NCBI RefSeq assembly: GCF_008033385.1
Contig: NZ_VOGY01000004.1
Span: 1 to 64,000, forward strand
Length of the DNA: 64,000 nt
Direction of reading: 5' to 3'
From: Algibacter pacificus
Lineage (GTDB): Bacteria > Bacteroidota > Bacteroidia > Flavobacteriales > Flavobacteriaceae
The notes under the pieces are model-generated. The model ran no database searches, had not been told where the DNA came from, and saw only the letters and a program-made list of their open reading frames with translations. Within the stretch, counting starts at the first letter, position 1. Each line of letters starts with the position of its first letter. A program made the translations under genes and the position numbers. Below, in pieces: positions 1 through 64,000 of the stretch.

Positions 1-850
1 AAAAAAGAACTTATTTTTAACTGGAATTTAGGTTGAAAAGCAACTTCTTTAAATGGATTTATAATAAAAAACAATCAGCAATTGTTATTTCGACGCAGGA
101 GAAATCGCATCATGGTTTACAGGTTGAAATAACTTACGCATATGTGATGTCTCCTTTGGTCGACATGACAAAAAAGAACTTATTTTTAACTGGAATTTAG
201 GTTGAAAACCAACACCTTCAAATTTATTGATTTTCATAAATAATCGACGATTGTCATTTCGACGTGAGGAGAAATCGCATCATGGTTTATAGGATGAAAT
301 AACTTACGCGTATGTGATGTCTCCTTCGGTCGACATGACAAAAAAGAACTTATTTTTTACTGGAATTTAGATTGAAAAGCAACTTCTTTAAATGGATTTA
401 TAATAAAAAACAATCAGCAATTGTCATTTCGACGTGAGGAGAAATCGCATCATGGTTTACAGGTTGAAATAACTTACTCATTTGTGATGTCTCCTTTGGT
501 CGACATGACAAAAAAGAACTTATTTTTAACTGGAATTTAGGTTGAAAAGCAACTTCTTTAAATGGATTTATAATAAAAAACAATCAGCAATTGTTATTTC
601 GACGTGAGGAGAAATCTCATCATATTTTTAGAGTCTAATAACTTACTACTCATATGTGATGTCTCCTTTGGTCGACATGACAAAAAAGAACTTATTTTTT
701 ACTGGAATTTAGGTTGAAAACCAACACCTTCAAATTTATTGATTTTCATAAATAATCGACGATTGTCATTTCGACGCAGGAGAAATCGCATCATGGTTTA
801 TAGGATGAAATAACTTACACGTATGTGATGCCACCTTTGGTCGACATGAC
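1..850. repeat. Array of five ~170-bp composite palindromic repeats
   Basis: Five head-to-tail units start at 1, 170, 340, 510 and 682, each beginning AAAAAAGAACTTATTTTT and ending GTCGACATGAC. Each unit holds an imperfect long inverted repeat: TGTCATTTCGACG plus GGAGAAATCGCATCA on the left, TGTGATGTCTCC plus GGTCGACATGACA on the right. The spacer between units is of two kinds: type A (AAGCAACTTCTTTAAATGG...) in units 1, 3 and 4, and type B (ACCAACACCTTCAAATTT...) in units 2 and 5. The left edge of the window cuts the array, so it may be longer. It resembles the REP-like palindromes common between flavobacterial genes. Reading frames inside it look accidental. Confidence 0.9.
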
Positions 851-912
851 AAAAAAACCTAAACTTGCAAACACACAGCAAAAAGAAACAAGTAAAAACA
901 CCTTAACAAATA

Positions 913-1080
913 CGCCCCGCGAGAAGGATTGATGCGGCATCCTTTTTTTGTACTACCTTTTCTATTTTAAATAGCTCCAACTTTAGTTTAGCTAAATTTT
1001 TACTAAATACAAAAATACCTACCTGCAAAAAAAGATATAGCGGAAAGCCTGTTTGCCATTTTTCATGGCAACTCGCCCTT
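913..1080 (+). repeat. Structured intergenic element, long form (possible ncRNA or mobile repeat)
   Basis: The sequence folds in a nested way. GCGAG at 919-923 pairs with CTCGC at 1072-1076. CTTTTTTTG at 942-950 pairs with CAAAAAAAG at 1026-1034. TTGCCAT/ATGGCAA at 1053-1059/1065-1071 forms a 3' hairpin. The conserved-looking pieces are GGATTGATGCGGCATCC and GCGGAAAGCC. A shorter relative lies at 38,482-38,559. AAGGAT (924-929) can also pair with ATCCTT (939-944) before seven T residues, like a weak plus-strand terminator. Function is unknown. Confidence 0.6.
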
Positions 1081-1096
1081 AAAAAACAATAGATGG

Positions 1097-2380
1097 TTAT
1101 ACTTTAAATTTCTTTTTAAACGGACGTATAATTAAGCGGGCTTCGCGGTCGAAACGGATATAATTATAGACCCAATTTACGAAAACAACCATACGATTTC
1201 GGAAACCAATTAGGAAGAATAAATGCACAAACATCCAAACATACCAAGCAAAAACACCTTGAAATCTAATGTTTTTTAAATCGACTACTGCTTTGTTTCT
1301 ACCTATGGTTGCCATGGCTCCTTTATCTTTATAACTAAAGGGTTTTAGAGGTTTTTCTTCAATAAGATTAAGAAGATTTTCGCCCAATTGCTGGCCTTGT
1401 TGAATGGCTGGTTGCGCCATCATAGGTAAACCATTCGGGTATGCTTCGGTGGCCATACAGGCAATATCACCGATGGCAAAAATATGTTCGAAACCTTTTA
1501 CTTGGTTGTACTGGTTTACCAACAACCGATTTCCACGAGTTACAAAATCTTTGGCATCCAACCCTTTAATGGTTGCGCCTTGTACACCTGCAGCCCAAAC
1601 TACGGTGGCGGTATCGAAGGTTAAATCGGAATTAGTTGTAACCGTTTTGCCATCGTAATTAGTTACACGAACATTTTTCCAAACGTGTACGCCTAGTTTT
1701 TCGAGAAAATCTTCGGCTTTTGCTGAGGCATTGGCACTCATCCTTTTTAACAAAACATCTCCGGATTGAATGATATTTATTTGCGCCAAACGGGTATCGA
1801 GATCGGGATAATCTTTAGGTAGAATACCTTTTTTTATTTCGGCCAATGCTCCGGCAAGCTCTACGCCTGTTGGTCCTCCGCCTACAATTACAAAACTCAT
1901 AAGCGCGATACGCTCGTTTAAATCTGACGTTAATAGCGCCTCCTCAAAATTTTCTAGAATTAAACTTCTTAAATTTAAGGATTGCGGTATGGTTTTCATG
2001 GCCATACTGTGCTTTTCTATTTCGGAATTTCCAAAATAGTTGGTTTTAGAACCCGATGCTACAACTAAATAATCGAATTTTAAATCGCCTATATTCGTTT
2101 TTATGGTGTTGCAAGTGGTATCAATTTCATTTACTTCTGCAAGTCTGAAATGAAAGTTTGGAAAGTCTTTTAAAATCTTTCTTATAGGATAGGCAATAGA
2201 GTCTGGCTCTAACCCACCCGTAGATACTTGATATAACAAAGGCTGAAATGTGTGGTAATTATGCTTATCCAATAATACCACTTGGACTTCTTGTTTCGAT
2301 AATTTTTTGGCTAATGCCACTCCTGCAAAACCACCACCAATAATTACAATTCGTGAGAAACTTGTTTTAGGTATGTTCAT
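1097..2380 (-). CDS. ndh: Type II NADH:quinone oxidoreductase (NDH-2)
   Basis: Single-subunit membrane-associated flavoenzyme that passes electrons from NADH to quinone without pumping protons. The N-terminal FAD-binding Rossmann motif IVIIGGGFAGVALAK and the second nucleotide-binding motif FVIVGGGPTGVELAG are plain, and AIGDIA is the second FAD-contact motif. The C-terminal part (FAWYVWMFVHLFFLIGFRNR) is hydrophobic and amphipathic, as expected for membrane attachment. Length 427 residues, normal for the family. I chose the ATG at 2,378-2,380; a TTG seven codons upstream would only add MHGKLLF. Transcribed alone, divergently from lpdA. Confidence 0.92.
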   Translation of the reverse strand: MNIPKTSFSRIVIIGGGFAGVALAKKLSKQEVQVVLLDKHNYHTFQPLLYQVSTGGLEPDSIAYPIRKILKDFPNFHFRLAEVNEIDTTCNTIKTNIGDLKFDYLVVASGSKTNYFGNSEIEKHSMAMKTIPQSLNLRSLILENFEEALLTSDLNERIALMSFVIVGGGPTGVELAGALAEIKKGILPKDYPDLDTRLAQINIIQSGDVLLKRMSANASAKAEDFLEKLGVHVWKNVRVTNYDGKTVTTNSDLTFDTATVVWAAGVQGATIKGLDAKDFVTRGNRLLVNQYNQVKGFEHIFAIGDIACMATEAYPNGLPMMAQPAIQQGQQLGENLLNLIEEKPLKPFSYKDKGAMATIGRNKAVVDLKNIRFQGVFAWYVWMFVHLFFLIGFRNRMVVFVNWVYNYIRFDREARLIIRPFKKKFKV

Positions 2381-2569
2381 AAATAATAACTTGCCATGCA
2401 AAGATAATAAAACAATAACAGATTAAATGACAGATTATATTATAGCTAAATCTCCTAAAAAGCAATGGAAACTTTATAAATATTTATTGGCTATTTTTTT
2501 TCGATTTAAGGCCAAGTTAATTCATTATTACAATTCGATTTTGTAAATTCGTAACCTAAAATTTAACAA

Positions 2570-3946
2570 ATGAGTAAATACGATATTATTGTTCTTGGAA
2601 GTGGACCTGGTGGTTATGTAACTGCTATTAGAGCGTCACAATTAGGTTTTAAAACTGCTATTGTTGAAAAAGAAAACCTTGGTGGAGTTTGCTTAAACTG
2701 GGGATGTATCCCTACGAAAGCCTTATTAAAATCTGCTCAAGTTTTTGAATATCTTAAACATGCTGAAGATTACGGTTTAAAAGTTAAAGATGCAGAGCAC
2801 GATTTTGATGCTGTTGTAAAACGTAGCCGTAGTGTTGCTGATGGTATGAGCAAAGGTGTACAGTTTTTATTAAAGAAAAACAAAGTAGACGTTATAAACG
2901 GTTACGGAAAACTTAAACCTGGCAAAAAAATTGATGTTGATGGTACTGAATATAGTGCCGATAATATTATCATTGCTACTGGAGCTCGCTCGCGTGAGTT
3001 ACCAAATTTACCACAGGATGGTGAAAAAGTAATTGGATACAGACAAGCCTTAACTTTAAAGAAACAACCTAAAAAAATGATTGTGGTTGGTTCTGGAGCT
3101 ATTGGTGTTGAGTTTGCATACTTTTACAACTCTATGGGAACCGATGTTACTATTGTAGAATATTTACCTAATATTGTTCCTGTTGAAGACGAGGATGTAT
3201 CTAAATTAGTAGAACGCTCTTTCAAAAAAGGAGGTATTAAAGTGATGACTTCTTCTGAAGTAACTTCTATTGATACTTCTGGCAAGGGTGTAAAAGCAAC
3301 GGTTAAAACTAGTAAAGGTGAAGAAGTTCTTGAAGCTGATATTATTTTAAGTGCTGTTGGAATTAAAACAAACATTGAAAACATTGGATTAGAAGATGTT
3401 GGAATTGTTGTAGATAGAGATAAAGTTATAGTTAACGATTTTTACCAAACTAATATCCCTGGATATTTTGCAATTGGCGATATTACTCCTGGTCCAGCTT
3501 TAGCCCACGTTGCTTCTGCTGAAGGGATACTTTGTGTTGAAAAATTAGCCGGACAACATGTTCAAGCTTTAGACTACGGAAACATTCCTGGTTGTACTTA
3601 CTGTACACCTGAGATTGCCTCTGTTGGTATTACTGAAAAACAAGCTAAGGAAAAAGGTTTAGATGTTAAGATTGGTAAATTCCCATTCTCTGCGTCTGGA
3701 AAAGCTAGTGCTGGCGGAAATAAAGAAGGTTTTGTAAAAGTAATTTTCGATGCTAAATATGGCGAATGGTTAGGATGCCACATGGTTGGAGCTGGTGTTA
3801 CCGATATGATTGCTGAGGCTGTTTTAGGTAGAAAACTAGAAACTACAGGTCATGAAGTATTAAAAACCATTCACCCACACCCAACCATGAGTGAGGCTGT
3901 TATGGAAGCTGTTGCAGCGGCTTATGATGAAGTGATTCATATCTAA
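2570..3946 (+). CDS. lpdA: Dihydrolipoyl dehydrogenase (E3)
   Basis: FAD- and NAD-dependent E3 subunit of 2-oxoacid dehydrogenase and glycine cleavage complexes, reoxidising dihydrolipoamide. The redox-active disulfide motif GGVCLNWGCIPTKALL is present, the FAD motif is IIVLGSGPGGYVTAIRA, the NAD motif is MIVVGSGAIGVEFAYFY, and the catalytic His-Glu dyad sits in HPHPTMSEAVMEA near the C terminus. Length 458 residues, usual for the family. No E1 or E2 gene lies nearby, so it is a stand-alone E3. It ends at a strong hairpin shared with the opposing gene. Confidence 0.96.
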   Translation: MSKYDIIVLGSGPGGYVTAIRASQLGFKTAIVEKENLGGVCLNWGCIPTKALLKSAQVFEYLKHAEDYGLKVKDAEHDFDAVVKRSRSVADGMSKGVQFLLKKNKVDVINGYGKLKPGKKIDVDGTEYSADNIIIATGARSRELPNLPQDGEKVIGYRQALTLKKQPKKMIVVGSGAIGVEFAYFYNSMGTDVTIVEYLPNIVPVEDEDVSKLVERSFKKGGIKVMTSSEVTSIDTSGKGVKATVKTSKGEEVLEADIILSAVGIKTNIENIGLEDVGIVVDRDKVIVNDFYQTNIPGYFAIGDITPGPALAHVASAEGILCVEKLAGQHVQALDYGNIPGCTYCTPEIASVGITEKQAKEKGLDVKIGKFPFSASGKASAGGNKEGFVKVIFDAKYGEWLGCHMVGAGVTDMIAEAVLGRKLETTGHEVLKTIHPHPTMSEAVMEAVAAAYDEVIHI

Positions 3947-3977
3947 TATAAAACGTTTTTAAACGTTAGAAATATAA

Positions 3978-4016
3978 AAAATGCGATTCAAAAAATTTTG
4001 AATCGCATTTTTTTTT
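3978..4016. terminator. Bidirectional intrinsic terminator
   Basis: A perfect hairpin ATGCGATTCAAAA-AA-TTTTGAATCGCAT is flanked by A residues on the left and a run of T residues on the right. It can stop lpdA transcription on the plus strand and the converging gene 4,015-4,512 on the minus strand. Confidence 0.88.
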
Positions 4017-4512
4017 AAAACTTATATTTGGCTCCTAATTTAAAAAGCGAGTTTGTACTTGGTAAACTTTGTTTAAATGGACTATCGTTGCTTAAATTAT
4101 AATTAAACCGAGCTTCCATCAATAATGATTCGTTAACATCGTATTGCACGCCTAAAGTTGCTGAAGTTGATACATCCTCTATAGTTCCATTTTTAAAAAG
4201 CAAATTTGTTGTTGCTCCAAAGAGCACACTAAACTTTTCAGCAAAACTATATTTCGCTAATAATGGAAATTCTTTTACCCCATAGCTCTCACCAAAACCT
4301 CCAAAGTTAGTTTCAATATTTTCGGCTCGAATAATCCAATTATCATTTAATCTATATTCCGAGAAGTAACTGGAGAAAGGTAATACCGTTTTATTTATAT
4401 TAACTTGATCGCTTATCTCAAACGAATCTTCTTTTTCTTTTGTTTTGTCTTGTGCATTTAACACAAAATAAGCAGGATAAATTATACATAGAATAAGTAA
4501 AGTTTCCTTCAT
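4015..4512 (-). CDS. Small secreted barrel-like protein, unknown function
   Basis: 165 residues starting MKETLLILCIIYPAYFVLNAQ, a signal peptide with a likely cleavage after NAQ. The rest alternates polar and hydrophobic residues in short strands (WIIRAENIETNFGG, FPLLAKYSF, SVLFGATTNLLF, LLMEARFNYNL) and ends in LGAKYKF, the C-terminal aromatic signature of outer-membrane beta-barrels. It is probably a small outer-membrane protein. I chose the ATG at 4,510-4,512 because it puts the signal peptide at the N terminus. The stop codon lies inside the terminator region. I do not recognise a named family. Confidence 0.65.
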   Translation of the reverse strand: MKETLLILCIIYPAYFVLNAQDKTKEKEDSFEISDQVNINKTVLPFSSYFSEYRLNDNWIIRAENIETNFGGFGESYGVKEFPLLAKYSFAEKFSVLFGATTNLLFKNGTIEDVSTSATLGVQYDVNESLLMEARFNYNLSNDSPFKQSLPSTNSLFKLGAKYKF

Positions 4513-4625
4513 AGTTAAATGCTTGTAAATAATACTACACAAAGCTAACTTTAATAGCTGTTAATCTTTCATAAAAATTTTATAATTTAAACTTAAAAGA
4601 AACTAAGTGTTCTCCTTAAATTAAA

Positions 4626-5042
4626 TTACAAAAAACTCTGTATAGCTAATCCGTAACTTGCCATACCAAAGCCTAAAATTACGCCTTTAGCATTTGGCGA
4701 AATATATGATTGATGACGAAATTCTTCGCGAGAAAACGTGTTAGAAATATGCACTTCTACTACCGGGGTTGTAATCCCTTTTATAGCATCGCCAATACCA
4801 ATAGAAGTATGGGTATAAGCACCAGCATTTAAAATAACACCGTCATAACTAAAGCCTACTTCGTGTAACTTATCAATAAGTTCGCCTTCTATATTAGATT
4901 GAAAATACTCCAAACTTACCGTTGGATATTGTGCTTTTAATTGGCTAAAAAAGTCTTCAAAAGTTAGGCTTCCATAAATTTCAGGCTCTCTTTTTCCTAA
5001 TAAATTTAAATTTGGCCCGTTGATAATCATTAATTTTTTCAT
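4626..5042 (-). CDS. aroQ: 3-dehydroquinate dehydratase, type II
   Basis: Converts 3-dehydroquinate to 3-dehydroshikimate in the shikimate pathway; type II enzymes form dodecamers. Family motifs are all visible: MIINGPNLNLLGKREPEIYG with the catalytic Tyr, SNIEGELID, GVILNAGAYTHTSIGI, and PVVEVHISN with the catalytic His. The start is ATG at 5,040-5,042, which gives 138 residues (normal); a longer frame upstream would add about 20 residues before the conserved N terminus. It is divergent from xerD. Confidence 0.95.
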   Translation of the reverse strand: MKKLMIINGPNLNLLGKREPEIYGSLTFEDFFSQLKAQYPTVSLEYFQSNIEGELIDKLHEVGFSYDGVILNAGAYTHTSIGIGDAIKGITTPVVEVHISNTFSREEFRHQSYISPNAKGVILGFGMASYGLAIQSFL

Positions 5043-5194
5043 ACGGTAAATATATTTAATTTTTACATAAAAATAAATCCACACCCTTTTTAAAACAAAC
5101 AACTTTTAACCAAATAAAAATTAGTTCTTTCTTTTAATTTTTAAGTTTTATTTTAATTGAAATAACTCCACATATTTTCTTTACTTTTATCCTA

Positions 5195-6109
5195 ATGAAA
5201 TGGAATCAAGCTATAAAGGATTATGTTTTCTACCTAAAAATAGAGCGTGGATTATCAGAAAACTCAATACATAGTTATGTGCTAGATGTTGAGAAATTAA
5301 TATCTTTCCTTGAAGAAAAAGAAATTAACGAGACTCCTATTTCTATTTCTGAAGTTACCATCCGTGAATTTATATATAGTGCGTCTAAAAAAATTAACGA
5401 ACGCTCGCAATCTCGTTTAATTTCGGGATTACGAAGTTTTTTCAATTACTTGGTTTTTGAAGATTACCGTGTAAATAATCCTTTAGAACTTATAGAATCA
5501 CCTAAAATAGGGCGTAAACTTCCAGATACCTTATCGGAAGAAGAAATTGACCGCCTAATAAAAGCCATAGATTTAAGCAAACCAGAAGGCGAACGCAATC
5601 GTGCCATGCTAGAAACCTTATACGGTTGCGGTTTACGGGTGAGTGAATTGGTAAATTTAAAACTATCAGATTTATTTTTTGATGAAGGCTTTATAAAAGT
5701 TACCGGAAAAGGCGATAAACAACGCTTTGTTCCTATTGTGGATGTTACTAAAAAATACATCAACATCTATAGAAAAAACATTAGAAACCACATGAATATT
5801 CAGGCTGGCTTTGAAGACACCTTATTTTTAAACCGACGAGGAAAACAATTAACGCGCGCCATGATTTTTACTATAATTAAACAATTAGCTGTAAAAATTG
5901 ATTTAAAAAAACGTATTTCTCCACATACTTTTAGACACTCTTTTGCAACACATCTGTTGGAAAATAATGCCGATTTACGTTCCATACAACTTATGTTAGG
6001 CCATGAAAGTATTACCACTACCGAAATTTACGTGCATTTGGATAACACACACCTTTCTAAGGTAATAGAGCAATTTCATCCGAGGAAAAAAGATTCATGT
6101 AAGAAATAA
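5195..6109 (+). CDS. xerD: Site-specific tyrosine recombinase XerD
   Basis: Tyrosine recombinase expected to resolve chromosome dimers at dif with XerC. The N-terminal SAM-like core-binding domain covers about residues 5-90. The catalytic residues are all in place: R148 (GCGLRVSEL), K172 (GKGDKQR), H244 and R247 (HTFRHSF), H270 (LGHES) and Y279 (EIYVHLD). Length 304 residues is typical of chromosomal Xer proteins, and there is no neighbouring integrase context such as an att repeat or cargo genes. XerC versus XerD cannot be settled here; the call rests on overall resemblance. Confidence 0.9.
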   Translation: MKWNQAIKDYVFYLKIERGLSENSIHSYVLDVEKLISFLEEKEINETPISISEVTIREFIYSASKKINERSQSRLISGLRSFFNYLVFEDYRVNNPLELIESPKIGRKLPDTLSEEEIDRLIKAIDLSKPEGERNRAMLETLYGCGLRVSELVNLKLSDLFFDEGFIKVTGKGDKQRFVPIVDVTKKYINIYRKNIRNHMNIQAGFEDTLFLNRRGKQLTRAMIFTIIKQLAVKIDLKKRISPHTFRHSFATHLLENNADLRSIQLMLGHESITTTEIYVHLDNTHLSKVIEQFHPRKKDSCKK

Positions 6110-6211
6110 GTTAAAAAAACAGGTTTTAAAAGTGACTTACTTTAAATACTTGTGTCTCAATTACAACATCTATTTATTATAAACCAACCGCATTAAATCC
6201 CTAAAAATAGT

Positions 6212-7357
6212 ATGTATGTAATTTCAACTATACGTCAGTTTTTTAAACCCAAAAAAATGAAATGGAAATTTGCTGTAGAAAACTCCAAAATAGGGGTTTG
6301 GGACTGGAATGCTAAAACAAATAAAATTTTCTATAGCAAAGAATCTAAAAATATTTTAGGGTATAAAAATAATGAAATAAAAAACATTCCAGAAGAATGG
6401 CATAAACGGGTACACCCAGAAGACCGAGACACCTACCATAAAGACTTACAAAATCATTTATTAGGAAACATAGATACCTATAAAAACGAACATCGCGTAT
6501 TATGCAAAGATGGAAATTACAAATGGGTTTTAGACCGCGGAAAAATTGTAAGGAAAGATAAAACTGGTAAGCCCTTACGTATTATAGGTACCCACGTAGA
6601 CATTACACAGCGAAAAAAAAATGAAATGCTTTTAAATGAAAATTTTAAAATCATTACAGATCAAAACAAAAGACTTTATAATTTTACCCACATTGTTTCT
6701 CATAATTTAAGAACACATATTGGCAATTTAACTAGCGTTTTAGAGTTTTATGAATCTTCAACATCTGAAGAGGAAAAGGATGAAATGTTTAATTATTTAA
6801 AAACCATTTCATCTGCTTTAACCACTACAATTACCAATTTAAACGAGGTTATTAGTGTGAGCCCCGAATACAATAACACCAATAGAAATATCAACATAAA
6901 TCGTTCCATTTCAACTATACTACAAAACCTTGACATGGATATTACCACAAAAAAAGCCGTCATAAATATAGATATAGACTCCAATTTATTTGTTACCGGA
7001 AATTCGGCATATATAGAAAGTATTTTTCATAATTTAATATCTAACGCCCTAAAGTACGTGCACCCAAGTAAAACTCCGGTAATTGATATAAAAAGTATTC
7101 AAACTAAAGACAGCTTCGAAATTTTGGTTGCAGATAATGGGATTGGCATTGATTTAAAGAAATACAAATCGCAAATATTTGGTATGTACAATACCTTTCA
7201 TGAAAGTGACAGAAAAGACTCTGAAGGCATTGGGCTTTACTTAACAAAAGTTCAAATGGAAGATTTAGGAGGACAAATTACCATTGATAGCGCATTAAAT
7301 ATTGGAACAACATTTAAACTAAGTTTTCCAAAAGAAATCGCTTTTCTAGACCAATAG
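6212..7357 (+). CDS. PAS-domain sensor histidine kinase
   Basis: 381 residues without a membrane segment. A PAS/PAC domain spans about residues 19-135 (VENSKIGVWDWN to THVDITQRKK). The dimerisation/phosphoacceptor helix carries H164 in HIVSHNLRTHIGN. The ATPase domain has an N box (NLISNALKY), a G1 box (VADNGIGID) and a G2 box (SEGIGLYLTK). It is therefore probably a cytosolic autokinase. No response regulator is adjacent, so it is an orphan kinase. ATG at 6,212 was used; a second ATG at 6,257 is possible, just before the PAS domain. Confidence 0.85.
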   Translation: MYVISTIRQFFKPKKMKWKFAVENSKIGVWDWNAKTNKIFYSKESKNILGYKNNEIKNIPEEWHKRVHPEDRDTYHKDLQNHLLGNIDTYKNEHRVLCKDGNYKWVLDRGKIVRKDKTGKPLRIIGTHVDITQRKKNEMLLNENFKIITDQNKRLYNFTHIVSHNLRTHIGNLTSVLEFYESSTSEEEKDEMFNYLKTISSALTTTITNLNEVISVSPEYNNTNRNININRSISTILQNLDMDITTKKAVINIDIDSNLFVTGNSAYIESIFHNLISNALKYVHPSKTPVIDIKSIQTKDSFEILVADNGIGIDLKKYKSQIFGMYNTFHESDRKDSEGIGLYLTKVQMEDLGGQITIDSALNIGTTFKLSFPKEIAFLDQ

Positions 7358-7451
7358 CTTTTAACAGGTATAGCTACAGAAATTTGTTCTCATTATTTCA
7401 TAAAAAATAAAAGACATAATTATTTTTTAAATAACCTCAATCGATCTTATT

Positions 7452-9524
7452 TTAATTCATTAATTCTGAATGCGCGAGAATCAACTCTATTTTTTTAATA
7501 ATAACGGTAATTTGATCCATTTGTGTTTCTATATTTCTAAAAAACAAACTAATATCTCTATTTACCCAACTTTCTGAAATAACACGTGCCCCTAAACTAA
7601 TTCTTAAAACAGCACTTTGTAAATTATTACCATATTTTACACTAACGGCTTGGCCAATATGACATTTTTGACCAGCAAGTCTAATAATTTCTAATGGAGC
7701 ACCTTCAAACTTAGCAGACAAATCTGAGTTTAATAACGTATAAAGTTTTTTAACTTGATTTATAGGTAATGCTTCATTATCTTTAAGAATGAAAAAAGGA
7801 AAAATAGTACGAATATTTCTTATTCCAAATTCTTTATCATTATAAGTATTGGTACGGATTTCATTAGCATAAACAGGTTCTAAAAAAACAGCTTCTTTTA
7901 TAGAGTCTTCAACAAAATTACAGAACATTTCAATTCCCATATTTCTATATAAAATTGGTGTTTTAAAATAGCGATCCATTTCAACTATGGCCGCATTCCA
8001 ACGCATATAAGACCCGTAATTAAATCCATCAGACAAACCTGTTGAACAAACCCAGGATGTTGGCCAATCAGAATAATTGTAATATTTCGTTAAGCCCTCT
8101 GGCAACATTTTTTTAGTAGAAACTATGGTTTTAGTTACATTTTTTGGAAAAATTAATGCTCCCGAATATGGAGGTCCTGTAAAATATTTACTTCCTGTTA
8201 TACTTACAATATACCCGTTATCTAGATAACACTGCACATCGGTTGGATCTAACCTTAATTGGGCGGCGTCTATAATAACTTGTATAGATAAATCTTTGAG
8301 CGTATCTAAATTCTTCATCATTTTCTCACTAGGCGATTGATAGCCTAATTTTGAATGATCCATAACATGCAAGACGATATGCTTTCCTAATTTATTAGTT
8401 TCAGAAATAGCTTTAAACACCTCATCATCCAATTGATCTGTGGTTTTTAATTGCCCATTTTCGTCTCTAAACGGAACTTTAATTAAATCGACATCTCTAA
8501 AACCCTCCAGTTTATCTCCTTTTGTAATGGGATAATTTAATGCCGTATTATTTTCAAAATGACAACCTTTTAATGCGGCGGGTACCCCACTTCCTGTTTC
8601 GTCTGACGCGACTAACACATGTGTGATTTCTTTATTTGTAATAATTTGAGTAATAGCCGCTACTTGAAGTGAAGAATCGGTTCCTGATGGGGAGAAAATG
8701 ATTTCACAAGCCTCATTTATTCCAAATATTTTTCTTAAATTCTGCTTTAATAATTCCGAAAACTCAATGGTACTCTGCTTAAAGCCATGTTTTAAACTAT
8801 TTTTAATTAATATACTTCTTGCCTTATCTGTTTTATCAAAAGCAAAATTAGAGACGCTAGTTGCTGTAGAAGAAGCAAAAGTAAAGGCATCTGGTCTTGG
8901 AAATGGTCTGCAACCATATTTATTTAACAACTCAACCTCATCAATATTCAATCTAAGATCGCCTCCGGCCATTAATAAATATTCCGTTGGTTTTGCTAAA
9001 TTTTCAATAATTGGTTTCCATGTATCTTTAAATACTTTATTAACATTATTTATACCATGAAAGGCCTGTAATTCTTTTTGATTTAATAGTGATTTTACAC
9101 TTAAATCTTCGCTATCTTTAATTAAATTAATTAAAACGTAATTCACCCCTTCCAACTTTTCTTTATCCTCTTTTCGTAATAATTTATAGAATATCCGGGT
9201 AACTTCAAAAGCAGCAACATCACAAAGAGCGATATCCTCATTTTTACGCTCTAAAGCTTTATACCAAAGTTGCCATTCTATACCATACCTTAAATAAACT
9301 AGTGCTAAAACAGGGTTTTTTAAATACAATGCCCCTATTATAATAGATTCATTTGGTACAATTTTAAAAACGTTAGGTACACTAGTAGAGGTAATTATAT
9401 TTATATTATTTATCTTGGGTACAGTATTAAATCGTTTTAGAACATGAACTAGATAATTTACATTTTCCTTTTCAAATAAACTTGTTCTTTTATATTGATC
9501 CTCTATAAGTATATTATTTGTCAT
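7452..9524 (-). CDS. Large PLP-dependent enzyme with unassigned N-terminal domain
   Basis: 690 residues. The C-terminal two thirds look like a fold-type I PLP enzyme of the class V aminotransferase kind: phosphate-binding FSPSGTDSS (277-285), the pyridine-nitrogen aspartate in VIIDAAQL (D419, Q422) and a Schiff-base lysine in ITGSKYFTGPP (K446). About 200 residues precede the usual N terminus of such enzymes and match nothing I recognise. The reaction could be transamination, beta-elimination or desulfuration; the sequence alone does not say. The gene is monocistronic with AT-rich flanks and no pathway neighbours. Confidence 0.7.
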   Translation of the reverse strand: MTNNILIEDQYKRTSLFEKENVNYLVHVLKRFNTVPKINNINIITSTSVPNVFKIVPNESIIIGALYLKNPVLALVYLRYGIEWQLWYKALERKNEDIALCDVAAFEVTRIFYKLLRKEDKEKLEGVNYVLINLIKDSEDLSVKSLLNQKELQAFHGINNVNKVFKDTWKPIIENLAKPTEYLLMAGGDLRLNIDEVELLNKYGCRPFPRPDAFTFASSTATSVSNFAFDKTDKARSILIKNSLKHGFKQSTIEFSELLKQNLRKIFGINEACEIIFSPSGTDSSLQVAAITQIITNKEITHVLVASDETGSGVPAALKGCHFENNTALNYPITKGDKLEGFRDVDLIKVPFRDENGQLKTTDQLDDEVFKAISETNKLGKHIVLHVMDHSKLGYQSPSEKMMKNLDTLKDLSIQVIIDAAQLRLDPTDVQCYLDNGYIVSITGSKYFTGPPYSGALIFPKNVTKTIVSTKKMLPEGLTKYYNYSDWPTSWVCSTGLSDGFNYGSYMRWNAAIVEMDRYFKTPILYRNMGIEMFCNFVEDSIKEAVFLEPVYANEIRTNTYNDKEFGIRNIRTIFPFFILKDNEALPINQVKKLYTLLNSDLSAKFEGAPLEIIRLAGQKCHIGQAVSVKYGNNLQSAVLRISLGARVISESWVNRDISLFFRNIETQMDQITVIIKKIELILAHSELMN

Positions 9525-9751
9525 ATGTACTTTAATTTAATGTTCTATCAAGAACCTATTTTACTAACAATCTAACCTGTAAAGATTAGTATCAATTATT
9601 TTTTAAACAGTGCAAATAACGTGTTTATATTATAAAATTGCACAATAAAAATTCTATAACACCACAACACACCTAATTTTTAATTAAAATTTAAAATCTG
9701 AGTAGGTTAACCGTTATTATTTAATAAAATTTTAGTTAATTCTGTTGTTTT

Positions 9752-10171
9752 TTACTTAGCGGGCAGTTTAAACTCATTTTCAAGTATTTCTTTAATAAAA
9801 TTTGGAATCTGCTTTGGTAAACGCGATTTATCATCCACAAAAACAACAGTTGATTCAGCTTTACTTAAAAGTTCATGTTGCTCATTTTTTATTTCAAATT
9901 CTAAACTAAATCGCACCTTTGGCATACTTTTAATTAAGGTTTTAATAGTTAAAAGCTCATCATAATGCGCTGGTTTTTTATATTGAATATCAAAAGAAAT
10001 CACGGGAAGTATAATGTTATTCTTTTCAAGCTTAACCTCATCTAAACCTAATTTTCGTAAAAGTTCGTTACGTGCTTGATGGCAGTACGTTACATAATTA
10101 GCATGATACACATAGCCCATTTTGTCCACCTCACCATAACGTGGTCTTAATTTAAATATATCCGTAATCAC
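9752..10171 (-). CDS. Hotdog-fold acyl-CoA thioesterase (4HBT/YbgC-like)
   Basis: 139 residues, usual size for the 4-hydroxybenzoyl-CoA thioesterase family, which hydrolyses acyl-CoA esters. The family motif is seen in YGEVDKMGYVYHANYVTYC, with the active-site region aspartate at D16, followed by FDIQYKKPAHYDELLTIKT. It starts with GTG (10,169-10,171): the ATG eight bases upstream is out of frame and soon stopped. It follows the NifX-like gene by 78 bases and may be co-transcribed with it. Substrate unknown. Confidence 0.85.
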   Translation of the reverse strand: MITDIFKLRPRYGEVDKMGYVYHANYVTYCHQARNELLRKLGLDEVKLEKNNIILPVISFDIQYKKPAHYDELLTIKTLIKSMPKVRFSLEFEIKNEQHELLSKAESTVVFVDDKSRLPKQIPNFIKEILENEFKLPAK

Positions 10172-10249
10172 GATGTCATGTTTCTTGATTAATTTAATTT
10201 TGCGTTATAATTTTAAACAGTATAACCAACTGTTAGCTAACTACTTTTT

Positions 10250-10813
10250 TTACCTGTGTTGACATGAATGTTTTTTGTTATTTTTTTGATTACAACTAAA
10301 ACCATGTCCTTCTTTATCTGAAAGTTTATTTTCAATAAACTCTAAAATGATATCGGCAGAATTTCCAGAATACCCGCGTATAACGTTAATTCCCGCTTCT
10401 TTTAATTTAATTAAAAACTTATCGCCTATACAATCTGATATGATAGCCCCAACACCTTCTTCAACAAAAACATCTATTATATTCGATTTACATCCGCTAC
10501 CAGTTTGTGGTTCTAATAATTGTAAATCTATAATATCATTTTCACTAGAAAAGGTGTAAATTTCATAAAATTCACTTTGTCCAAAATGATTTTCAACAGT
10601 ATTATTTTTTGTTATTGGTATGGCTATCCTTTTCATTTTTCTGTAATCTAGCAGTTTCAATTTATTACTAGTAATTTTTTTCCGTCTCCCTTTCCTAAAA
10701 GGGCGATTGTCTAGATATTCAAAATCTTCAAATTTTGACTTTTTGCATTTACCTAACCTCATTCCTGTTCGTGGCCCTAAATTCTCTGGACCTTTATGAT
10801 TAAAATTTGGCAT
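10250..10813 (-). CDS. NifX/NifB-type FeMo-cofactor-binding-like protein with DUF5320-like N terminus
   Basis: 187 residues. The N-terminal part (MPNFNHKGPENLGPRTGMRLGKC) resembles the short Gly/Pro/Cys-rich DUF5320 segment. From residue 60 the dinitrogenase iron-molybdenum cofactor domain begins (MKRIAIPITKNNTVENHFGQS, then GSGCKSNI and GAIISDCIGDKFLIKL). The tail CNQKNNKKHSCQHR could bind metal. In non-nitrogen-fixing bacteria these proteins are thought to carry Fe-S or other metal clusters. It begins three bases after the DUF134 gene and surely shares its transcript. No nif genes are present. Confidence 0.8.
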   Translation of the reverse strand: MPNFNHKGPENLGPRTGMRLGKCKKSKFEDFEYLDNRPFRKGRRKKITSNKLKLLDYRKMKRIAIPITKNNTVENHFGQSEFYEIYTFSSENDIIDLQLLEPQTGSGCKSNIIDVFVEEGVGAIISDCIGDKFLIKLKEAGINVIRGYSGNSADIILEFIENKLSDKEGHGFSCNQKNNKKHSCQHR

Positions 10814-10816
10814 AAT

Positions 10817-11224
10817 TTATTCGTTTAATTTCACGAGTTCCTCTTCATCATTGGTAGCACAATCACCACAAGTTTTGGAGTTTTCAACATTATCAATAAG
10901 TTTGAAACACCTTTTGCATTTGTACCAATCTTTTTCAAACTCGAAATCTCCTCCTTTAATTATTATAGCTTTTCCTTCTACGAAGGCTTGTCCTATTTTT
11001 TTTAAAGCACTATTATAAATACGGGTAAGTGTTGGTCTGGAAACTTCAATCTTTTCAGCGGCGTCATCTTGAGAAAGATCATCATACACCACTAATTTGA
11101 GCGCTTCATATTCTTCATATTGCATAACCACATGATCGGTTTCACAACATCGAATTCCGAATGGCTTAAACCCAAGCATTTTAGGCGGGCCATTAATTTT
11201 TCTCTTTTTTTTAGGACGCGGCAT
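10817..11224 (-). CDS. DUF134 (UPF0251) helix-turn-helix protein
   Basis: 135 residues starting MPRPKKKRKINGPPK (ATG 11,222-11,224). The sigma-factor-like helix-turn-helix is in LSQDDAAEKIEVSRPTLTRIYNSALKKIG, and two cysteine pairs near the C terminus (CKRC, CGDC) look like a small metal site. DUF134 proteins are commonly found next to FeMo-cofactor-like proteins, as here. A perfect 20-bp palindrome sits 22 bases before the start, so autoregulation of this two-gene operon is likely. The signal sensed is unknown. Confidence 0.85.
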   Translation of the reverse strand: MPRPKKKRKINGPPKMLGFKPFGIRCCETDHVVMQYEEYEALKLVVYDDLSQDDAAEKIEVSRPTLTRIYNSALKKIGQAFVEGKAIIIKGGDFEFEKDWYKCKRCFKLIDNVENSKTCGDCATNDEEELVKLNE

Positions 11225-11245
11225 GGTATTAATTTTAAATAAAGA

Positions 11246-11265
11246 TAATGAACGTACGTTCATTA
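11246..11265. promoter_or_regulatory. Perfect 20-bp palindromic operator
   Basis: TAATGAACGTACGTTCATTA is its own reverse complement. It lies directly upstream of the DUF134/NifX-like operon, within expected promoter distance. Its form suits a dimeric helix-turn-helix regulator. The DUF134 protein itself is the nearest candidate; a TetR-type protein coded elsewhere is the alternative. Confidence 0.7.
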
Positions 11266-11291
11266 CAAAAATATTTAATCATAATATTATA

Positions 11292-11340
11292 CTAAAAAAA
11301 ATAAGCCATATTTCATTAATGAAATATGGCTTATTTTTTT
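11292..11340 (-). terminator. Intrinsic terminator of nrdJ (also T-rich on the plus strand)
   Basis: A perfect hairpin AATAAGCCATATTTCAT-TA-ATGAAATATGGCTTATT (11,300-11,335) has A residues on its left, giving a T run on the minus strand just after the nrdJ stop, and T residues on its right. Confidence 0.88.
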
Positions 11341-11344
11341 GATT

Positions 11345-13891
11345 CTATCCACACTTAGAAGAACCACATTCCTGACAGGTTAAACAGCCTTCTTGGTAAA
11401 TTAAATCTGTAGAATTACAGTTTTCACAAGTTTGACCTTTTACTTTGGTACCATCTTCAACATAACGTTTTAAAGCCCTTTGTACGCCATTTTTCCAAGT
11501 ATTAATAGATTCTGAATCTAACTGTAAACTCTGAATTAGATCTACAATTTTATCAATCGGCATACCGTGACGTAAGGTTCCGGAAATTAACTTAGCATAA
11601 TTCCAAAATTCCGGATTAAATTTATGAGATAAGCCTTCAATAGTAGTTTTATACCCTCGTTTATTTTGATATTGAAAATCGTAACGCGACGACCCATCTT
11701 CATTTCTGCTTTTAATAATAAGTCCTTTATCAACCCAACGCGGAATTAAAATACCATCTTCATCATCTGCTAATCCTGTAAAAATCTCATAAGGCCTATT
11801 ATCTACTAAACCAACAAAAGCAATCCATTTTTCTTTTTGATTTTGAAAACGCACCACATCCGCCTCTAAAACCTGAGGGCGTTTCTTAGGAAAACTAGAG
11901 GTGATTTTATCGTCTTTCTTTTCTTCCGCAGAAATTAAAACTCCAGAACGCGAACCATCTCTATAAACCGTTACACCTTTACAGCCCACTTCCCAGGCTT
12001 TTAAATACAATTCACCTACCAATTCTTCTGTAACATCCTGCGGCAAATTAACCGTAACACTAATAGAATGATCTACCCATTTTTGAATAGCGCCTTGCAT
12101 TTCTACTTTACTATTCCAATCAATATCATTAGATGTTGCTTTATAATATGGCGATTGTTTTACTAAATCACTTAACTCATCTTCCGAAAAATTCTTTGAA
12201 GAATCGATATTATTAACTTCCATCCACTCTTTAAATCGATGATGAAAAACAATATACTCTTCCCAAGAATCTCCTACTTCATCTACAAAATCAACACGCG
12301 CATCCTTATCACTTGGATTCACCTTTTTTCTTCGTTTATAAACAGGCATAAACACAGGCTCAATTCCAGAAGATGTTTGCGTCATTAAACTCGTAGTTCC
12401 CGTTGGAGCAATAGTTAATAAAGCAATATTTCTACGCCCATGCTCTAACATTTCGTAATACAACTTACTATCCGCTTCTTTTAAGCGCAAAATAAACGGA
12501 TTTTCCTTTTCGCGATCGGCGTCAAAAATAGCAAAAGCCCCTCTTTCTTTAGCCAAATTTACAGAAGCTCTATAGGTTTCAATCCCTAAAACTTTATGCA
12601 CTTCCGTAGAAAAAGCATTCCCTTCTTCACTTCCGTAACGAATACCTAAAGCGGCTAACATATCGCCTTCTGCTGTAATACCAATACCCGTTCTTCTACC
12701 TTCAAAAGCTTTTTGTTTAATATTTAACCACAGGTTTCTTTCTGTTGCTTTTACAACATCCTCTTCCGGATCGGCATCAATTTTTGCTAAAATTCCATCT
12801 ATTTTTTCCAACTCCAAATCAATAATGTCATCCATCATTCTTTGAGCGATAATTATATGTTTTTTGAATAATTCAAAATTGAATTTAGCTTGTTTTGTAA
12901 ACGGATTTTCTACATAAGAATACAAGTTAATAGCCAACAATCTACAAGAATCATACGGACATAAAGGGATTTCTCCACATGGGTTTGTAGACACTGTTTT
13001 ATACCCTAAATCGGCATAACAATCTGGCACAGATTCATTAATGATAGTATCCCAAAATAAAATCCCAGGTTCCGCCGATTTCCAAGCATTATGCACAATT
13101 TTCTTCCAAATTTTAGTAGCATCTATAGTTTTGCTATAAACAGGATTTTCACTAAATGTTGGATATTTTTGCGTATAATTTTCTCCCCTTTTTACAGCTT
13201 CCATAAACCTATTATCTATTCGCACAGAAACATTGGCGCCAGTAACTTTTCCTTGAGCTAATTTAGCATCGATGAAATCTTCCGCATCGGGATGATTAAT
13301 AGATACCGACAGCATGAGTGCGCCTCGTCTTCCATCTTGCGCAACTTCCCGAGTTGAGTTTGAATAACGCTCCATAAACGGCACAATCCCCGTAGAAGTT
13401 AATGCTGAATTTTTTACAGGAGACCCCTTGGGACGAATGTGAGATAAATCGTGACCAACACCTCCTCTTCGCTTCATTAACTGGACTTGTTCTTGATCTA
13501 TTTTCATGATACCCCCATAAGAATCTGACTCACCGTTATTACCAATCACAAAACAATTGGATAAAGAAGCAATTTGAAAAGGATTTCCAATTCCTGCCAT
13601 TGGACTACCTTGAGGCACAACATATTTAAAATTTTTAATCACTTCAAATATTTCAGATGTCGTTAACGGATTTACATACTTCTGCTCTACTCTAGCTATT
13701 TCGGAAGCTATTCTTTGATGCATCTCATCAGGAGTGCTTTCATAAATATTATCAGCAGAATCTTTTAAAGCGTATTTATTTAACCACACAGATGCCGCTA
13801 ATTCATCGCCTTTAAAATAGTTAAGAGCCGCTTTTAAAGCTTCATCTCTGGAATAAGTTTTTTGTGGAGGACGTATTGTTTTGGATTTCAT
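11345..13891 (-). CDS. nrdJ: Adenosylcobalamin-dependent (class II) ribonucleotide reductase
   Basis: Reduces ribonucleotides to deoxyribonucleotides using coenzyme B12 instead of a second subunit, so it works with or without oxygen. 848 residues. Visible: the first redox cysteine C113 in ASLSNCFVIG, the finger-loop region NPCGEIPLCPYDSC, and the phosphate loop APTGTTSLMTQTSSGIEP. The C terminus (about 822-848) is a four-cysteine zinc-ribbon-like tail CENCNSTDLIYQEGCLTCQ followed by ECGSSKCG, which probably carries the disulfide-exchange cysteines. No nrdA or nrdB gene is in the window, and the AT-rich upstream region shows no cobalamin riboswitch that I can recognise. Confidence 0.95.
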   Translation of the reverse strand: MKSKTIRPPQKTYSRDEALKAALNYFKGDELAASVWLNKYALKDSADNIYESTPDEMHQRIASEIARVEQKYVNPLTTSEIFEVIKNFKYVVPQGSPMAGIGNPFQIASLSNCFVIGNNGESDSYGGIMKIDQEQVQLMKRRGGVGHDLSHIRPKGSPVKNSALTSTGIVPFMERYSNSTREVAQDGRRGALMLSVSINHPDAEDFIDAKLAQGKVTGANVSVRIDNRFMEAVKRGENYTQKYPTFSENPVYSKTIDATKIWKKIVHNAWKSAEPGILFWDTIINESVPDCYADLGYKTVSTNPCGEIPLCPYDSCRLLAINLYSYVENPFTKQAKFNFELFKKHIIIAQRMMDDIIDLELEKIDGILAKIDADPEEDVVKATERNLWLNIKQKAFEGRRTGIGITAEGDMLAALGIRYGSEEGNAFSTEVHKVLGIETYRASVNLAKERGAFAIFDADREKENPFILRLKEADSKLYYEMLEHGRRNIALLTIAPTGTTSLMTQTSSGIEPVFMPVYKRRKKVNPSDKDARVDFVDEVGDSWEEYIVFHHRFKEWMEVNNIDSSKNFSEDELSDLVKQSPYYKATSNDIDWNSKVEMQGAIQKWVDHSISVTVNLPQDVTEELVGELYLKAWEVGCKGVTVYRDGSRSGVLISAEEKKDDKITSSFPKKRPQVLEADVVRFQNQKEKWIAFVGLVDNRPYEIFTGLADDEDGILIPRWVDKGLIIKSRNEDGSSRYDFQYQNKRGYKTTIEGLSHKFNPEFWNYAKLISGTLRHGMPIDKIVDLIQSLQLDSESINTWKNGVQRALKRYVEDGTKVKGQTCENCNSTDLIYQEGCLTCQECGSSKCG

Positions 13892-14119
13892 TACTAAATA
13901 AGGTTTTAATTTGTTTTGAAGTGTAATTTATACTCAAAAATAAACAATTAAATAATACAAAATAAAATAAAGTTATCACAAATAAAATATAAAACACTAA
14001 AAAAGAACTATTTAAAAACTTACTAACATAAAAAAGTTAACAAAAAAATTTAATATTTATTTTACATAAAATTATATATTTAAAACTAATAAATTACCAT
14101 AATTTACAACGTATTCTTT

Positions 14120-16372
14120 TTAATTACTAAGATTAAGCTGTTTATAAAAATTAGCATACTCCACATTATTAGGAAACAATTGCACTAACCTAGCCACAAT
14201 ATTTCTGGCTTTATTTATTTGACTCCCTTTATTATAAATATAAGCTAATACATACAACAAACTCTCATTATTAGGATCCAATTTTAAACCTTTTACCGCT
14301 ATAGTTTCGGCTTGCTTTGCGTTGTCCACTTTATCATAAAGTAAACTTAAATTATAATAAAACCTTATATGCTCTGGTCCTTTTTTAATAGCAAGATTCA
14401 GCTGTTCTATCGCTTCATTTATCCGGTTTAACTCAGCCAACAAAAGCCCATAAGAATAATAAGTTGGAGCATAATCAGGCTCTAATGCTATAATTTTTTT
14501 ATAGGCTATTTCTGATTTTTCAAAATCACCATCTCTATAGTACAAATTAGCTAAATTTGTTCTTACCATATTATTGATATTATCAATCTCTAAAGCACTT
14601 TCATAACATTTAATTGCAGCTTTTAAATTCCCTTTATTAAGATAATAATCACCTTTTTTCACTCGTCCGCCTACAAAATCTGATGTTACTTCCAACTGTG
14701 TTTCAAATTCTTTTTTCACCTTCTCATAGACTACTTTATAATGTTTAGGTATTTGGATTTCATCTAAATACCCCAAAGCAAAATAAGCTCTAACCCTTAC
14801 AGCTCGTTTTTCATCATTTAATAACGGCAGTAAGTCGTTTACATAATCACTCGAGTTCATACTACTAACAACATCTAAAGTAGCTGCTCTAACTAATGGT
14901 GAATCATCATCTAAAAAACGAATAAGATTATCAACCGCATCGGCATCGAAATAATTTCTAAGCCCACTAACCGCGGATGCTCTTGCAATATCTGGATACA
15001 CAGAATCTTTAGCTAACTCCATCAAATCGTTTACCCCATTTGCATGCCCCAACAATCCAGGCGCTAGCAGATCGGAAAAATGTTTATAATCTGGCTTACC
15101 ATATTGTTTTTTAAAATTTTCCCAAGCCCACTCATTATCTTTATCCTTGTGACATTGAATACACGCATTTGGCGTAGCGTATTTTATACTTAAATCTGGT
15201 CTTGGAATTCTAAAACTATGATCTCTTCTAAAATCATTCCCCATATAATATTTACCCGTCATGTGGCAATTAATACATTGAGCACCCTCGGTATCTTTCT
15301 CATGAAAATGATGCGCAGGCGTATCGTATGTATCAGGAACATGGCATTGTGCACATAATAAATTCCCTTCAAATTTAAGTTTGTATGAATGTGAATCGTG
15401 ACAATTAATACAAGTCACGCCATTGTGATACATTTTACTTTGCACAAAAGAGCCATACACATAATCCTCATCTAAAATTTGTCCGTCGGGATGATAAGTA
15501 TTTAAATTAATTAACTCAGGAAAATAATGATCCAACATAGTCCCTTCAAAATTAAAATATTCCGAAACTTGTTCTCGCCGCATGTGACATCTGGCACATT
15601 GATCGACCAAATCTTGAGAATCTGTACCAACCGTCATTTTTAAATCTCCCGAAAACGTATAGTCTTCCCCTTCTAACTTAGCTTGCTCTACATGTGTTTT
15701 TCCTGGCCCATGGCACGCTTCACAATTCACATTAATAATGGCATATTTGGTATCATAACTATCCGTTTTATAGTCATAATTTTTTCTAACATTGGTCGAA
15801 TGGCAGTCCGAACACATGGTATTCCAATTTAACCCACCTCTAGACCAATGCAACCATTCGGAATGCACGACTTTAAAATCGGGATACAAGTCGAACCATT
15901 TGCCTTTTACCGTATCCCAAGCCGTTCTTAAACATTGATAATGCCCATTTGGAAATTGCACAATATATTGCTGTAATGGTTTTATCCCGAAGGTATACAC
16001 AATTTTATAATCTTGGTAAGTGCCTTCTGGGCCTTCGGTATTCACATAAAAATCGCCTCCTTTTTTATAAAAGTGAGACGTTACCCCTTGACTTGTAAAT
16101 TTCACATTATTAAAATCGGCTAAAATAGTAGAATCCGAGACCTCTTGCATGGCCTTGTCATGATCTGACCCTTGCCAGTCCTTAAATTGATCGGCATGAC
16201 ATTCTTTACAAGTTTGATCCCCTAAAAAATGATCGTCGGGAATCTGTGCTGTAGATGCAAAAACATTTTTAGTTTCACTAGATGCTTCCACATACTTAGA
16301 CTCCTTTTCTTTACAAGAAAAAAGACCAAATAGCACTAATAAAATGAGAACGGTTGTATATGTAGATTTCAA
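14120..16372 (-). CDS. Octaheme cytochrome c lipoprotein with HEAT and TPR repeats
   Basis: 750 residues. A lipoprotein signal ends in LFGLFSC with C20 as the lipid-bearing cysteine. Eight CXXCH haem motifs follow at residues 55, 187, 217, 259, 321, 340, 366 and 404. Residues about 440-540 form HEAT-like repeats and about 575-740 TPR repeats (e.g. AIKCYESALEIDNINNMVRT). It is likely a cell-envelope electron-transfer protein, related to multihaem cytochromes of the c554/nitrite-reductase-like group; the redox partner and substrate are unknown. The start is TTG (16,370-16,372), since no ATG precedes the signal peptide. Confidence 0.85.
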   Translation of the reverse strand: MKSTYTTVLILLVLFGLFSCKEKESKYVEASSETKNVFASTAQIPDDHFLGDQTCKECHADQFKDWQGSDHDKAMQEVSDSTILADFNNVKFTSQGVTSHFYKKGGDFYVNTEGPEGTYQDYKIVYTFGIKPLQQYIVQFPNGHYQCLRTAWDTVKGKWFDLYPDFKVVHSEWLHWSRGGLNWNTMCSDCHSTNVRKNYDYKTDSYDTKYAIINVNCEACHGPGKTHVEQAKLEGEDYTFSGDLKMTVGTDSQDLVDQCARCHMRREQVSEYFNFEGTMLDHYFPELINLNTYHPDGQILDEDYVYGSFVQSKMYHNGVTCINCHDSHSYKLKFEGNLLCAQCHVPDTYDTPAHHFHEKDTEGAQCINCHMTGKYYMGNDFRRDHSFRIPRPDLSIKYATPNACIQCHKDKDNEWAWENFKKQYGKPDYKHFSDLLAPGLLGHANGVNDLMELAKDSVYPDIARASAVSGLRNYFDADAVDNLIRFLDDDSPLVRAATLDVVSSMNSSDYVNDLLPLLNDEKRAVRVRAYFALGYLDEIQIPKHYKVVYEKVKKEFETQLEVTSDFVGGRVKKGDYYLNKGNLKAAIKCYESALEIDNINNMVRTNLANLYYRDGDFEKSEIAYKKIIALEPDYAPTYYSYGLLLAELNRINEAIEQLNLAIKKGPEHIRFYYNLSLLYDKVDNAKQAETIAVKGLKLDPNNESLLYVLAYIYNKGSQINKARNIVARLVQLFPNNVEYANFYKQLNLSN

Positions 16373-16798
16373 AATTATCGAGTTTTAAGCTTTAAAAATA
16401 ACTAATTTTATGAACCCAAAACCTAAATAATATCATGTTTTATGAAGTTAAATTTTATATACTAAACACGCTACTTTAAATCTTTTAGATATTTTACAGT
16501 TAAAAAAAAACTCAGAATTGAATGCAATCCTGAGTTTTAAAACATCATTTTATAAACCAATACTTACAACACAAAAACGTTTAAATGCTTATTTTTCGAA
16601 TAAAATAGACAAACCAAACAGCATGACTAAAAATCACACTTAAACACCCCTTAATCTTTAAACAAGTTGTTTCAGATTTTCCATTTACAATTACCACAAC
16701 CTCATTCTACTCATTTTCATTTTAAAGCACCAAATAACCATCAGTTTGGAAGTAAACTTTCAGTTTTTTTAACTCCTTATTAAATACACCTAAACAAC
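16373..16798. other. 426-bp intergenic region
   Basis: AT-rich DNA between the cytochrome start and the nagB stop. Apart from the hairpin at 16,502-16,535, no gene, repeat or recognisable RNA is seen. It must contain the promoter of the cytochrome gene. Confidence 0.6.
16502..16535 (-). terminator. Intrinsic terminator downstream of nagB
   Basis: Hairpin ACTCAG-a-ATTG-loop-CAAT-c-CTGAGT preceded by nine A residues (16,502-16,510), that is, followed by nine T residues on the minus strand. It lies about 265 bases beyond the nagB-fusion stop codon. Confidence 0.7.
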
Positions 16799-18727
16799 TT
16801 AATAATGCCATCTTACAAAAGCTTCCATAGCCGCATATTGCGCCATACCTAACCGATCGTATAAGTCTGCGGTTTCTTTATTTCTATCTTCGGCTCGTTG
16901 CCAAAACTCTCTACTATCTGTACCTTGAAAAACAACACCATCTTTTTGCGACTGATGTTTAAAAATACTTTTACGCTTTTCTAAAACTTGATCTGGCCCC
17001 ATTGGCACAGCCATTTCTATTTCATCGACACCCCATTCTTGCCATGCACCACGATATAACCAAACCCAGCAATCTTTCATAAACGCCTTAGGCTTCAACT
17101 CTTTTACAGCCTGAAAAACAGCATCTAAACACACCTTATGGGTTCCGTGCGGATCGGCTAAATCTCCAGCTGCATAAATTTGATGTGGCTTAATTTTCTC
17201 TATTAAATCCTTAGTAATTTGAACATCAGCAACACCAATAGGATTTTTCTTTACGGCGCCTGTTTCATAAAACGGTAATTCCATAAAGTGAATTTGCTCA
17301 TCTGGAATACCTATAAAATGACAAGCCGCACGTGCTTCTCCTTTTCTAATCACCCCTTTTATATAGCGTACTTCTGGAATATCTATTTCACTAGATTTTT
17401 TGTTTACAAGAAATGCCACTGCTTTTTTGTAAATAGCGTCGGCTTCATCACTTGAAATTCCAAACTTCTCATTATAATCGCAAACAAAACGTGCAAATCG
17501 AAGCGCTTCATCATCAGCTACGGCAATATTTCCTGAAGTTTGATACCCCAAATGTACTTCGTGACCTTGCTCATGCAATCTTTTAAACGTTCCTCCCATA
17601 CTAATAACGTCATCATCAGGATGCGGACTAAAAAGTAGGACACGTTTTTTTGCTGGCTTAGCACGTTCTGGACGTTTACTATCATCGGCATTTGGTTTTC
17701 CACCTGGCCAACCGGTAATGGTGTTTTGTAGCTTGTTGAATATTTTTATATTAATATCGTAAGCTGGTCCCGAATCGGCCAATAAATCACTCATACCGTT
17801 TTCAATATAATCGTCATCGGTAAGCATTAAAATAGGTTTCTTTAAATCTAGCGCTAAATTTAAAACTGCTTTTCTAATAAGTTTATCGGTCCATTCAATT
17901 TTTTCTACCAACCAAGGCGAGTTAATTCTCGTTAACTTAGAAGCTGCCGCTTGATCTAAAATAAATGTTGCATTATTATGCTCTTGCAAATATGAAGCAG
18001 GCACACGACTCGTTACTTCTCCTTCAGCTGAAGCCTTTATAACATTTGATTTACCCTCTCCCCAAGCTAACAAAATAACTCTTTTAGCTTCCATAATTTT
18101 TTTCACACCTAAAGTAATAGCCGTTCTTGGCGTATTTCCTAAACCAGAAAAATCACCACTAGCCGCTAATCTCGTGATATGATCTAAAGCCACTAAACGC
18201 GTTTTTGAATTTTGAAGCGACCCAGACTCGTTAAAACCAATATGACCGTTACCTCCAATACCTAAAATTTGTAAATCGATACCTCCTAAAGCTTCAATTT
18301 TTGCTTCGTAAGCATTACAATAATCGGCAATAGCTTCTTTGGATAGCAAACCATCTGGCACATGATAATTTTCAGGTAAAATATCAACATGATTAAATAA
18401 TTGCTCTTTCATAAAACGAACATAACTATTTACAGAGTCTGGCTCCATAGGATAATATTCATCTAAATTAAAAGAAATCACGTTTTTAAAGCTTAAATCT
18501 TCTTCTTTATGTAAACGTACCAATTCCGCATATAAACCTTTTGGAGAAGAGCCTGTTGCTAACCCTAAAATACAAGGTTGTTTTTGGGATTGTTTAACTC
18601 TAATAAGCGCTGCAATTTCTTTAGCCACAGCTTTAGAAGCCTCTGTTGAATTTTCAAAAACTACGGTGCCAATATTCTCAAATCGCTTTTCGAATCCAGT
18701 GGCTTTATCAATACTACTTTTTAACAT
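16799..18727 (-). CDS. nagB: Glucosamine-6-phosphate deaminase fused to PIG-L/LmbE deacetylase domain
   Basis: 642 residues in two parts. Residues about 20-270 are NagB, turning glucosamine-6-phosphate into fructose-6-phosphate plus ammonia (LATGSSPKGLY; FNLDEYYP with D89/E90; IGGNGHIGFNES with H162). Residues about 362-600 are a PIG-L/LmbE zinc deacetylase domain (FSPHPDDDVISMGG, H369 with D371/D372, and DPHGTHKVC). The Bacteroidota fusion is known from annotation; the substrate of the deacetylase half is not. It lies 48 bases downstream of the NagP-like permease in the same direction, so the two form an operon. An N-acetylglucosamine-6-phosphate deacetylase role is inference. Confidence 0.92.
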   Translation of the reverse strand: MLKSSIDKATGFEKRFENIGTVVFENSTEASKAVAKEIAALIRVKQSQKQPCILGLATGSSPKGLYAELVRLHKEEDLSFKNVISFNLDEYYPMEPDSVNSYVRFMKEQLFNHVDILPENYHVPDGLLSKEAIADYCNAYEAKIEALGGIDLQILGIGGNGHIGFNESGSLQNSKTRLVALDHITRLAASGDFSGLGNTPRTAITLGVKKIMEAKRVILLAWGEGKSNVIKASAEGEVTSRVPASYLQEHNNATFILDQAAASKLTRINSPWLVEKIEWTDKLIRKAVLNLALDLKKPILMLTDDDYIENGMSDLLADSGPAYDINIKIFNKLQNTITGWPGGKPNADDSKRPERAKPAKKRVLLFSPHPDDDVISMGGTFKRLHEQGHEVHLGYQTSGNIAVADDEALRFARFVCDYNEKFGISSDEADAIYKKAVAFLVNKKSSEIDIPEVRYIKGVIRKGEARAACHFIGIPDEQIHFMELPFYETGAVKKNPIGVADVQITKDLIEKIKPHQIYAAGDLADPHGTHKVCLDAVFQAVKELKPKAFMKDCWVWLYRGAWQEWGVDEIEMAVPMGPDQVLEKRKSIFKHQSQKDGVVFQGTDSREFWQRAEDRNKETADLYDRLGMAQYAAMEAFVRWHY

Positions 18728-18775
18728 AACGTTTAATTATTATAATGTTTTTTTAACTATGTTTTTTACGTACAA

Positions 18776-20104
18776 TTATTTTTTGGTCCAACTTTTTATT
18801 TTATGTCCCCGAACCGCATAAAAAAGAATAAAAGCATAACAAGGAATTAAAATCCAGTAGCTACTTGTTGCGGCAGAAGCTGTCGCATCGGCTTTTGATA
18901 AACCATCAGCTATTAATTGTAATTTATTAGCATCTACCATCCTACCATATAAAGGTGGAATAATAGCTCCCCCTGAAATGGCCATAATTAATAATGCCGA
19001 TGCTGTTTTGGTAAACTTCCCTAAACCATCTAAGGTTAACGGCCATATTGCAGGCCAAACTAATGCGTTTGAAATACCTAGAGCTGCTACAAATAAAACA
19101 GATGTAAAACCGGTGGTATTTAATATGCAAAAACTAAAGATGATACCTAAAATAGCACTTGTTATTAAAGCTTTTGTTTGGCTTACATATTTTGGAATTA
19201 AAATAACACCTAAAGCGTATGTAGCAACCATAGCCATTAGCGTATAAGTTGTAAAATATTTAGCTTCTTCACCTGTAAAACCAAGAGAAATACCGTAAGA
19301 AATAATAGTATCTCCAGCAATAACCTCGGCACCTACGTAAACAAATAAAGCTATTACTCCCAACCATAAATGTGGAAATTGAAAGATGCTTGTTTTTGTG
19401 CTTTTACCTGAAGTTTCTTCTACAGACTCTACTGGCTCAACATGTGGTAATGGTGCTTTTCTTATTAAAACTCCTAGTACAAAAAGCACAATAGCCATGA
19501 CTAAATAAGGCATAAAAACACTATCGGCCATGGTATCTAAAAGCTGTCCTTTTTCTTCAACAGATGCTGTTCCTAATTGTTCTTTAACCTCATCTATACC
19601 CGATAACAAAAGTGCTCCAAAAATTAACGCCCCTAATGCTCCGGCTGTTTTATTGGCAATCCCCATAATAGCGATACGTTTGGCACCACTTTCTATAGGA
19701 CCTAAAATGGTAATATATGGATTGGATGCCGTTTGTAACAACGTCATACCAACACCTTGAATAAATATCCCGGATAAAAACACCCAATAGGTTCTTGCTT
19801 CGGCAGCAGGAATAAAAACTAAGGCTCCACCCCCCATAATGATTAAACCTAAAGACATCCCTTTTCTATATCCTATTTTATTTAGAATATAAGAGGCCGG
19901 AAGCGCCATAACAACAAATGAAATATAAGAGGCCGACGCTACTAAATAAGATTGTGCATCGGTAAGTTCGTTTATGGTTTTCATAAACGGAATTAAGGCC
20001 CCATTTATCCAGGTAACAAATCCGAAAATAAAGAAGAGTCCTGCAATAATAATTATAGGTACTAACGTACTGTTTTTACCTGTTGTGTTTTGTGTTTTTG
20101 TCAT
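18776..20104 (-). CDS. nagP: Sugar MFS permease, FucP/NagP type
   Basis: 442 residues with about twelve hydrophobic segments. The N-terminal TM signature GLFFIFGFVTWINGALIPFMK is characteristic of the FucP/glucose-galactose proton symporter family, and LQTASNPYITILGP is a second family signature. Placement just upstream of the nagB fusion points to N-acetylglucosamine or a related amino sugar as substrate, which is inference from context. It likely starts from a promoter near 20,376-20,383, giving a leader of roughly 265 bases. Confidence 0.85.
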   Translation of the reverse strand: MTKTQNTTGKNSTLVPIIIIAGLFFIFGFVTWINGALIPFMKTINELTDAQSYLVASASYISFVVMALPASYILNKIGYRKGMSLGLIIMGGGALVFIPAAEARTYWVFLSGIFIQGVGMTLLQTASNPYITILGPIESGAKRIAIMGIANKTAGALGALIFGALLLSGIDEVKEQLGTASVEEKGQLLDTMADSVFMPYLVMAIVLFVLGVLIRKAPLPHVEPVESVEETSGKSTKTSIFQFPHLWLGVIALFVYVGAEVIAGDTIISYGISLGFTGEEAKYFTTYTLMAMVATYALGVILIPKYVSQTKALITSAILGIIFSFCILNTTGFTSVLFVAALGISNALVWPAIWPLTLDGLGKFTKTASALLIMAISGGAIIPPLYGRMVDANKLQLIADGLSKADATASAATSSYWILIPCYAFILFYAVRGHKIKSWTKK

Positions 20105-20192
20105 AGTATTATTGGTTAGGATTATAGTTGCTGAATTTTATCGTATTGTTTAGTTAAACTCTCTATTAATTTGAATTGATTTTTTGCTCGAT

Positions 20193-20279
20193 CTAAATTA
20201 TACACAAGATAATTGGTTTAATCTGCCATAACAACTTCCCTTTCGGACTACCAACATTCTCAAGTGCAGGTTTACCCAT
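20193..20279 (-). CDS. Possible 28-residue leader peptide upstream of nagP
   Basis: An ATG-to-TAG frame, MGKPALENVGSPKGKLLWQI then KPIILCII, stands in the nagP leader 88 bases before the permease start. It has a higher GC share than its surroundings and contains a CC-GAAA-GG hairpin in the minus-strand RNA. It could be a small protein, a leader peptide, a gene remnant or merely a structured RNA. Nothing proves translation. Confidence 0.25.
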   Translation of the reverse strand: MGKPALENVGSPKGKLLWQIKPIILCII

Positions 20280-20375
20280 ACTTAACTATTATTTTATTTA
20301 ATAATTCTATACTTTAAGTAACTCATAACATACTGTTAGCAAATACAATTCATTATAAAACTGGCATATTTTTTT

Positions 20376-20383
20376 CAAATATA
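20376..20383 (-). promoter_or_regulatory. Candidate -7 element of nagP
   Basis: CAAATATA on the plus strand reads TATATTTG on the minus strand, matching the Bacteroidota TAnnTTTG motif. The LacI-type operators lie 17 bases upstream of it, over the -33 region. Confidence 0.4.
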
Positions 20384-20399
20384 TGTATTTTTTAAACAA

Positions 20400-20440
20400 T
20401 TTGTGCTCGAACACAAAAATGTTTTGTGTTCGAGCACAAA
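20400..20440. promoter_or_regulatory. Twin LacI-type operators forming a perfect inverted repeat
   Basis: Two 19-bp arms (20,400-20,418 and 20,422-20,440) are exact reverse complements around ATG. Each arm contains a 16-bp near-palindrome, TTGTGCTCGAACACAA or TTGTGTTCGAGCACAA, with the central CG usual for LacI-family sites. Their centres are 23 bp apart. They lie between the divergent promoters of nagP and the LacI-type gene, so both are probably repressed by the neighbouring regulator. Confidence 0.82.
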
Positions 20441-20461
20441 ACTTCAATTAAAATCTTTTAA

Positions 20462-20469
20462 TATATTTG
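20462..20469 (+). promoter_or_regulatory. Candidate -7 element of the LacI-type gene
   Basis: TATATTTG matches TAnnTTTG and lies 5 bases before the ATG at 20,475, which would give a leaderless or nearly leaderless transcript. Confidence 0.45.
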
Positions 20470-20474
20470 CTGTA

Positions 20475-21518
20475 ATGATTAAAAAATATACCATTCGAGA
20501 TATTGCAGAAATGGCCGGTGTTTCTAAAGGAACTGTTGACCGAGTTATCCATAAAAGAGGGAAAGTTTCTGAAACAGCTGCAAAGAAAGTAACAACCATT
20601 CTTAAGGAAATTGACTTTAAGCCCAACCTTATTGCTAGAAATTTAAAGACAAATAAAACCTATCATATTTGTGTTTTATTACCAGATCCTATTAAAGACC
20701 CGTATTGGATTCCTTGTGTAAAGGGTGTTAATGAGGTTGTTTTGGAATTATCGCACTTTGGAATTAAAATTGAAACCTCGTTTTTTGATCCTACAAAGTC
20801 GAAATCTTTTACAGCTGCCAATTTAGTTATTCAAAACAATGCACCAGACGCGGTATTACTAGCTCCTTTATTTTTTAAAGAGGCACGAATTGTTATGCAG
20901 GATTACGAGAATTTAGGCATCATTGTTTCAACTTTTAATAACGATATAGAGTCTAAAGCTGTAAAAAGTTTTATCGGGCAAGATTTATTTCAAAGTGGTC
21001 GTGTTGCTGCAAAATTATTACATAGTGTTAGCAAAACAGGAGATCTTGCTATTGTACATATTAATGAACAGTATGAAAATGCCGTATTTATGCAAGAAAA
21101 AGAAAGGGGCTTTAAAAGCTTTTTTAATGAGTTAGTTTCTTTTAATTATAGCGTGCTGCAATGCAAATTAAACCAAGAAGATTTTGAATTGGTTTTGACT
21201 GCCTTTTTAAAAGATCACCCTAATTTAACCAGTATTTTTGTAACCACTTCCAAAACGTACTTAGTTGCAGATTTTCTTGAAAAAAACAACCATAAAACCA
21301 TCAGTTTAGTGGGGTATGATTTATTAAATGAAAATGTAACACACTTAAAAACCGGATCCATAGATTTTTTAATTCATCAAAACCCAAAAGAACAAACCTA
21401 TATAGGCCTAAAATTTTTAGCAGAACATTTACTTTTTGAAAAAGAAATACCTAAAGAATTACTACTCCCTATAGACATTGTTAATTCTGAAAACGCAACA
21501 CCTTTTATGAGGAGGTAA
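20475..21518 (+). CDS. LacI-family transcriptional regulator
   Basis: 347 residues starting MIKKYTIRDIAEMAG (ATG at 20,475). The N-terminal LacI helix-turn-helix and hinge are plain (IRDIAEMAGVSKGTVDRVIH, then FKPNLIARNLKT), and the rest is a periplasmic-binding-protein-like sugar-sensing domain (YHICVLLPDPIKDPYW to SLVGYDLLNENV). Divergent from nagP/nagB with twin operators in between, so it is probably the GlcNAc-responsive regulator of that operon and of itself. I did not use the longer frame from 20,403 because it begins inside the operators. Confidence 0.9.
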   Translation: MIKKYTIRDIAEMAGVSKGTVDRVIHKRGKVSETAAKKVTTILKEIDFKPNLIARNLKTNKTYHICVLLPDPIKDPYWIPCVKGVNEVVLELSHFGIKIETSFFDPTKSKSFTAANLVIQNNAPDAVLLAPLFFKEARIVMQDYENLGIIVSTFNNDIESKAVKSFIGQDLFQSGRVAAKLLHSVSKTGDLAIVHINEQYENAVFMQEKERGFKSFFNELVSFNYSVLQCKLNQEDFELVLTAFLKDHPNLTSIFVTTSKTYLVADFLEKNNHKTISLVGYDLLNENVTHLKTGSIDFLIHQNPKEQTYIGLKFLAEHLLFEKEIPKELLLPIDIVNSENATPFMRR

Positions 21519-21535
21519 TTAATTACTGTACTAAA

Positions 21536-21889
21536 TTATTTAAATCTTTTAATTCTTAAAGCTAACTCTTTAGGATCAAATGGTTTAGTAAGAAAATCAT
21601 CAACTCCAAGTGAAAACGCCTCAAGCACTACATCTTCTTGTCCTAAGGAAGTTAATACAATAATTTTTATCTGGTCTTGATAGTTTTCTTTTATCCAAGT
21701 TACCAATTCTAAACCACTTACAAAAGGCATCATAACATCGGTTATCACCAAATCTGGCGTGTCTAACTTAATTTTTTCAAGAGCATCGCCTCCATCTGTA
21801 GCTAGAGTTATAACATTATCGGCGTTTTGCAAATTATACTCAAGCACCTGCCTTAGTACAAGATCATCCTCTACAATTAATATTTTCAT
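21536..21889 (-). CDS. Single-domain response regulator receiver
   Basis: 117 residues, receiver domain only, with no output domain. Acidic pocket EDD near the N terminus (MKILIVEDD), phosphoacceptor aspartate in LVITDVMMP, the switch Thr in IIVLTSLG, and the Lys in DFLTKPFDP are all present, so it can take phosphate. ATG at 21,887-21,889. It lies divergent from the polysaccharide operon beginning at 22,131, whose first gene is a kinase-like protein without a phosphoacceptor His, so its kinase must be elsewhere or it interacts without phosphotransfer. Confidence 0.88.
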   Translation of the reverse strand: MKILIVEDDLVLRQVLEYNLQNADNVITLATDGGDALEKIKLDTPDLVITDVMMPFVSGLELVTWIKENYQDQIKIIVLTSLGQEDVVLEAFSLGVDDFLTKPFDPKELALRIKRFK

Positions 21890-22130
21890 AACATACAATT
21901 CATTTATTAGCTAAAATAAATAACAAAACCATACAACCCAGTGAAAAACCCAATTATTTACTAATCAACCAAATAACTTATTTTTTTTTATTGATTACCC
22001 AACAGACCATCTTGTAAATTATTAAAATAACAATTTTATCCAAAAAAACACATTTAATCTATTAAATAATACAAATAATCGATACTTTTAAACTTAAAAT
22101 ATTTTTTATGACATCTCCATAACTAACATA

Positions 22131-23447
22131 TTGCCAATTTTGAGAAAAAAGCTACAAAACAAAAAAGAGTTACAAAAAGAATTTTGGAAGGTTGGTAACA
22201 CCCTATTTTGGAGTTTAAACGTGGTCATTTTGTTCTCAGTTATTTTAGATGTTATTTTACTAAGCAAGGACTGGTTAGATTTTGTACTACTAAAACTAGT
22301 TTTACTCCTGCTCTTTTATGTAACTTACAACGTCTTTAAAAAAAAATACGCAACACCTAATATTCTAATACACTTAATACTATTTAGTTTTAATTTTTTA
22401 GCCCTAATTTCTATTTCACATTCTGGAATAACCAACCGGATTATCTATACGTCCCTACTTATTGCTTTGTTTGTAGCGTTCAACACTATGGTTATTTGGT
22501 CTATTTTAAATAGCGTAATTCAATATGGATTAGTTATTTTAACCTTTACGACTTTGGTTTTTATAGGTATCATTAACGATCCTTTTCTAATTTTAAAAGA
22601 AGGCGGTTACCTGTTTTTAATATTAGGGTTAATTAGTTTATTTTTCCCTAAAATTCGAAAAAAAGTACTTATAGAAAAAATTGAATCCAACCTGGCTACT
22701 CATACAAAGGTTAAATACCTAGAGGATAAACTTTATAAAACCCAAAACCAATACAATAGTTTGCAAAAAAAAGTTGAAAAAAAAGAAAATGAATCTAAAT
22801 TTCTTTTTCAACAACTTAGCAATGATTTAAATAACCTTAATAACGCTATTAACAATATTGATACCCAAGGTTCAGAAGAAAAAAAGAAAGATTTAGTGGC
22901 TTTAATTCAAAATTTAAGAAACCAAAGTTCTATTTATTTTAAACCAACTAATCTAAACACCGAAAACGCAAGTTATTTATCAGATTATGTAGATATTAAA
23001 CAAGTGTATTTGGAGGTTTTTAGTGCTTTCTCCAATAAAATTAAAGAGAAAAACATCACTGGCATAGATCGATTAATTGCTACCAACACCTTAATTGCTG
23101 GTAATGAACGAATATTTAAAACAATTATATACAATATATTAAATTTTATGGTTGTTTTTTCTAATGAAGATGAAAAAATTGAAGTGACCTTAGATAACAT
23201 AAAAGAAGATGTGGTGTTTAGTGTAGCCAACAAAACTCAAGGCATAAAAACCGAAGAAATAGAATCTTATTTCCGAGATATTGAGTTTGTTAATTACGAT
23301 TATAAAAAACACAGTGATAGTTTAAAAATTGGCTTAAGAATTTCCAAACAATTAACAGAAAAAATGAATGGCTATTTTAGTTATGTATCCTCGGAAAAAA
23401 TGGGATTCGAGCTAAAAATAGAGTTCAAAACATATAAACAAAACTAA
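22131..23447 (+). CDS. Polytopic membrane sensor with degenerate histidine kinase domain (His to Asn)
   Basis: 438 residues. Five or six membrane helices cover about residues 24-172, then a coiled coil (185-220). The stretch SKFLFQQLSNDLNNLNNAI aligns with the usual phosphoacceptor helix SEFLANMSHELRTPLNAI, but the histidine is asparagine (N231, codon 22,821-22,823). The ATPase half keeps an N in YNILNF and a G2-like GLRISKQL, while the G1 Asp-Gly motif is lost (VANKTQGI). It is thus probably a pseudo-kinase that senses or scaffolds. First gene of the polysaccharide operon, three bases before the next gene. Start is TTG; no ATG is near. Confidence 0.75.
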   Translation: MPILRKKLQNKKELQKEFWKVGNTLFWSLNVVILFSVILDVILLSKDWLDFVLLKLVLLLLFYVTYNVFKKKYATPNILIHLILFSFNFLALISISHSGITNRIIYTSLLIALFVAFNTMVIWSILNSVIQYGLVILTFTTLVFIGIINDPFLILKEGGYLFLILGLISLFFPKIRKKVLIEKIESNLATHTKVKYLEDKLYKTQNQYNSLQKKVEKKENESKFLFQQLSNDLNNLNNAINNIDTQGSEEKKKDLVALIQNLRNQSSIYFKPTNLNTENASYLSDYVDIKQVYLEVFSAFSNKIKEKNITGIDRLIATNTLIAGNERIFKTIIYNILNFMVVFSNEDEKIEVTLDNIKEDVVFSVANKTQGIKTEEIESYFRDIEFVNYDYKKHSDSLKIGLRISKQLTEKMNGYFSYVSSEKMGFELKIEFKTYKQN

Positions 23448-23450
23448 GAA

Positions 23451-25505
23451 ATGATGAAAACATTTTATTTTATTGTATTAACCATTTTGTTAGGATGTCC
23501 AACTAAGGGTTTTAGCCAAATCATTGCCCCCTTTAGCACCTACGATTACGGCGATGAAATTACCATTAACGGCGCTAAAGGCATGCAAGATATTTACATT
23601 CCTGTTGACGAGGATATTGATATTTTAAACAGCTTCATCAATTTAGAGGTCATGTGCTCTAGTGTTATCGATTTTAACAAAAGTCACCTCTCTATATTAT
23701 TGGCAGATACTCCAATAGAAACCCGCTTTCTTAAAAACCAAAACCAGTTAATTAACTTTAAAATTCCTTTAAAAGAAAAGTATATTGTTTCTGGTTTTAT
23801 AAAACTTACTGTAAAAACTAATTTAAGAATTGGTAATGATATTTGTGAAATATATTCTGAAGGTGGCTTTTGGGTAAAATTAACCGAAAACTCTTTTTTC
23901 TCTTACAACATTCTACCCACAAAGAAAACGCTAATAAAAAAAACCATTAGTTTTACAATTCCAGATATTAAACACATTGTGCTATCTAAAAAGAATGATC
24001 TTGAAGACATAGAATATGCGTCATACATTAAGTTTTATTTAAAGCGTGTTTACGGTTTAGACACTAAAATTAAAAGTACTACAGATTTTGATAATGCTGT
24101 TTTAGACCGAGCTATTATATTAATGCCTTTTGATAAATTAAGCAAAAAAATTACCGACAAACTTCCGGCTATAAAAAACAAAGATGTCGGATTGGTAAGT
24201 GTGTACCGCGATCAATATCAAGACTCAACCCTTGTCGATATTCAAACCGGACAAAATATTGTAGTTACAGGAAAAACAAAATTAGGATTTAGTAAAGCGG
24301 CGCATTTTTTATTACAAAAACAGTTGCTTAACTCTTCGTTTGTTGATTATGTGTTTGTTAACGAGCAATCTAAATTATTAGATATTCCTAAAAGAAAAGA
24401 TTACGAGCCCATTTATTTTAAAGAATTAGGAGCACAAAACCGCGTTTTACAAGGCGTGGGCTATTTGCAGTCCAATATTGCTATGCCAAGGTCTAATTTT
24501 GGATCTAACGTAAAAAAAATAGAGGTTAAAATAAATGGTAAATACAGACCCTTAGCTGAAGGCGAGCAGGGCTATTTCAACTTATACTTTAATGATAATT
24601 TTTTAAGTTCTTATAAACTAAATACTACTGGTGAATTAAACTTTGATTTTGATTTTGATGACATTGTTATGCAACAAGATAACAACTTTAAATACGAGTT
24701 CTATTTTGTTCCTAAAGGTGGTTTATGTAATACTGCTGCTGCTAATTTTTATGGACAAATAGATATTGTAAACTCCTATTTTAAACCTGTAGGCTATGAA
24801 ACGTCTTCTTCCCTATCATTTTTTAGATTTCCAGAAAACTTTCAATCTAAACCTATAACGATTTATACAGATTTAGAAGCGGAGCATAAATTAATAAGCA
24901 GCATCTCTGAATTAATAGATATTATTAACCCAGGTGAAACCGGACTATCTGGGTTTATATATCCACCAATTAAAAACGCGAAATTAACAGATATTCAAAC
25001 CGATTTAGTAAGCTCTAAAATTATTATTAGCACCAATAGCGACAAATTTTCAGATTTCTTTGGTGAATCACCTTTTATAAAATTTAAAAACAATGAAGTC
25101 GCATATAAATCTGAAGAAATTAACCCGTTCTTTAATGTAGAATATGAAAAAAACTTAGGCTTCAACCAGCTTTTTTATCATAAGGATACACCAATTATGC
25201 TGGTTAACATTCCTAAAGATTATAATGAAAGCACCTTGCTATCATTAATTTCAAACATTAGAGAGCAAACCATATCCGATACAGGAAACGTAATTGTTTC
25301 TAACAACGACAATGCTAACTTTTTTGATTTAAGATTATTAAATGACGACCATGATAAAAACCAATTAAGCTATTTGCTCGATGATTTTTGGGTAAAATAC
25401 AGATTATTTATTGTATGCGTATTGTTAATATTAGGCATACTAATATTGGTGTTTATTTTTCAAAAATCTAAAGAATCTAAAGAAAAAATTGAAAATGCAA
25501 AATAA
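23451..25505 (+). CDS. BcsB-like cellulose synthase regulatory subunit
   Basis: 684 residues. An N-terminal signal peptide (MMKTFYFIVLTILLG to GFSQ) is followed by a long periplasmic beta-rich region and a single C-terminal membrane helix (about 652-674, LFIVCVLLILGILILVFIF). This layout, size and the alternation of jelly-roll-like and flavodoxin-like segments fit BcsB, which guides the nascent glucan through the periplasm. The assignment rests mainly on layout, local motifs and the adjacent processive synthase gene; divergence is high. It overlaps the next gene by 11 bases. Confidence 0.72.
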   Translation: MMKTFYFIVLTILLGCPTKGFSQIIAPFSTYDYGDEITINGAKGMQDIYIPVDEDIDILNSFINLEVMCSSVIDFNKSHLSILLADTPIETRFLKNQNQLINFKIPLKEKYIVSGFIKLTVKTNLRIGNDICEIYSEGGFWVKLTENSFFSYNILPTKKTLIKKTISFTIPDIKHIVLSKKNDLEDIEYASYIKFYLKRVYGLDTKIKSTTDFDNAVLDRAIILMPFDKLSKKITDKLPAIKNKDVGLVSVYRDQYQDSTLVDIQTGQNIVVTGKTKLGFSKAAHFLLQKQLLNSSFVDYVFVNEQSKLLDIPKRKDYEPIYFKELGAQNRVLQGVGYLQSNIAMPRSNFGSNVKKIEVKINGKYRPLAEGEQGYFNLYFNDNFLSSYKLNTTGELNFDFDFDDIVMQQDNNFKYEFYFVPKGGLCNTAAANFYGQIDIVNSYFKPVGYETSSSLSFFRFPENFQSKPITIYTDLEAEHKLISSISELIDIINPGETGLSGFIYPPIKNAKLTDIQTDLVSSKIIISTNSDKFSDFFGESPFIKFKNNEVAYKSEEINPFFNVEYEKNLGFNQLFYHKDTPIMLVNIPKDYNESTLLSLISNIREQTISDTGNVIVSNNDNANFFDLRLLNDDHDKNQLSYLLDDFWVKYRLFIVCVLLILGILILVFIFQKSKESKEKIENAK

Positions 25506-26322
25506 GATTATTCTTCTTTTTTTATATCTTAATGTATGCGTATGTTATGCTCAAAATCCTTGGTTACAAGGGCAAGGAGATGTATTACTATCGCCGTCTA
25601 TAACACATTATTATACAGATACTACTCGAGATGAGTCTGGAGAAAAATCAGATTTTAGCAACAATGGTTATTATAAAAACAATGTTTACAAACTCTATTT
25701 TGCAACTGCTATAATAGGAAACAAACTCAGCTTAATAGTAAACATTCCATACGTAGAAAGCACCTATGGCGCCGACAATACACTTAATGAAAACAATCAA
25801 TTAGGCGATGTAGAATTAGGCGTAAAAATGCATTTAAAAAAAATAGGTGAATTTCATTATTTAATGGGAACAGTAAACACCATAATCCCCATGTATAACA
25901 ATGATAATGGGCCATTTGTTGGTTTTGATAAATTTGGAACCGAATTAAAAATTAACCTTTCTGGAAATTCTAAATGGATGGGTGTGAATGATAATTATCA
26001 TCAGTTAGAACTTGGAGTTAAAAAGTTTTTTTCTGGAGGCCCTTATCAATTTAAACTCTATGGCTCACAAGCCTATAGAATTACCCATAAGTTTCTTGTT
26101 ATGGGCGATATGGAAGTGCTTCTTTCTAGAGGTGACGATTTTTCGGTTTCTCAAGAAAACATTCAAATAACTCCCGATTTTGATATCTTAAAAACAACTC
26201 TAAATTTAGGATACGAGTTTTCTCCAAAATTTGCTTTATACGCTGGAGGATTTAAAGATTTATGGAATAGAAATGTTTCTATTGGTAAAGGATGGCAAAT
26301 TTTTAGCGTAATTAAACTATAA
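25495..26322 (+). CDS. Outer-membrane beta-barrel protein of the polysaccharide cluster
   Basis: 275 residues from ATG 25,495. Signal peptide MQNKIILLFLYLNVCVCYAQ, then amphipathic strands throughout (LSLIVNIPYVEST, LGDVELGVKMHL, YQFKLYGSQAYR, TTLNLGYEFSPKFALYAGGF) and a C-terminal IFSVIKL. Likely a 10-12-stranded barrel that could serve as the export pore or an accessory, taking the place of BcsC; it has no TPR domain. The start codon lies within the end of the BcsB-like gene, so the two are translationally coupled. The family is not one I can name with certainty. Confidence 0.65.
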   Translation: MQNKIILLFLYLNVCVCYAQNPWLQGQGDVLLSPSITHYYTDTTRDESGEKSDFSNNGYYKNNVYKLYFATAIIGNKLSLIVNIPYVESTYGADNTLNENNQLGDVELGVKMHLKKIGEFHYLMGTVNTIIPMYNNDNGPFVGFDKFGTELKINLSGNSKWMGVNDNYHQLELGVKKFFSGGPYQFKLYGSQAYRITHKFLVMGDMEVLLSRGDDFSVSQENIQITPDFDILKTTLNLGYEFSPKFALYAGGFKDLWNRNVSIGKGWQIFSVIKL

Positions 26323-26327
26323 ATGTT

Positions 26328-28178
26328 ATGGCGAATCTTAATATTATCATTTATAGAAAAGAACTATTTATAGAAAGCAAATTACTTACAAACCGACAGG
26401 TTGCTGAAATTGAACGAATAAAAATACCTCTTAATAAATCCTTTCTTAAAACAGCCCTTAATCACGGGTTTATTTCCCGTTTTCATTTCAATAAAGTTTT
26501 AGAAGCATTTAAACTCCCTACTTATAATATTGATTTTGATAATATAGAAAACTACAAATCGTTCTCTACTACTCACGAACGATTTAACCTATTTTTAAAC
26601 ACATTAATTTTCCCAATAGAACACAACAACAAAGTCGCTTTTGTTGTGGCCGATCCGTCTGATATTAATAACATTAGACTGGTTGAAGATGAGTTACAAG
26701 TTACCGTTTCCGAGATTTTTGTCACCAATGAGCTAGACTTAAATAAAGCTCTACATTTAAAATATGGTGGAGAAACACTACATAAATCTGTTTTTAATTT
26801 ATTTGAAAAAGACCCTAATAGTTGTGCTATAGAAACCTTTACCATGAAACAAGTGGTTTCATTAGGTATTCTATTTTTAATCTTTTTAATCTTTTTATAC
26901 TTTAATTTTTTTAACACCTTAATTGGTGTGAATCTCTTATTAAATTTATTTTTATTATTCTCTATTCTCTTTAAATTCATGCTTACTATTCACGGCTCTA
27001 AAACCGAATTAGAAAGTAAAGTAAGTAAAGAAGAAATAGATTTAATTAAGGATGAAGAACTACCAATATATACCATCCATTTACCTGTATTTAAGGAATC
27101 TGAAGTGATTCAGAAATTAGTTTGGAATTTAAACAATCTAGATTACCCCATTGAAAAACTAGATGCCAAATTATTAATTGAGTCGGATGACGAGATGACC
27201 TACAATGCAATTAAAAACATGAAGTTTCCAACAAACTTCGAACCCATAATAATTCCATATGCACAACCTAAAACAAAACCAAAAGCTTGTAACTACGGTT
27301 TATACTTTTCTAGAGGAAAATACCTAACCATTTATGATGCTGAAGACATCCCAGATAGCGATCAATTAAAACAAACATACAAACTATTTCAAAAACTTCC
27401 AGACGATTATATTGCAATACAATGTGCCTTAAATTATTTTAATAAAAGTGAAAACTTTTTAACTAAAATGTTTACCCTAGAGTATTCTTATTGGTTTGAT
27501 TATATGTTACCTGGACTCGATAGCCTAAGAATCCCTATCCCATTGGGAGGCACAAGTAATCATTTTAAATTTGATAAACTAATGGAACTTGGAGGTTGGG
27601 ACGGCTTTAATGTAACCGAAGATGCCGATTTAGGATTGCGTTGTTATGCAAAAGACTATAAAATTACAGTATTAGATTCCACTACTTACGAAGAAGCAAA
27701 TAACGATTTTTTTAATTGGATTAGACAGCGTTCTCGATGGATTAAAGGCTACATGCAAACCTATTTGGTGCACATGAGACACCCGTTCAAATTATACAAA
27801 TCTATTGGTGCACGAGGCTTTTTTGGTTTTCAATTTTTTATTGGAGGAACGGTATTTACATTTTTAAGCTACCCTATTCTTCTGCTCTTTTTAATTATTT
27901 ATATGTGTTTTAAAAGCCGATGGATTGAACTACTATTTCCAGATTGGTTAATTATTATTTCCATAGTTAACTTCACGATAGGCAATTTAATTATGATTTA
28001 CACCAACATGATTGCTATTTTTAAAAGAAGCTCATACGCCTTAATAATATACGCTTTAGCCAACCCTGTGTATTGGTTAATGCACTCTATTTCGGCATAT
28101 AAAGGATTACATCAATTAATAACCAAACCTTTTTATTGGGAAAAAACCAATCATGGTTTAACCAAAAAAAAGAACTAA
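26328..28178 (+). CDS. Processive family-2 glycosyltransferase with N-terminal MshEN-like domain
   Basis: 616 residues. Residues about 30-150 resemble the MshEN/GspE N-terminal module (LNHGFISRFHFNKVLEAFKL, VAFVVADPSDINNIRLVED, ALHLKYGGE). Two membrane helices follow (177-198, 201-220). The GT2 catalytic domain has all processive-synthase motifs: SDD (286-288), DAED (337-340), TED (430-432) and QRSRW (467-471). Four further helices end the protein. It should polymerise a beta-linked glycan and translocate it, like BcsA. It lacks a PilZ domain. MshEN modules in other proteins bind c-di-GMP; whether this copy does is open. Confidence 0.82.
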   Translation: MANLNIIIYRKELFIESKLLTNRQVAEIERIKIPLNKSFLKTALNHGFISRFHFNKVLEAFKLPTYNIDFDNIENYKSFSTTHERFNLFLNTLIFPIEHNNKVAFVVADPSDINNIRLVEDELQVTVSEIFVTNELDLNKALHLKYGGETLHKSVFNLFEKDPNSCAIETFTMKQVVSLGILFLIFLIFLYFNFFNTLIGVNLLLNLFLLFSILFKFMLTIHGSKTELESKVSKEEIDLIKDEELPIYTIHLPVFKESEVIQKLVWNLNNLDYPIEKLDAKLLIESDDEMTYNAIKNMKFPTNFEPIIIPYAQPKTKPKACNYGLYFSRGKYLTIYDAEDIPDSDQLKQTYKLFQKLPDDYIAIQCALNYFNKSENFLTKMFTLEYSYWFDYMLPGLDSLRIPIPLGGTSNHFKFDKLMELGGWDGFNVTEDADLGLRCYAKDYKITVLDSTTYEEANNDFFNWIRQRSRWIKGYMQTYLVHMRHPFKLYKSIGARGFFGFQFFIGGTVFTFLSYPILLLFLIIYMCFKSRWIELLFPDWLIIISIVNFTIGNLIMIYTNMIAIFKRSSYALIIYALANPVYWLMHSISAYKGLHQLITKPFYWEKTNHGLTKKKN

Positions 28179-28187
28179 CAAAAAGGT

Positions 28188-29768
28188 ATGGATACAATTA
28201 AACCTAAAAGTTCTACATTAACATTTTTTATAATATGGTTTGTTTACATGGCTAGCTATAGTTTTATAACTATAGTAATACGTGAAGATGGTTATTTAAA
28301 CTTTGAGCCTTTATTTATTACAAGCCATATAAATACGTTATTTGATAGCGGAGAACTGGTTAAAAACTTTTTTTTATCCTACCCACTATTAACTAATTTA
28401 CTAACCTACCCGTTCTCTATATTTGGCGCAGAGGATGCGCCTTTTTTTGCTTCTATATTTTACACCTCGCTATTTTTAACTAAGGTAGTTACCATTATAG
28501 GCCAAGGAAAAAACCATATAATTAAAGCTTTAGTGTTTTTGTATTTCTTGTTTAGCCCAATTACATTTTATGCCGCAACTTCAGGAACATCGTTATATGC
28601 TTTTTATGTCCTTTATTTTTCAATTTTCTATTACTTATTTCATTATATCAAAAAGTTTACTACTTACCATATTACCATACTAAGTATTGTATTAAGTTTA
28701 GCTATTTTTTTAGATTATAGGGTTTTATGGGGGCTTCTACCTTTAATTTTTTACCTCTTTGTATTTAGTGTATATGGTGTAAAAGGTTTGTCTTCAAAAA
28801 ATTTTATTGTTAAGTATATAAAAATTACCCAACACCATGCTTTAAGACGAAAGTTTAGAGGCCATTTAAGTTCTATGATATTTATTATTGGTTTTTTTCC
28901 CGTAGCCAGCTTACTCTTATTTTTATTTATAAATTATTTAATGGGGAACGATTCTTTTTATTTTAATAACGCCTTAGACACAAAATGGAATGGTAATAGT
29001 TTTTTTAGTTTATTAGATTATGATACCATTACAGGCTTAAAGAATAAAGCTGTAAACGATTTTTCTTTCCTTAATATTGTTTTGTTTATAATACCCATTT
29101 ATGTTTTTGAATTAATTTCATATTATAACAGAGCTCTAAAACTTTTTATATTATTACTGGTTCCTATACTATTGGGCATTTTGGTTAGAGATAGCCACAT
29201 TGACTATATGAGCTTGCAATATTACATAATTTTTATAGCAGCCGGTATAGCATCTATTGCTGCAAAACCAGGTAAGTATTTTACATCTAATAAAATAAGC
29301 TATATAAGTTATGCCTGTTTATTTATAGTATGCATTTATGGTGAATATTTATATTTAAAAAACTCCACTTTTACATCCGAACAAGTTTTTTATAAAAGTG
29401 TGATGGAAAATGAACAAAACAATGCTTTAAACCAATATAAAAATGGCGGACGGTTCTTGGCTTTTAACACGCCTAAAAATTCTGTAGTTTTATGCGATAG
29501 ATCTATCATGTATCCCCTAGTTGCGTACAATAAAAAGAATAATTTTTTTATATCTAATGCTTCCGCTGAATTTAAACAAGCACTTTACAACCCTAAAAAA
29601 TATTGCGATTATCTTATAATTTCAAACAAAAAATCACCTTTTTATTTTTTAGATAAGGTAGAAACTAATTTTAAAAATATAGAAAATAAAGACCTTAACA
29701 CGAACCGTTTTACAAATAACACCATCTATTATTGTGATGCTTTTAGAATTATTAAAATTATAAAATAA
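28188..29768 (+). CDS. Polytopic GT-C/PMT-like membrane protein
   Basis: 526 residues with about eleven membrane helices and a soluble C-terminal tail of roughly 120 residues. The first loop contains an acidic pair (VIREDGYLNFEPLF) where GT-C lipid-linked glycosyltransferases place catalytic acids. It is probably a transferase adding sugar or another group to the polysaccharide from a lipid carrier; a mere membrane accessory is the alternative. It follows the synthase by nine bases, ending the operon. Confidence 0.6.
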   Translation: MDTIKPKSSTLTFFIIWFVYMASYSFITIVIREDGYLNFEPLFITSHINTLFDSGELVKNFFLSYPLLTNLLTYPFSIFGAEDAPFFASIFYTSLFLTKVVTIIGQGKNHIIKALVFLYFLFSPITFYAATSGTSLYAFYVLYFSIFYYLFHYIKKFTTYHITILSIVLSLAIFLDYRVLWGLLPLIFYLFVFSVYGVKGLSSKNFIVKYIKITQHHALRRKFRGHLSSMIFIIGFFPVASLLLFLFINYLMGNDSFYFNNALDTKWNGNSFFSLLDYDTITGLKNKAVNDFSFLNIVLFIIPIYVFELISYYNRALKLFILLLVPILLGILVRDSHIDYMSLQYYIIFIAAGIASIAAKPGKYFTSNKISYISYACLFIVCIYGEYLYLKNSTFTSEQVFYKSVMENEQNNALNQYKNGGRFLAFNTPKNSVVLCDRSIMYPLVAYNKKNNFFISNASAEFKQALYNPKKYCDYLIISNKKSPFYFLDKVETNFKNIENKDLNTNRFTNNTIYYCDAFRIIKIIK

Positions 29769-29777
29769 TATAAGCGC

Positions 29778-29794
29778 AAAAAAAGCCTGCGGCT
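29778..29794 (-). terminator. Short hairpin terminator of the GH5 gene
   Basis: On the minus strand AGCC-GCA-GGCT is followed by seven T residues, 27 bases after the GH5 stop codon. The stem is short. Confidence 0.45.
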
Positions 29795-29820
29795 ATAAAA
29801 AAGGTTTGATATCTGTTGGT

Positions 29821-30831
29821 TTAATTAAAAAAAACATCGCTTTTATACACCCCAAAATTACCTTTGTATTCCCATAAATAACATTTTATATTACGGTCTT
29901 TAAAAACCCCTATTACATCTTTAAAATATTGACGTCTGTATTCTGGATCAATAGAATTAATACATCCAAATTCTGTACACCATAATTCTACTTGATGCTG
30001 TTTAGCCCAATTCGCAACAATATCTATTTTGTGGCCTAAGGCTGTTTTATTAGCCATATCCTTATAATCTTTATAATTAATTTCTCCTGGCGTTCCCGAT
30101 GTTTTTAAATCCATACTAGGCATTTTAGCTGCATTGTAAGGATAAGGAATATTTACCGTTTTTGTTTGATTTCCTACCCAATCGGCGCCTTGATGTGTAA
30201 AAATAAAAGGCTCATAAAAATGAAATATATAAACTATATTTTTATACAGAAAAGGTGTTTTTCTAGACAATTCGTAAATACTATTATAATTGGTAGCCCC
30301 AATAAGTATTTTAGTGTCTTGATCTTCTTTTCTTATTTCTGAAACCACTTCATGAACCATAGCATCCCATTGAACCGGATATAAATTCGGTTCATTTACC
30401 AATTCATAATAAATATATTTAGAATATTTTTTTAATTTCTTACTTATCGATTTCCAGTTACTTTTTATGATATCCACATTAGTATAATTAGAATCTTTAT
30501 CCAAACTAGAATCGAAATAACAAATAATAAGGTTCATATTTTTTTTCTTAATATGCTTTACTATTTTTTTTAAATCTTTTAGAAAACGTTTTTTAGAGTT
30601 GCTTTTAAATTGATATTCGAAAGCAATTGGCAATCTAATATCCCGAATACCTTCACGGTATAGCATATCAATATCGGTAATAACACTTTTATAATCTATA
30701 GTTTTTTCGTCCCAAAACCTTTCATAACCAGTTAAGTTTATACCAACCCCTAGATTCTTTTGTTGGGCTTGCAAAAAGGTATTTGAAAATAAAACAAGTA
30801 TCATATAAACCAGTTTAAACCTATTATTCAT
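29821..30831 (-). CDS. Secreted glycoside hydrolase family 5 (cellulase-like)
   Basis: 336 residues with signal peptide MNNRFKLVYMILVLFSNTFLQAQ. A GH5 barrel follows: the acid/base E147 in YYELVNEPNLY, the nucleophile E287 in LWCTEFGC, plus H204/Y206 in FHFYEP. It should cut beta-linked glucan (or mannan) in the periplasm or outside. Converging on the polysaccharide operon, it probably trims or edits the polymer, as BcsZ does in cellulose operons, although BcsZ belongs to another family (GH8). That functional pairing is inference from position. Confidence 0.88.
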   Translation of the reverse strand: MNNRFKLVYMILVLFSNTFLQAQQKNLGVGINLTGYERFWDEKTIDYKSVITDIDMLYREGIRDIRLPIAFEYQFKSNSKKRFLKDLKKIVKHIKKKNMNLIICYFDSSLDKDSNYTNVDIIKSNWKSISKKLKKYSKYIYYELVNEPNLYPVQWDAMVHEVVSEIRKEDQDTKILIGATNYNSIYELSRKTPFLYKNIVYIFHFYEPFIFTHQGADWVGNQTKTVNIPYPYNAAKMPSMDLKTSGTPGEINYKDYKDMANKTALGHKIDIVANWAKQHQVELWCTEFGCINSIDPEYRRQYFKDVIGVFKDRNIKCYLWEYKGNFGVYKSDVFFN

Positions 30832-31336
30832 AACATATAAATTATTAAGTAAATGTAAGTTTCCTTTTAAAACAGAACTCTCATTTTGATAAATTATTTT
30901 GAATATGAAGTTATATTACAATAAATTACAAACCAATAAATACCCAAAACAACATGTTTTTTAAGCTTTTAATTGGTTTAAAAATAACAACGAAAATATA
31001 TGTTACCACATCATATTTATTATTTTACTTTTAAATTGTAATCATTAAAAGGTAAAAACACGCCTTTTAATTTAAGGACAACAACAGCAAGCCTTGTGAC
31101 TTCTGAAGTTATTTCTTCTTCTAAAAAACCACATTTAAAATCGTGATAAAAAGAAAACCAAACACGTAATAAAGCGTAATAAATTTCTCTAAGCCTGAAA
31201 AACCAAGTCTGAATAATTAATGTTTAATTTGCGTTAAATAGAAGTGTGCAAAGCTGTATTAATCCATAATGGACTACAAACTGTTTTTTTTGTTAAAATC
31301 TAGAAAAACACGCTATAACTAAATTAGTATTTCAAG
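30832..31336. other. 505-bp intergenic region
   Basis: AT-rich stretch between the GH5 gene and the lipoprotein gene. The only coding-like part is the fragment at 31,020-31,223; otherwise I see nothing recognisable. Confidence 0.55.
31020..31223 (-). pseudogene. Possible gene remnant, 67 open codons without a start
   Basis: The minus strand stays open for 67 codons between two stops and reads like protein (WFFRLREIYYALLRVWFSFY, then EEEITSEVTRLAVVVLKLKG) but has no ATG, GTG or TTG at its beginning. The codon pattern resembles the neighbouring genes. It may be the tail of a decayed gene. I cannot name the family. Confidence 0.35.
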
Positions 31337-33628
31337 CTATTTGTATCCTAAACCATTCAGTTCTTTTTCGCTATAAACACCACCTTCATTAGGCGTTATG
31401 TCTCGTAAAGCTTTTATTTCTTCTAAGGTTAACCCTTCTGAGGATTTAGAAAAAGTACTTTGTAAATATTCAATAATATGTTGAATATCTGCATCGGTAA
31501 AATCGGGGTTATTTACTAAACCGGGCATGGTTCCATTTAACTCATACAATTTTCCATTTACATAAATAGGACCGGCTAAACCATGCAATAACACTAATGC
31601 TAAGCGTTTAGGATTACCACTTATGTATTCTGAATTTTTTAATGGAGGCGCAAGCGCTTCAACCCCTTCACCATTCATACCATGGCAAGCAGCACAGATG
31701 TTTTTAAATATTTTATGTCCTAAAATATTGGCTGTTTTCTTTTTAGTAGCCAATTTAGCTTTCTCGATTTCAATATGCTTGTTTTGCAAAGTTTGCTCTA
31801 AAATAGTATTTAATTTATTTTCTGAACTATCAAGTTTATGCTGCTTCAAATACACCTTATAAGCTTCCTCTATTCCTCGTAAACTACTAATTATAGCCTC
31901 CTGAAAAAGTGTTTCGTTAACATATTTATTTGAAAGTTTTGAGAATATAGGAAACACATCTTTATTTGAAATTTGAGCCCAACCGTTTAAAGTATTTGCT
32001 AAATACAAATCTATTTCCGGGTTGTTTATTTGCATTAAAGCGTTTATAATTTCCAACATGATTGGTAAACGACTTTTAGTAGCGTGTCCTTCCACCAATA
32101 CCAACGCATGATTAATAACGCGTGAATCCTGCTCTAATTTCAACACCTTTTCTAAAGTATTAAAACGTAATGCTTGCATACCATCTAACGCATGCAATGC
32201 ATGTATTTTTGCAATCGCATTAGAAGTTTCCAAAACCAAATGTTCTAAAAGCGGAATAGCCTCCTTGTTCTTTTTAAATATAAGTAGCTGCTGTGCTCTA
32301 TCTCGCAACCAGCCATTTTTGTGACTCAACAAAGCTACCAATTCTGAAATAGGTAATTTTTCAATATCTATAATAGCATTCGGCTTTTGATTTTTATTTA
32401 CCACCCGCAATACGCGTCCCATACCAACAATAGTATCCAATTTTTTTTCAGCGTAGTGATTTTTTAAATAATTGGTTAAATACACTTTATCTTGCAAAAT
32501 ACCACGGTGCATATCAACTACATACATTGTACCATCGGGACCATTATTCAAGTTTACAGGTCTAAAACCCTCATCGGTAGACGCTATAAACTCATGGGCA
32601 GGAATGGCTTGTTTAGCTGAAACCTTGTTCGGTTCAAAAATTAATATATTACGTTTAACCACGTTGGCTTCTGGTGCACATACAAAGGCATTTTCTAAAT
32701 ATGCTGCTCCAAAATTTTCACCCGTATAAATTAATGGCCCACAAGCCGAAGTTACTTTTAACAATAAACTATCCTTATCTAGCACTCCCGGAACATAGCC
32801 CCGATTCACCGAGGTAGGATGCAAAGGAAACACACGCTGATTAGGTGTCATTTTTATATTCTCTGCGCCCCCCCCTTTAAAATACGGGTTTTTATTTGTG
32901 GCATTGGGCAATACATAATCTCCTATCAACTGTACCGAATTGGTATTGTAATACAGGCGTCCAAAGTTATCTTTGGTAATCCCCCACTGCCCTCTAAAAG
33001 TTGTATGCTCCTTAATCCATTTCCCTCCTTTTCTTTGATACCTACTACTAGATTTTGCATTGTAAATCCAATTATCCAAATGCATCATTAAACCATTGGG
33101 TTGATGCTCTACATTACCACCATCAGTATACATAGAATCGACCAAAACTCTAGCGCCAGGCTTATCATTTTCTATAGTTACAAACCATAAATTTGGTGGC
33201 TCGGCATACAACAATCCACCATAAACGTGCGCAATAGCACGAGGCAACACCAAACTGTCTAAAAATATTTTAGAATGGTCGGCTACACCATCCTTATCGT
33301 GATCTTCTATAATGGAAATTACCCCGTTTGGCATCTCTTCTCCTGTCCCTTGTAAGTTGCGCATATATCCTTTCATTTCTACAACCCACATTCGTCCTTG
33401 ATTGTCAAAATCAATTGCTACAGGCGCTTCTATTAATGGTTCGGAAACTACAGCTTGTAATTCGAATCCATCTTCTATTTGATATGAACTAAGATCGATG
33501 GGACGCTCATTAAATGTTTCTGGTTTGCATCCTAAAAATAAGACGAATAAAAAGAGAAATAATAATGAAGTTTTATATATATACTTTTTTTTTAATTTAA
33601 CTTTAGAGGGCAGTAATTTTAAAATCAT
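31337..33628 (-). CDS. Membrane-anchored propeller/HEAT/cytochrome c lipoprotein
   Basis: 763 residues. A lipoprotein signal ends at LFLGC with C34 as the lipid site. Residues about 45-400 form a beta-propeller of the sorbosone-dehydrogenase-like type (VAIDFDNQGRMWVVEMKGY, VEHQPNGLMMHLDNWIYN). A HEAT-like helical region follows (420-600), then a cytochrome c domain with CAACH at 645-649 and a methionine ligand in GTMPGL. Such 'membrane-bound dehydrogenase/c-type cytochrome' proteins of Bacteroidota and Planctomycetes probably oxidise sugars and pass electrons to the chain; the substrate is unknown. Monocistronic. Confidence 0.82.
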   Translation of the reverse strand: MILKLLPSKVKLKKKYIYKTSLLFLFLFVLFLGCKPETFNERPIDLSSYQIEDGFELQAVVSEPLIEAPVAIDFDNQGRMWVVEMKGYMRNLQGTGEEMPNGVISIIEDHDKDGVADHSKIFLDSLVLPRAIAHVYGGLLYAEPPNLWFVTIENDKPGARVLVDSMYTDGGNVEHQPNGLMMHLDNWIYNAKSSSRYQRKGGKWIKEHTTFRGQWGITKDNFGRLYYNTNSVQLIGDYVLPNATNKNPYFKGGGAENIKMTPNQRVFPLHPTSVNRGYVPGVLDKDSLLLKVTSACGPLIYTGENFGAAYLENAFVCAPEANVVKRNILIFEPNKVSAKQAIPAHEFIASTDEGFRPVNLNNGPDGTMYVVDMHRGILQDKVYLTNYLKNHYAEKKLDTIVGMGRVLRVVNKNQKPNAIIDIEKLPISELVALLSHKNGWLRDRAQQLLIFKKNKEAIPLLEHLVLETSNAIAKIHALHALDGMQALRFNTLEKVLKLEQDSRVINHALVLVEGHATKSRLPIMLEIINALMQINNPEIDLYLANTLNGWAQISNKDVFPIFSKLSNKYVNETLFQEAIISSLRGIEEAYKVYLKQHKLDSSENKLNTILEQTLQNKHIEIEKAKLATKKKTANILGHKIFKNICAACHGMNGEGVEALAPPLKNSEYISGNPKRLALVLLHGLAGPIYVNGKLYELNGTMPGLVNNPDFTDADIQHIIEYLQSTFSKSSEGLTLEEIKALRDITPNEGGVYSEKELNGLGYK

Positions 33629-33871
33629 TAATATGCTATTTATCTTTTTTTGATTACGCTATAAAAATACAATAATTCTTAGAAGTAGTGCGTCCTTTGC
33701 ATCATAAAGCTTTACTATTTATTATTAAAAAATATTAGAAAACCACCATAGCAATAATTAATAAAAACTAAGCGTAAAAACAATATCCGTTTTATTTTTA
33801 TAATACTCTTAAAACTTTATTAAAACCCTAATGTCACACATTTTAGATATGGTATCACATTTGGTTTTATG

Positions 33872-33879
33872 TATATTTG
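33872..33879 (+). promoter_or_regulatory. Candidate -7 element for 33,905-34,965
   Basis: TATATTTG matches TAnnTTTG, 25 bases before the ATG at 33,905. No good -33 TTG at normal spacing was seen. Confidence 0.4.
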
Positions 33880-33904
33880 TTGTTTTTACGCAAACACAAT
33901 AATT

Positions 33905-34504
33905 ATGGCATTCTACAATAAAATTAAATGGGTTCTTGGTATTTTAATGGTTTTTGTTTTAATTCTTGCCACAAACCTAATAGATAGAAACAATTTTTTG
34001 CGCGTTAAAGATGCGGTAATAACCATTTATGAAGACCGACTAGTTGCGAACGATTTAATTTTTGAAATGTCTATAGCCATTCAAGAAAAAGAAATTGCCA
34101 TTGCTAAGCTAGATTCTATTTTCTTTTTAGAACGAAATAAGCAGGTGAATCATGATATTGAAGGTTTAATTTCAAGGTTTGAAAAAACCAAACTTACTAC
34201 GGAAGAAGGTAATATATTTAATGATTTAAAAGACAATTTAAAAACATTACAGCTTTCTGAAACTGCTTTTGTTCAGTCTAAATTCACTAAAAACACAGCA
34301 TTTACAAACCCTATTAAAAATGTAAAAGACAACCTTTCTAAGTTGTCTAAAATTCAATTAAGCGAAGGCGAACGTCAAACTTTAATGAGTAAAAAAGCCA
34401 TAGATTCGGTTGAATTATTTACCCAAATGGAAATCTATATTTTAGTATTTCTTGCTATTCTCATTCAAATTATTGTGATATATAAGCCAAAGGAAAAGAA
34501 CTGA
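33905..34504 (+). CDS. Membrane protein with four-helix-bundle (4HB_MCP-like) periplasmic domain
   Basis: 199 residues. One N-terminal helix (KWVLGILMVFVLILATNLI), a mostly helical periplasmic domain of about 140 residues resembling the chemoreceptor 4HB sensor (VKDAVITIYEDRLVANDLIF), and a C-terminal helix (MEIYILVFLAILIQIIVIY). Unlike chemoreceptors it ends a few residues after TM2, without HAMP or methyl-accepting domain. It starts at ATG 33,905 and its stop overlaps the next start (TGATG), so the two are co-translated. Function unknown. Confidence 0.7.
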   Translation: MAFYNKIKWVLGILMVFVLILATNLIDRNNFLRVKDAVITIYEDRLVANDLIFEMSIAIQEKEIAIAKLDSIFFLERNKQVNHDIEGLISRFEKTKLTTEEGNIFNDLKDNLKTLQLSETAFVQSKFTKNTAFTNPIKNVKDNLSKLSKIQLSEGERQTLMSKKAIDSVELFTQMEIYILVFLAILIQIIVIYKPKEKN

Positions 34505-34965
34505 TGTTTAATTTACAGCAACACGAAATAGCCGGAGTAATTGCTCAAATTATAGCACTGCCATTTATTATAATGTCCGCTCGAAAATGGTGGTTAGCAA
34601 ATCAATCCTTGCAATGGCCAAACACAAATGGCGTTGTAGTTAAAGCTTTAAATAATTCCATTTCTAAGACTTTAGAATTTTTATATTCTTATGACATTAA
34701 AGGAACGGTTTATGAAGGTAAAAAACCATTTTTCGCGAATTCGTTCAAGAATTTAAAAGGAAAAAGAATGCATGATTTAATCGAAAAATATCCCGAAGGA
34801 AAACAGATGAAGGTTTTTTATAATCCTTCTAACCCCAAAATATCAACTTTAGAACCTGGCAGAAAGGATGGAGTCCTTACAGCATTACTTATTACAAGTT
34901 TACTGTTTGTTGCTGGTTTTGTATCTCAACATTACCCAAATCTATTGTTTGATTTTATAGATTAA
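34504..34965 (+). CDS. DUF3592 membrane protein
   Basis: 153 residues with an N-terminal membrane helix (IAGVIAQIIALPFIIMSA), a beta-rich DUF3592 domain (ANQSLQWPNTNGVVV, YDIKGTVYEGKKPFF, MKVFYNPSNPKISTLEPG) and a C-terminal helix (LTALLITSLLFVAGFV). The DUF3592 family has no known activity. It overlaps the previous gene by one base. Confidence 0.8.
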   Translation: MFNLQQHEIAGVIAQIIALPFIIMSARKWWLANQSLQWPNTNGVVVKALNNSISKTLEFLYSYDIKGTVYEGKKPFFANSFKNLKGKRMHDLIEKYPEGKQMKVFYNPSNPKISTLEPGRKDGVLTALLITSLLFVAGFVSQHYPNLLFDFID

Positions 34966-34989
34966 GTCTAAATTATTTTAACAAAAATC

Positions 34990-35005
34990 GCCTGCTAGCG
35001 CAGGC
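34990..35005. repeat. REP-like hairpin
   Basis: GCCTGC-TAGC-GCAGGC, a perfect 6-bp stem, typical of flavobacterial intergenic palindromes. No T run follows, so it is a poor terminator. Confidence 0.55.
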
Positions 35006-35076
35006 ATCTTGCTTGTGACGTTAAACAAACTACATTTATTTAACGGTTTAATCTTAAAATTTATGATTTTCTTACT

Positions 35077-35111
35077 CTTGTCGGCGCGAGCGGGACGCTC
35101 GCGTTAGCAAG
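35077..35111. repeat. REP-like hairpin with GC-rich core
   Basis: CGCGAGC-GGGAC-GCTCGCG (35,085-35,103) within an outer CTTG/CAAG pairing. Much higher GC than its surroundings; probably a REP-type repeat. Confidence 0.6.
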
Positions 35112-35126
35112 AAAGCTTAGATGTTT

Positions 35127-35963
35127 TTAAAACGGTAAATCTTCCCAATCAGCACTATCTTCCACGCTTTTTTTGTTTTCCTGTTCTATTGTTTTTTCAA
35201 TAGTCTCAATAAATTTTATCGAGTTTGTGATATTATTGAAAATAAGAATACTCTCGGAATAATTCAAAATTTGATTATCGTGAGCAAAACTTCTGTTGTT
35301 TCTAATATCATTAAAAGCTTCTATGACGTGGATAGAATATTTTAAAATTCTTTCAGTCATTTCAGATTCAATTTTTTCATTTACTACAATGAACTTAACG
35401 TACTTGCCAAATACAGCATTAAGAGATTCCTCTTTTTTAATTTCAATTTTGTGATTTACACATAATTGCCTAATGAATTTCATAAAGTACGTATGCAATC
35501 TATCTAAAGCAACTTCAGGCTCATTTTTATTAATGCTTTCACGGATAGACTTCGCTAGTAAACTGAAATCTCTATCATCTTCAATATCCTTTATTACATC
35601 AATTTCTTCTACTATTGTTTCTTCTTTTAATCTACTTGCTATTTTTAAACATTCTCTATAAATGTTTTCATCTTTCTCAAAATCGAATCCATATTCTTTC
35701 GCTATTGCCTTAGTATGCCAATAATCTAAAAGTGCAGTCAATAGTTCTCCCACTTTATAGCTCGGCTCTTCACTAAAAAAACCTCTAAGTCTATTTGCTT
35801 TAGAACCACTCTCATAAAAGTATTTGTCATCATAAATATTGATTCGGATGCTTTCGTAGATGAATTCCTCAAAGGTTCTATTAGAAAAATCCATTACATA
35901 ACCTGAAGGCATTTCGAATAATTTTTCAATTAGGAATTTTTCTTTATAATGTAATTCAGCCAA
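35127..35963 (-). CDS. Abortive-infection C-terminal (Abi_C)-like protein
   Basis: 278 residues. The C-terminal half (about 145-250) resembles the Abi_C domain, with HTYFMKFIRQLCVNH, LNAVFGKYVKFIV and the terminal IRNNRSFAHDN signature. The N-terminal half is helical and unassigned. Such proteins are candidates for phage defence. The start is TTG (35,961-35,963). It is the last gene on the minus strand of a conserved envelope/Fe-S operon region and, with the Mrr-type gene nearby, appears to be a later insertion. Confidence 0.6.
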   Translation of the reverse strand: MAELHYKEKFLIEKLFEMPSGYVMDFSNRTFEEFIYESIRINIYDDKYFYESGSKANRLRGFFSEEPSYKVGELLTALLDYWHTKAIAKEYGFDFEKDENIYRECLKIASRLKEETIVEEIDVIKDIEDDRDFSLLAKSIRESINKNEPEVALDRLHTYFMKFIRQLCVNHKIEIKKEESLNAVFGKYVKFIVVNEKIESEMTERILKYSIHVIEAFNDIRNNRSFAHDNQILNYSESILIFNNITNSIKFIETIEKTIEQENKKSVEDSADWEDLPF

Positions 35964-36006
35964 TTTTCGGGTTATTTATTTAATTATACTCAACTAAAAC
36001 CCATCC

Positions 36007-36492
36007 CTACTTCACAAATCGGCCATGCCAGCTTTCGCTTGCAGGCACTTCCCAATTTTCTTTAAATTCGCCCACATTGGCGACTAGGTTATTAAAAACA
36101 ATGGTATTTTTAGAAACGGCTTTATCCTTTGCCATTTTACGAAAATCGGTTAAAGATTTATAAGCGACGTATTCGCCTTGTTTGTAGGATACGTTCATTT
36201 TATCCATTAAATCGACATTATAATCTTGTTCTAATTGCTGAATAAATTTCACCGAAGCATCTATAGAACATCCTGAGGCATGTGCCATAGTTTCATTTAC
36301 ACCTATTACAATAAAGCGTTTATATTTAATGGTAAAACCGGCTTGTAAATCGCTTCCGTGAGCCGTCCAGTTTTCTAAAAATACATTTAGTTTGTTTTGA
36401 ATATCTTCAAGCTCTGCTTCATTAAATGAACGGTTGGCTTGGTATATCCAAACGCGTGATTCTTCGGGTAATGTATTGAAATCTACTAGCAT
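36007..36492 (-). CDS. Conserved Bacteroidota protein annotated as 'ABC transporter ATPase'
   Basis: 161 residues (MLVDFNTLPEESRVWIYQANRSF). It has no Walker motifs; the usual database name is a misnomer. HASGCSIDASVKFIQQLE is a conserved-looking segment with a cysteine. In related genomes the family usually sits next to the CCG-domain Fe-S protein gene, from which it is separated here by the Mrr-type gene. Function unknown. Confidence 0.8.
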   Translation of the reverse strand: MLVDFNTLPEESRVWIYQANRSFNEAELEDIQNKLNVFLENWTAHGSDLQAGFTIKYKRFIVIGVNETMAHASGCSIDASVKFIQQLEQDYNVDLMDKMNVSYKQGEYVAYKSLTDFRKMAKDKAVSKNTIVFNNLVANVGEFKENWEVPASESWHGRFVK

Positions 36493-36630
36493 GTTTATTT
36501 TTTTTTAAACTGGGATTAATTATTTATAATAAGTTTGTATATGGTTTAATATGTGTTTTAAGTACCTAATTTAGCAAATAGAAATCAAATAAATAGGCAA
36601 ACCAAATCATATATATGGTAGTGAGCTTAA

Positions 36631-37527
36631 TTATTCTCCTTCGAAAAAGTCATTATCAAGCTCCTTAACCTCGTAAGTTATTTTTACTTGAACTCCAACA
36701 TTATATTGATGCATTAAGTCAACTAGTTTTGAACCATCTATCAAAATTATCGAATGATGAGCTTCTCTGGCCTTCTTTATTGCTGCATCATCAAAAGTCG
36801 AAGTTGTAATAAATACTCCTTTAGTAGTATCTCCACTCATTGCTCCAATGAAATTTCTAATATCTTTTTCTCTAACTTTGTTCTCTGTATATCTTTTCGC
36901 TTGAGTATATATTTTTTCAAGACCGAGTTTGTCTTCATTTATAATACCATCAATTCCTCCATCTCCTGATTTTGAAGTCTCAATAAAATCTCCATAGCCC
37001 ATTTTTTTTAGTAATATTAAAATTACCTTTTCGAAAAAGTATGGATCAATTTCTTTTAGTTTATCTAGTAATTCTGTTTTTACTTCAGTTTCTATAGTAG
37101 AAAATCCATTGTCAATTAAGTCTTGTGGAGATGCATTGTCTACATCGATTGTTTCTATTTCTAAGTGATTTTCCTTTTTATTTTGTACCGAAGAACGATG
37201 GTTTATAAAATCAGGGTCATTCTTTAGGTCGGATAACAAAAGTTTTCCGCTCATTAGAGTTTCTTTCCCTTTGTCTGCTAATTGAACTAAACCTCTCTTA
37301 GGATAAAAAACAAATTTCCCCATTTTCAGATAGGATTTCCCCCAAAGTATTCTGTCTATTAACACATTCGCACCTGAACTTGTCTTTTTATCTAAAAGTT
37401 CTTTAGGAAGTTCGGAATAATAATTATCTCTAACTTTTCTAGCTAATTCTCTACTGCTTATAACTTCAACCGTATTCAGCATTTCCAAAATTGGCATAAA
37501 AGTTTCGTGATATTTCGGTAATTCCAT
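36631..37527 (-). CDS. mrr: Mrr-type restriction endonuclease
   Basis: 298 residues. Residues about 1-95 match the Mrr N-terminal winged-helix domain (PILEMLNTVEVISSRELARKV). The catalytic domain (about 155-285) has the D-QxK nuclease core: SGDGGIDGII with D193, and IYTQAKRY with Q209 and K211. Mrr enzymes are type IV and cut methylated DNA; there is no methyltransferase next to it, in agreement. It stands between two genes that are normally neighbours, which suggests insertion. Confidence 0.88.
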   Translation of the reverse strand: MELPKYHETFMPILEMLNTVEVISSRELARKVRDNYYSELPKELLDKKTSSGANVLIDRILWGKSYLKMGKFVFYPKRGLVQLADKGKETLMSGKLLLSDLKNDPDFINHRSSVQNKKENHLEIETIDVDNASPQDLIDNGFSTIETEVKTELLDKLKEIDPYFFEKVILILLKKMGYGDFIETSKSGDGGIDGIINEDKLGLEKIYTQAKRYTENKVREKDIRNFIGAMSGDTTKGVFITTSTFDDAAIKKAREAHHSIILIDGSKLVDLMHQYNVGVQVKITYEVKELDNDFFEGE

Positions 37528-37586
37528 TTGTTATTAATGTTCAGTTTTAATTTTGCCCAAAGCCCTAATATATTGTATAATTATGA

Positions 37587-38378
37587 TTACAAATTTTGAG
37601 ATTGCGCAATTAATTCAGCAATATCCAAAACAGTTATATCACTTTCTTTTTCTTTCACTTTTACGCCATCGCTCATCATGGTCATACAATACGGGCAAGC
37701 GGTTGCTATAATTTCTGGGTTGGTTTTTAGAGCATCTTCGGTACGAAGTTCATTAATTTCCTTATCCCCTTTTTCGGCGTCTTTAAACATTTGTGCCCCT
37801 CCTGCTCCACAGCATAATGCGGTGGCTTTGCTGCGTTTCATTTCAAGAAGATTCGCGTTTAATGTCGCTAAAACATCACGCGGTGCATTGTATTCTGAAT
37901 TGGCGCGTCCTAAATAACACGGATCGTGAAAGGTGATGCGTTTGCCGTTAAACACACCGTCTTTTATGTCGAGTTTTTTAGTTTCAATTAATTCTTTTAT
38001 AAATTGCGTGTGGTGCAAAACCTCGTAATTTCCGCCTAAACCTGGGTATTCGTTTTTTAGGCAGTTGAAAGAATGCGGATCGCAGGTTACAATACGTTTT
38101 ACCTCGTAAGCGTTTAGCACCTCAATATTCATCATGGCTTGCATTTGAAACAAGAATTCGTTTCCGGCGCGTTTTGCCACATCGCCAGTACAGGTTTCTT
38201 CGGTTCCTAAAACAGCAAAATTCACGTTGGCTTTGTTTAATATTTTAACAAAAGCACGTGTAATTTTTTTGGCTCTATCATCATAACTTCCAGCAGAACC
38301 TACCCAAAATAAAATATCGGGTTGTTTGCCTTGAGCCATGAGTTCTTCCATGGTGGGTACGTTTAGTTGTTCGCTCAT
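37587..38378 (-). CDS. CCG-domain (Fe-S)-binding protein, heterodisulfide-reductase related
   Basis: 263 residues with two cysteine-rich CCG domains: ...ETCTGDVAKR...VTCDPHSFNCLKNEYP and HDPCYLGRANSEYN...ALCCGAGGAQMF...TACPYCMTMM. These bind special Fe-S clusters in HdrB- and GlpC-like proteins. With the ferredoxin-type membrane partner upstream it probably forms an electron-transfer complex between a quinone pool or soluble donor and an unknown acceptor. The structured element at 38,482-38,559 lies between the two genes. Confidence 0.88.
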   Translation of the reverse strand: MSEQLNVPTMEELMAQGKQPDILFWVGSAGSYDDRAKKITRAFVKILNKANVNFAVLGTEETCTGDVAKRAGNEFLFQMQAMMNIEVLNAYEVKRIVTCDPHSFNCLKNEYPGLGGNYEVLHHTQFIKELIETKKLDIKDGVFNGKRITFHDPCYLGRANSEYNAPRDVLATLNANLLEMKRSKATALCCGAGGAQMFKDAEKGDKEINELRTEDALKTNPEIIATACPYCMTMMSDGVKVKEKESDITVLDIAELIAQSQNL

Positions 38379-38481
38379 TTCTTTTAATTTTATGAGGTTG
38401 TTCTGTTTTTTGTTTGGTTTAAAAGCTTTACACTTTAAACGAATTCCAAAAACTTAAATGAACTTAACCTAATGGGGTTTT

Positions 38482-38559
38482 GCGTTAGGGATTGAGGCTT
38501 TGTTGGAGCTCCTCGAAGAGAGCGACTGCCGAAAGCCCGACCCTTTTCGGGTAACGCCC
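38482..38559 (+). repeat. Structured intergenic element, short form
   Basis: GCGTTA at 38,482-38,487 pairs with TAACGC at 38,552-38,557; CCCGA-CCCTTT-TCGGG (38,536-38,551) forms a 3' hairpin. GGGATTGAGG and GCCGAAAGCCCG match the GGATTGATGCGG and GCGGAAAGCCTG of the element at 913-1,080. GC content is far above that of its flanks. It lies between two genes of an operon. Confidence 0.6.
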
Positions 38560-38572
38560 AAAATATATTTAT

Positions 38573-39886
38573 TTATTCGTTTTTCCAGTTTAAACGGTCC
38601 ATTTGGTTGTATGGCCATGGTGCGCCGTTGTTCTCGATGTTGGTCATCATGTTGTTAAGTTCGCTTGGTGCGGCGCTTTGCTCCATAACGAGGTAGCGAC
38701 GCATTTCGATGATGATTGACAATGGATCGATGCTTACCGGGCAGGCTTCTACACAGGCGTTGCAACTGGTGCAGGCCCAAATTTCTTCGTTTGTAATGTA
38801 ATCGCCAAGGAGTTGTTTACCGTCGTCTTTAAATTCGCCATTATTGGCATCGATATTTTTCCCCACTTCTTCGAGACGGTCACGGGTGTCCATCATGATT
38901 TTTCGTGGCGATAATTTTTTACCGGTTAAATTGGCTGGGCACTCGCTTGTACAGCGTCCGCACTCGGTACAAGTATAGGCGTTTAGTAAACTTACCCAAC
39001 TTAAATCTTGCACATCGCTGGCGCCAAATTTTGCAGGCACTTCGTCGGCTTCGCCTTCTGCAGGTGCAGCAAATGGATCGGCATTGGGATCCATCATGAG
39101 TTTTACCTCGTTGGTTACGGATTCTAAATTATTGAATTGCCCTTTTGGTGTTAATTTGCCATAATATGTATTTGGGAACGCTAATAATATGTGTAAATGT
39201 TTTGAAAAATAGAGGTAATTTAGGAATATTAAAATACCGATAATATGAATCCACCATGCGCTACGCTCGATAACATGCAAGGTTGTTTCTGGTAATTTAG
39301 AAAAGATTGGTGCTATAAATTGACTGATAATATTTCCTGAATTTAAAGATTGAAAATGCAGATCTGTAGCATTCATAACTAAAAACAGAGTCATTAAAAC
39401 CATTTCGAAATATAGGATGAAATTCCCGTCTTTTTTTGGCCAGCCCGTCATTTCGCTTTTCCAAAAACGTTGCAATTTTATTACGTTTCTACGAATCCAA
39501 AAGACGGTTACGGCTATTAAAACTAGAATAGCCAAAAGCTCGAAAGTACCAATTAAAAAGCCATAAACCGATGTTGGCAGGATACTTAAACCGATACGGT
39601 GTGTACCGAAAAGGCCGTCGATTATAATCTCAAGCACTTCTATATTTATGATAACAAAACCAACATAAACTACCACGTGTAGAAATCCAGAAACGGGACG
39701 GCGTACCATTTTACTTTGCCCAAGGGCAATGCGCGCCATGTTTTTCCAACGCTCGGGTTTATTATCGCTAACATCAACATCTTGACCGAGGTTAATGTTT
39801 CGGAATAATTTTTTTACATTTTTTACAAAATAGCCAATGCCACCAATTAAAATAATGGCGAATAGTATGTTTGGTAAATAGCTCAT
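38573..39886 (-). CDS. Membrane 4Fe-4S dicluster oxidoreductase subunit
   Basis: 437 residues. About five membrane helices in residues 1-240, then two 4Fe-4S motifs: CTECGRCTSECP (C306, 309, 312, 316) and CTSCNACVEACP (C372, 375, 378, 382). The layout fits HdrE/NarI-like membrane domains joined to an HdrC-like ferredoxin. Histidines in the helices may bind haem. It pairs with the CCG protein downstream. It starts six bases after mlaD ends. Confidence 0.88.
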   Translation of the reverse strand: MSYLPNILFAIILIGGIGYFVKNVKKLFRNINLGQDVDVSDNKPERWKNMARIALGQSKMVRRPVSGFLHVVVYVGFVIINIEVLEIIIDGLFGTHRIGLSILPTSVYGFLIGTFELLAILVLIAVTVFWIRRNVIKLQRFWKSEMTGWPKKDGNFILYFEMVLMTLFLVMNATDLHFQSLNSGNIISQFIAPIFSKLPETTLHVIERSAWWIHIIGILIFLNYLYFSKHLHILLAFPNTYYGKLTPKGQFNNLESVTNEVKLMMDPNADPFAAPAEGEADEVPAKFGASDVQDLSWVSLLNAYTCTECGRCTSECPANLTGKKLSPRKIMMDTRDRLEEVGKNIDANNGEFKDDGKQLLGDYITNEEIWACTSCNACVEACPVSIDPLSIIIEMRRYLVMEQSAAPSELNNMMTNIENNGAPWPYNQMDRLNWKNE

Positions 39887-39892
39887 TTAAAT

Positions 39893-40834
39893 TTAGTTAG
39901 TTTCCGGTTCTTCGTACGGAATTTCTTTTTTAGATAAAATTCGAGTATATCGATTTGGATGTAATTTAAAATCTAATAATAAGGATTCTAACTCTGCCGT
40001 TGCCCCCTCTAAATTATTGTATAAAGCATCGTCTTTTAAGAGTTTTCCCATAGAGCCTTCGCCTTTTTCTAGGTTTGCCATAATATTATCGAAACTCGCT
40101 AAGGTAGTTTCAAGGTTTTTCATGGTGGCTGCTAAATCTGCTTTAGAAAGTTCTCTCGTCATTTTTGCTAAATCGTTACTCGCCGTTTCCGCATTGCTTA
40201 AAACCGTATTGATTTTAGACTGGTTAGTTTGCATGATTTGATTTAACGATTTTGATGTGCCTTCGAAAGATTTCAGTGTTACGCTTAAACTGGCTAAACT
40301 CGATTTTAAGTTGGCTTTTCCTTTTTCGTCTAAAACATCGTTTAGGTTCGAAATTAAGGCATCGGCACTAGTCAGCATTTTTTCAATTTTACTTTGTAGT
40401 GGTGATAATTGATTGGATAGCGCTCCTACCATGCCTTCTTTTACTGCGCCCTTTAATGTTGATTTATCTTCTGCAGGACCTGCGTTATCAAAAGCAGGAA
40501 CAATAGCAACTGCTTTGCCTCCTATTAAACCAGTATCATAAACTTGGGCTGTACTGTTTTTAGAAAATTCAAAATCGTTATCGACTAATAATTCTACTAA
40601 TAATTGCCCAGAAGCATCATCCTTAAAACTGATGCTAATAACTTTTCCAACGGTTAATCCGTTAATGGTTACCGGGGTTGATGGTACTAAACCCTCAACA
40701 TTATCGTAAACTGCGTAATAGGTTTTAGAGCTATCTAACAAATTTTGGCCTTTCAAATAATTAAAACCAAAAATGAAAAGGATAATTCCTAATATAACTA
40801 ATATGCCTGTTTTTACTTCTCTAGATATTTTCAA
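39893..40834 (-). CDS. MlaD/MCE-family substrate-binding protein
   Basis: 313 residues with one N-terminal membrane helix (KTGILVILGIILFIFGF), an MCE domain (about 35-120, YYAVYDNVEGLVPSTPVTIN to VGKVISISF) and a helical tail. MCE proteins bind lipids in inner-to-outer-membrane phospholipid transport; no MlaE/MlaF partner is in the window. The start is TTG (40,832-40,834); no ATG fits. In the same operon as the amidase upstream. Confidence 0.87.
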   Translation of the reverse strand: MKISREVKTGILVILGIILFIFGFNYLKGQNLLDSSKTYYAVYDNVEGLVPSTPVTINGLTVGKVISISFKDDASGQLLVELLVDNDFEFSKNSTAQVYDTGLIGGKAVAIVPAFDNAGPAEDKSTLKGAVKEGMVGALSNQLSPLQSKIEKMLTSADALISNLNDVLDEKGKANLKSSLASLSVTLKSFEGTSKSLNQIMQTNQSKINTVLSNAETASNDLAKMTRELSKADLAATMKNLETTLASFDNIMANLEKGEGSMGKLLKDDALYNNLEGATAELESLLLDFKLHPNRYTRILSKKEIPYEEPETN

Positions 40835-40903
40835 ATTATTTATGCTTTAGATAACAAAGACAAATTTAAGATAATTTTAAAAAGAATAGAACTAATTCTT
40901 TAA

Positions 40904-42001
40904 TTACCTTTTTAAAGCTTCTGTTAAATTAACTTGTTTTCCGTTTTTAAAAGCTACAATAAAACAAGACTTATATCCCTTACGTTTAGCCTCGCTAACA
41001 AGTTGTGTTGTTTCATTATAATTTGATGTGGCACCGTAATAGTATTTATAGAGGTTCCCTACTTTCTCTTTTGATACTGGGCTTAAGCCTTTAAAATTAT
41101 AAGCTTTAGTAGCCAAGGATTTTGAGCTTGCCGCAATTTGAACTTTAAATGTTATATTTTCATAATTAGAGGCGCTAGCCGTTGTTGTTTCGGTTACTTC
41201 CTCTGCAAAAACACCGTGCACTACACTTTTATCTAAAGATGCTTTATACTGTAAAATAGCATCGGTTATGGCTTTCCCCATATCTTGTTGCCCCTTTTTA
41301 GAGTTTAAATAAGCCCCTTCCTTATTATTAGTTAAAAAACCAAGTTCTACCAAAACACTAGGCATAACAGTTTGGTGCAATACAATAAAACCGGCTTGTT
41401 TAACACTGCGGTCTTTTCGTTTTAATTTTCCAACAAAATTTTTCTGAATTAAACTAGCCAATTCAATACTTTGGTCTAAATAATCTTCCATCCCCATCAT
41501 AATACTAATGGCCGATTCTGGTGAATTAGGATCGTATCCGGCGTAGTTTTGATGGTAATTATCTTCCATAAGAATTACGGAGTTTTCCTTTTTAGCCACT
41601 TCAAAGTTGGTTTTATTTCGGTGTAAACCTAAAACAAAAGTACCAGCACCATAAGCTTGAGAAGTATGCGAATCGCAATGTACAGACACAAATAAATCGG
41701 CTTTAGCTTTGTTTGCAATTTTCCCTCTCACAAATAAATCGACAAACTTATCAGTTTTACGCGTGTAAATTACTTTTATATTAGGGTTTTTCGCCAAAGC
41801 TTTACCTATTTCTAAAACCACTTTTAAGGCAATATCTTTTTCTTTGTAGCCATTACCTAAATTACCTGGGTCTTTTCCGCCGTGGCCTGCATCTAGTACC
41901 ACTACAAATTGATCCGCATCATTATTATCTGGATTTGTAAATGAAGAAAATGTTAATACTAATATAAAAGATACGAAAAGTAATAATGAGTTCGTTTTCA
42001 T
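40904..42001 (-). CDS. N-acetylmuramoyl-L-alanine amidase (Amidase_3)
   Basis: 365 residues with signal peptide (MKTNSLLLFVSFILVLTFSS). Amidase_3 zinc ligands and catalytic residues are present: H40 in DAGHGGKDPG, E54 in GYKEKDIAL, H108 in SVHCDSH, and VLVELGFLTN. It cleaves the lactyl-amide bond between MurNAc and the stem peptide, in the periplasm. The C-terminal part (about 280-365) resembles a SPOR-like domain (FKVQIAASSKSL) that may direct it to septal peptidoglycan. Divergent from lptD. Confidence 0.92.
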   Translation of the reverse strand: MKTNSLLLFVSFILVLTFSSFTNPDNNDADQFVVVLDAGHGGKDPGNLGNGYKEKDIALKVVLEIGKALAKNPNIKVIYTRKTDKFVDLFVRGKIANKAKADLFVSVHCDSHTSQAYGAGTFVLGLHRNKTNFEVAKKENSVILMEDNYHQNYAGYDPNSPESAISIMMGMEDYLDQSIELASLIQKNFVGKLKRKDRSVKQAGFIVLHQTVMPSVLVELGFLTNNKEGAYLNSKKGQQDMGKAITDAILQYKASLDKSVVHGVFAEEVTETTTASASNYENITFKVQIAASSKSLATKAYNFKGLSPVSKEKVGNLYKYYYGATSNYNETTQLVSEAKRKGYKSCFIVAFKNGKQVNLTEALKR

Positions 42002-42067
42002 GAGATAAAATAAGATTGTCTTTTAAACCGATATATCAGAAATATATAGCTATTTTTAATATTGTAA

Positions 42068-42082
42068 CGAGTAAAATACTCG
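42068..42082. promoter_or_regulatory. 15-bp dyad between the amidase and lptD genes
   Basis: CGAGTA-AAA-TACTCG is a perfect inverted repeat in an AT-rich divergent control region. It could be an operator or a small hairpin in the amidase leader. Confidence 0.3.
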
Positions 42083-42144
42083 GTTTCGTTTAATTTTAAA
42101 TTTTTTACAGAATATAAAAAATTCACAGAAAAATATATGTAATT

Positions 42145-44898
42145 TTGGCATTTCAAAAACCGAGCCATACTTTTACAAAAATACATTTAAAAGCGTTGCA
42201 GACAAACAACTTTAATATACTTTTTACTCTAAGTTTTTTCATGTTTATTAACATGGTAAGCTTTGGGCAAGACATCAAAAAAAAACAGGATTCCATTAAG
42301 CCTGTTGTTGAAAATCGGGTTTTAAAACAAACCGACAGTTTGGTAGCACCATTAATTGACGAAAAAGTTACAGACTCGACACTTACAGATTCTATAAAAC
42401 CTAAAAAAGGATTTTTAGAACATAAGGTAGTTTATAGTGCTACCGATTATACTAAATTCAATCAAATACTCCATAAGCTATACTTGTATAATGAAGCGAA
42501 AATTGATTACGGTGATATGAATATTACGGCCGGAAAGATTACAGTAGATTATACTACCAACACGGTTTATGCCCAAGGTATTCTTGACTCTACAGGCGTT
42601 TACACACAAAAACCTGTATTTACCCAAGGGAGTAGTGTGGTAGAGCCAGACTCTATTGTTTTTAATACCAAGTCGAAAAAAGCCCTTATTTACAATTCCA
42701 AAACCGAGCAAGGTGAAGGTACGGTAATTGCTAGTATCACAAAAAAAGAAAACGATTCGGTCTACTTTTTAAAAAATGCAAAATACACCACAGCAACAAA
42801 TCTTGAAGATCCTGATTATTATATAAAACTTAGGAAAGCTAAAATTGTACCTGGTAAAAAAATTGTAACAGGCTTAGCGAACTTATTTATCTATGATGTG
42901 CCTACGCCTGTAGGCTTACCTTTTGCTTTTTTTCCGCAAACAGAAACACAAACTTCAGGTATAATTTTACCGAGTTTTGGTGAACAGGGCGACCGAGGTT
43001 TCTTTTTGCAAAATGGTGGTTACTATTTTGCTATTAATAATAATGTAGATTTAACAGTTTTAGGCGATTATTATACCAACGGGAGTTATGGTTTAAGACT
43101 AGAAAACACCTATGCTAAACGTTATAAATTTAGAGGGAATTTAAGTTTTAGATACGAAAGTTTGATTACTAGCGAACTTGGATTTTCCGATTACGCAAAA
43201 AATACCTTATACAATTTACGATGGTCTCATAGCCAAGATGCTAAAGCGAACCCGAATTCTAGATTTTCGGCATCTGTAAACCTTGGTAGTAGTAATTATT
43301 ACAGTGGATCGTTAAATCAAGTTAATATTGCGAATAGATTTAACAATACCTTATCGTCGTCTGTATCCTACTCAAAAACCTTTCAAGGTGAACCGCAAGT
43401 TAACATGAGTTTAACAGCCACGCATTCGCAAAACACACAAACACAAACAATAAGCATGACACTACCTACTTTAACCGGTAGCATTGGTAGAATGTATCCG
43501 TTTGCTCCAAAAACAGGTTCTAAAAAAGGGATTATTCAAAATATAAATTTACAGTATAATTTACGTGGAGAAAATAGAATTACCACGACCGATTCTTTAT
43601 TCTTTAAAAAGGAAATGTTTGATGACGCTAAAACTGGACTCCAACATACTATTCCGTTAACCACAAACTTTAAGTTATTTAAATACCTTAGCGTGAGTGC
43701 GAGTACTAATTTTAATGAAGTTTGGACTTTTAAAACCATAAACAAGTATTTTGACACCGCTACAAGAGAAACCGTAACGGAAACCGTAAATGGTTTTGAT
43801 GCCTTTAGAACCTATAATTTTAGCACCAGTATTGGAACTACTATTTACGGAATGTTTAACTTTGAAAAAGAAGGCAAAGACCCTAAATTCCAAAAAATTA
43901 GACACGTGATGCGTCCGTCTATTAGTTATAATATTAATCCCGCTTTTGATAAATATTACGACACCTTCGAAGTAGTAAGTGCCGATGGAGAAACCAAAGA
44001 AGATGTATCCTTTACCCGATTTGAAGAAAGTATTTTTGGTACACCAGGACAAACCTTTTCAAGTTCTATGGGAATTTCATTATCCAACAACCTAGAAGCT
44101 AAAGTACGTGATAAAGACAGTACGGCCACCGAACCTAAAAAAGTGGTGCTATTAAATAATTTAAACTTTTCTACCTCGTATAATTTTGCTGGCGACTCTT
44201 TGCAATGGAGTCCAGTAAGAGTGAGCGGTGGAACACAGTTATTCGATAATAAATTAAGCCTGAATTTTGGAGCAACGTTAGATCCATATGCTTTAGATAA
44301 TAACAATAAGAGAATTAATACATTTAATATTGATAATAATGGGAGTTTATTTAGACTAACTAGTGCAAACATGACGGCAAGTTGGTCTTTATCCAGTGAT
44401 AAAAAAGGTAAAAAAGACTCGAAAGATGATGACCGAAACCGAGAAGAAAACTTACGTGGCGGTGGTCGAGATGACGATATGTTTGGAGTATCTCAAGATT
44501 TTTCAAAAAATCAAAATAAAGAAGATAAAAAGGATGAAGAAACTAAAACTGCATTCTATAATTATAAAATCCCCTGGAGTTTACGTTTAGCCTATGCGGT
44601 AAATTATTCCAATTCCGCAAGACAGAATGAAATATCATCGCATTCCTTAATGTTTTCTGGAGACATCAATTTATCTGAAAAATGGTCTATTGGAGCCTCA
44701 TCGGGTTACGATGTTAAAAACAATGCCTTTACTTCTACACAACTACGTTTTGAACGTGATTTAGAAAGCTGGCGTATGAATTTTAGTTGGGTGCCTTTTG
44801 GAACGTATACCTCTTGGAATTTCTTTATCGGAATAAAATCGAGCTTATTGCAAGATCTTAAATACGAAAAACGTAAATCTGCCGATGTACAACTTTAA
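42145..44898 (+). CDS. lptD: LPS-assembly outer-membrane protein LptD (OstA type)
   Basis: 917 residues. After the signal peptide comes the OstA/LptA-like jelly roll (about 110-260, GDMNITAGKITVDYTTNTVYAQG) and then a long LptD beta-barrel typical of Bacteroidota. It inserts lipopolysaccharide in the outer leaflet. The frame can start at TTG 42,145 or at TTG 42,196; the latter gives the neat signal peptide MQTNNFNILFTLSFFMFINM, and a TAATTTTG -7-like motif at 42,140-42,147 overlaps the first TTG, so 42,196 may be the true start. A low-complexity acidic/basic stretch lies near residues 750-800. Confidence 0.9.
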   Translation: MAFQKPSHTFTKIHLKALQTNNFNILFTLSFFMFINMVSFGQDIKKKQDSIKPVVENRVLKQTDSLVAPLIDEKVTDSTLTDSIKPKKGFLEHKVVYSATDYTKFNQILHKLYLYNEAKIDYGDMNITAGKITVDYTTNTVYAQGILDSTGVYTQKPVFTQGSSVVEPDSIVFNTKSKKALIYNSKTEQGEGTVIASITKKENDSVYFLKNAKYTTATNLEDPDYYIKLRKAKIVPGKKIVTGLANLFIYDVPTPVGLPFAFFPQTETQTSGIILPSFGEQGDRGFFLQNGGYYFAINNNVDLTVLGDYYTNGSYGLRLENTYAKRYKFRGNLSFRYESLITSELGFSDYAKNTLYNLRWSHSQDAKANPNSRFSASVNLGSSNYYSGSLNQVNIANRFNNTLSSSVSYSKTFQGEPQVNMSLTATHSQNTQTQTISMTLPTLTGSIGRMYPFAPKTGSKKGIIQNINLQYNLRGENRITTTDSLFFKKEMFDDAKTGLQHTIPLTTNFKLFKYLSVSASTNFNEVWTFKTINKYFDTATRETVTETVNGFDAFRTYNFSTSIGTTIYGMFNFEKEGKDPKFQKIRHVMRPSISYNINPAFDKYYDTFEVVSADGETKEDVSFTRFEESIFGTPGQTFSSSMGISLSNNLEAKVRDKDSTATEPKKVVLLNNLNFSTSYNFAGDSLQWSPVRVSGGTQLFDNKLSLNFGATLDPYALDNNNKRINTFNIDNNGSLFRLTSANMTASWSLSSDKKGKKDSKDDDRNREENLRGGGRDDDMFGVSQDFSKNQNKEDKKDEETKTAFYNYKIPWSLRLAYAVNYSNSARQNEISSHSLMFSGDINLSEKWSIGASSGYDVKNNAFTSTQLRFERDLESWRMNFSWVPFGTYTSWNFFIGIKSSLLQDLKYEKRKSADVQL

Positions 44899-44989
44899 GA
44901 TTCAGTATTTATTTTTTTGCTCTCCTTTAAATTAATTATTTTTATTGAAATATTAAGTAACCCTATGACCTACAAAAAATAAATTTTAA

Positions 44990-45370
44990 ATGAAAAAAAT
45001 AATAACAACAACCGATGCTCCTGCTCCAATTGGGCCTTACAACCAAGCTGTTTTAACAGGAAACACATTATATACCTCTGGACAAATCGCTATAAACCCT
45101 AAAACAGGCGATTTAATTTTAGATAATATTAAAACTGAAACCACACAGGTTATGCACAACATAAAAGCCGTTTTAAAAGCCGCAGATATGACTTTTGAAA
45201 ATGTAATTAAATCCACTATTTTTATTAGTAACATGGATGATTTTGGTACTATTAATGAAGTTTACGGAAGCTTTTTTAACGATGCCACTGCCCCAGCCCG
45301 CGAAACCGTGCAAGTTGCCAAATTACCAAAAAATGTAAATGTTGAAATTAGTGTTATTGCTGTGAAATAA
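44990..45370 (+). CDS. ridA: RidA reactive enamine/imine deaminase
   Basis: 126 residues, standard RidA (YjgF/YER057c/UK114) length. It hydrolyses 2-aminoacrylate and related enamines formed by PLP enzymes. Family motifs: TTDAPAPIGPYNQAV, LYTSGQIAINP, the Arg-containing ATAPARETVQVAKLP and the end NVEISVIAVK. Monocistronic, 91 bases after lptD. Confidence 0.95.
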   Translation: MKKIITTTDAPAPIGPYNQAVLTGNTLYTSGQIAINPKTGDLILDNIKTETTQVMHNIKAVLKAADMTFENVIKSTIFISNMDDFGTINEVYGSFFNDATAPARETVQVAKLPKNVNVEISVIAVK

Positions 45371-45386
45371 CTTAGACCTTAAAAGC

Positions 45387-45413
45387 GCTAAGTTTATTGG
45401 TGTTTAGCTTTTT
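45387..45413 (+). terminator. Weak terminator of ridA
   Basis: GCTAA (45,387-45,391) and TTAGC (45,404-45,408) form a 5-bp stem followed by five T residues. Confidence 0.4.
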
Positions 45414-45533
45414 CTAATTATAAAAACATATACTAAAATTTCAATAACATAATACGCTAAGTGATATACCAAACATCTTTAAACTCTATAAATTAACTAT
45501 TAAGTTTAGAAAATTAAAATTCTTAAACAACCA

Positions 45534-45686
45534 TTGCCTATATTTTCTAAAGCACTAAATAGTTCTGAAATTCATAAAAACAGCCCCTTTAAATTACTTA
45601 TTAAAAATATAACAGCCTGCATTTGGGCGATTACTTTTTACGATGCTCAAATTTGGAAAGAAAAAGAAAAGATTCCCGTCATCTAA
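45534..45686 (+). pseudogene. Possible small gene or remnant, 50 codons
   Basis: From a TTG the frame reads LPIFSKALNSSEIHKNSPFK ... ACIWAITFYDAQIWKEKEK and stops at TAA. It has a protein-like composition but no ATG, no recognisable family and no clear promoter. Chance open frame is a real alternative. Confidence 0.22.
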
Positions 45687-45886
45687 ATAGAATAAAGCCC
45701 CAAAAATTTATAAGATTACATTTAGTTAAAAATATGAATGGGCCCAAAAACATGTAAAAAAACCAATAGACATTCATTTAAAATGGACACCTGTGGAGAA
45801 AATAATAACACCTATACCTGCCTTAGTTTCTATTCTTTTTTTTAATTTTAATAAAACTTAATTCTTCAAAATTAGAACCTCTACAC

Positions 45887-46927
45887 ATGCGCATAGAAAA
45901 CGAAATAAAATTAGGGTTTAAAGATGTTATGTTTCGTCCAAAACGATCCACTTTAAGAAGCCGATCAGAAGTTAGCTTAAACCGTGAATTCAAATTTTTA
46001 CACAGTACAAAAATCTGGCAAGGCGTTCCCATAATGGCTGCTAATATGGATACCGTTGGCACGTTCGAAATGGCGAAAGCCCTAGCTAACAAAGGTCTTT
46101 TTTCGGCAATTCATAAACATTATACTTTAACCGAATGGGAAGATTTTTTAGCTTCAATTTCAAAAAACGACTTAAATCATATAGCTGTTAGCACGGGTAT
46201 TGGCGAGCAAGATTCGGAGAAATTAGCTCAAATTCTCAAACTAAATCCAAACCTAAATTTTATTTGTATTGATGTTGCCAATGGATATTCGGAATATTTT
46301 GCTGAATTTGTAAAAAGCACAAGACAACAATATCCCGATAAAGTAATTATTGCTGGAAATGTAGTTACCGGAGAAATGGTTGAAGAACTATTGCTCTCTG
46401 GAGCCGACATTATTAAAGTAGGAATAGGCCCAGGCTCTGTATGCACAACCCGAGTAAAAACAGGTGTTGGTTACCCACAACTTTCAGCCATTATAGAATG
46501 TGCCGATGCGGCTCATGGTTTAGGCGGGCATATTATTAGTGATGGTGGTTGCACAACACCTGGCGATATCGCTAAAGCTTTTGGAGCTGGTGCCGATTTT
46601 GTTATGCTTGGTGGTATGCTAGCTGGCCACAACGAGAGTGGTGGCGAACTCATAGAAAAACATGGTAAACCATACCGTAAATTTTATGGCATGAGCTCCT
46701 CTACAGCCATGGAAAAACATGTGGGAGGCGTGGCAGAATATAGAGCTAGCGAAGGCAAAACTGTAGAAGTACCATATAGAGGCCCCGTAGAAAACACGCT
46801 GCAAGATATTCTAGGCGGTTTACGAAGTACTTGTACTTATGTTGGAGCATCCCGATTAAAAGAACTCACTAAACGCACTACTTTTATTCGAGTTAATGAG
46901 CAAGAAAATAGGTTTTATAACCAGTAA
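45887..46927 (+). CDS. guaC: GMP reductase
   Basis: 346 residues, same length class as E. coli GuaC. It reduces GMP to IMP and ammonia with NADPH, linking guanine to adenine nucleotide salvage. Family motifs: [16 protein letters not shown], the catalytic loop [39 protein letters not shown] and [13 protein letters not shown]. The absence of CBS domains and the short length separate it from IMP dehydrogenase. Monocistronic. Confidence 0.95.
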
Positions 46928-47158
46928 AAACGGCCATAACCTCATTAATCACAAATTTTAGTGGTTATCAAAAAAAAAATAAACAATCACTAAATTCATC
47001 AAATTATCATTTTTAATCAATATTATGTTTTAATGTTTTAATAGTTTAACTAATTCCCTCAGTTTTATTCAAAACCACTATTTTACGTGGAAAATTAGTG
47101 TATTTTTATAAGCATCTTTTTTCTTTCAAATTCATTAAAAAATTAAACAACAAAATTT

Positions 47159-50100
47159 ATGGCGTTAAAAATTGTAATCTCACACAAAACAAAATACAAA
47201 TATGATAGACCTATTAATCTATCGCCACATATTTTCAGATTACGCCCTGCTCCTCACAGCAGAACGCCAATTGAAGCTTATTCAATAAAAATTAAACCGG
47301 AAAACAACTTTTTTAACTGGCAACAAGATGCCTTTGGAAATTATTTAGCCCGATTAATTTTTCCTGAAAAAACAACCGAACTATCTGTTGAAGTTGAAAT
47401 TATAGCCGATTTAAAAACCATAAATCCATTCGATTTTTTTGTTGAAGAATCTGCCGAGGAATTTCCTTTTGAATATAGTGATACCATAAAAAAAGAGCTA
47501 TTAACTTATTTGGAAATCACAGATGATGGCCCACTAATAAAAGAGTTTATTAAAACTATAGATTATACGCCTAGAAAATCTATATACTTTTTAATTGATA
47601 TTAATAAAAAAATATACGAATACTTAAGCTATAACATCCGTCTCGATCCTGGTGTGCAAACTTGCGAAGAATCTCTTTCTCAAAGAAATGGATCATGCCG
47701 TGATTATGCATGGTTGTTTGTTCAAGTTTTAAGACATTTAGGTTTTGGAGCACGATTTGTTTCGGGATATTTAGTTCAATTAAAATCTGACGAAAAATCA
47801 TTGGATGGCCCTTCTGGTCCCGAAGAAGATTTTACAGATTTACACGCTTGGGCAGAAGTCTATTTACCTGGAGCTGGATGGATTGGTTTCGATGCAACCT
47901 CTGGATTATTAGCCGGAGAAGGTCATATTCCATTAGCTTGTACGCCTTCATTTGAAAGTGCGGCACCAGTAACAGGAATGTCTGATGTTTGTGAAACCGA
48001 ATTTGAATTTGAAAACTCGGTAACCCGAATTTTCGAATCGCCTCGTGTTACAAAACCATACACCGAAAAGCAATGGAACGACATATACAAACTTGGTTTT
48101 AAAGTTGAAAAAGAACTTCAAAAAGGAGATGTTCGATTAACTATGGGAGGCGAACCTACCTTTGTTTCTATAGATGATATGGAAGCTCCAGAATGGAATA
48201 CCGATGCCGATGGGCCACATAAAAGACAACTAGCAGACGACCTTACTAAACGCTTGTTTTATAAGTTTGCAAAAGGCGGTTTTTTACACCGTGCACAAGG
48301 AAAATGGTATCCCGGCGAACCTTTACCACGTTGGGGAACGGAGCTTTGCTGGCGTAAAGATGGTCGCGTAATTTGGCATAATGAAAAATTATTATCAACC
48401 TTTGCTGATAATAAAATTGTACCTGAAAACGCCGATAAATTATTTTTAGAAACCCTAACTCAGTATTTAGGTGTTACCAATAAAACCATAACGCCTGCTT
48501 TTGAAGATGCCTTTTATTTCCTTTGGGAAGAAGGTAATTTACCAACAGATATAGACCCTAAAACCGATAAAGACGGCTCGTTAATTCAGAAAAAATTAGG
48601 CGAAATTTTAGAACAAGGCACCTCTAAAGTCGTTGGGTATTTAATGCCTTTAAACAATAGTTTTGGGCAATGGCATACTTGTCAATGGCAATTTAGACGT
48701 AACCATTTGTTTTTAACCCCTGGAAATTCGCCAGTTGGTTTACGTTTGCCTTTGTCATCATTAGTTCATAAATCGGAATATGAAGAATTTCCAAAATTCG
48801 AACCCGATCAATTTACCAAACGAGGTAGGTTTCCAAGTTATAAAAAAATTGCAACCAATAGATACACGGCTTTTACTAATGGAGAACTTGAAAGTCCGAA
48901 AACCAATTATTTTATTAGAACCGCACTTTGTGCCGAAGTTAGAGATCAAAAACTATACTTATTTTTACCACCTTTAGACTGTGCCGAATTTTATTTAGAT
49001 CTACTCGCATCTATTGAAGCTACCGCAAAAGCCTTAAATATTCCGGTAATTTTAGAGGGTTACGCGGCTCCAAAAGACAACCGTTTAGAATCTCTAAAAA
49101 TCACACCAGATCCAGGTGTTATTGAAATTAACGTACATCCTGCAAAAAACTGGGACGAGCTTACAAAAAACACCTTTACCCTTTATGAAGAAGCCAAACA
49201 ATCCCGACTTGGTACCGAAAAGTTTATGCTCGACGGAAAACATACAGGAACCGGTGGTGGAAATCACGTAACATTAGGAGGTTTAACACCTGCTGATAGT
49301 CCGTTATTACGTAAACCAAGTTTATTACGAAGTTTATTGACGTTTTGGCAACATCATCCAGGTTTATCTTATTTATTCTCAGGCTCTTTTATTGGAGCCA
49401 CTAGTCAGGCGCCAAGAATAGATGAAGCCCGTATGGAAAACCTATACGAACTTGAAATTGCCTTTAGCCAAATACCAAAAGACGGCGATGTTCCTTTCTG
49501 GTTAACCGATAGATTGTTCAGACATTTATTAACCGATTTAACAGGAAATACACACCGTGCCGAGTTTTGTATCGATAAACTATATTCCCCAGATTCATCT
49601 TCGGGGCGTTTAGGAATTTTAGAGCTTCGGGCTTTCGATATGCCACCACATCCACAAATGAGTTTAATGCAAAACCTATTAGTACGTACTTTAGTGGCTT
49701 GGTTTTGGAAAAAACCATACGAGCACGATTTAGTCCGTTGGGGAACCGAATTACATGATAAATTTTTAATAGAACATTTTGTTAGAGAAGATATTAAAGA
49801 TATTGTAACATCATTAAATAAAGCTGGATACCGTTTTAAAGAAGAATGGTTTAATCCATTTTTCGAATTTAGATTTCCACTGCATGGTATGGTTACAATA
49901 AACAATATTCATATTGAACTTCGTGCGGCTATCGAACCTTGGAATGTTTTAGGTGAAGAAATGACCGGAGGAGGAACAGCCCGATACGTCGATTCTTCTT
50001 TGGAACGAATCCAAATTAAAGTAACCAATTTTACAGAAGAAAGATATGTTGTAACTTGCAACGGTGTTAAAGTAAACTTAAAAGCTACTGCTGTAAAAGG

Positions 50101-50491
50101 TGAGTTTGTTGCCGGTATACGTTATAAAGCATGGGATCCTTATTCTGCACTACACCCAACAATTGGAGTAGATACACCGTTAGTTTTCGATATTGTTGAT
50201 ACGTGGAACAAACGTTCTATTGGTGGCTGTACGTATTTTGTATCGCACCCAGGAGGGCGTTCTTATGAAACCTATCCTGTAAATAGTTACGAGGCTGAAT
50301 CTAGACGCATTAGTCGTTTTTGGGAATCGGGACATACACAAGGAGACATTAATCCTACGCAAGAAACGATAATCGACGATGCTAATTCTAATATAACTGT
50401 ACAAAAGAAAGGCAGCTCTAAAAAGTTTAATTACAAGGAATTACCCGTTAACAACGAATTTCCGAACACCACAGATTTAAGAAAAAAGTAA
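47159..50491 (+). CDS. Transglutaminase-like protease/ligase fused to DUF2126
   Basis: 1,110 residues. N-terminal part: beta-rich transglutaminase N domain, then the core with catalytic C180 (GSCRDYAWL), H229 (LHAWAEVYL) and D245 (GFDATSG). From about residue 300 the large DUF2126 domain begins (RLTMGGEPTFVSIDD), seen as a glutamine-synthetase-like COOH-NH2 ligase in published comparative work on amidoligase clusters. First gene of a three-gene operon, 12 bases before the ATP-grasp gene. It may form or remodel peptide bonds in an unknown product; no substrate is known. Confidence 0.85.
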   Translation: MALKIVISHKTKYKYDRPINLSPHIFRLRPAPHSRTPIEAYSIKIKPENNFFNWQQDAFGNYLARLIFPEKTTELSVEVEIIADLKTINPFDFFVEESAEEFPFEYSDTIKKELLTYLEITDDGPLIKEFIKTIDYTPRKSIYFLIDINKKIYEYLSYNIRLDPGVQTCEESLSQRNGSCRDYAWLFVQVLRHLGFGARFVSGYLVQLKSDEKSLDGPSGPEEDFTDLHAWAEVYLPGAGWIGFDATSGLLAGEGHIPLACTPSFESAAPVTGMSDVCETEFEFENSVTRIFESPRVTKPYTEKQWNDIYKLGFKVEKELQKGDVRLTMGGEPTFVSIDDMEAPEWNTDADGPHKRQLADDLTKRLFYKFAKGGFLHRAQGKWYPGEPLPRWGTELCWRKDGRVIWHNEKLLSTFADNKIVPENADKLFLETLTQYLGVTNKTITPAFEDAFYFLWEEGNLPTDIDPKTDKDGSLIQKKLGEILEQGTSKVVGYLMPLNNSFGQWHTCQWQFRRNHLFLTPGNSPVGLRLPLSSLVHKSEYEEFPKFEPDQFTKRGRFPSYKKIATNRYTAFTNGELESPKTNYFIRTALCAEVRDQKLYLFLPPLDCAEFYLDLLASIEATAKALNIPVILEGYAAPKDNRLESLKITPDPGVIEINVHPAKNWDELTKNTFTLYEEAKQSRLGTEKFMLDGKHTGTGGGNHVTLGGLTPADSPLLRKPSLLRSLLTFWQHHPGLSYLFSGSFIGATSQAPRIDEARMENLYELEIAFSQIPKDGDVPFWLTDRLFRHLLTDLTGNTHRAEFCIDKLYSPDSSSGRLGILELRAFDMPPHPQMSLMQNLLVRTLVAWFWKKPYEHDLVRWGTELHDKFLIEHFVREDIKDIVTSLNKAGYRFKEEWFNPFFEFRFPLHGMVTINNIHIELRAAIEPWNVLGEEMTGGGTARYVDSSLERIQIKVTNFTEERYVVTCNGVKVNLKATAVKGEFVAGIRYKAWDPYSALHPTIGVDTPLVFDIVDTWNKRSIGGCTYFVSHPGGRSYETYPVNSYEAESRRISRFWESGHTQGDINPTQETIIDDANSNITVQKKGSSKKFNYKELPVNNEFPNTTDLRKK

Positions 50492-50503
50492 TTAAAACAT
50501 TAA

Positions 50504-53065
50504 ATGACTATAGATTTAAATACGTTATTTCAAAATTATTTTACCAATCATAAAAATTATGATGAAGTATTAAAATCTAATATGGATATTAACCCAGAAT
50601 GGGCTAATTTACTATCCAATTTAATAGAAATAGGTCCAAAAGAATTAGTTTCTAGACAAACAGAAATTGATTGGCTAATGGATGAAAACGGCGTAACTTA
50701 CAATGTTTATAACGATCCCAAGGGCTTACATCGCGCTTGGGATTTAAGCATTGTTCCTTTTTTAATTCACGAGAAAGAATGGCAGCAAACCATTGAAAAA
50801 GGGTTAAAACAACGTGCCGAATTGCTCAATTTAATTTTAAAAGACATCTATGGCAAACGGGAACTTATTAAAAATGGTATTGTTCCTCACGAAGTTTTAT
50901 TTGCACACCGTGGTTTTTTACGTCAATGCGATCAAATAAACTACAACACCACTAAAAACCTATTAGTCCACGCTACAGATTTAGCTCGTGGCCCAGACGG
51001 CCGTATGTGGGTGGTTAACGATAGAACGCAAGCCCCTTCTGGCCTTGGTTATGCTTTAGAAAATAGATTTGCCATCACCAAAGCGGCACCAGGTTTGTTT
51101 AACGGCATTCACGTAAAACAATCGAGCGATTTTTTTCAAGATTATAACCAAATGCTCATTGATGCTGCACCAAAAGGTATTGATAATCCAAATATTGTTA
51201 TCATCACACCTGGTCCGCATAACGAAACCTATTTCGAACATGCTTACATGTCCTCCTTTCTTGGCTATCCATTAGTTAAAGGAAATGATTTAGTGGTTAG
51301 AAACGGAAGAGTTTGGATGAAATCGTTAAAAGAATTAAAACCTATTCATGTTATTTTAAGACGTGTAGACGATATCTATATGGATCCTTTAGAACTTCGT
51401 GAAGATTCTTATTTAGGCGTAGCTGGGATTTTAGATGTTATTAGACAACAAAACGTAACTATTGTAAACCCAATAGGTAGCGGTGTTTTAGAAAACTCTG
51501 GACTTATTCCTTTTATGAATGCAATTTCTAAGTATTTTTTAAATGAAGAATTAATACTGCCTCAAATTGGATCTTGGTGGTGCGGACAAGAAAAAGAACG
51601 TAACCACGTTTTAAAAAATATTCAAAAATATGTTGTAAAACGTATTGATCGTTCGAATAGAGAAAGTATCTATTTCTGCGAATTTTTAAATGAAGATGAA
51701 ATAAATAAATTAAAAGATGAAATATTAGCAAATCCTTATCGATTTGTAGCTCAAGAAAAAATAAAATTCTCTACAGCTCCAGATTTTATTAATGGAAAAT
51801 TAGAGCCTAGAAAAATTATGTGCAGAACCTTTGCTGTTGCTAAAAAAGACAGTTATAGCATTATGCCAGGTGGATTAGTTCGTGTAGCCGCAGAACGTGA
51901 AAATTTAAGAGTCTCAAACCAAAGAGGTGGTGTAAGTAAAGATTTTTGGATTATTAGTGATGAACCTCAAAATCATTTCAACAACTACTCTTGGGATAGC
52001 ACTTTTAGAAATCCGGTTTCAGACATTAACGATTTACCCAGCCATACGGCAGAAAATTTATTCTGGTCTGGTCGCTATTTAGGACGAGCATTAATCATCT
52101 CACGTTTATTGCGTATGTGTTTAAATAGAATGCAAAGTTCACAATACCATAAAAGCAAAGCCCCTTCAGAGAGTTTACATATCATTTTCGAAGCCATCAC
52201 AAGTATTACCCATACATTCCCTGGTTTTGTTGGTGAAGGAAAAGAAAAAATCTTTGAAAACGCTTTAAAAGAACTAAACTCCATTATTTTAGATGATACG
52301 AAAATGGGGTCCTTAGCACAAACCTTAGGTAGTTTTACCAATTCATACTATACCCTAAGAAACTTATGGTCTAAAGATATGTGGCGCGTTTTTGACGGTA
52401 TAAAAAAATTATGGGACAAACATGATAAAACCAAAGAATATTCGGTGTCATCCTTACTTAAATTACTCGATAGCACCGTAACACGACTCATTGCTTTTAT
52501 GGGGCTAATAGAGGAAAGTATTCTTGTAGATCAAGGTTTACTACTGTACTTTATTGGTATGCAAACGGAACAAGCTAGCTTAACCATAGCTAAATCTAGA
52601 GCCTTAATTGTAGCAAATTATGATGACGATTTAGAATATGAAATGTTAGAAGCCTTGCTCTCTAGTCATGAAAGTTTAAATATTTACCGCTATAGCTACC
52701 GTTCGTATTTAAGTGTTGAAAATGTTATAAAACTTGTTTTACTCAACGATAAATACAGCCGTTCGCTAACCTATCAGCTTAACCGTATTTTAAAAGATAT
52801 AGGTAAACTACCTATTCCAAAAGGTGCTGAAAACAATTCTGAATGTTTCAATTTAATTAATAAAGCCACAGAGCTTATTTCAAATGCTAAAATAGAAGAT
52901 TTATTAGAATTGGATGAAAGTGAAGCTATTAGAATTCATTTAGACGCTATGCTTGAAGAGCTAAGCGACCTATTACATAAAATATCTCTATCCATTTCCG
53001 ACACGTATTTTAATCACTCTTATCAACAAAGTCAATTGGTTAATCAAAACTTCCCACTACAATAA
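50504..53065 (+). CDS. Circularly permuted ATP-grasp and alpha-E domain protein
   Basis: 853 residues. Residues about 1-480 form the circularly permuted ATP-grasp (DUF404/DUF407 type) with HATDLARGPDGRMWVVNDRT, APSGLGYALENR and KPIHVILRRVDDIYMDP. About 520-840 is the mostly helical alpha-E (DUF403) domain (SHTAENLFWSGRYLGRALII). ATP-grasp enzymes activate a carboxylate as acyl phosphate for amide formation. Its stop overlaps the next start by one base (TAATG), so the cluster is translated as a unit. Confidence 0.88.
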   Translation: MTIDLNTLFQNYFTNHKNYDEVLKSNMDINPEWANLLSNLIEIGPKELVSRQTEIDWLMDENGVTYNVYNDPKGLHRAWDLSIVPFLIHEKEWQQTIEKGLKQRAELLNLILKDIYGKRELIKNGIVPHEVLFAHRGFLRQCDQINYNTTKNLLVHATDLARGPDGRMWVVNDRTQAPSGLGYALENRFAITKAAPGLFNGIHVKQSSDFFQDYNQMLIDAAPKGIDNPNIVIITPGPHNETYFEHAYMSSFLGYPLVKGNDLVVRNGRVWMKSLKELKPIHVILRRVDDIYMDPLELREDSYLGVAGILDVIRQQNVTIVNPIGSGVLENSGLIPFMNAISKYFLNEELILPQIGSWWCGQEKERNHVLKNIQKYVVKRIDRSNRESIYFCEFLNEDEINKLKDEILANPYRFVAQEKIKFSTAPDFINGKLEPRKIMCRTFAVAKKDSYSIMPGGLVRVAAERENLRVSNQRGGVSKDFWIISDEPQNHFNNYSWDSTFRNPVSDINDLPSHTAENLFWSGRYLGRALIISRLLRMCLNRMQSSQYHKSKAPSESLHIIFEAITSITHTFPGFVGEGKEKIFENALKELNSIILDDTKMGSLAQTLGSFTNSYYTLRNLWSKDMWRVFDGIKKLWDKHDKTKEYSVSSLLKLLDSTVTRLIAFMGLIEESILVDQGLLLYFIGMQTEQASLTIAKSRALIVANYDDDLEYEMLEALLSSHESLNIYRYSYRSYLSVENVIKLVLLNDKYSRSLTYQLNRILKDIGKLPIPKGAENNSECFNLINKATELISNAKIEDLLELDESEAIRIHLDAMLEELSDLLHKISLSISDTYFNHSYQQSQLVNQNFPLQ

Positions 53066-53958
53066 TGGTTTTTCAATTATCACATACTACGAGCTACAAA
53101 TATGGAAATGGCGTAACATTTTGCCATAACATAGCAACCCTAAAACCTAGAGATTTTTTAGGGCAAACCATTTTAAGTTACGAATTAGAAATAAGTCCGA
53201 AACCTACTGAAATATCAGAACGTGTAGACTTTTTTGGAAATACCATTACAAGATTTTCCATTCAGCAATACCATAAAGAATTAAAAGTTATCGCTAAAAG
53301 CAAAGTGCTTCGCGATTATACTTTAGCTCCTGATATACATAAATCCGCTATTGGAATGGCTATAACGCTAGAGGAAGCCAAAAAGGAATTAAAAGCTATA
53401 ACCCCTGAAATATTAGAAGTAAAACAGTTTGTTTTAGAATCGATATTAATTGCTAAAATTTCTAAAAACATCAGAGACTACGCCTTAGTTTCATTTAAGC
53501 CAGACCGTTCTATTTTCGAAGCAGCTTCGGAACTTATGCATCGCATTTTTACCGATTTTGAATTCAATCCTAATGCCACCAACGTAGCAACACCTATTTG
53601 CGAAGTTATGGAAAAGAAAAAAGGGGTTTGTCAAGATTTTGCTCAAATAGCCATAGCTTGTATTCGGTCTATAGGTTTACCAGCACGCTATGTAAGCGGG
53701 TATATTGAAACCTTACCGCCTCCAGGAAAAGAAAAACTAATTGGAACCGATGCTTCACATGCCTGGTTTTCATTATATATTCCTAAATTTGGCTGGGTAG
53801 ATTTTGACCCCACAAATGATCAAATCCCAAAAAACCAACACATTATTGTAGCCTATGGCCGCGATTATTACGATGTACCACCTCTTAAAGGCGTAATTTA
53901 TAGTTCGGGTGAAAACAAAATGAAAGTAGCCGTAGATATTAGGCCTGCGGTAGATTAA
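53065..53958 (+). CDS. Second transglutaminase-like protein of the amidoligase cluster
   Basis: 297 residues: transglutaminase N domain (1-100) and papain-like core with C189 (KKGVCQDFAQIA), H232 (ASHAWFSLY) and D248 (WVDFDPTND). All three catalytic residues are intact. It is shorter than the first transglutaminase and lacks DUF2126. Translationally coupled to the ATP-grasp gene. Its end overlaps the converging ABC gene by four bases. In similar clusters an Anbu-like peptidase may occur; none is here. Confidence 0.88.
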   Translation: MVFQLSHTTSYKYGNGVTFCHNIATLKPRDFLGQTILSYELEISPKPTEISERVDFFGNTITRFSIQQYHKELKVIAKSKVLRDYTLAPDIHKSAIGMAITLEEAKKELKAITPEILEVKQFVLESILIAKISKNIRDYALVSFKPDRSIFEAASELMHRIFTDFEFNPNATNVATPICEVMEKKKGVCQDFAQIAIACIRSIGLPARYVSGYIETLPPPGKEKLIGTDASHAWFSLYIPKFGWVDFDPTNDQIPKNQHIIVAYGRDYYDVPPLKGVIYSSGENKMKVAVDIRPAVD

Positions 53959-55175
53959 TTTACAACCTGCCCTTTAGATCCCTTTTCTGTTGGTATCAAT
54001 TGATAAATAAAATCAGGGTTTAAATTGGCTTCTTTTCTATGTGAAACATATATTATAGCGGTATTAGTTTCTGTTGCAATTTTATTTATTAATTCGCAAA
54101 ACAAAGCCGCATCATTATCGTCCAAACCATTGGTAGGTTCATCTAAAATAAGTAATGGTGGGTTTTTAACCATAGCTCTGGCTATTAAAACCAAACGCTG
54201 ATGCCCACGAGAAAGCGACAAGAAACTTTGCTTTTTAATATCGAACATATTTAGCACACGTAACCATTGCTGTGCTATTTTAATTTGCGCATTGGTGGGA
54301 GTTTTATATAAACCAACCGTATCAAAGAAACCAGAAGCAATCATGTTTCCAATGGTCTCATGACGTGTAAAACCACGCAACATTTCCGAAGAAAAATAAC
54401 CTATTTTTTGTTTAATATCCCAAATACTTTCCCCACTTCCCTTTTTTACGCCAAACAAAATAATATCTTGTCCGTACGCTTTTGGATTATCGCCAAATAT
54501 CATACTTAATATGGTACTTTTACCCGATCCGTTAGGCCCCATTAACTGCCAAAACTGACCCGATTTTATTTCCCAAGAAACGGCATTTAAAATTGGCCGT
54601 TCACCATAGTTTATGGAAACATTATTAAACTTTATTAATGGGTTTAAAAACTTTTTGGAATTATGATACGCTGCCGATGGTAGAGTTTCTTCAAAATGAA
54701 AAACCTCCGTTTTATTTTCCGTATTTGAAAAAGCAACTAGTTTATCGTCTTCTATCTGATATATGTTTTTTATAAAAGGAAGAATATCTCCTTTTCTATT
54801 GGCTATTTGAACAATCGACGTTGTTTTACTTAAAGTTTCCAACTGCTTTTCAATATGCGCTTGTGTAGCAATATCTAAATTACCGAACACATTATCGATC
54901 ACTATATAATCTGGTTCTTGAGCTATTATATGATCTAACAGCGCTTTTTTTCGTTCACCTTCAGAAGAATGAAGCAAACTATTTTTGGTTTTGGTTACCA
55001 CATCCATTTTTCCGTGACGCATTTCTTCATCTATAAATTTATTTAAAATTATTTCAGAAAAAAGCGCACCTTTTAAACTGGAAAAACTGGGGATAAGTTT
55101 TCCTAAAAAAATAGTTTTGATAAGGCCTTCCTTATCAAAACTATTTGATATATAAATTGCTAAATGTTGTTGCAA
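53955..55175 (-). CDS. Twin ABC ATPase with a degenerate first half (ModF/PhrA-like)
   Basis: 406 residues. The second half (about 180-400) has Walker A GPNGSGKST (213-221), signature LSRGHQR (321-327) and Walker B LLILDEPTNGLD. The first half lacks a Walker A; it keeps a signature-like SSEGERK (70-76) and a Walker B-like YIVIDNVFGNLD in which the catalytic Glu is Asn (N95). So one nucleotide site is probably dead. No permease is adjacent; the resemblance to ModF suggests a soluble regulator rather than a transporter. TTG start immediately after a stop codon. It follows nagK by 17 bases. Confidence 0.75.
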   Translation of the reverse strand: MQQHLAIYISNSFDKEGLIKTIFLGKLIPSFSSLKGALFSEIILNKFIDEEMRHGKMDVVTKTKNSLLHSSEGERKKALLDHIIAQEPDYIVIDNVFGNLDIATQAHIEKQLETLSKTTSIVQIANRKGDILPFIKNIYQIEDDKLVAFSNTENKTEVFHFEETLPSAAYHNSKKFLNPLIKFNNVSINYGERPILNAVSWEIKSGQFWQLMGPNGSGKSTILSMIFGDNPKAYGQDIILFGVKKGSGESIWDIKQKIGYFSSEMLRGFTRHETIGNMIASGFFDTVGLYKTPTNAQIKIAQQWLRVLNMFDIKKQSFLSLSRGHQRLVLIARAMVKNPPLLILDEPTNGLDDNDAALFCELINKIATETNTAIIYVSHRKEANLNPDFIYQLIPTEKGSKGQVVN

Positions 55176-55192
55176 TTATGCTCTAATTTAAA

Positions 55193-56053
55193 TTATAGGT
55201 TTTTAGTATGAAATGGCACTAAACCATCAATAGGTCTACGTTCAAAATTACCTACTTTAAATCCCATTTCGAGACCAACTTCTCTAATTTCTTTTTGTGC
55301 AAAAAAGGCTATAGATCCCGCAAAATGAACAGGAGCTGTTTTTAGCTCTTCTTTAAACTGCAAAATCATATTTTTTGCAAACAAACGGATCCCTGTTTTA
55401 ATTAAATTTATAGTGTATTCCGAATCTTTGTGTAAAAACATAAATTCTGCAAATCCTGCTAAATAAGCATTAGGACTTGGCTGCTTGTATAAGTTGTATT
55501 TAATATAATCGGCATCCATATTAAACTTAGCTCCAAAGGCTATTCTAACATTTTCTGGCATGTGACCGAAGTAATAATCTCTAATTAATTGCTTTCCGTA
55601 ATAGTTACCCGAAGCATCGTCCATTAACGTATAACCTAGAGATATAACACGTTGATGCAGTGATTCTCCATCATAATAACTACAATTAGAACCAGTACCC
55701 ATAATACAAACTACAGCAGCTTCTTTTGGATTGTTAATAGTAGCGTAAACGGCAGCTAAAGTATCTTCATTAACTTCAACATGGGCATTAATAAAAATAT
55801 CTTTTAAAACAGTGCTTAATAAATCCTTTGCATTGTCGGTACCACAACCCGCGCCATAAAAAAACACGTGAGTTACATTTTCGGCATTCGATTTTAACGC
55901 TTTACTTTTCTTAATTAATTTATTAAGTTTTTTCTCATTTAAAATAGCTGGGTTTAATCCTTTAGTTCGGATTTTATCCATTAATCTATTTCCATCTTTA
56001 TCTACCGCAAGCCAATCGGACTTAGTAGAACCGCTGTCTACAATTAAAATCAT
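55193..56053 (-). CDS. BadF/BadG-type ATPase, probable N-acetylglucosamine kinase
   Basis: 286 residues with the ASKHA fold: phosphate-1 loop ILIVDSGSTKSDWLAV, acidic EDTLAAVYA and phosphate-2 loop CIMGTGSNCSYYDG. Proteins of this kind in Bacteroidota are annotated as N-acetylglucosamine kinases. If right, it makes GlcNAc-6-phosphate for the NagB fusion elsewhere in this window. Glucosamine or another sugar is possible. A strong terminator separates it from gapA upstream, so it has its own promoter. Confidence 0.75.
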   Translation of the reverse strand: MILIVDSGSTKSDWLAVDKDGNRLMDKIRTKGLNPAILNEKKLNKLIKKSKALKSNAENVTHVFFYGAGCGTDNAKDLLSTVLKDIFINAHVEVNEDTLAAVYATINNPKEAAVVCIMGTGSNCSYYDGESLHQRVISLGYTLMDDASGNYYGKQLIRDYYFGHMPENVRIAFGAKFNMDADYIKYNLYKQPSPNAYLAGFAEFMFLHKDSEYTINLIKTGIRLFAKNMILQFKEELKTAPVHFAGSIAFFAQKEIREVGLEMGFKVGNFERRPIDGLVPFHTKNL

Positions 56054-56065
56054 AAGTTCTTAGAA

Positions 56066-56110
56066 TAAAAAAATCCACAGCATTATTCAGAATGAAATAA
56101 TACTGTGGAT
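56066..56110 (-). terminator. Intrinsic terminator of the pfkA-gapA operon
   Basis: ATCCACAG-c-ATTATT and AATAAT-a-CTGTGGAT (56,073-56,110) form a long stem with one mismatch. Seven A residues to its left become a T run on the minus strand, 17 bases past the gapA stop. Confidence 0.88.
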
Positions 56111-56126
56111 CTAAATAAATTATTTA

Positions 56127-58143
<2,017 letters not shown>

Positions 58144-58322
58144 TTAATTAAAACGTAAATTTAATAAACAAAAAGAATATAATCATAGCATTTGCAATGT
58201 TTTATTCATAGTTTTACACTATAACGTTTTAGTAAAAATAAGTAAATAATGTGGTATTTAATGCTTATAAAATTTCATTAAAAATAATTTAACGTCATTA
58301 AATTGCGAAATAACGAAAAGCT

Positions 58323-61300
58323 TTAGTTTTTTGAAGTAGATTTTACTGAAATATAATTGGGTAAAGCACTTTCTTCTTCTTTTACGGATTGCTCCAAAAC
58401 ATCGTTTTGCGCTTCAGTTTCTTTTTTAAATATTTTACGGAGCAATTCTTTAAACGTATCGAAATCTACATTATACGAGAGGCCAATACCCTGAGTATAC
58501 CCAATATCTTCACCAAAATTTCGAATACTATTTTCTCTATTAAACACTTTAGCCGTTAAACTTCCATCTTCATTTAACAGAAAAGACACCTCGACATCAC
58601 CTGCAATAACAGTATCGCTTGCTCCACCAACAGGTACCCCTACTTTACCATTAATAAGCACCCGGTCGCTTATTTGTGTTTGAAGGGTTACCCCAACCCT
58701 GTCATCGGTTTGGTAGTCTGGTGTGTTTTGTCCGGCTTCATAATTCAAGCCCAAATTAAGCTTCCCATCTCCATTAGAAAAAACACTATTAATAATCCCA
58801 TTTAAACGTTCTGCAATAGTGCCCGAAAAATTAAGCTCATCTATTCCTCCGGAAAAAGATCCTGTAGACACCAAATACAAGGCTTGATCTTGGCGATCGC
58901 TATCGGATTCTAAACGATAATTTAACTCGGATTTTATGGTTGAATTTACATTAGGGAACTCAAAGGAAAATTCAGGGTTAAGTTTTTCTAAATTACCTGT
59001 TAAAGCAATATTTAATTCTACCGGAATGGTTCTATTAATAGGATTATCTAACAACGGCGAAGGATTGGCTTGTGTTTTATACACCGCATTCATATTAATA
59101 AGTGCATCTAGCGGATCGCCTTCCCAAGCTAGGGATCCACCTGGTTTTACTGTAAATTGCTTTTGTATAAAACCGCCGTAAGCAAAATTATAAACTCCCT
59201 CGAATACAATAAAATCGCCCCACATATCAAACTTACCGTTGGTGTTTATTTCAACCAAAAGCCCCCCACGCCCTTTTCCTTTTAAAGAATGGCCTGTAGT
59301 TTTATCAATAATAATTTCTACTTCGGCATCTTCTGTAATATCTAAATCGAAATCGAGTTCTAATCCCTTTATTTCATCAAAAACAAGCTCTACGCCTTTG
59401 TTTCTTGCTTCTTTTTCTTCTTTTGTAATAAAATGAATAAAGGAATTATCACCAAAAGATTCGGAATCGTTTAAAGGAATTTTAAACACCGTTCCAGGTT
59501 TAGTTTCTCCAATGACGTTAATTCGAAGCTCGTCGGTTGGCCCAGAAATACTAGCTACACCTCCTATATAGCCAGTGCCATAATATAGAGCATCTTCGGT
59601 TTCTTTAGTATCTAAAACCAATAAGTTTTTAGTAGATATTTCAAGCCCTAAACTCCATTTGGAAAAATTAACATGACTTAAATCGCCTTTCAATACGCCT
59701 TTCGTATTATACTTTGTATCTGTAAGTTTTATATTATTAAATATAAAACTTTGATTTTTTAAGCTCACCAGCGATTTTTCCGCGAAAGCGTAATCTACAT
59801 TTAAGAAAGGAATCCCTAGTCCGCCACTTTTTAATTCTAGTTCACCATTAAAACTTGGTTTGTTTAACTCGCCCACCACATTAACATTTCCAGTAGCCTT
59901 ACCTCTTATATTGCTTAAAACGTCTCTTAATAATGGATTCAAAGGGTATAAATCGAAATTGTCAAAATTTAAGCCGACATCTATTTTAGATTGTTTTCCT
60001 GCCACAGAAATATCGCCCTTTGCAGTAAATGAGTTAGCTTGAGAGTTTTTAATAGTGGCATTTACTGTATAATTTGTTAACGATTCATTTCCTATAATGT
60101 TTGCGTCGAAGGAACCGAGCAGAAAGTTGTTTACTCTAAAATTATCAACTATGATGCTAGAATTTGGTAGATAACTTCCATTTTGTTGCAATACATCTAG
60201 TTTTCCGTTAACATTTCCGGACAGCGATAAACTATCTATATCTGGTGTAATTTTAGCTAAATCGACATTGTGAAAATTAAGCTTAAAATCCTTTTCGGTG
60301 GAATCTCTTAAAAATCCAGATAGTTTAATTTCTTCATTATTATGATTAATCCTAAATTTATCGATTGTGAATTTCGTGAGTTTTTTATCAAATGATATTT
60401 TATGAAATTTATCTTGCAGCTCATTAATGTTCCAAACATTATCTTTTAGAGTAATATCCGATTGCTTAAACCCTATAACCGACTCGTTTTCTTCATTTAT
60501 AGTATGATAAAAACTTAAGTTGTATTTATCCCTGTTTCGTTTACCTCCCGTAAATTCCGACCTCATAAACAAGGTATCATTTACGGTAACATTAATTAAA
60601 CTAAAATTGGAAACATTGTAAAGTTTGGTGTTTAAACTATCTATTTCTACAAACGTATTAAAAACGGGATTACCATTATCTACCTGCAATTCTATATTAC
60701 TTGCGAAGTAATTAGACAGCTTTATTTCTGGAGATTTAAAGGTGAGTTTAAACTGACTTTCATCACTTTCAACTTGCCCTCGAATAAAGGTGTTTTTTGC
60801 TAATTCTAGCTCGGGGAAAAGCACTTCCACAATTTTATTATAAATGGTGAAATTAAAATCGACACTTTGATTTTTTTCTACTTTACTAGGAATGTAATTG
60901 GTATAAATATACCCTATAGAATTCTCGAATAATTTCTTAAGTTCCTTAAATTTAAATTTTCCTTTTAAGTCACCTTCAATAATGTCTGGCGAGTTAATTT
61001 CTATAGAACGTAAATCCCCACTAAAACTTGATGAAATATCAAAAGCATCAAAATAATAAGTGTCATTTTCATTTTTATATTTGGTTTTTCTAAATGAAAT
61101 TTTACCGTAAGCATCATCATAATTACTTGCATTCATATTCATTTTTACGGTACTTTCAAAAATGGAAATGCTATCTCGTTTTATAAAGTTTAGGGCGTTT
61201 AAATTGGCATAATCTACTTGGGCTTCGAAATCGTATTTATTTACGGTTTCCGAAAAATCAACCAGTCCGTTAAAGTTTAATTTTAAATTTCTATCGTTCG

Positions 61301-62708
61301 CAATTAAGTTCCCATCAAAAATGTTATTTTTCACATTCCCAGCTACCTTTACGCGTTGATACTTATAATTATTATATTCAACCTCAAACACCTCGCCTTT
61401 AACTTGTGTGTTAACGGTTTTAGTTACAAAACCTTTGCCATCGACATCAAAATTTAAAGAGGCTCTACCAACATCTGGCGCATTTAAAAACGTTCCAAAA
61501 TCGAATTCACTAAAAATAATATTTCCCTTGTACGTAGCATTATCGATATCGTTAACTTTATTAATTTTTAAGTTAGAATCTACAAATCCCAATTCGGTAT
61601 CTATTTTAATATCTGCAACTACGGTCGAGGCTGTTATTTGCGAATTTCCAACCACTGTAAAATACCCTAATCTATCAAAAGACGTTGGTATGGCTGCGCC
61701 CAAAACATTAGGCAATAGCCTTGTTAAATCTTTATAAGTGGATGAAAGATTACTGAATTTCCCATTCATTGAGAAGTTTCCTTCTTCTTTATTAAAAAGA
61801 TTTTTAAAATTGATATCCCCGTAAATCCGCGTATTTCTATTGGTATTTAATTTTAAATTAGACGTTGTTAAATCGTTCAACGTTCCTGAAACTTCCGTAC
61901 TAAAATTAGCCGTTTGGTTTACTCCAAACTCATTATAAAACGTATTCAATTCATCTAACTGCACTTTAGAATCTTTAAACACGGCATCTACTAAAACTTT
62001 ATCTGTGAAATATTTAAAATCGGCACGATTATAGGAAAACTTTAAATCGCCTTTTAATTCGGACTTTGGTGTTTTAATATTAAGATTAGCAAATGTCATA
62101 TCCGTAAGGGTATAACTAAAATCTGTCATCATATTTTTAACAACAACCCCTCTACTATCTTCAAAACTTAATGTATTTATCCTGGCATTTACATTACTAC
62201 CATTAATTAAAAAATTGGTGGCATTAATATTTAAATCTTCAAAATGAAGTACTTTAGCAGTCTCTTTATTTTCGTCTACAAGCCTAAAAACACTATTATA
62301 AATAGATACATCGCTACTGGATAACAAGAAATTACTTTTTTTGGTTCTTGGGTTATCGCTATCAAACCGAGCTACAAATACATCTAAGTTTGTTTCCGAC
62401 TCACCTTTATAGGTTGTAATATTAAAATTGAGATTCTCAATATCGATATCACCAAAAACAAGTTGTCCGTTAACTAAATTCCTCACCCCTAAAATAGACG
62501 TGTTTAGTTCTGCAATACTAATTAAAGTATCTTGTTTATAATCTTCTATGTAAATATGTTTAAGCGCTACATCGCCATTAAAATGCAAGCTGACTTTATC
62601 AACATTTATATTGGTTTTAAAATCGTTGTTAATGCGCTTAGTTACGTAATTCCCAAGTCCTGTTTGTATGGCAGGAATAGACAAAAACAACACCAAAATG
62701 ATGAACAA
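58323..62708 (-). CDS. tamB: TamB-like translocation/assembly module protein
   Basis: 1,461 residues. One N-terminal membrane helix, then a very long stretch of repeated beta strands (AsmA/TamB type) that forms a periplasmic groove, and the conserved C-terminal DUF490 domain (about 1,020-1,430, with LNPEFSFEFPNVNS and LNLGLNYEAGQNTPDYQTDDRVGVT). TamB bridges inner and outer membrane in phospholipid transport and barrel assembly. The first usual start is TTG 62,706-62,708, inside the hydrophobic segment; the frame stays open to 62,759 and beyond (IKKILKILFKIASVLLLL), which gives a better anchor but has no ATG, GTG or TTG. Divergent from tsaD. Confidence 0.85.
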   Translation of the reverse strand: MFIILVLFLSIPAIQTGLGNYVTKRINNDFKTNINVDKVSLHFNGDVALKHIYIEDYKQDTLISIAELNTSILGVRNLVNGQLVFGDIDIENLNFNITTYKGESETNLDVFVARFDSDNPRTKKSNFLLSSSDVSIYNSVFRLVDENKETAKVLHFEDLNINATNFLINGSNVNARINTLSFEDSRGVVVKNMMTDFSYTLTDMTFANLNIKTPKSELKGDLKFSYNRADFKYFTDKVLVDAVFKDSKVQLDELNTFYNEFGVNQTANFSTEVSGTLNDLTTSNLKLNTNRNTRIYGDINFKNLFNKEEGNFSMNGKFSNLSSTYKDLTRLLPNVLGAAIPTSFDRLGYFTVVGNSQITASTVVADIKIDTELGFVDSNLKINKVNDIDNATYKGNIIFSEFDFGTFLNAPDVGRASLNFDVDGKGFVTKTVNTQVKGEVFEVEYNNYKYQRVKVAGNVKNNIFDGNLIANDRNLKLNFNGLVDFSETVNKYDFEAQVDYANLNALNFIKRDSISIFESTVKMNMNASNYDDAYGKISFRKTKYKNENDTYYFDAFDISSSFSGDLRSIEINSPDIIEGDLKGKFKFKELKKLFENSIGYIYTNYIPSKVEKNQSVDFNFTIYNKIVEVLFPELELAKNTFIRGQVESDESQFKLTFKSPEIKLSNYFASNIELQVDNGNPVFNTFVEIDSLNTKLYNVSNFSLINVTVNDTLFMRSEFTGGKRNRDKYNLSFYHTINEENESVIGFKQSDITLKDNVWNINELQDKFHKISFDKKLTKFTIDKFRINHNNEEIKLSGFLRDSTEKDFKLNFHNVDLAKITPDIDSLSLSGNVNGKLDVLQQNGSYLPNSSIIVDNFRVNNFLLGSFDANIIGNESLTNYTVNATIKNSQANSFTAKGDISVAGKQSKIDVGLNFDNFDLYPLNPLLRDVLSNIRGKATGNVNVVGELNKPSFNGELELKSGGLGIPFLNVDYAFAEKSLVSLKNQSFIFNNIKLTDTKYNTKGVLKGDLSHVNFSKWSLGLEISTKNLLVLDTKETEDALYYGTGYIGGVASISGPTDELRINVIGETKPGTVFKIPLNDSESFGDNSFIHFITKEEKEARNKGVELVFDEIKGLELDFDLDITEDAEVEIIIDKTTGHSLKGKGRGGLLVEINTNGKFDMWGDFIVFEGVYNFAYGGFIQKQFTVKPGGSLAWEGDPLDALINMNAVYKTQANPSPLLDNPINRTIPVELNIALTGNLEKLNPEFSFEFPNVNSTIKSELNYRLESDSDRQDQALYLVSTGSFSGGIDELNFSGTIAERLNGIINSVFSNGDGKLNLGLNYEAGQNTPDYQTDDRVGVTLQTQISDRVLINGKVGVPVGGASDTVIAGDVEVSFLLNEDGSLTAKVFNRENSIRNFGEDIGYTQGIGLSYNVDFDTFKELLRKIFKKETEAQNDVLEQSVKEEESALPNYISVKSTSKN

Positions 62709-62792
62709 CAGCAGTAAAACACTTGCTATTTTAAATAGTATTTTTAGAATTTTTTTGATAGCTGTAAACTTATAACTTTATTTAGAATAAAC

Positions 62793-62800
62793 TATTTTTG
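62793..62800 (+). promoter_or_regulatory. Candidate -7 element of tsaD
   Basis: TATTTTTG matches TAnnTTTG; it would give a leader of about 70 bases before the tsaD ATG. The -33 element is not clear. Confidence 0.35.
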
Positions 62801-62877
62801 CAATAACATACAAATAGAATCTTTTAATTCGTTTATTCGAATTCAAAATTAACAATTATTGTGCCTAATATTCACTA

Positions 62878-63900
62878 ATGAAGGAACAAAATATTTATAT
62901 CCTCGGAATTGAATCATCTTGCGATGATACTGCGGCTTCCGTAATACACAACGGTAAAATTTTAAGTAATGTTGTCGCCACTCAAAAAATACACGAAGCG
63001 TTCGGTGGTGTTGTGCCAGAATTGGCATCGCGAGCCCACCAACAAAACATAGTTCCTGTTGTTCACCAAGCTCTAAAAAAAGCTAACATTTCTAAAGAAC
63101 AGCTTCATGCCATTGCCTTTACACGTGGTCCCGGATTAATGGGGAGCTTATTGGTAGGGACTTCTTTTGCAAAATCTTTGGCCTATGGATTAGATATTCC
63201 ATTAATTGATGTCAACCACATGCAAGCCCATATTTTGGCTCATTTTATAGATGAAGACGGCTTTAAAAAACCGCCTTTTCCATTTTTAGCCATGACTATT
63301 TCGGGCGGACATACGCAAATTGTTCGTGTCGATTCTTATTTTAAAATGACAGTTATTGGTGAAACTATTGATGATGCCGTAGGTGAAGCCTTTGATAAAA
63401 GTGGGAAAATTTTAGGGTTAGGTTATCCTGCCGGTCCAGAAATTGATAGACGGGCTAAATTAGGAAACCCAAAAGCCTTTAAATTCACCAAACCGAAAGT
63501 TGACGGATTAAACTTTAGTTTTTCGGGGTTTAAAACAGCCGTTCTCTATTTTATTCAACGCGAAGTTAAAGCCAATCCAAACTTTATAGCCGAAAACTTA
63601 AACGATATTTGCGCCTCGATTCAATACACCATTATTGGAATTTTAATAGATAAATTGAAACTGGCCACTAAAGAAACCGGAATTACGCATATTGCCATTG
63701 GCGGTGGTGTATCGGCAAATTCAGGAATACGCCAAGCTTTAAAAGATGGTGAGCAAAAATTTGATTGGACCACTTATGTGCCTAAATTTGAATTCACCAC
63801 AGATAATGCCGCCATGATTGCTATTGTGGGCTATTTAAAATATTTAGAAGGTGATTTTGCCCTACAAGATGTTGTAGCATCGGCACGATTAAAAATATAA
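62878..63900 (+). CDS. tsaD: tRNA N6-threonylcarbamoyladenosine synthase TsaD
   Basis: 340 residues. Transfers threonylcarbamoyl to A37 of ANN-decoding tRNAs together with TsaB and TsaE. Family motifs: YILGIESSCDDTAASVI, the metal-binding H114 and H118 in VNHMQAHILAH, ISGGHTQIV and IGGGVSANSGIR. Normal length. Its rsmE neighbour begins five bases later. Confidence 0.96.
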   Translation: MKEQNIYILGIESSCDDTAASVIHNGKILSNVVATQKIHEAFGGVVPELASRAHQQNIVPVVHQALKKANISKEQLHAIAFTRGPGLMGSLLVGTSFAKSLAYGLDIPLIDVNHMQAHILAHFIDEDGFKKPPFPFLAMTISGGHTQIVRVDSYFKMTVIGETIDDAVGEAFDKSGKILGLGYPAGPEIDRRAKLGNPKAFKFTKPKVDGLNFSFSGFKTAVLYFIQREVKANPNFIAENLNDICASIQYTIIGILIDKLKLATKETGITHIAIGGGVSANSGIRQALKDGEQKFDWTTYVPKFEFTTDNAAMIAIVGYLKYLEGDFALQDVVASARLKI

Positions 63901-63905
63901 CAAAC

Positions 63906-64000
63906 ATGCAGTTATTTTACAACGCCAATATAAACGAAAATACCACGCAATTCTCTTTCGAAAAAGAAGAAAGCAGGCATATTGTAAAAGTATTACGTAA
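63906..64000 (+). CDS. rsmE: 16S rRNA (uracil-1498-N3)-methyltransferase, partial
   Basis: Only the first 31 codons are in the window (MQLFYNANINENTTQFSF to SRHIVKVLR). The EESRHIVKVLR piece is the conserved N-terminal motif of RsmE, which methylates U1498 of 16S rRNA. It starts five bases after tsaD, so the two share a transcript. Truncated by the window edge. Confidence 0.8.
   Translation, partial: MQLFYNANINENTTQFSFEKEESRHIVKVLR

Follow-up and report, generated by a model that had tools for sequence, protein, structure and literature searches.

A three-gene transglutaminase/DUF2126 cluster in Algibacter pacificus and an unlinked operon with an intact ATP-grasp

Three adjoining genes of Algibacter pacificus, encoding a transglutaminase–DUF2126 protein, a fused ATP-grasp/alpha-E protein and a second transglutaminase-like protein, seem on balance to form the dependent half of a cytosolic amide-bond system spread over two operons. 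They lie in a window of 64,000 nucleotides, the whole stretch of DNA analysed here. An earlier note on this DNA had described the three genes as a cluster of unknown product; the cluster is real but probably only half of the system. The intact ATP-grasp is encoded on another contig of the genome. A peptide-amide system combining transglutaminase–DUF2126, CP-ATP-grasp and alpha-E components was reportedly described by Iyer et al. in 2009. The kind of system is already known, as the accessible text of Iyer et al., 2008 (PMC2588565) indicates. That no substrate or reaction is established agrees with our literature search, which found none, most subscription journals lying outside its reach.

Organisation of the cluster

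All three open reading frames are intact and on the plus strand. The first (47159..50491, 1110 aa) is separated by 12 bases from the second (50504..53065, 853 aa), whose stop codon shares one base (TAATG) with the start of the third (53065..53958, 297 aa). Reading frames and Pfam matches agree with the content given in the earlier note, viz. transglutaminase, DUF2126, ATP-grasp and alpha-E domains of a predicted peptide-amide type. NCBIfam gave no match to the three proteins at E <= 0.01, and Rfam at gathering scores none within the window.

The first protein matches Bact_transglu_N, Transglut_core (residues 150-246; 47606..47896, plus strand) and DUF2126 (47984..50482, plus strand), the last with 1265.6 bits over profile positions 1-826 of 826, and simple hydropathy revealed no apparent signal peptide or membrane span. 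Bact_transglu_N and Transglut_core recur in the third protein. The catalytic triads of the two, C180/H229/D245 and C189/H232/D248, had been described as intact, and each is indeed invariant in 96/96 unique relatives, as are E332, E656, N658, H703, R817, E822 and R824 of DUF2126.

DUF2126, called GS-like in the earlier note, may have the glutamine synthetase fold. Glutamine synthetases and near relatives make up 37 of the 50 VIA rows for the predicted model and stand at the head of the list, in which VIA re-examines only candidates proposed by Foldseek. The best row has Z 7.9, rmsd 4.3 and 264 aligned residues, where Z below 8 can mean a mere common arrangement, and the model itself is only moderately reliable (mean pLDDT 68.2). 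Against this, Foldseek returned no PDB match to the model at E <= 0.001, and no sequence match of DUF2126 to a solved GS-fold protein was found. For the C-terminal part of the model (residues about 646-770), the VIA rows belong to beta domains, among them that of isoamylase.

Loss of catalytic motifs in the fused protein

The 853-aa protein matches CP_ATPgrasp_2 over its full length (475.9 bits) and Alpha-E (177.2 bits), so that both domains named in the earlier note are present; what did not survive alignment is the catalytic character of the circularly permuted ATP-grasp and the ER motif of the alpha-E domain. Loss of ATP-grasp catalytic residues, which that note had named as refuting its reading, is thus observed in the window protein. 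Within the ATP-grasp-like domain (50756..51889, plus strand), N172-D-R-T-Q176 (51017..51031) takes the place of the E-D-N-x-R of stand-alone ATP-grasps, with loss of the E-x-N metal motif, N385-R-E-S388 (51656..51667) replaces the glycine-rich loop GGYG, and M439 (51818..51820) stands where the stand-alone ATP-grasp has its invariant Asp, D434, all on the plus strand. Numbered on the stand-alone ATP-grasp of the same genome, E169, N171, R173, D326, G380, G381, G383, D434 and N466 are kept in 73/73 unique stand-alone proteins, whereas E169, N171, R173, D326 and D434 are kept in 0/95 unique fused proteins. The NSSQ stretch is likewise replaced in the fused clade. Arg substitutes for N171 in 95/95 fused proteins, and Lys at K374, like several of the Arg/Asp positions, persists in 94-95/95.

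For these counts, ORFs above 780 aa (fused) or of 450-550 aa (stand-alone) were sorted by their top BLAST match, and duplicates were removed on the basis of residues 31-200. All 100 long ORFs were nearest the fused query and 83 short ones nearest the stand-alone query; another 7 short ones, closer to the fused query, come from loci L001-L007 and are clipped by the locus end. The same division extends to plasmid records from Pseudomonadota, Acidobacteriota and Actinomycetota, in which E169 and N171 are missing from 7/7 fused proteins and the motifs are retained in 4/4 full-length stand-alone ATP-grasps of the same stretches, ORFs below 400 aa, and with them a broken Halomonas stand-alone ATP-grasp, being excluded.

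The alpha-E domain (52034..53011, plus strand) has Gly at residue 527 in place of the ER-motif Glu; the conserved E-R of the Pfam Alpha-E description is thus missing, and the domain still matches Pfam. In the numbering of locus L008, in which E17-R18 has the same numbers as in the genome's own protein, E17 is present in 70/70 stand-alone as against 6/95 fused proteins. According to the Pfam text for PF14403, inactive forms are said often to be fused to alpha-E. The alpha-E model is all-helical (pLDDT 84.4) and had no PDB match in Foldseek at E <= 0.001; its VIA rows reach at most Z 10.3 with rmsd above 6 (cytochrome bd chains), values which for helical bundles may reflect a common arrangement only.

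In a tree of 54 sequences hand-picked from 95+7 fused and 73+4 stand-alone proteins, the 27 fused members, from four phyla, and the 27 stand-alone members, from two, fall into separate clades with FastTree supports of 0.94 and 1.0. The fused gene is under purifying selection: two comparisons within a genus, in which dS is near or above 1, give it dN/dS of 0.084 and 0.089, and the adjoining genes 0.039-0.054. A decaying pseudogene can be ruled out by the open frame, the low dN/dS and the fused clade's own invariant residues, such as the Arg at N171. The window protein is instead a paralogue of the stand-alone ATP-grasp and alpha-E, conserved but without their catalytic motifs.

The unlinked operon and its co-occurrence with the cluster

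On another contig (C1) of the same genome, a second operon encodes an intact stand-alone ATP-grasp, in which the E-x-N motif, glycine-rich loop and invariant Asp are all present. The operon also holds genes for alpha-E and for a transglutaminase, the third of the genome. In all, the genome carries two ATP-grasps and three transglutaminase-like domains of this type, besides two alpha-E domains, a single DUF2126 and no Anbu. Among 13 stand-alone transglutaminases compared, Cys and His are kept in 12, L041 having lost both.

Across 249 family genomes the fused form and DUF2126 coincide in exactly 32, and the stand-alone ATP-grasp is present in 32/32 of them (Fisher P 1.6e-22, the genomes not being independent). 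We therefore read the window cluster as the dependent half of a system made up of two operons. A phylum sample of 296 genomes has the stand-alone form in 12/12 DUF2126 genomes and 9/9 fused-bearing genomes, two of which are also in the family sample (Fisher P 6.6e-6 to 1.6e-5, assuming 113 to 121 of 296 stand-alone-bearing genomes). Hence the fused protein never occurs without a stand-alone ATP-grasp in the whole genomes sampled. In 3/12 DUF2126 genomes of the phylum sample the stand-alone ATP-grasp is present and the fused protein is not, and so DUF2126 does not everywhere need the fused protein.

The two forms lie within 10 kb on the same contig in 10/32 fused-bearing family genomes by table reading; the regions inspected individually (20 + 20) were chosen partly for cluster closeness and give no adjacency counts. 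The whole five-gene set stands together on an Enterobacter roggenkampii plasmid and on a Caballeronia plasmid. In 7/25 plasmid records (Granulicella, two Caballeronia, four Sinorhizobium) and in a Tsukamurella record, only one place with such genes was found in the record, so that in each of these the stand-alone partner is off the replicon searched.

Anbu

That Anbu is absent here, as stated earlier, held up in a full-genome search, in which neither the PF00227 profile nor an Anbu protein as query gave a match. In this phylum it is not, though, the frequent partner it was said to be: Anbu is borne by 3/249 family and 21/296 phylum genomes, is missing from 30/32 family genomes with the fused/DUF2126 cluster, and occurs in 2/32 fused-bearing against 1/33 stand-alone-only family genomes (Fisher P 0.61), which rules out an absence peculiar to this cluster. 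Absence of Anbu is the ordinary state in the family. PF00227 proved unusable as an Anbu marker, since 225/296 phylum genomes match it, taken as mostly HslV, and a regular expression for what we take to be the Anbu motif had zero matches. The Anbu query gene was recognised by place and start in L138-L140, and matches Pfam Proteasome with 27.7 bits.

Gene neighbourhood and regulation

In 18 chosen loci from 14 genera, five sequence groups occur in at least nine genera, all of them parts of the two operons (transglutaminases merged as one group); the next groups reach 4 genera each at most, and neither a transporter nor any further pathway gene is widely shared next to the clusters. RidA and IMPDH/GMP-reductase genes lie upstream of the window cluster and are treated as local synteny because they are absent from the groups common to at least three genera.

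The earlier remark that no obvious target peptide gene is present stands, as no recurrent small ORF resembling a target peptide was found near clusters in 45 chosen loci, by a scan of 22-99-aa ORFs up to 3 kb away (E <= 1e-4) that a fast-changing peptide would escape. Only two small-ORF groups recur in at least three loci, in 5 and 4. Both lie upstream, some 2-3 kb from the cluster; one of them has a member in the window, which runs antisense within the RidA gene. No Pup-like small gene recurs in the neighbourhoods of these 45 loci.

Among proteobacterial relatives, those of P. putida are switched on by nitrogen limitation and those of B. cenocepacia depend on NtrC; in one data set from P. putida, the gene for Anbu barely changed (first column 1.12). 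No sigma-54-like site with up to two mismatches was found in 46928-47158, the 231 bases that precede the window operon, nor was one present directly upstream of the second operon. Over the whole window there are 28 such sites against 19.9 expected (sd 4.4), a number reached by 6/100 shuffles; promoter-like sites (17, shuffle mean 26.7) and terminator-like sites (2, against 5.3) are both below expectation. The accessible part of a Bradyrhizobium table with RpoN-type motifs includes a CP_ATPgrasp_1 gene.

Proposed mechanism and alternatives

In the two-operon system proposed, the stand-alone ATP-grasp of the unlinked operon and DUF2126, with its putative GS fold, would both consume ATP via acyl-phosphate chemistry, so as to join a carboxylate to the amine of a peptide or peptide-like acceptor, and the papain-fold transglutaminase domains would cut or transfer the resulting amide. 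The fused protein may be a scaffold or a regulatory subunit, partnering the live ATP-grasp/alpha-E and linking them to DUF2126; by analogy with relatives, the pathway may serve growth during nitrogen shortage. For the Yersinia operon, the accessible text of PMC6376114 reports release of phosphate from ATP by the ATP-grasp and no specific mutual interaction found between the operon proteins. A more elaborate version, which we offer tentatively and regard as rather doubtful, casts the fused protein as a specialised pseudoenzyme subunit with one origin among the sequences compared, which docks on the live ATP-grasp/alpha-E and switches or channels them to the DUF2126 ligase, the core operon gaining a second product upon acquisition of the cassette. 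If true, keeping an inactive copy of a two-gene ligase in this way would represent a novel form of control for ATP-grasp enzymes.

The reading of the earlier note, with the window ATP-grasp itself as the working ligase of the three genes, could appeal to the full-length CP_ATPgrasp_2 match and to the retained K374 and Arg/Asp positions; it is very improbable given the replaced E-x-N motif, invariant Asp, glycine loop and NSSQ stretch, and the intact paralogue in every fused-bearing whole genome sampled (32 family, 9 phylum, two in both). The other readings differ in the product. E. coli glutathionylspermidine synthetase is a papain-like amidase fused to a ligase, and on this model a diffusible peptide-like metabolite could be made here, with the transglutaminase domains as its amidases. 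We find this possible, if distinctly short of probable: it accords with the lack of a recurrent small target-peptide gene and with 3N6X, the only solved ATP-grasp relative found, being deposited as a putative glutathionylspermidine synthase, although that name is annotation rather than assayed activity and no transporter or pathway gene recurs widely beside the clusters.

Alternatively, the ligases might modify proteins with glutamyl-type groups or peptides, much as PafA attaches Pup, marking or sparing them in nitrogen shortage, with Anbu, where present, removing the mark. Consistent with this, an accessible passage of PMC2588565 groups the transglutaminase-fused family with carboxylate-amine ligases (the superfamily that includes PafA and GCS2), Anbu is a proteasome beta relative that adjoins the ATP-grasp in other genomes, and the nitrogen response of the P. 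putida and B. cenocepacia relatives fits. Yet no Pup-like gene was found near the clusters in the 45 chosen loci, as PMC2588565 also states for neighbourhoods in its accessible part, nearly all cluster-bearing family genomes do without Anbu, and Anbu showed no peptidase activity in vitro in the accessible text of PMC6376114; we consider protein tagging unlikely.

For the two-operon system, then, the copy to assay is the stand-alone ATP-grasp rather than that of the cluster. The family maintains the system without needing Anbu, and the DUF2126 cassette accompanies the core operon. Nitrogen limitation, the condition that switches on relatives, offers a testable setting, and a vague prediction becomes a small set of deletions and assays.

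Comparison with known systems

The Pup-proteasome system belongs to a setting of nutrient shortage. Its PafA is a GS-superfamily ligase (PMC2588565, accessible text), but the A. pacificus genome has no proteasome-type gene, and the scan around the clusters found no Pup-like gene. The glutamine synthetase/YbdK fold leads the rows for the DUF2126 model, DUF2126 being larger and having an extra C-terminal part. For either ATP-grasp, 3N6X is the only solved relative found, and unlike the window protein it keeps the stand-alone motifs. The Anbu operon of Yersinia bercovieri and of Pseudomonas putida (PP_2685-2688) has the same order of ATP-grasp, alpha-E and transglutaminase as the unlinked operon here, which differs in having no Anbu and in being joined by a second, DUF2126-bearing operon. 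The Iyer/Aravind system is set apart from the present case by the two unlinked operons and the genome without Anbu. It shares with it the transglutaminase fusion to a GS-superfamily ligase (accessible text of PMC2588565) and, via later papers, the ATP-grasp, alpha-E and transglutaminase partners, and the window cluster carries its marks: a transglutaminase–DUF2126 fusion, and an ATP-grasp/alpha-E fusion followed by a second transglutaminase, to which the genome adds an intact stand-alone CP-ATP-grasp and alpha-E.

Organisation of the cluster and its transglutaminases

The cluster consists of three closely packed forward-strand genes, the first two lying 12 bases apart and the stop and start of the second and third overlapping by one base. 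According to Pfam, the first gene (47159-50491) encodes a transglutaminase N-terminal region, a transglutaminase core and a full-length DUF2126, the second (50504-53065) a circularly permuted ATP-grasp fused to an alpha-E domain, and the third (53065-53958) a second transglutaminase. Simple hydropathy found no signal peptide or membrane span in any of the three proteins, and among the matches listed the nearest named relative is Algibacter lectus, with 95% identity for the first protein. The catalytic triads named in an earlier note, C180/H229/D245 in the first protein and C189/H232/D248 in the third, are numbered correctly, and each is unchanged in all 96 unique relatives compared.

Directly upstream lie genes for a RidA-type protein (44990-45370) and a protein of the IMP dehydrogenase/GMP reductase family (45887-46927). 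Neither is among the neighbour groups common to at least three genera, so their placement probably reflects chance plus local synteny; an expression table in the available part of one study of Pseudomonas putida does list a putative endoribonuclease, PP2689, beside PP2685-2687 (PMC3325844).

Loss of catalytic motifs in the fused protein

The same note listed an ATP-grasp in the cluster; that this domain is a working enzyme became unlikely when unique Bacteroidota sequences, 95 of fused proteins and 73 of stand-alone ATP-grasps, were compared. The stand-alone proteins are identical at E169, N171, R173, D326, G380, G381, G383, D434 and N466 (73/73; numbering of the stand-alone A. pacificus protein), whereas E169, N171, R173, D326 and D434 are each kept in none of the 95 fused proteins, N466 in one and G381 in two. 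The E-D-N triplet of the stand-alone form resembles the metal motif E-x-N that D-Ala-D-Ala ligase and other ATP-grasp enzymes carry, and in an alignment the solved relative 3N6X carries the stand-alone motifs. E169 and N171 are also lost in all seven fused proteins from plasmid records of Azospirillum, Enterobacter, Granulicella, Sinorhizobium, Caballeronia, Tsukamurella and Halomonas, while all four full-length stand-alone ATP-grasps in the same stretches are intact. The alpha-E domain shows a similar difference, in that the Glu of its ER motif, kept by all 70 stand-alone alpha-E proteins, survives in 6 of the 95 fused ones, while a second Arg (R169 in the numbering of locus L008, a relative) is found in 69 of 70 against 9 of 95. 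Judged by these residues, the ATP-grasp of the window is degenerate and predicted to be dead.

Nor is the fused gene decaying: comparison with two congeners gives dN/dS values of 0.084 and 0.089, at a dS close to 1. A tree of 54 chosen sequences separates 27 fused proteins (four phyla) from 27 stand-alone ones (two phyla), each group forming a clade of its own. The alpha-E domain (52034-53011) gave a confident model (pLDDT 84.4), for which no clear match was found among solved structures.

A second operon and co-occurrence across genomes

A second gene matching PF14403, the CP_ATPgrasp_2 profile, lies elsewhere in the A. pacificus genome (G000:C1:112856-113980, on the contig with the unlinked operon), in a run encoding an ATP-grasp (480 aa), an alpha-E protein (306 aa) and a transglutaminase (331 aa). 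Whole-genome searches counted two alpha-E domains, three Bact_transglu_N domains and one DUF2126, and found no Anbu, the proteasome-like peptidase; a missed gene is unlikely, because the assembly, in 56 contigs, is 99.91% complete. One relative (G018) has in its stand-alone operon a transglutaminase that lacks the catalytic Cys and His (L041:11682-12536), both kept in 12 of the 13 compared.

PF14403 is present in 65 of 249 genomes of the family, a sample of nearly one genome per genus; 33 have the short form only and 32, spanning 30 genera, have the long fused form, always together with the short one. DUF2126 occurs in these same 32. Across 296 genomes of the phylum, the stand-alone ATP-grasp accompanies DUF2126 in 12 of 12 genomes, and both accompany the fused form in 9 of 9; the remaining three combine DUF2126, stand-alone ATP-grasp, alpha-E and Anbu without a fused protein. 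Anbu is found in 3 family and 21 phylum genomes, each with a stand-alone ATP-grasp, and its absence is ordinary in this family. The stand-alone ATP-grasp is therefore the core, and both Anbu and the cassette of DUF2126 and fused protein are additions to it, with the proviso that P values for co-occurrence overstate the independence of these related genomes. Seven of 25 plasmid records, each searched within itself alone, hold only one such place and so lack a stand-alone partner on the same replicon. Synechococcus elongatus, used as a control, also gave matches to DUF2126, PF14403 and Alpha-E, and Pseudomonas putida KT2440 carries the core operon.

In three genomes of another family (loci L138, L139 and L140), Anbu comes directly after the ATP-grasp and alpha-E genes, and the TG-DUF2126 gene is divergent. 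No separate transglutaminase was found in these stretches, and that of the DUF2126 fusion may substitute for it.

Complete sets on plasmids

An Enterobacter roggenkampii plasmid (L161:6147-15344) carries the complete set as five consecutive annotated genes, i.e. stand-alone ATP-grasp, alpha-E, TG-DUF2126, fused ATP-grasp/alpha-E and transglutaminase. Its plasmid location and the IS elements flanking the stretch suggest horizontal spread of the set. The five genes also occur on a Caballeronia plasmid, there interrupted by one on the opposite strand. The presence of all five together on both plasmids favours a system of five or six genes, of which the window cluster would be one half. The stand-alone ATP-grasp and TG-DUF2126 of a Halomonas plasmid record (L169:6702-11895) are apparently split into several frames, through disruption or sequencing error.

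DUF2126 fold

An AlphaFold2 model of DUF2126 (47 sequences) reached a mean pLDDT of 68.2 and a pTM of 0.71. The top Foldseek rows were 1tt4, deposited as a predicted glutathione synthase, and a glutamine synthetase, with no row reaching E 0.001. When Foldseek's own candidates were looked at again with VIA, glutamine synthetases or near relatives filled 37 of 50 rows, the best with Z 7.9 over 264 residues (rmsd 4.3), and YbdK scored Z 5.5. Though no proof by itself, the modelled fold fits the published view that the transglutaminase-fused family belongs to the carboxylate-amine ligases, as given in the accessible portion of PMC2588565.

Nitrogen regulation and biochemistry of relatives

The portions available of three studies describe induction of the P. 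putida core operon by nitrogen limitation (PMC8050072, PMC7801951, PMC3325844). On nitrate versus ammonium, the Anbu gene showed a log2 change of 4.44 and the ATP-grasp one of 3.99 (PMC8050072); elsewhere the first data column puts the three remaining core genes at 11- to 15-fold but the Anbu gene at 1.12 (PMC7801951), and PP2685-2687 rose 6.6- to 11.1-fold in a first column and 2.6- to 4.6-fold in a second (PMC3325844). Excerpts of further papers report NtrC dependence (-6.0 to -9.4) of a Burkholderia cenocepacia cluster including the large transglutaminase protein (PMC5491218) and an association of urea metabolism with the abundance of these domains in marine metagenomes (PMC3597751). However, no sigma-54-like site was found upstream of the window operon or the second operon, which counts against a nitrogen link here. 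For Yersinia, the accessible text of PMC6376114 reports phosphate release from ATP by the ATP-grasp, no detected peptidase activity of Anbu and no specific interaction found among the operon proteins.

Proposed role and relation to known systems

The stand-alone ATP-grasp and DUF2126 would form amide bonds using ATP, and the transglutaminase domains would cut or transfer them, which is the most likely reading from family chemistry. The fused protein would most likely pair with the stand-alone ATP-grasp/alpha-E without being catalytic itself, as motif loss, shared ancestry and co-occurrence indicate; the product would be either a free metabolite or a protein modification. Four points are of use: an ATP-grasp in the window that is seemingly dead, an intact copy of it at another place in the genome, the nested dependence and the ordinariness of Anbu absence. 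Inactive ATP-grasps are reportedly already described by Pfam as often fused to alpha-E, and the window cluster is real, conserved and of an already described kind.
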